A stretch of DNA of 12,581 bases. Source: Candidatus Omnitrophota bacterium. GTDB lineage: Bacteria; Omnitrophota; Gorgyraeia; JAFGHF01. Each line of letters opens with the position of its first letter. Within the stretch, counting starts at the first letter, position 1. The stretch lies in the NCBI GenBank assembly GCA_018899075.1, contig JAHIIS010000116.1, positions 1-12,581 on the forward strand, read 5' to 3'. Both the position numbers and the translations under genes were made by a program. A model generated the notes under the pieces. It was not told where the DNA came from, did not search any database, and saw only the letters and a program-made list of their open reading frames with translations. Below, in pieces: positions 1-12,581 of the stretch.

Positions 1-795
1 AATCCCTCTTTGGCCTTTGCCAGAGTTGTCTCTTTATTTACGCCGGATGAGATAAAACGTCCTCAAGGGATACATCCGGCCGCGGTGCTCGCTAAAGATG
101 TAAAACTGGGAAAGGGTGTGGCTATTCAGGCCTGTTGCGTGGTTGAAGAGGGCGCAGAAATAGGCGCAGGCACTATTCTCTACGCGGGAGCCTATGTGGG
201 CCAGTATACAAAGATAGGCAGGGATTGTATAATCTATCCTTATGTATCTATCCGGGAAAAGGTGAGCATCGGCAATCGCGTAATTATTCATAACGGCACG
301 GTTATCGGCAGCGACGGGTTCGGTTTTGCCAAAGTGCGGGGGATTCATCACAAGATTCCCCAGATAGGCACGGTGGTAATTGAAGACGATGTGGAGATTG
401 GCGCCAATGTGACCATCGACCGGGCGCGTTTTGACAAAACTGTCATTGGCCGGGGCGCCAAAATCGACAACCTTGTGCAGATTGCCCACAATGTGGTAAT
501 CGGCGAAGGCTCTATTATTGTCGCCCAGGCAGGCATCTCCGGGAGCACGGTAGTGGGCAAAAATGTAACGCTGGCCGGGCAGGCCGGCCTCGTCGGCCAT
601 ATCACGATCGGCGAGGGCGCCGTTGTCGCAGCCCAGGCCGGGGTAACCAAGAATGTCCCTGCCCATACCTGCGTTTCCGGATATCCGGCCAAGCCGCACC
701 ACATCGCTAAACGAATAAATGCCTGTGTGCAGAGACTCCCCGATTTATTTAAAAAGGTGGCGCAGTTAGAAAAATGGAGCAGCAAAAAACTATAA
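1..795 (+). CDS. lpxD: UDP-3-O-(3-hydroxyacyl)glucosamine N-acyltransferase, 5'-truncated by the window edge
   Basis: LpxD adds the second 3-hydroxyacyl chain, from acyl-ACP, to the 2-amino group of UDP-3-O-acyl-glucosamine; it is the third step of lipid A synthesis and is cytoplasmic. The frame is open from base 1 and reads [13 protein letters not shown], which matches the end of the family's N-terminal uridine-binding domain, so the true start lies upstream and roughly 75 residues are missing. The TTG at position 10 is an internal Leu. Hexapeptide repeats of the left-handed beta-helix type (IGxx/VIGxx) fill most of the rest. IGSDGFGFA and [13 protein letters not shown] are LpxD signatures; the His encoded at 487-489 corresponds to the catalytic His239 of E. 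coli LpxD. A short charged C-terminal helix follows. The last 22 nt overlap the next gene, suggesting translational coupling in a lipid A operon. LpxA is excluded because a separate, better lpxA lies two genes downstream. Confidence 0.95.
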
Positions 796-2093
796 AAAGG
801 GAAGCTAAAGTTAAAGGGACCGGTATCCATACGGGCAAGAAGGTAGAGCTCTGTTTCAAGCCGGCAGAAAAAGACACGGGGATAAATTTTATCCGCGTAG
901 ATTTAGCGGATAGGCCCGTTATTCCCGCATCTATCTCTAATGTCATAGAGAAAAGCCTTAGGTCTCGCAGGACCTCCCTGGGTGCGGGCCTGGCCGAGAT
1001 TCATACTGTGGAACACCTGCTTTGCGCCCTTTTCAGCCTGGGAATAGATAACATTATTATTGAAGCAACGGCAGAGGAGGTTCCTGCCCTGGACGGCGGG
1101 GCGCTTAGTTTTTACAGGATTTTGCGTAAGGCCGGGATTGTCGAGCTGGAGGGCGCCAAGAGAGAGTTTACGCTTCGCGAGCCTTTGTGGCTCAGAGAAG
1201 ACGACGCCTTTTTGGCAGCTTTTCCCGGTGATAGTTTTAGAATTTCCTATACCCTAAGTTATCCGGAGGCCTCTTTAAATCAGTATTTAAATCTCACGGT
1301 AACCGAAGAGACTTTTGCCCGGGAACTCGCCCCTTGCAAGACCTTTTGCCTGGAAAGCGAAGTGGGGCAGTTGCGTGCCCAGGGGCTGGGCCGGGGGGCG
1401 ACGGTAGAAAATACCGTTATTGTCGGAAAGTCCGGCGTGGTCAAAGGCAAGCCTACTTTTCCCGACGAGTTTACCCGCCACAAGGTCTTGGATTTGGTCG
1501 GCGATTTCTGTCTCCTCGCCCCTTCCATCAAGGCTCATGTGGTAGCGGTAAAAAGCGGACACCCTTTAAATATCAAGTTCCTGAAGATGTTAGATAAGGC
1601 CGGACAAAAATACGGATTGTCCGCAGCGCCCGCCGGGGAGGGCCCCGGGGATCTCGTGCCTCCCTTTGACATAGAGAAGATTATGCGGATTTTGCCGCAC
1701 CGCTATCCTTTTCTTTTAGTGGATAGAGTCCTGGAGTTTCAAGAAGGCAGGCGTATCGTGGGCGTCAAGAACGTAACCATCAATGAACAGTTCTTTACGG
1801 GACACTTTCCCGGCCGGCCGGTAATGCCGGGGGTCCTGATTATTGAGGCTATGGCCCAGACCGCCGGAATCCTGATGCTTTCCCGGCCGGAAAATCAGGG
1901 CAAACTTGCCTACTTTATGAGTATGGATAAAGTCAAGTTCCGCAAGACAGTAGTCCCCGGAGACCGCCTCCTCTTAAAAATCGATGTCGTGAGAATAAAG
2001 TCAAGGACCATTCAGATTCGCGGTGCGGCCTATGTGGAAGACAAAATAGCTGCCGAGGCCGACCTGATGTTCAGCCTGGTGCCTAAACAATGA
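774..2093 (+). CDS. lpxC-fabZ: Bifunctional UDP-3-O-acyl-N-acetylglucosamine deacetylase / 3-hydroxyacyl-ACP dehydratase (LpxC-FabZ fusion)
   Basis: This is a 439-residue fusion. Residues 1 to about 285 are LpxC, the zinc-dependent deacetylase that commits the cell to lipid A. Visible residues are HTVEHL with the general-base Glu80 and zinc ligand His81, zinc ligands His236 and Asp240 in [10 protein letters not shown], His263 in SGHPLN, and the substrate-contacting Thr190 in KTF. After a Gly/Pro-rich linker, residues about 299-439 form a full-length FabZ dehydratase, with [11 protein letters not shown] and [12 protein letters not shown]. Catalytic His344 and Glu358 are 14 residues apart, as in E. 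coli FabZ (His54/Glu68). All active-site residues of both halves are present, so both should work. Such fusions are known in Bacteroidetes and other non-proteobacterial groups. The ATG lies inside the lpxD end, and the gene ends in an ATGA overlap with lpxA. A shared polypeptide may balance use of 3-hydroxyacyl-ACP between lipid A and fatty acid synthesis (inference). Confidence 0.96.
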
Positions 2094-2869
2094 TTAATGC
2101 CAATATCCAGTCAACCGCGCAGATTGCTCCCGGCGCTCAGTTAGCTTACGACGTAGAAGTCGGCCATTACACCATTATCGGCCCCGAAGTTAAAATTGGC
2201 CGGGGCAGCCGCATAGGCGAACACTGTGTAATCACGGGCAATACTACAATCGGTGAAAATTGCCGGATTTTTACGGGAGCCGTAATCGGCAGCATCCCCC
2301 AGGACTTGAAATATAAGGGCGAGAAGGCCGAGGTTATCGTCGGAGACAATAATGTTATTCGGGAATATGTAACGATAAATCTGGGAACGGCCGCCAGCGG
2401 CAAGACCGTTATCGGGAACAATAATCTCATTATGGCCTATGCCCATATCGCTCACGATTGCGTAATCGGCAATTACGTAATTCTGGCCAACGTGGGTACT
2501 CTGGCCGGGCACATCGTTATTGAAGACAGGGCTATCCTCGGAGGCTTAGCCGCCGTGCACCAGTTTGTGCGCATCGGCGCTCTTTCGATTGTCGGAGGCT
2601 GTTCCAAAGTCATTCAGGATATCCCTCCGTATTCAATGTGCGACGGCCACCCCGCGCGGGTGCGCAGCTTAAATAAAGTCGGCCTTGAGCGCGCCGGAAT
2701 AAGCAAGGAGGCCAGGGCCAACCTGAAACACGCCTTTACCATTCTATTCACTTCCGGCCTGACCGTTCCCCACGCCCTGAAAAAGGTGGAAAAAGAGCTC
2801 GCCCGCACTGCCGAAGTTGCCTACCTGATCGATTTTATCAAGAATTCCCAACGGGGCATCTGCCGATAA
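2090..2869 (+). CDS. lpxA: Acyl-ACP--UDP-N-acetylglucosamine O-acyltransferase
   Basis: LpxA transfers a 3-hydroxyacyl chain from ACP to the 3-OH of UDP-GlcNAc, the first and reversible step of lipid A synthesis. At 259 residues it is close to the E. coli length of 262. Hexapeptide repeats of a left-handed beta-helix run to about residue 175, followed by the helical C-terminal domain. The signature AHIAHDC carries His119 and catalytic His122 (E. coli His122/His125). QDLKY and AVHQF are also family-typical. The chain-length ruler position, Gly173 in E. coli, is Gly170 here in VGGCS; in P. aeruginosa this position is Met, which restricts the enzyme to C10 chains, so a longer chain such as C14 is predicted (inference). 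The start is fixed by the ATGA overlap with lpxC-fabZ, a sign of translational coupling. lpxI begins 6 nt after its stop. Confidence 0.96.
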   Translation: MINANIQSTAQIAPGAQLAYDVEVGHYTIIGPEVKIGRGSRIGEHCVITGNTTIGENCRIFTGAVIGSIPQDLKYKGEKAEVIVGDNNVIREYVTINLGTAASGKTVIGNNNLIMAYAHIAHDCVIGNYVILANVGTLAGHIVIEDRAILGGLAAVHQFVRIGALSIVGGCSKVIQDIPPYSMCDGHPARVRSLNKVGLERAGISKEARANLKHAFTILFTSGLTVPHALKKVEKELARTAEVAYLIDFIKNSQRGICR

Positions 2870-2875
2870 ATTCCT

Positions 2876-3682
2876 ATGAGTGAACGAATTGGTCTAATTG
2901 CGGGAAACGGTCAGTTTCCCGTGCTTTTTGCTAAAAGCGCCCTCTCTTGCGCAAGAGAGGTTGTGGCCATAGCCGTGCGCGAAGAGACAACCCCCGAACT
3001 GGAAAAATATGTCCAGAAGACCTACTGGATTGGGGTGGGCGAGCTTAAAGAATTTTTCCGGATTCTGAAAAAAGAAGGGCTGAAAAAGGTGGTCATGGCC
3101 GGCCAGATCAGGCCGGCGCATATCTTTGACGAAAATATTTCTATGGACGGGGATTTAAAGAGGTTCTTAAAAAAGGCCAAAGACAAAAGGGCCGGTTCAT
3201 TGTTAGGTGAAATTGCCGCAATGTTAAGAAAAATGGGAATCAGGCTCCTGGATTCCACCACCTTTTTAAAAGGCCATCTTACGCCGCGGGGCATTTTAAC
3301 CAATCTTAAGCCTGCGCCTTCACAGTGGCAGGATATCCGTTTTGGCGCAAGCATCGCCAGGCGCCTCGCCCGCTTGGACGTCGGCCAGACCGTGGTGGTG
3401 AAGGACAAGGCCGTTCTGGCTGTTGAGGCCATTGAAGGCACCGACGAGACAATAAGGCGCGGGGGCGCTTTAGCCGGCGCCGGGGCGGTGGTAGTTAAGG
3501 TAAGCAGGCCCCGCCAGGATATGCGCTTTGACGTCCCTTTCGTGGGGCCCGGGACAATAGATTCTTTAGTTGCGGCATCCTGTGCGGTGCTGGCGATGCA
3601 AGCCGGCAAGACCATCCTCTTTGAAAAAGACGCCTGCCTCAAAATTGCCGACGAGAACAACATCTCCCTTGTCGGCATATAG
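2876..3682 (+). CDS. lpxI: UDP-2,3-diacylglucosamine pyrophosphatase LpxI (DUF1009 family)
   Basis: LpxI hydrolyses UDP-2,3-diacylglucosamine to lipid X and UMP. It is the non-homologous replacement for LpxH, first described in Caulobacter. The 268-residue length fits the family. The N-terminal domain starts with IGLIAGNGQFPVLFAK and includes GVGELKEFFRILKKEG and VVMAGQIRPAHIF. The C-terminal domain has AIEGTDETIRRGG and FDVPFVGPGTID. Asp219 in that last motif is the likely counterpart of the catalytic Asp225 of the Caulobacter enzyme; this pairing is from motif memory, not an alignment. The gene sits 6 nt after lpxA with only a weak ribosome site, so it is probably translated as part of the same message. 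It closes the lipid A run: lpxB, often next, is absent, and a repeat-rich gap follows. I see no lpxH-like gene in the window. Confidence 0.93.
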   Translation: MSERIGLIAGNGQFPVLFAKSALSCAREVVAIAVREETTPELEKYVQKTYWIGVGELKEFFRILKKEGLKKVVMAGQIRPAHIFDENISMDGDLKRFLKKAKDKRAGSLLGEIAAMLRKMGIRLLDSTTFLKGHLTPRGILTNLKPAPSQWQDIRFGASIARRLARLDVGQTVVVKDKAVLAVEAIEGTDETIRRGGALAGAGAVVVKVSRPRQDMRFDVPFVGPGTIDSLVAASCAVLAMQAGKTILFEKDACLKIADENNISLVGI

Positions 3683-3698
3683 TATCGTACCGTTTTCC

Positions 3699-3744
3699 AA
3701 ACTAATCGGGAAGCTGCCCCAAACCTAATCGGGAAACTGTCCCC
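3699..3744. repeat. Two tandem imperfect direct repeats
   Basis: Copy A (3699-3720) and copy B (3721-3744) share AAAC(C)TAATCGGGAA, then G/A, CTG, an optional T and CCCC, with no spacer between them. They start 17 nt after the lpxI stop. GGGAAACTGTCCCC-like words often sit beside small mobile elements in environmental genomes (recollection), but no transposase is nearby. Confidence 0.7.
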
Positions 3745-3793
3745 TGTCAATCTTTACTCGGTGTTTTTGCTTCGCTCGCTGCAATTTTTTGCC

Positions 3794-3875
3794 GACTTTT
3801 AGCACTTAACAGCTCTCTCATTTTGCGACTATCGCTGTAGCCTCGCCATTCGCTCGCTGTAAGTGCTCAAAAGTC
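3794..3875. repeat. 82-nt imperfect palindrome with 20-nt arms
   Basis: The left arm is 3794-3813 (GACTTTT-AGCACTTAACAGC) and the right arm 3856-3875 (GCTGTAAGTGCTCAAAAGTC). They are complementary apart from two single-nucleotide bulges. The interior of about 42 nt contains TCGCTG and TTCGCTCGCTG words. It could fold into a long hairpin in RNA or be a non-autonomous palindromic element. There is no T-run after it, so it is not a classical terminator. Confidence 0.65.
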
Positions 3876-3947
3876 AAATGCCTTAAAATTGCTGAGGCTC
3901 GCTTCGCAATAAACACCTCGCAAAGATGAAAGAGCCCTAGTAACCTG

Positions 3948-3976
3948 TTTACTTTTTTGGTCTTGCGTTGTATAAT
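3948..3976 (+). promoter_or_regulatory. Predicted sigma70-type promoter for the radical SAM operon
   Basis: The -35 is TTTACT (3948-3953), followed by a 17-bp spacer and a perfect TATAAT at 3971-3976. It faces right and the next real gene is the radical SAM gene at 4124, so transcripts starting near 3983 would have a leader of about 140 nt carrying two hairpins. Four of six bases match the -35 consensus. No transcript data are available. Confidence 0.6.
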
Positions 3977-3983
3977 TAAATGA

Positions 3984-4024
3984 AGCCCAGACTTATGGAA
4001 CGAAGTGAACATAAGTCTGTGGCT
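3984..4024. repeat. Palindrome / hairpin in the leader of the radical SAM operon
   Basis: CAGACTTATG (3988-3997) pairs perfectly with CATAAGTCTG (4010-4019) around a 12-nt loop. The stem extends with AGCC/GGCT across a single bulge. It lies directly after the predicted transcription start, so it could form at the 5' end of the mRNA. It has no T-run. Confidence 0.65.
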
Positions 4025-4030
4025 GAATTT

Positions 4031-4103
4031 ATTGCGAGGAGCGCAGCGACGAAGCAATCTTCACGCTTGAGATTGCTTCGGTTGCCTTCGGCAACCTCGC
4101 AAT
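4031..4103. repeat. MITE-like inverted repeat, copy 1
   Basis: The ends are perfect 9-bp inverted repeats: ATTGCGAGG at 4031-4039 and CCTCGCAAT at 4095-4103. Inside, CGAAGCAATCT (4050-4060) pairs perfectly with AGATTGCTTCG (4070-4080) around a 9-nt loop, and a third mini-hairpin, GTTGCC-TTC-GGCAAC, lies at 4081-4095. A second copy is at 10043-10125. Elements with this GCGAGGAGCG...GAAGCAATCTC design are common in many uncultivated bacterial genomes (recollection). This copy ends about 20 nt before the radical SAM start codon. Confidence 0.8.
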
Positions 4104-4123
4104 GACGGTTTTTGGGGACCGCA

Positions 4124-5248
4124 ATGAACAAAATTTGCAAACAGACAATTTTAATTCTGGCGGCGATATCTATTTGTATTTTTCTAAATATTTTGTTAAA
4201 CGGGAAAGACTCAGTCAACGCGGCTGGCAAACCTTTACTCGGCAAACGCGAGGCCTTGTATTATACAAAGATAGACGATAAAACTGTGCAATGCGGGCTC
4301 TGTCCGCGCAGGTGCCTCCTGATGGAGGGGATGCGCGGGGCCTGTCGGGTCAGGCAGGCCGGGGGCGGCAAACTCTATACTTATGTGTACGGGAATCCTT
4401 GCGCCTACCATATCGACCCCATTGAAAAAAAGCCCGTCTATCATATGCTGCCCGCAACCGCTTCTTTTTCTATCGCAACCGCCGGCTGCAATTTGCGCTG
4501 CAAATTCTGCCAGAACTGGACCATCTCCCAGCGGCCCCCGGAAGAGACCGATAATATCAAAATGATGCCGCAGGAGGTTGTGGAGCAGGCGCTGAAAAAT
4601 AACTGCTCTTCTATCGCTTATACCTATTCAGAGCCGATAATCTTTTATGAGTATATGCTGGACACGGCTAAACTGGCAAGAGATAAGGGGCTGAAGAACG
4701 TAATGGTTACCGCCGGCTATATAAATGAGGAACCTCTGAGGCAGCTTTGTAAATATATCGACGCCGCTAATGTGGACTTAAAGGGTTTTGACAAAAAGTA
4801 TCTTCGGGAAATTTGCGGCGAAGAACTTGAGCCTCTTCTGGAGGCATTAAAGATATTTAAAGAAGAAGGGGTGTGGCTGGAGCTAACTAATCTGATTGTG
4901 CCCACCTTAAATGACGATATGGAAACAATTGAGAAGATGTGTATCTGGATTAGAGATAATTTAGGCGCAGAAACCCCCCTTCATTTTTCCCGCTTTACTC
5001 CGATGTATAAATTAAGAAATCTTTATCTTACGCCTGCTTCCACGCTGGAAGAGGCGCGCGAGGTGGCAAAAAGGGTGGGATTGAAATATGTATATATAGG
5101 AAACGTGCCCGGCCATCCCGCCGAGAATACCTATTGCCCCGATTGCCGGGCTCTGCTTATCGAAAGGCTCGGTTTTTCTGTTAAGCAGAACAATATTGTT
5201 GAAGGAAGATGTAAATTCTGCGGCCGCCCGATTCCGGGAATCTGGTAA
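4124..5248 (+). CDS. amrS: AmmeMemoRadiSam-type radical SAM protein (AmrS/PflX-like) with hydrophobic N-terminus
   Basis: This radical SAM enzyme is of the kind found with AMMECR1 and MEMO proteins (neither is in the window). I do not assign a reaction. From the ATG at 4124 it has 374 residues, with CNLRCKFC (Cys122, Cys126, Cys129) as the CxxxCxxC ligand set for the SAM-cleaving [4Fe-4S] cluster. There is an N-terminal Cys group (Cys57, 60, 64, 74 in CGLCPRRC...GACRVR) and a C-terminal four-Cys ribbon (Cys338, 341, 363, 366). AYTYSEPIIFYEY and NVDLKGFD are family-typical. Residues 1-33 are unusual: MNKICK, then a long hydrophobic stretch and SVNA/AG, like a Sec signal or membrane anchor without twin Arg. 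A TTG at 4112 is an alternative start; the ATG, with GGGGA just upstream, is preferred. The next gene starts 3 nt after its stop. Confidence 0.88.
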   Translation: MNKICKQTILILAAISICIFLNILLNGKDSVNAAGKPLLGKREALYYTKIDDKTVQCGLCPRRCLLMEGMRGACRVRQAGGGKLYTYVYGNPCAYHIDPIEKKPVYHMLPATASFSIATAGCNLRCKFCQNWTISQRPPEETDNIKMMPQEVVEQALKNNCSSIAYTYSEPIIFYEYMLDTAKLARDKGLKNVMVTAGYINEEPLRQLCKYIDAANVDLKGFDKKYLREICGEELEPLLEALKIFKEEGVWLELTNLIVPTLNDDMETIEKMCIWIRDNLGAETPLHFSRFTPMYKLRNLYLTPASTLEEAREVAKRVGLKYVYIGNVPGHPAENTYCPDCRALLIERLGFSVKQNNIVEGRCKFCGRPIPGIW

Positions 5249-5251
5249 AAA

Positions 5252-7573
5252 ATGAAGAAATCAGTCATATTCGCCATATTTCTAATCGGCTTTACAGCGC
5301 TGAGCGCCCAAATTGTCCTCTTGCGCCAGTTGATTGTCGTCTTTTACGGCAACGAAATCTCTCTGGGGCTTCTGCTTGGCGCCTGGCTCTTCTGGGGGGC
5401 GCTGGGCAGCTGGCTGTTGGGCAGGTTTGCCGACAAAATCAAAAATCGCCAATTTAGTTTTGCTGTTCTCGAGATTGTTTTAGCCTTTATTTTACCCGGC
5501 TCCATATTTATGGTCAGGAACGCCAGGGCAATTCTGGGCATTCTGCCGGGAGAGATTATCGGCTTTTTGCCAATGGCCGCATTCAGCTTCTTTGTCGTTT
5601 CCTTAATTTGTGTTACTCTGGGGTTCCTCTTTGCCCTTGCCTGCCGCATTTATCCCCAAAAGACAATTGGGGCCGTCCGGATAGGCCGGGTGTATATCCT
5701 GGAAGCCCTTGGGGCGGTTTGCGGAGGGTGTCTGGTAAGTTTTTTCTTCATCCGCTATTTTGACGCCCTGTACATAATGCTGGGTTTGGCCGGCCTCAAC
5801 CTTATTTCCGCGTATCTCTTACAGCTCAAAATTACACAACCGAGATTTGTTCCGGCTGCCAGATACGCCAGCCTCGCTTTAATTATAATTCTATTTGCTT
5901 TACTGTTTAGCCAGAAGGCCAAAGAACTTAAACAGGCCTCAATCAGACAGCAATGGAAGCACTTTACGCTTTTAACTGCCCGGGATTCCATTTATGGCAA
6001 CCTCGTGGTTACCAGACACGATGCGCAATATTCGTTTTTCAACAACGGCCTGTACTTGTTTAGCGTGCCGGATATTGCCTCAAGCGAAGAGGCAGTGCAT
6101 TTCGCCCTTTTAGAAACGCCTGACCCCGGGCGCGTCCTTCTTATCGGAGGAGGTATAGGGGGATTAGCCGGAGAGGTCCTTAAACACCCGGTATCCGCGC
6201 TTCATTATGTAGAGTTGGACCCGGAGATTATTGCCCTGGGCAGGCAATTCCTTGCGCCCGAGAAACTCGACTTCTTAAAAGACCCGCGCCTGACTATATT
6301 TCACCGGGACGGGCGCCTCTTTATCAAGCGGGCAAGGCTTTCCCCGGGCTTTGTCCCCTACGACAGCATTATCGTTTATCTGGGTGACCCCTACACTGCC
6401 CAGATAAACAGGTTTTACACTCGGGAGTTTTTTGAGCTTGCGCAAGAGTGCCTTGCGCCCGGCGGGGTATTTTCTTTTTCCTTAAGTTCTGCCGAAAACT
6501 TCTTAAATGTCGAGCAGCAGCAGTTTCTCTCTTCCATTCATAAGACCTTAAAGAGTGTCTTTAGCGAAGTCAAGGTAATCCCCGGAGACACCGCCTACTT
6601 TTTAGCCACGGACAAAAAAGGAATTTTGACCTACGATTACAAGGAGCTGTCCCGCCGCTTAAGAGAGCGGCAAGTCGCCACTAAATTTGTGCGCGAATAC
6701 TATCTTTTCGCCAGATTGTCGCAGGAGCGGGTAGCATACTTAGAGGACAGGATTGGCGCTAAAAGGGCAAAGCCGAACACGGATTTCCGCCCCATTTCCT
6801 ATTATTATGATATGGTCCTCTGGAGCACCTATTTTGCCGGGCCCTGGCGAAAGGCCTTCTCCGCCGTCAATGAAAAAAGCCTCTGGGCTTTTTTCTCTCT
6901 GGTTTATTTATCCATTTTGGGATGGGGGTTTTGGCGTAGAAAAAGAGGCGGCGCAAAAAAGGGAACAGTCCTTTTGGCTGTCTCTACCACAGGCCTTACG
7001 GAACTTAGCTTTCAGGTTGTAATTTTGCTCGCCTTTCAGATAATTTATGGATATCTTTATTATAAACTGGGTATCATTTTAAGCTTCTTTATGATAGGAT
7101 TAGTTCTGGGAAGCTGGTTGATTACAAAGAGATTAGAAAAGGTTAAGGACGATTTCGGTTTATTTATCAAGACGCAGGCGGCCATTTCTGTTTACCCTCT
7201 GATTTTGCCCCTGGCCTTTTACGCCTTAAATACAGCCACCGGCAGCAGGTTTATCAGCTGGGCAGGCAGCAATATAGTTTTTCCGCTTCTCCCGGTTATT
7301 TCCGGATTTATCGGCGGGTTTCAATTTCCCTTAGCCAATAAAATTATTTTGAAAGACGCTAATATAATCGGACGCACCGCGGGTTTAAGCTACGGGATGG
7401 ATTTACTCGGCGCATGCACAGGCGCGCTTTTAGTGAGCGCGTTTCTGGTGCCGCTTCTCGGCATTACCCAGACCTGCATTGCCGTAGCTGTCTTGAACGC
7501 CGTCGTTCTCGCGACCCTGATGATGAATAGAAAGAGCTTATGTTCCTCTCCATCTTCTCCCGCATCGGAATAA
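5252..7573 (+). CDS. Integral membrane protein with spermidine-synthase-like domain (fused MFS/spermidine synthase family)
   Basis: A 773-residue protein in three parts. Residues 1 to about 220 hold about seven hydrophobic segments, residues about 225-480 a SpeE-like Rossmann domain, and residues about 545-765 another set of membrane segments. The central domain shows GGGIGG (299-304), VELD with Glu321, HRDGR, and YDSIIVYLGDP followed by INRFYTREFF. In true SpeE the GGGDG Asp and the first Asp of the DxxDP motif matter for amine binding and catalysis; here they are Ile302 and Tyr376, with only Asp379 kept. Ordinary spermidine synthesis is therefore doubtful. The membrane parts resemble each other: ALSAQIVLLRQ and YILEALGAVCGG (from Tyr148) recur as ELSFQVVILL and YGMDLLGACTG (from Tyr714). 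It starts 3 nt after the radical SAM gene and overlaps the permease gene by 34 nt. Substrate unknown. Confidence 0.82.
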   Translation: MKKSVIFAIFLIGFTALSAQIVLLRQLIVVFYGNEISLGLLLGAWLFWGALGSWLLGRFADKIKNRQFSFAVLEIVLAFILPGSIFMVRNARAILGILPGEIIGFLPMAAFSFFVVSLICVTLGFLFALACRIYPQKTIGAVRIGRVYILEALGAVCGGCLVSFFFIRYFDALYIMLGLAGLNLISAYLLQLKITQPRFVPAARYASLALIIILFALLFSQKAKELKQASIRQQWKHFTLLTARDSIYGNLVVTRHDAQYSFFNNGLYLFSVPDIASSEEAVHFALLETPDPGRVLLIGGGIGGLAGEVLKHPVSALHYVELDPEIIALGRQFLAPEKLDFLKDPRLTIFHRDGRLFIKRARLSPGFVPYDSIIVYLGDPYTAQINRFYTREFFELAQECLAPGGVFSFSLSSAENFLNVEQQQFLSSIHKTLKSVFSEVKVIPGDTAYFLATDKKGILTYDYKELSRRLRERQVATKFVREYYLFARLSQERVAYLEDRIGAKRAKPNTDFRPISYYYDMVLWSTYFAGPWRKAFSAVNEKSLWAFFSLVYLSILGWGFWRRKRGGAKKGTVLLAVSTTGLTELSFQVVILLAFQIIYGYLYYKLGIILSFFMIGLVLGSWLITKRLEKVKDDFGLFIKTQAAISVYPLILPLAFYALNTATGSRFISWAGSNIVFPLLPVISGFIGGFQFPLANKIILKDANIIGRTAGLSYGMDLLGACTGALLVSAFLVPLLGITQTCIAVAVLNAVVLATLMMNRKSLCSSPSSPASE

Positions 7574-8460
7574 TCTTTATCGTCCTTCTGGTTGGAATCC
7601 TCACCAGGCGCTTTAGGGTCCTTACGAAAGAGACCACCGACGGACTCTGCCGCATTGCCATCGAAGTAACGCTCCCTTTTCTTTATTTTTATACTTTATC
7701 TACGAGCCTTAACCGGCAGCTTTTCTTTTCTATTCTCACGCTTCCCCTGTTTGCGCTAGTTTTAACTTTTGTCTCTTTCCTTTTAAGCTGGCTTGTGTCT
7801 TTGCGCCTTAAGTTGACTTCCCAACAGCGCCGCAGCTTTATGTTTTTAGTTACTTTTCCCAATTATGGATTTCTGGCTATCCCTCTGGTCTTTGCGCTAT
7901 TCGGCCAGGAGGGCCTGGTGAGAGTCTTCGTGTTTAATCTGGGCATTACTTTTCTTTACTGGACTCTCGGCGTAGCCATTTTAAGGGGCCCGGCAAAAGG
8001 GGCAAGAATTTTCAAGAGTTTAGCGAACAACGCAATGGCAGCTTTAATCTTAGGGCTGATTGTAGGGATTACTTCTTTTCGCCTCCCCCAATTTATTTTA
8101 GAGACATCAAGGCTTATAGGAGACGCTACTATCCCGCTTGCGCTTATTGTCGTAGGCTCGATCCTGGCCCAGAGAGACTCGCGCAAGCCTGTTCCTTTTA
8201 AGGCGGTTTCTACTCTTGTATTTTGCCGGCTTCTCCTTATGCCCGCCCTGGCTATTTTATTTATTAATGTCTTTGGCGGTTTACCAAGAATGCTTGCCGT
8301 AATTATTGTGCTGCAGGCAGCGATGCCCTCCGCATCGACCGCCCCCATACTGACCAAAAGGTTCGGCGGCGATACGGAACTTGCTGCCAGCGGAGTATTC
8401 TTCACAACTTTGTTCAGCATTATCACCGTCCCTTTGTTTATAAGTTTGGCTTTGCGATAA
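7540..8460 (+). CDS. AEC family permease (auxin efflux carrier-like)
   Basis: A 306-residue, very hydrophobic protein of the AEC family, whose bacterial members move small organic acids or other anions across the inner membrane. About nine to ten membrane segments are visible in two groups, as usual for the fold. TFPNYGFLAIPLVFALFG is the family's N-terminal signature. IPLALIVVGSILA and the helix-breaking AMPSASTAPILTKRFGGD in the second half match the corresponding C-terminal motifs. The start codon lies inside the end of the spermidine-synthase-like gene (34-nt overlap), with AAAGAG upstream as a weak ribosome site, so the two are probably co-translated. The substrate cannot be read from the sequence; the neighbours suggest a product or precursor of the radical SAM and SpeE-like proteins, but this is only context. 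The gene ends just before a new promoter. Confidence 0.85.
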   Translation: MFLSIFSRIGIIFIVLLVGILTRRFRVLTKETTDGLCRIAIEVTLPFLYFYTLSTSLNRQLFFSILTLPLFALVLTFVSFLLSWLVSLRLKLTSQQRRSFMFLVTFPNYGFLAIPLVFALFGQEGLVRVFVFNLGITFLYWTLGVAILRGPAKGARIFKSLANNAMAALILGLIVGITSFRLPQFILETSRLIGDATIPLALIVVGSILAQRDSRKPVPFKAVSTLVFCRLLLMPALAILFINVFGGLPRMLAVIIVLQAAMPSASTAPILTKRFGGDTELAASGVFFTTLFSIITVPLFISLALR

Positions 8461-8480
8461 ATAACCAGCCATGGTATAAT
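8452..8480 (+). promoter_or_regulatory. Strong predicted extended -10 promoter for the DUF1846 gene
   Basis: The -35 is TTGCGA (8452-8457), overlapping the permease stop codon, followed by a 17-bp spacer and TGGTATAAT with a perfect extended -10 (TATAAT at 8475-8480). The expected transcription start, six to eight bases downstream, falls at about 8487-8488, the ATG itself. Only GGA lies between the -10 and the ATG as a possible ribosome site, so a leaderless or nearly leaderless mRNA is predicted. Confidence 0.65.
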
Positions 8481-8487
8481 ACCGGAA

Positions 8488-10011
8488 ATGAAAAAGACAG
8501 GATTCGATAATGAGAAGTATCTCGCCGAGCAGACGAAAGCCATTCTGGAGAGAGTGGCCGGGTTCGACCATAAGCTTTATCTGGAATTCGGGGGCAAGCT
8601 CCTCTACGATTATCACGCCGCGCGGGTCCTTCCGGGGTACGAGCCTACCGTGAAAATGCAGCTTTTGCAAAGGCTCAAAGAAAATATTGAAATTGTTATT
8701 TGCATATATGCCAGAGACATAGAGGCGGGAAGGCTGCGCGGGGATTTCGGGATGACCTATGACACGGCCTGCCTTAAGACCATTGATGATTTGAAAGACT
8801 ACGGGCTTGATGTGAATAAGGTAGTGATTACCCGTTTTAAAGCCGAGCCTCTGGCGATAAAATTTAAAAACAGATTGGAAAGGAAAGGAATTAAAGTTTA
8901 CCTCCACCGGGAAATCAAGGGCTACCCTGCCGATATAAATAAGATAGTAAGCAAGAGAGGCTACGGGCGCAATGATTATATTAAGACCGAAAAGCCCGTT
9001 GTTGTGGTTACCGCGCCCGGCCCGGGAAGCGGAAAACTGGCCACCTGCCTTTCCCAGCTTTACCACGACCACAAAAGGGGCATAAATTCAGGCTATGCCA
9101 AGTTTGAGACCTTTCCCATCTGGAACCTGCCTTTAAGGCATCCGGTAAATGTGGCTTACGAATCAGCGACGGCGGATTTAGGCGATTATAACCTCACCGA
9201 CCCCTTCCATCTTAAGGCCTATAATAAGAAGGCCGTTAACTATAACCGCGATGTGGATGCCTTCCCCATTCTAAAAAGTATTTTGGAGAAGATTGTCGGA
9301 ACGAAAAGAGATATGGTGATGTATGACTCCCCCACAGATATGGGCGTCAACCGCGCAGGTTTCGGTATCGTCGACGATGAAGCAGTAAGAGAGGCGGCAA
9401 AGCAGGAGATTATTCGCCGCTGCTTCCGCTATCATTGGGAGTTTATGCTGGGGGCGGAAAAGAAGGAGACGGTAGAAAGAGCCAGAGAATTAATGAAGGA
9501 AGTAGGCGTAAAGGAAGAAGACCGCTCCTGCGTCCTGCCCGCAAGAAAAGCAGCGCGGGAGGCAGCCAAGAGCCCCGGAAAGGGCAACAACGGCATTTTT
9601 TGCGGCGCAGCCGTGGAGCTGCCCGGCGGTAAAATTATCAGCGGCAAGAACTCCCCTTTGATGCAAGCCGCATCCAGCGCAATAATTAATGCCGCCAAGC
9701 ATCTGGCGGATATTCCCGACAGGATTCATCTGCTGCCCCGCAGTGTAATCAATAATATCGCCGCCTTAAAAAAAGAGATTCTGGATTCTAAAACAGAGAG
9801 CCTGGATTTGGAGGAGACCCTGGTTGCCCTCTCGATAAGCGCGGCCGCCAACCCCACCGCCGAAGCCGCCGTAAAGATGCTCAAGCAGTTAAAGGATTGC
9901 GAAATGCACATCACCCATATACCCTCGCCCGGAGATGAGGCAGGCCTGCGCAAGCTAAGGATTAATTTTACCTGCGATGCCCAGCCTACCTCTAATTATT
10001 TTTTGAGGTAG
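8488..10011 (+). CDS. DUF1846 family protein, function unknown
   Basis: A 507-residue soluble protein of the DUF1846 family, which is about this long in Firmicutes and other bacteria and has no settled function that I know of. The start FDNEKYLAEQTKAILERV and then YLEFGGKLLYDYHAARVLPGYEP are strongly conserved family blocks, as are RGDFGMTYDT, GYGRNDYI, YDSPTDMGVNRAGF and, near the C-terminus, ELPGGKIISGK...PLMQAASSAIINAAKHLA. TAPGPGSGK at residues 175-183 looks like a phosphate-binding Gly-rich loop; the residue after Lys is Leu, so it is not a standard Walker A, and nucleotide binding is unproven. There is no signal peptide or membrane segment. It appears to be a single-gene unit, with its own promoter directly upstream and a hairpin at its stop codon. 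The ATG is supported by the family N-terminus even though there is almost no room for a ribosome site. Confidence 0.88.
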   Translation: MKKTGFDNEKYLAEQTKAILERVAGFDHKLYLEFGGKLLYDYHAARVLPGYEPTVKMQLLQRLKENIEIVICIYARDIEAGRLRGDFGMTYDTACLKTIDDLKDYGLDVNKVVITRFKAEPLAIKFKNRLERKGIKVYLHREIKGYPADINKIVSKRGYGRNDYIKTEKPVVVVTAPGPGSGKLATCLSQLYHDHKRGINSGYAKFETFPIWNLPLRHPVNVAYESATADLGDYNLTDPFHLKAYNKKAVNYNRDVDAFPILKSILEKIVGTKRDMVMYDSPTDMGVNRAGFGIVDDEAVREAAKQEIIRRCFRYHWEFMLGAEKKETVERARELMKEVGVKEEDRSCVLPARKAAREAAKSPGKGNNGIFCGAAVELPGGKIISGKNSPLMQAASSAIINAAKHLADIPDRIHLLPRSVINNIAALKKEILDSKTESLDLEETLVALSISAAANPTAEAAVKMLKQLKDCEMHITHIPSPGDEAGLRKLRINFTCDAQPTSNYFLR

Positions 10012-10039
10012 ATTGATTGACGCCCGGTGTCGATCAATC
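10011..10039 (+). terminator. Hairpin at the end of the DUF1846 gene, possible weak terminator
   Basis: GATTGATTGAC (10011-10021) pairs with GTCGATCAATC (10029-10039) around a 7-nt loop: an 11-bp stem with one G-U wobble, beginning at the last base of the stop codon. No T-run follows, so intrinsic termination is uncertain; it may instead protect the mRNA 3' end or belong to a repeat unit with the next element. Confidence 0.45.
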
Positions 10040-10042
10040 CTC

Positions 10043-10125
10043 GTCATTGCGAGGAGCCCTTTGATTCATTTTTGGCGACGAAGCAATCTCCACCTTTGAG
10101 ATTGCTTCGCTTCGCTCGCAATGAC
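10043..10125. repeat. MITE-like inverted repeat, copy 2
   Basis: The terminal arms are GTCATTGCGAG (10043-10053) and CTCGCAATGAC (10115-10125), a perfect 11-bp match. The inner stem CGAAGCAATCTC (10079-10090) pairs with GAGATTGCTTCG (10098-10109) around a 7-nt loop. Compared with copy 1 (4031-4103), the left arm carries extra bases between GAGGAG and GCGACGAAG (about 10057-10074), and the right arm lacks the GTTGCC mini-hairpin. Most of the gap between the DUF1846 gene and nadE is this element. Confidence 0.8.
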
Positions 10126-10156
10126 AGTTTAACAACATACTGTTGAGGTACTAATA

Positions 10157-10927
10157 ATGCGTGAACTGAAAATTGATTCGGCAAAAGTTAAACAGAGGCT
10201 CCTCAGATTTATTCGTAATCAGACAAAAGGCGCGGGCCTTAACAGAGTGCTGGTGGGGCTCTCCGGGGGACTCGACTCAAGCCTGGTGCTCTATCTTTGC
10301 TGTGAGGCCCTGGGAGAAGAGAACGTCTTTGCGCTGATTCTGCCTTATAAAACTACTCCCGCCGAAAGCATAAATTCCGCCAAACTCATTGCCCGCAGAT
10401 ATCAGGTAAGGACGAGGTTCATCGATATTACCCCCCAGGTAGATGCCTATTTTAAGAATTTTCCCGGCGCCGACAAGGTCAGGCGGGGAAACAAAATGGC
10501 GAGAGAGAGGATGAGTATCCTCTATGACCGGTCAAAAGAATTAGGCGCCCTTGTTGCGGGAACCAGCAACAAGACGGAACTTCTCTTAGGATACGGCACG
10601 ATATACGGTGATATAGCCTGCGCCTTTAACCCTCTCGGCGGCCTCTACAAAACCCAGGTGCGCCAGTTGGCTCACGATGCCGGCCTGCCCGGGAGAATAA
10701 TTCGGAAAACCCCCTCCGCCGGACTGTGGCCCGGCCAAAGCGATGAAAAAGAACTGGGTTTGACGTATGCCAGGGTAGACAGGCTGCTTCATTATTTGGT
10801 AGATAAAAAATTTTCAGATAAGAAACTGCTGGGGCTGGGTTTTAAGAAGAGTTTCCTGCAAAAAGTAAAAAGGCGCATCGCCGGGAATGCCTTTAAGCGG
10901 CGCACACCTCCCATCGCCAAAATCTAA
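10157..10927 (+). CDS. nadE: Ammonia-dependent NAD+ synthetase
   Basis: NadE makes NAD+ from deamido-NAD+, ATP and ammonia, the last step of NAD synthesis. At 256 residues it is the short form with no nitrilase-type glutaminase domain, so it should use free ammonia. The ATP-pyrophosphatase loop SGGLDSS is at residues 36-42. GTSNKTELLLGYGTIYGD and FNPLGGLYKTQVRQLA are family signatures for the deamido-NAD and ATP sites, and LWPGQSDEKELGLTY near residue 195 is the conserved C-terminal block. A GAGG ribosome site at 10145-10148 lies 8 nt before the ATG, and a short palindrome CAACA-TAC-TGTTG (10133-10145) partly overlaps it. The stop codon overlaps that of the convergent glutamine synthetase gene by 4 nt. 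I saw no clear promoter; transcription could read through from the gene upstream or start within the repeat. Confidence 0.94.
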   Translation: MRELKIDSAKVKQRLLRFIRNQTKGAGLNRVLVGLSGGLDSSLVLYLCCEALGEENVFALILPYKTTPAESINSAKLIARRYQVRTRFIDITPQVDAYFKNFPGADKVRRGNKMARERMSILYDRSKELGALVAGTSNKTELLLGYGTIYGDIACAFNPLGGLYKTQVRQLAHDAGLPGRIIRKTPSAGLWPGQSDEKELGLTYARVDRLLHYLVDKKFSDKKLLGLGFKKSFLQKVKRRIAGNAFKRRTPPIAKI

Positions 10928-12435
10928 AGGACAGGCAGATACTTCTTAATCTCGTGAGAGGTAATCTGGATACGGTATTCCTCCCATTCGCGTTCTTTGT
11001 TTAAGATAAAGCGCGTAAAGATATGTTCGCCCAGGGTCTTGCGCACCAGCGCGCTTTTTTTAGTCTCTTCGATGCCTTCAAAGAGGTTTCCCGGAAGGGA
11101 ATGAAGGCCCCGCCTTTTTCTTTCTTCCATCGCCATTTCATAGATATTGGGCTCCATAGGCTCAGGGATCTTATATCTTTTCTCGATGCCTTCCAGGCCC
11201 GCCGCCAGCATTACCGCAAAGGCTAAGTAAGGGTTACAGGCGGGGTCAGGGCAGCGCAGTTCCGCGCGGGTGGCCTTTTCGTTTCCCGGCCGGTATAAAG
11301 GGACGCGGATAAGGGCGGTGCGGTTACGCTGGCCCCAGGAAATATACACCGGGGCCTCGAAGCCCGCCACCAGCCGCTTATAGGAGTTGACCCACTGGGC
11401 GGTTAGCGCGCAGATTTCCCGCGCGTGTTTAAGCTGTCCGGCGATAAACTGTTTGGCTGCCTGCGAAAGGCTGCATTTATCTTTTTTATCAAAGAAGGCA
11501 TTCTTCTTACCGCGAAATAGAGATTGGTGCAGGTGCATCCCCGTGCCGTTTACGCCGAATATCGGCTTGGGCATAAAGGTGGCATGAACGCCTTGCTGCT
11601 GGGCTATTTCCTTGATTACAAAACGGCAGGTGAGGATGTTGTCCGCAGTTTTCAGGGCGTCGCTGAACTTGGGGTCGATCTCGTGCTGGCTCGGCGAGAC
11701 CTCGTGGTGTGAGGCCTCCACGACAATGCCCATCTCCTCCAGCGTCCTTACTGTGCGGTTGCGCAGATTATTGGCAATGTCGTTGGGGATTAATTCAAAA
11801 TAGGAGCCTTCGTCCAGGACTTCCGGTTTTTTGTCCGTTTTAAAATAAAAGTATTCTATTTCCGGCCCCACATAGAAATCGAAGCCCATATCTCCGGCGT
11901 GCCGCAAAATGCGCTTAAGCGCCTCCCGGGTGTCGCCCGCATAAGGGCTGCCGTCGGGATTTAAGATATCGCAGAACATCCGCCCGATGGGAAAATCCTT
12001 TTTTGTCCAGGGCAGGATTGTAAATGTATGCGGGTCGGGCCTGGCAATGATGTCGCTTTCCTGGGCCTCGGCGAATCCGGTAACGGAGGAGCCGTCAAAT
12101 CCCTTACCGTGTTTTAAGGCCTCGGGAAGCTCTCCCGCGGTAATTGAAATACATTTAAGGGTCCCCAGAATATCCACAAACCAGAGCTGGATAGTTCTAA
12201 CCCCCTTTTCTTTAACAAGACGCAGGAGTTCTTCTGCCTTTGCCCCTTTCTTCGAATGTCTTTTTTCAGGGAGCCCCGGGGATAATTTCAATTCCGGCGT
12301 TCCTTGCCCGGGGATAATATATTGCCTCCCTACCTTTATCGCCTTGATTTTCCCCCGCTTAATCCGCTCGATTACCGCCTGACGGGAAATCCGCAGTTTC
12401 TTAGCCAACTGCGTGGCCGTAAGATATCTTTCCAT
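10924..12435 (-). CDS. glnA: Type I glutamine synthetase with fused N-terminal helix-turn-helix domain
   Basis: Glutamine synthetase makes glutamine from glutamate, ammonia and ATP. Residues about 65-503 are a complete type I enzyme. They include the beta-grasp domain with FDGSS (Asp114, the ammonia-site latch), metal ligands in GPEIEYF (Glu192, Glu194) and EASHHEV (Glu240, Glu245), GMHLHQS (His301), the flap Glu360 in GFEAPV, and RCPDPACNPYLAFA. Length and the NIYEMAMEERKRRGLHSLP block fit the GSI-alpha type; I see no adenylylation-type segment. Unusually, residues 1 to about 45 form an excisionase/MerR-type helix-turn-helix (YLTATQLAKKLRISRQAV...KAIKVGRQYIIP), joined by a basic linker of about 20 residues. 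The position of B. subtilis Arg62, needed for glutamine feedback inhibition, appears to be Glu123. The start is firm: GAGGAGG lies 7 nt upstream, and the helix-turn-helix is in frame without any break. A regulatory, DNA-binding enzyme is inferred. Confidence 0.94.
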   Translation of the reverse strand: MERYLTATQLAKKLRISRQAVIERIKRGKIKAIKVGRQYIIPGQGTPELKLSPGLPEKRHSKKGAKAEELLRLVKEKGVRTIQLWFVDILGTLKCISITAGELPEALKHGKGFDGSSVTGFAEAQESDIIARPDPHTFTILPWTKKDFPIGRMFCDILNPDGSPYAGDTREALKRILRHAGDMGFDFYVGPEIEYFYFKTDKKPEVLDEGSYFELIPNDIANNLRNRTVRTLEEMGIVVEASHHEVSPSQHEIDPKFSDALKTADNILTCRFVIKEIAQQQGVHATFMPKPIFGVNGTGMHLHQSLFRGKKNAFFDKKDKCSLSQAAKQFIAGQLKHAREICALTAQWVNSYKRLVAGFEAPVYISWGQRNRTALIRVPLYRPGNEKATRAELRCPDPACNPYLAFAVMLAAGLEGIEKRYKIPEPMEPNIYEMAMEERKRRGLHSLPGNLFEGIEETKKSALVRKTLGEHIFTRFILNKEREWEEYRIQITSHEIKKYLPVL

Positions 12436-12442
12436 AATAGCG

Positions 12443-12449
12443 CCTCCTC
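12443..12449 (-). promoter_or_regulatory. Strong ribosome binding site for glnA
   Basis: On the minus strand GAGGAGG lies 7 nt before the ATG at 12435. It fixes the start so that the helix-turn-helix domain is part of the protein; no comparable site precedes an internal Met near the beginning of the synthetase domain. Just upstream an A/T-rich stretch has TATTAT (12452-12457, minus strand) as a weak -10 candidate without a good -35. Confidence 0.8.
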
Positions 12450-12513
12450 GTATAATATGTTTTTGTTAAGTTTCTTTATATTTGTTCTTTATTTTTAAGA
12501 GAGATCCTTGTAA

Positions 12514-12534
12514 CATACCCTATTGAAGGGTATG
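12514..12534. promoter_or_regulatory. Perfect palindrome upstream of glnA, candidate operator
   Basis: CATACCCT (12514-12521) and AGGGTATG (12527-12534) are perfect 8-bp inverted repeats around ATTGA, centred about 90 bases upstream of the glnA ATG. There is no T-run on either strand, so it does not look like an intrinsic terminator. A dimeric DNA-binding protein could use it. Whether it belongs to glnA or to a gene beyond the window is unknown. Confidence 0.4.
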
Positions 12535-12581
12535 GAGGGAAGAATCTTCGTCTCCTTGTTGCCCCGATTAACGGGAGCTTC

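Follow-up and report, generated by a model that had tools for sequence, protein, structure and literature searches.

Glutamine synthetase (GS) is a central enzyme of nitrogen metabolism whose control is a model for metabolic regulation, and in Bacillus the enzyme is read by a separate regulator. In B. subtilis and S. aureus, a type I GS is coupled to GlnR (TnrA), a MerR-like winged-helix protein that represses the GS gene; the GlnR/TnrA box has the form TGTNA-N7-TNACA. Elsewhere, an enzyme and a DNA-binding domain are joined in one chain that acts on the genes of its own pathway, which is the domain make-up of BirA and PutA and also that of RbkR, the archaeal riboflavin kinase repressor. BirA and PutA are reported to act as repressors (PMC6978683). 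In B. subtilis, feedback-inhibited GS is reported to bind GlnR, whose C-terminal tail enters the inhibited active site, and to help its weak dimers form on DNA; the inhibited state is held in place by Arg62 (PMC9249791). The corresponding feedback residue of M. mazei GS is R66, and F24, R26, S38, R87, R172, R173 and S189 are reported as the contacts of 2-OG (PMC11957540). Among the literature matches listed, from a search that covered few subscription journals and no bioRxiv, there was no earlier report of a GS fused to a helix-turn-helix (HTH) domain.

Here we describe such a fusion in a stretch of 12,581 nucleotides (hereafter the window), which is the entire contig C82 of G000, a Candidatus Omnitrophota draft genome of 847 kb and 90% completeness. 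An initial annotation of the window, made from its letters alone, had proposed that a single uninterrupted frame preceded by a strong ribosome site encodes a GS fused to an excisionase/MerR-type HTH, and that the product is a self-contained nitrogen sensor-regulator. The frame and its coordinates proved correct, the gene being on the minus strand. It and its surroundings can be laid out as follows.

10924 to 12435, minus strand: HTH-GS fusion gene, 503 amino acids in a single open frame (ATG at 12435-12433; stop at 10926-10924, included).
12307 to 12432, minus strand: HTH_17 winged-helix head, residues 2-43, as delimited by Pfam, conservation, an AlphaFold model and fold comparison; its recognition helix comprises residues 18-27.
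12250 to 12306, minus strand: linker, residues 44-62, disordered and hypervariable among relatives.
10927 to 12249, minus strand: type I glutamine synthetase domain, residues 63-503, as delimited by Pfam, NCBIfam and invariant residues.
12443 to 12449, minus strand: Shine-Dalgarno sequence GAGGAGG, recognized by eye.
12445 to 12581, strand not given: 137 bp corresponding to positions 1634-1770 of contig C147 of G000, at the position occupied by the operator and promoter in relatives.

That the synthetase is complete and of type I was borne out by Pfam matches to Gln-synt_N (residues 79-160) and Gln-synt_C (residues 167-499, E 1.7e-124) and by a score of 500.2 bits against the NCBIfam type I GlnA model TIGR00653, whose cut-off is 429.15. 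In a 45-row alignment, residues D114, E192, E194, E245, E252, H301, R354, E360, R372, E392 and R394 are invariant, and we take their roles to be catalytic. The head was matched by HTH_17 at residues 4-43 (E 1.7e-7, 31.8 bits against a cut-off of 27), and the NCBIfam model excise scored slightly below its cut-off (28.2 versus 28.8 bits). Fold comparison of the AlphaFold model, in which residues 45-64 have a pLDDT below 50, placed the head closest to BldC and Xis; weak Foldseek matches include the winged helices of BirA and RbkR. A PDB sequence search with the head alone yielded no match at E <= 1, and one with an alignment of heads yielded none better than E 0.07. Instead of a separate MerR-like regulator with a GS-binding C-terminal tail, as in the GlnR/TnrA systems, the fusion has a covalent, BldC/Xis-like N-terminal head that runs into the GS domain. 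The window holds a second composite gene, at 774-2093, where Pfam matches to LpxC and FabA indicate an LpxC-FabZ-like fusion, a kind of gene known elsewhere; it belongs to a lipid A cluster that also includes LpxI (2876-3682).

Because the gene lies only 146 bp from the end of the contig, and that end sequence is common to another contig, a frameshift, a misassembly or a wrong start joining two genes had to be considered. The search for the same architecture across genomes, however, yielded 29 non-identical fused genes (28 including that of the window, plus L231), counted after removal of identical proteins and stemming from several separate assembly projects. One of them, L032, is on a single-contig chromosome (CP070837.1) that encodes the same open frame, head included; two others, L063 and L068, are truncated towards the C-terminus by the ends of their contigs. 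GS matches at E <= 0.001 were found in 55 of the 59 genomes searched (that of the window and 58 relatives). For G001, G003 and G004 the best match covers residues 1-503 at 82-86% identity, and for G005, G037 and G039 it covers residues 3-503. In a scan of contigs, 25 of the best 80 loci include the head; most are labelled Omnitrophota and one simply 'bacterium'. Since 29 non-identical genes share the open frame, we regard the chance that the fusion is an artefact as negligible; it is genuine, conserved and, in our view, purposeful.

Among 26 fused sequences, mean pairwise identity is 78% in the GS part and 65% in the head, and drops to 13% in the linker (residues 44-66, 18-34 amino acids long). 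All 28 fused sequences compared agree in head residues R18, Q19, A20, I25, A32, G36, Y39, I40 and I41, and conservation of the recognition helix, which the initial annotation had put forward as a check, was thereby confirmed. Given the contrast between this conserved helix and the hypervariable linker, we reject the idea that the head is a decaying remnant. A second start yielding head-less GS from the same mRNA seems unlikely, as an SD-like stretch precedes an internal ATG (codons 46-90) in only two of 28 genes (L039 and L044). A tree built from 105 GS proteins needs two changes of head state to account for the 28 fused rows, most simply read as one gain and one loss. Together with the head-less L051 they form a 29-row group (SH-aLRT 92), within which L051 is nested in a nine-row subgroup (SH-aLRT 99); the closest outgroups are head-less GS proteins, mostly from Omnitrophota.

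Upstream of the fused genes we identified a candidate operator. A palindrome within two mismatches of TTTACAANTGTAAA is present at the promoter in 27 of the 28 fused upstream regions, and in that of L231 as well (28 of 29). No such palindrome occurs upstream of 74 head-less GS genes, a set that includes 13 of the 14 nearest head-less rows and from which three of 77 rows (L059, L071 and L075), with less than 100 bp upstream, were omitted. Within 200 bp, the best match has no mismatch in six fused regions, one in 14, two in seven and four in a single case, that of the window; for head-less regions the best match has three mismatches in five and four or more in 69. Approximately 2% of letter-shuffled fused upstream regions get to two mismatches or fewer. 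The conserved site, TTTACA-N2-TGTAAA, is set into a promoter that in 27 of the 28 fused regions consists of TTGACA separated by 16 or 17 bp from a TATACT-like -10: the -35 element is the left half of a palindrome such as CTTGACAANTGTAAAG, and a second palindrome (for instance CTTTACAATTGTAAAG) follows the -10. At two mismatches or fewer, 16 of the 27 promoters have both copies, six only the -35 copy and five only the downstream one, whereas at three or fewer the downstream copy is found in 24, at a spacing of 28 bp in eight, 21 bp in six, 27 bp in five, 26 bp in three and 32 bp in two. Because the -35 copy overlaps the promoter hexamer, part of its conservation is that of the promoter; its right half, however, is no promoter element. 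The literal GlnR/TnrA box occurs in one fused upstream region of 28 (L050) and in none of the 74 head-less ones.

The exceptional head-less L051, in genome G205, keeps lpxB and the promoter TTGACA...GATACACT and has TTGACAATTATTACC at the position of the palindrome; most simply, this lineage would have lost both head and palindrome and kept the promoter. Independent changes of the head on the tree number only two, a sign test on two pairs having no power, and in that test the operator label had been set by hand to equal the head label. By eye, another palindrome resembling TGCCTAAAAATTAGGCA, degenerate in some, lies near the promoter in one subclade (L039, L049, L050, L055 and L068) and in the head-less L051 and L053, and is possibly the site of another regulator.

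A search of 12 fused genomes for CTTGACAANYGTMAA without mismatch returned 13 places, of which 12, in 11 genomes, lie within 200 bp of an HTH-GS start and the thirteenth falls within a 340-codon frame of G004; G141 has no mismatch-free copy. Allowing one mismatch gave 51 rows, compared with 20 for a reversed control pattern; about half of the 51 are away from the HTH-GS promoter, a count near that of the control, and such sites elsewhere make weaker targets possible. Five near-operator sites in G004 were inspected individually: L214 and L215 lie within long open frames, while L216, just past a tRNA-like sequence and ahead of a small open frame, L217, ahead of a small HTH_17 gene whose palindrome differs, and L218, where there is no long frame, are possible targets. 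The upstream regions of amtB in 10 fused genomes contain no operator within two mismatches.

The window's own gene departs from this pattern, its 146 bp of upstream sequence having no operator (best match, four mismatches). Positions 12445-12581 are identical to C147:1634-1770, which lies between an IS110-family transposase gene, recognized by Pfam, and a gene that we take from its sequence to be apgM. An operator pair, TTGACAAATGTAAA...CTATACTTTACAATTGACAA, is found outside the window at positions 6929-6970 of contig C51 of the same genome, after a gene that is, presumably from its sequence, lpxB-like; in G004 and G001, the distance from lpxB to the fused GS, at its aligned start, is 125 bp and 114 bp, respectively. 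C51 ends in 95 bases identical to C147:5-99. Most simply, an IS110-type element appears to separate the operators from the gene in G000, on contigs that are themselves separate and with an element that seems to have another copy, so that the gene in the window may no longer be under its usual control. The sequence shared on the element side stops some 10 nt short of two different start codons, that of the fused GS and that of apgM, and does so inside AGGA of the ribosome site; it looks as though the IS110-type element targets Shine-Dalgarno sequences.

Some relatives also encode free HTH_17 proteins of 85-89 amino acids that are 38-44% identical to the fused head. All six that we fetched (L222-L227, from six Omnitrophota genomes) are followed by a Fic/Doc gene (Pfam PF02661), and each is preceded by three or four copies of the half-site GTTAAC that recur with a period of 28-29 bp and include at least one complete GTTAAC-N4-GTTAAC palindrome, a half-site count reached by none of 2000 shuffles in each case. 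Autoregulated antitoxins are arranged in this way, and these HTH_17 and Fic/Doc pairs resemble autoregulated toxin-antitoxin pairs. The core half-site of the free proteins, TTAACA, is one base apart from the TTTACA of the fused genes, the outermost base usually differing too, and their recognition helix reads SRIAVY versus SRQAVI in the fused head. This covariation of operator core and recognition helix is the strongest hint that the operator of the fused genes is read by the fused head. It also bears on the notion that a different regulator binds the palindrome and that the GS head has some other role, such as ring contacts or localization; HTH_17 domains can indeed serve other uses, but the joint presence and absence of operator and head, the invariant residues of the recognition helix and the closely similar palindrome beside free relatives of the head render it improbable.

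The comparison of sequences shows the fusion, its conservation, an operator that tracks the head and a restriction of the best matches, in 12 genomes, almost entirely to this promoter. From these we infer that the fused head would be the protein that binds the palindrome and that binding would amount to repression; we consider it likely, accordingly with some confidence, that the gene encodes a bifunctional type I GS repressing its own transcription. In the mechanism that we propose, the N-terminal winged helix would bind the palindrome near CTTKACAANTGTAAAG, and because the copies lie over the -35 and/or just past the -10, a bound head would stand in the way of RNA polymerase. An HTH_17 head by itself has no dimerization element, and the GS ring, presumably displaying twelve heads, would supply the pairing through flexible linkers. 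Binding strength might be set by the amount of GS, its assembly state or its substrate state. The arrangement differs from that of BldC, whose sites are described as direct repeats bound by multimers (PMC5859096), whereas the sites of the fused genes are palindromes; from the free HTH_17 proteins it differs in half-site and in setting, theirs being toxin-antitoxin-like.

What the repressing enzyme would respond to can be approached through the signal sites of its GS part. The feedback arginine of GSI-alpha enzymes, located in the D50 loop (R62 in B. subtilis, R66 in M. mazei), corresponds to residue 123 of the window protein, where all 26 fused rows examined have Glu, a further difference from the GlnR/TnrA systems; Glu also occupies this position in eight of eight near head-less rows (L009, L011, L012, L053, L056, L057, L065 and L051); judging from the alignment, this change predates the fusion. 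R26 is replaced by Gln and R173 by Asn, each in 26 of 26 fused rows, and at the seven 2-OG contacts of the 2-OG-assembled M. mazei enzyme, in the order given above, the window protein has T, Q, C, T, R, N and S, two of the seven being kept. Both known signal sites are thus not preserved, and the Bacillus device has not simply been rewired in the fusion. The proposal of a nitrogen sensor-regulator consequently survives in part: one chain, a conserved recognition helix and a candidate operator speak for it, but the arginine of GlnR-style glutamine feedback is Glu, and the sole clear target is the gene's own promoter rather than a nitrogen regulon.

In 20 fused genomes, mostly incomplete drafts, P-II was found above cut-off in 10, weakly in two and not at all in eight, and AmtB was complete in 10, partial or distant in two and not found in eight; the control searches matched in 13 and 14, respectively, of 14 well-known genomes. 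Neither P-II nor AmtB was found in G000, a draft, or in the single-contig G004, and in each of these two genomes one GS gene was found. At least seven others (G001, G003, G182, G190, G258, G272 and G273) have a second GS on a contig shared with amtB and P-II.

These data bear on two accounts of how the enzyme might control itself. In one, DNA binding would be gated by the state of the enzyme (substrate, glutamine occupancy or ring assembly), with repression at plentiful nitrogen. This follows the logic of the GS-GlnR circuit, in which feedback-inhibited GS is reported to help GlnR dimers (PMC9249791), and it fits the eight of 20 genomes without a P-II match, the eight of 20 without an AmtB match and the single GS found in G000 and G004; the Glu at R62/R66 in all fused and near head-less rows, the replacement of F24, R26, R87 and R173 and the P-II matches above cut-off in half of the genomes tell against it, and we hold it to be an almost evenly balanced proposition. 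In the other, the head would bind regardless of ligand and the enzyme would limit its own level like small autorepressors. The loss of the known allosteric sites, the near confinement of the best operator matches to the gene's own promoter and the setting of the closest free head-like proteins found, which adjoin Fic/Doc genes and have operators laid out in the same way, all agree with such control by amount, while the joining of head to enzyme, where a free repressor could have served, hints, not decisively, that the state of the enzyme matters; we rate this account as quite possible, if short of probable. More tentatively, the fusion could be a single-chain nitrogen regulator in which the twelve tethered heads of the ring bind operators at their own promoter solely when the enzyme is in a particular catalytic or assembly state, replacing the P-II, AmtB and GlnR layers where P-II and AmtB are absent. 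The head would have been captured from a toxin-antitoxin-type autorepressor, and the recognition helix and the operator core would have changed together, the latter at one base in each half-site.

The probable autorepressing GS belongs with the trigger enzymes BirA and PutA in its mode of working, as a variant new to the GS field. It is set apart from these proteins and from RbkR by an unrelated enzyme with an expected 12-subunit ring, by its HTH_17 head and by best operator matches that lie almost only at its own promoter. A covalent enzyme-repressor with known operators would be a minimal, testable version of the GS-regulator circuit. It would provide a natural system for examining how DNA-binding heads are displayed by a ring enzyme, and one in which a domain and its operator can be traced on a tree to the point where the two are lost together. 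It also offers a guess at nitrogen control in Omnitrophota without P-II or AmtB: in single-GS genomes of this kind, such as G000 and G004, glutamine supply would be governed mainly by this circuit.
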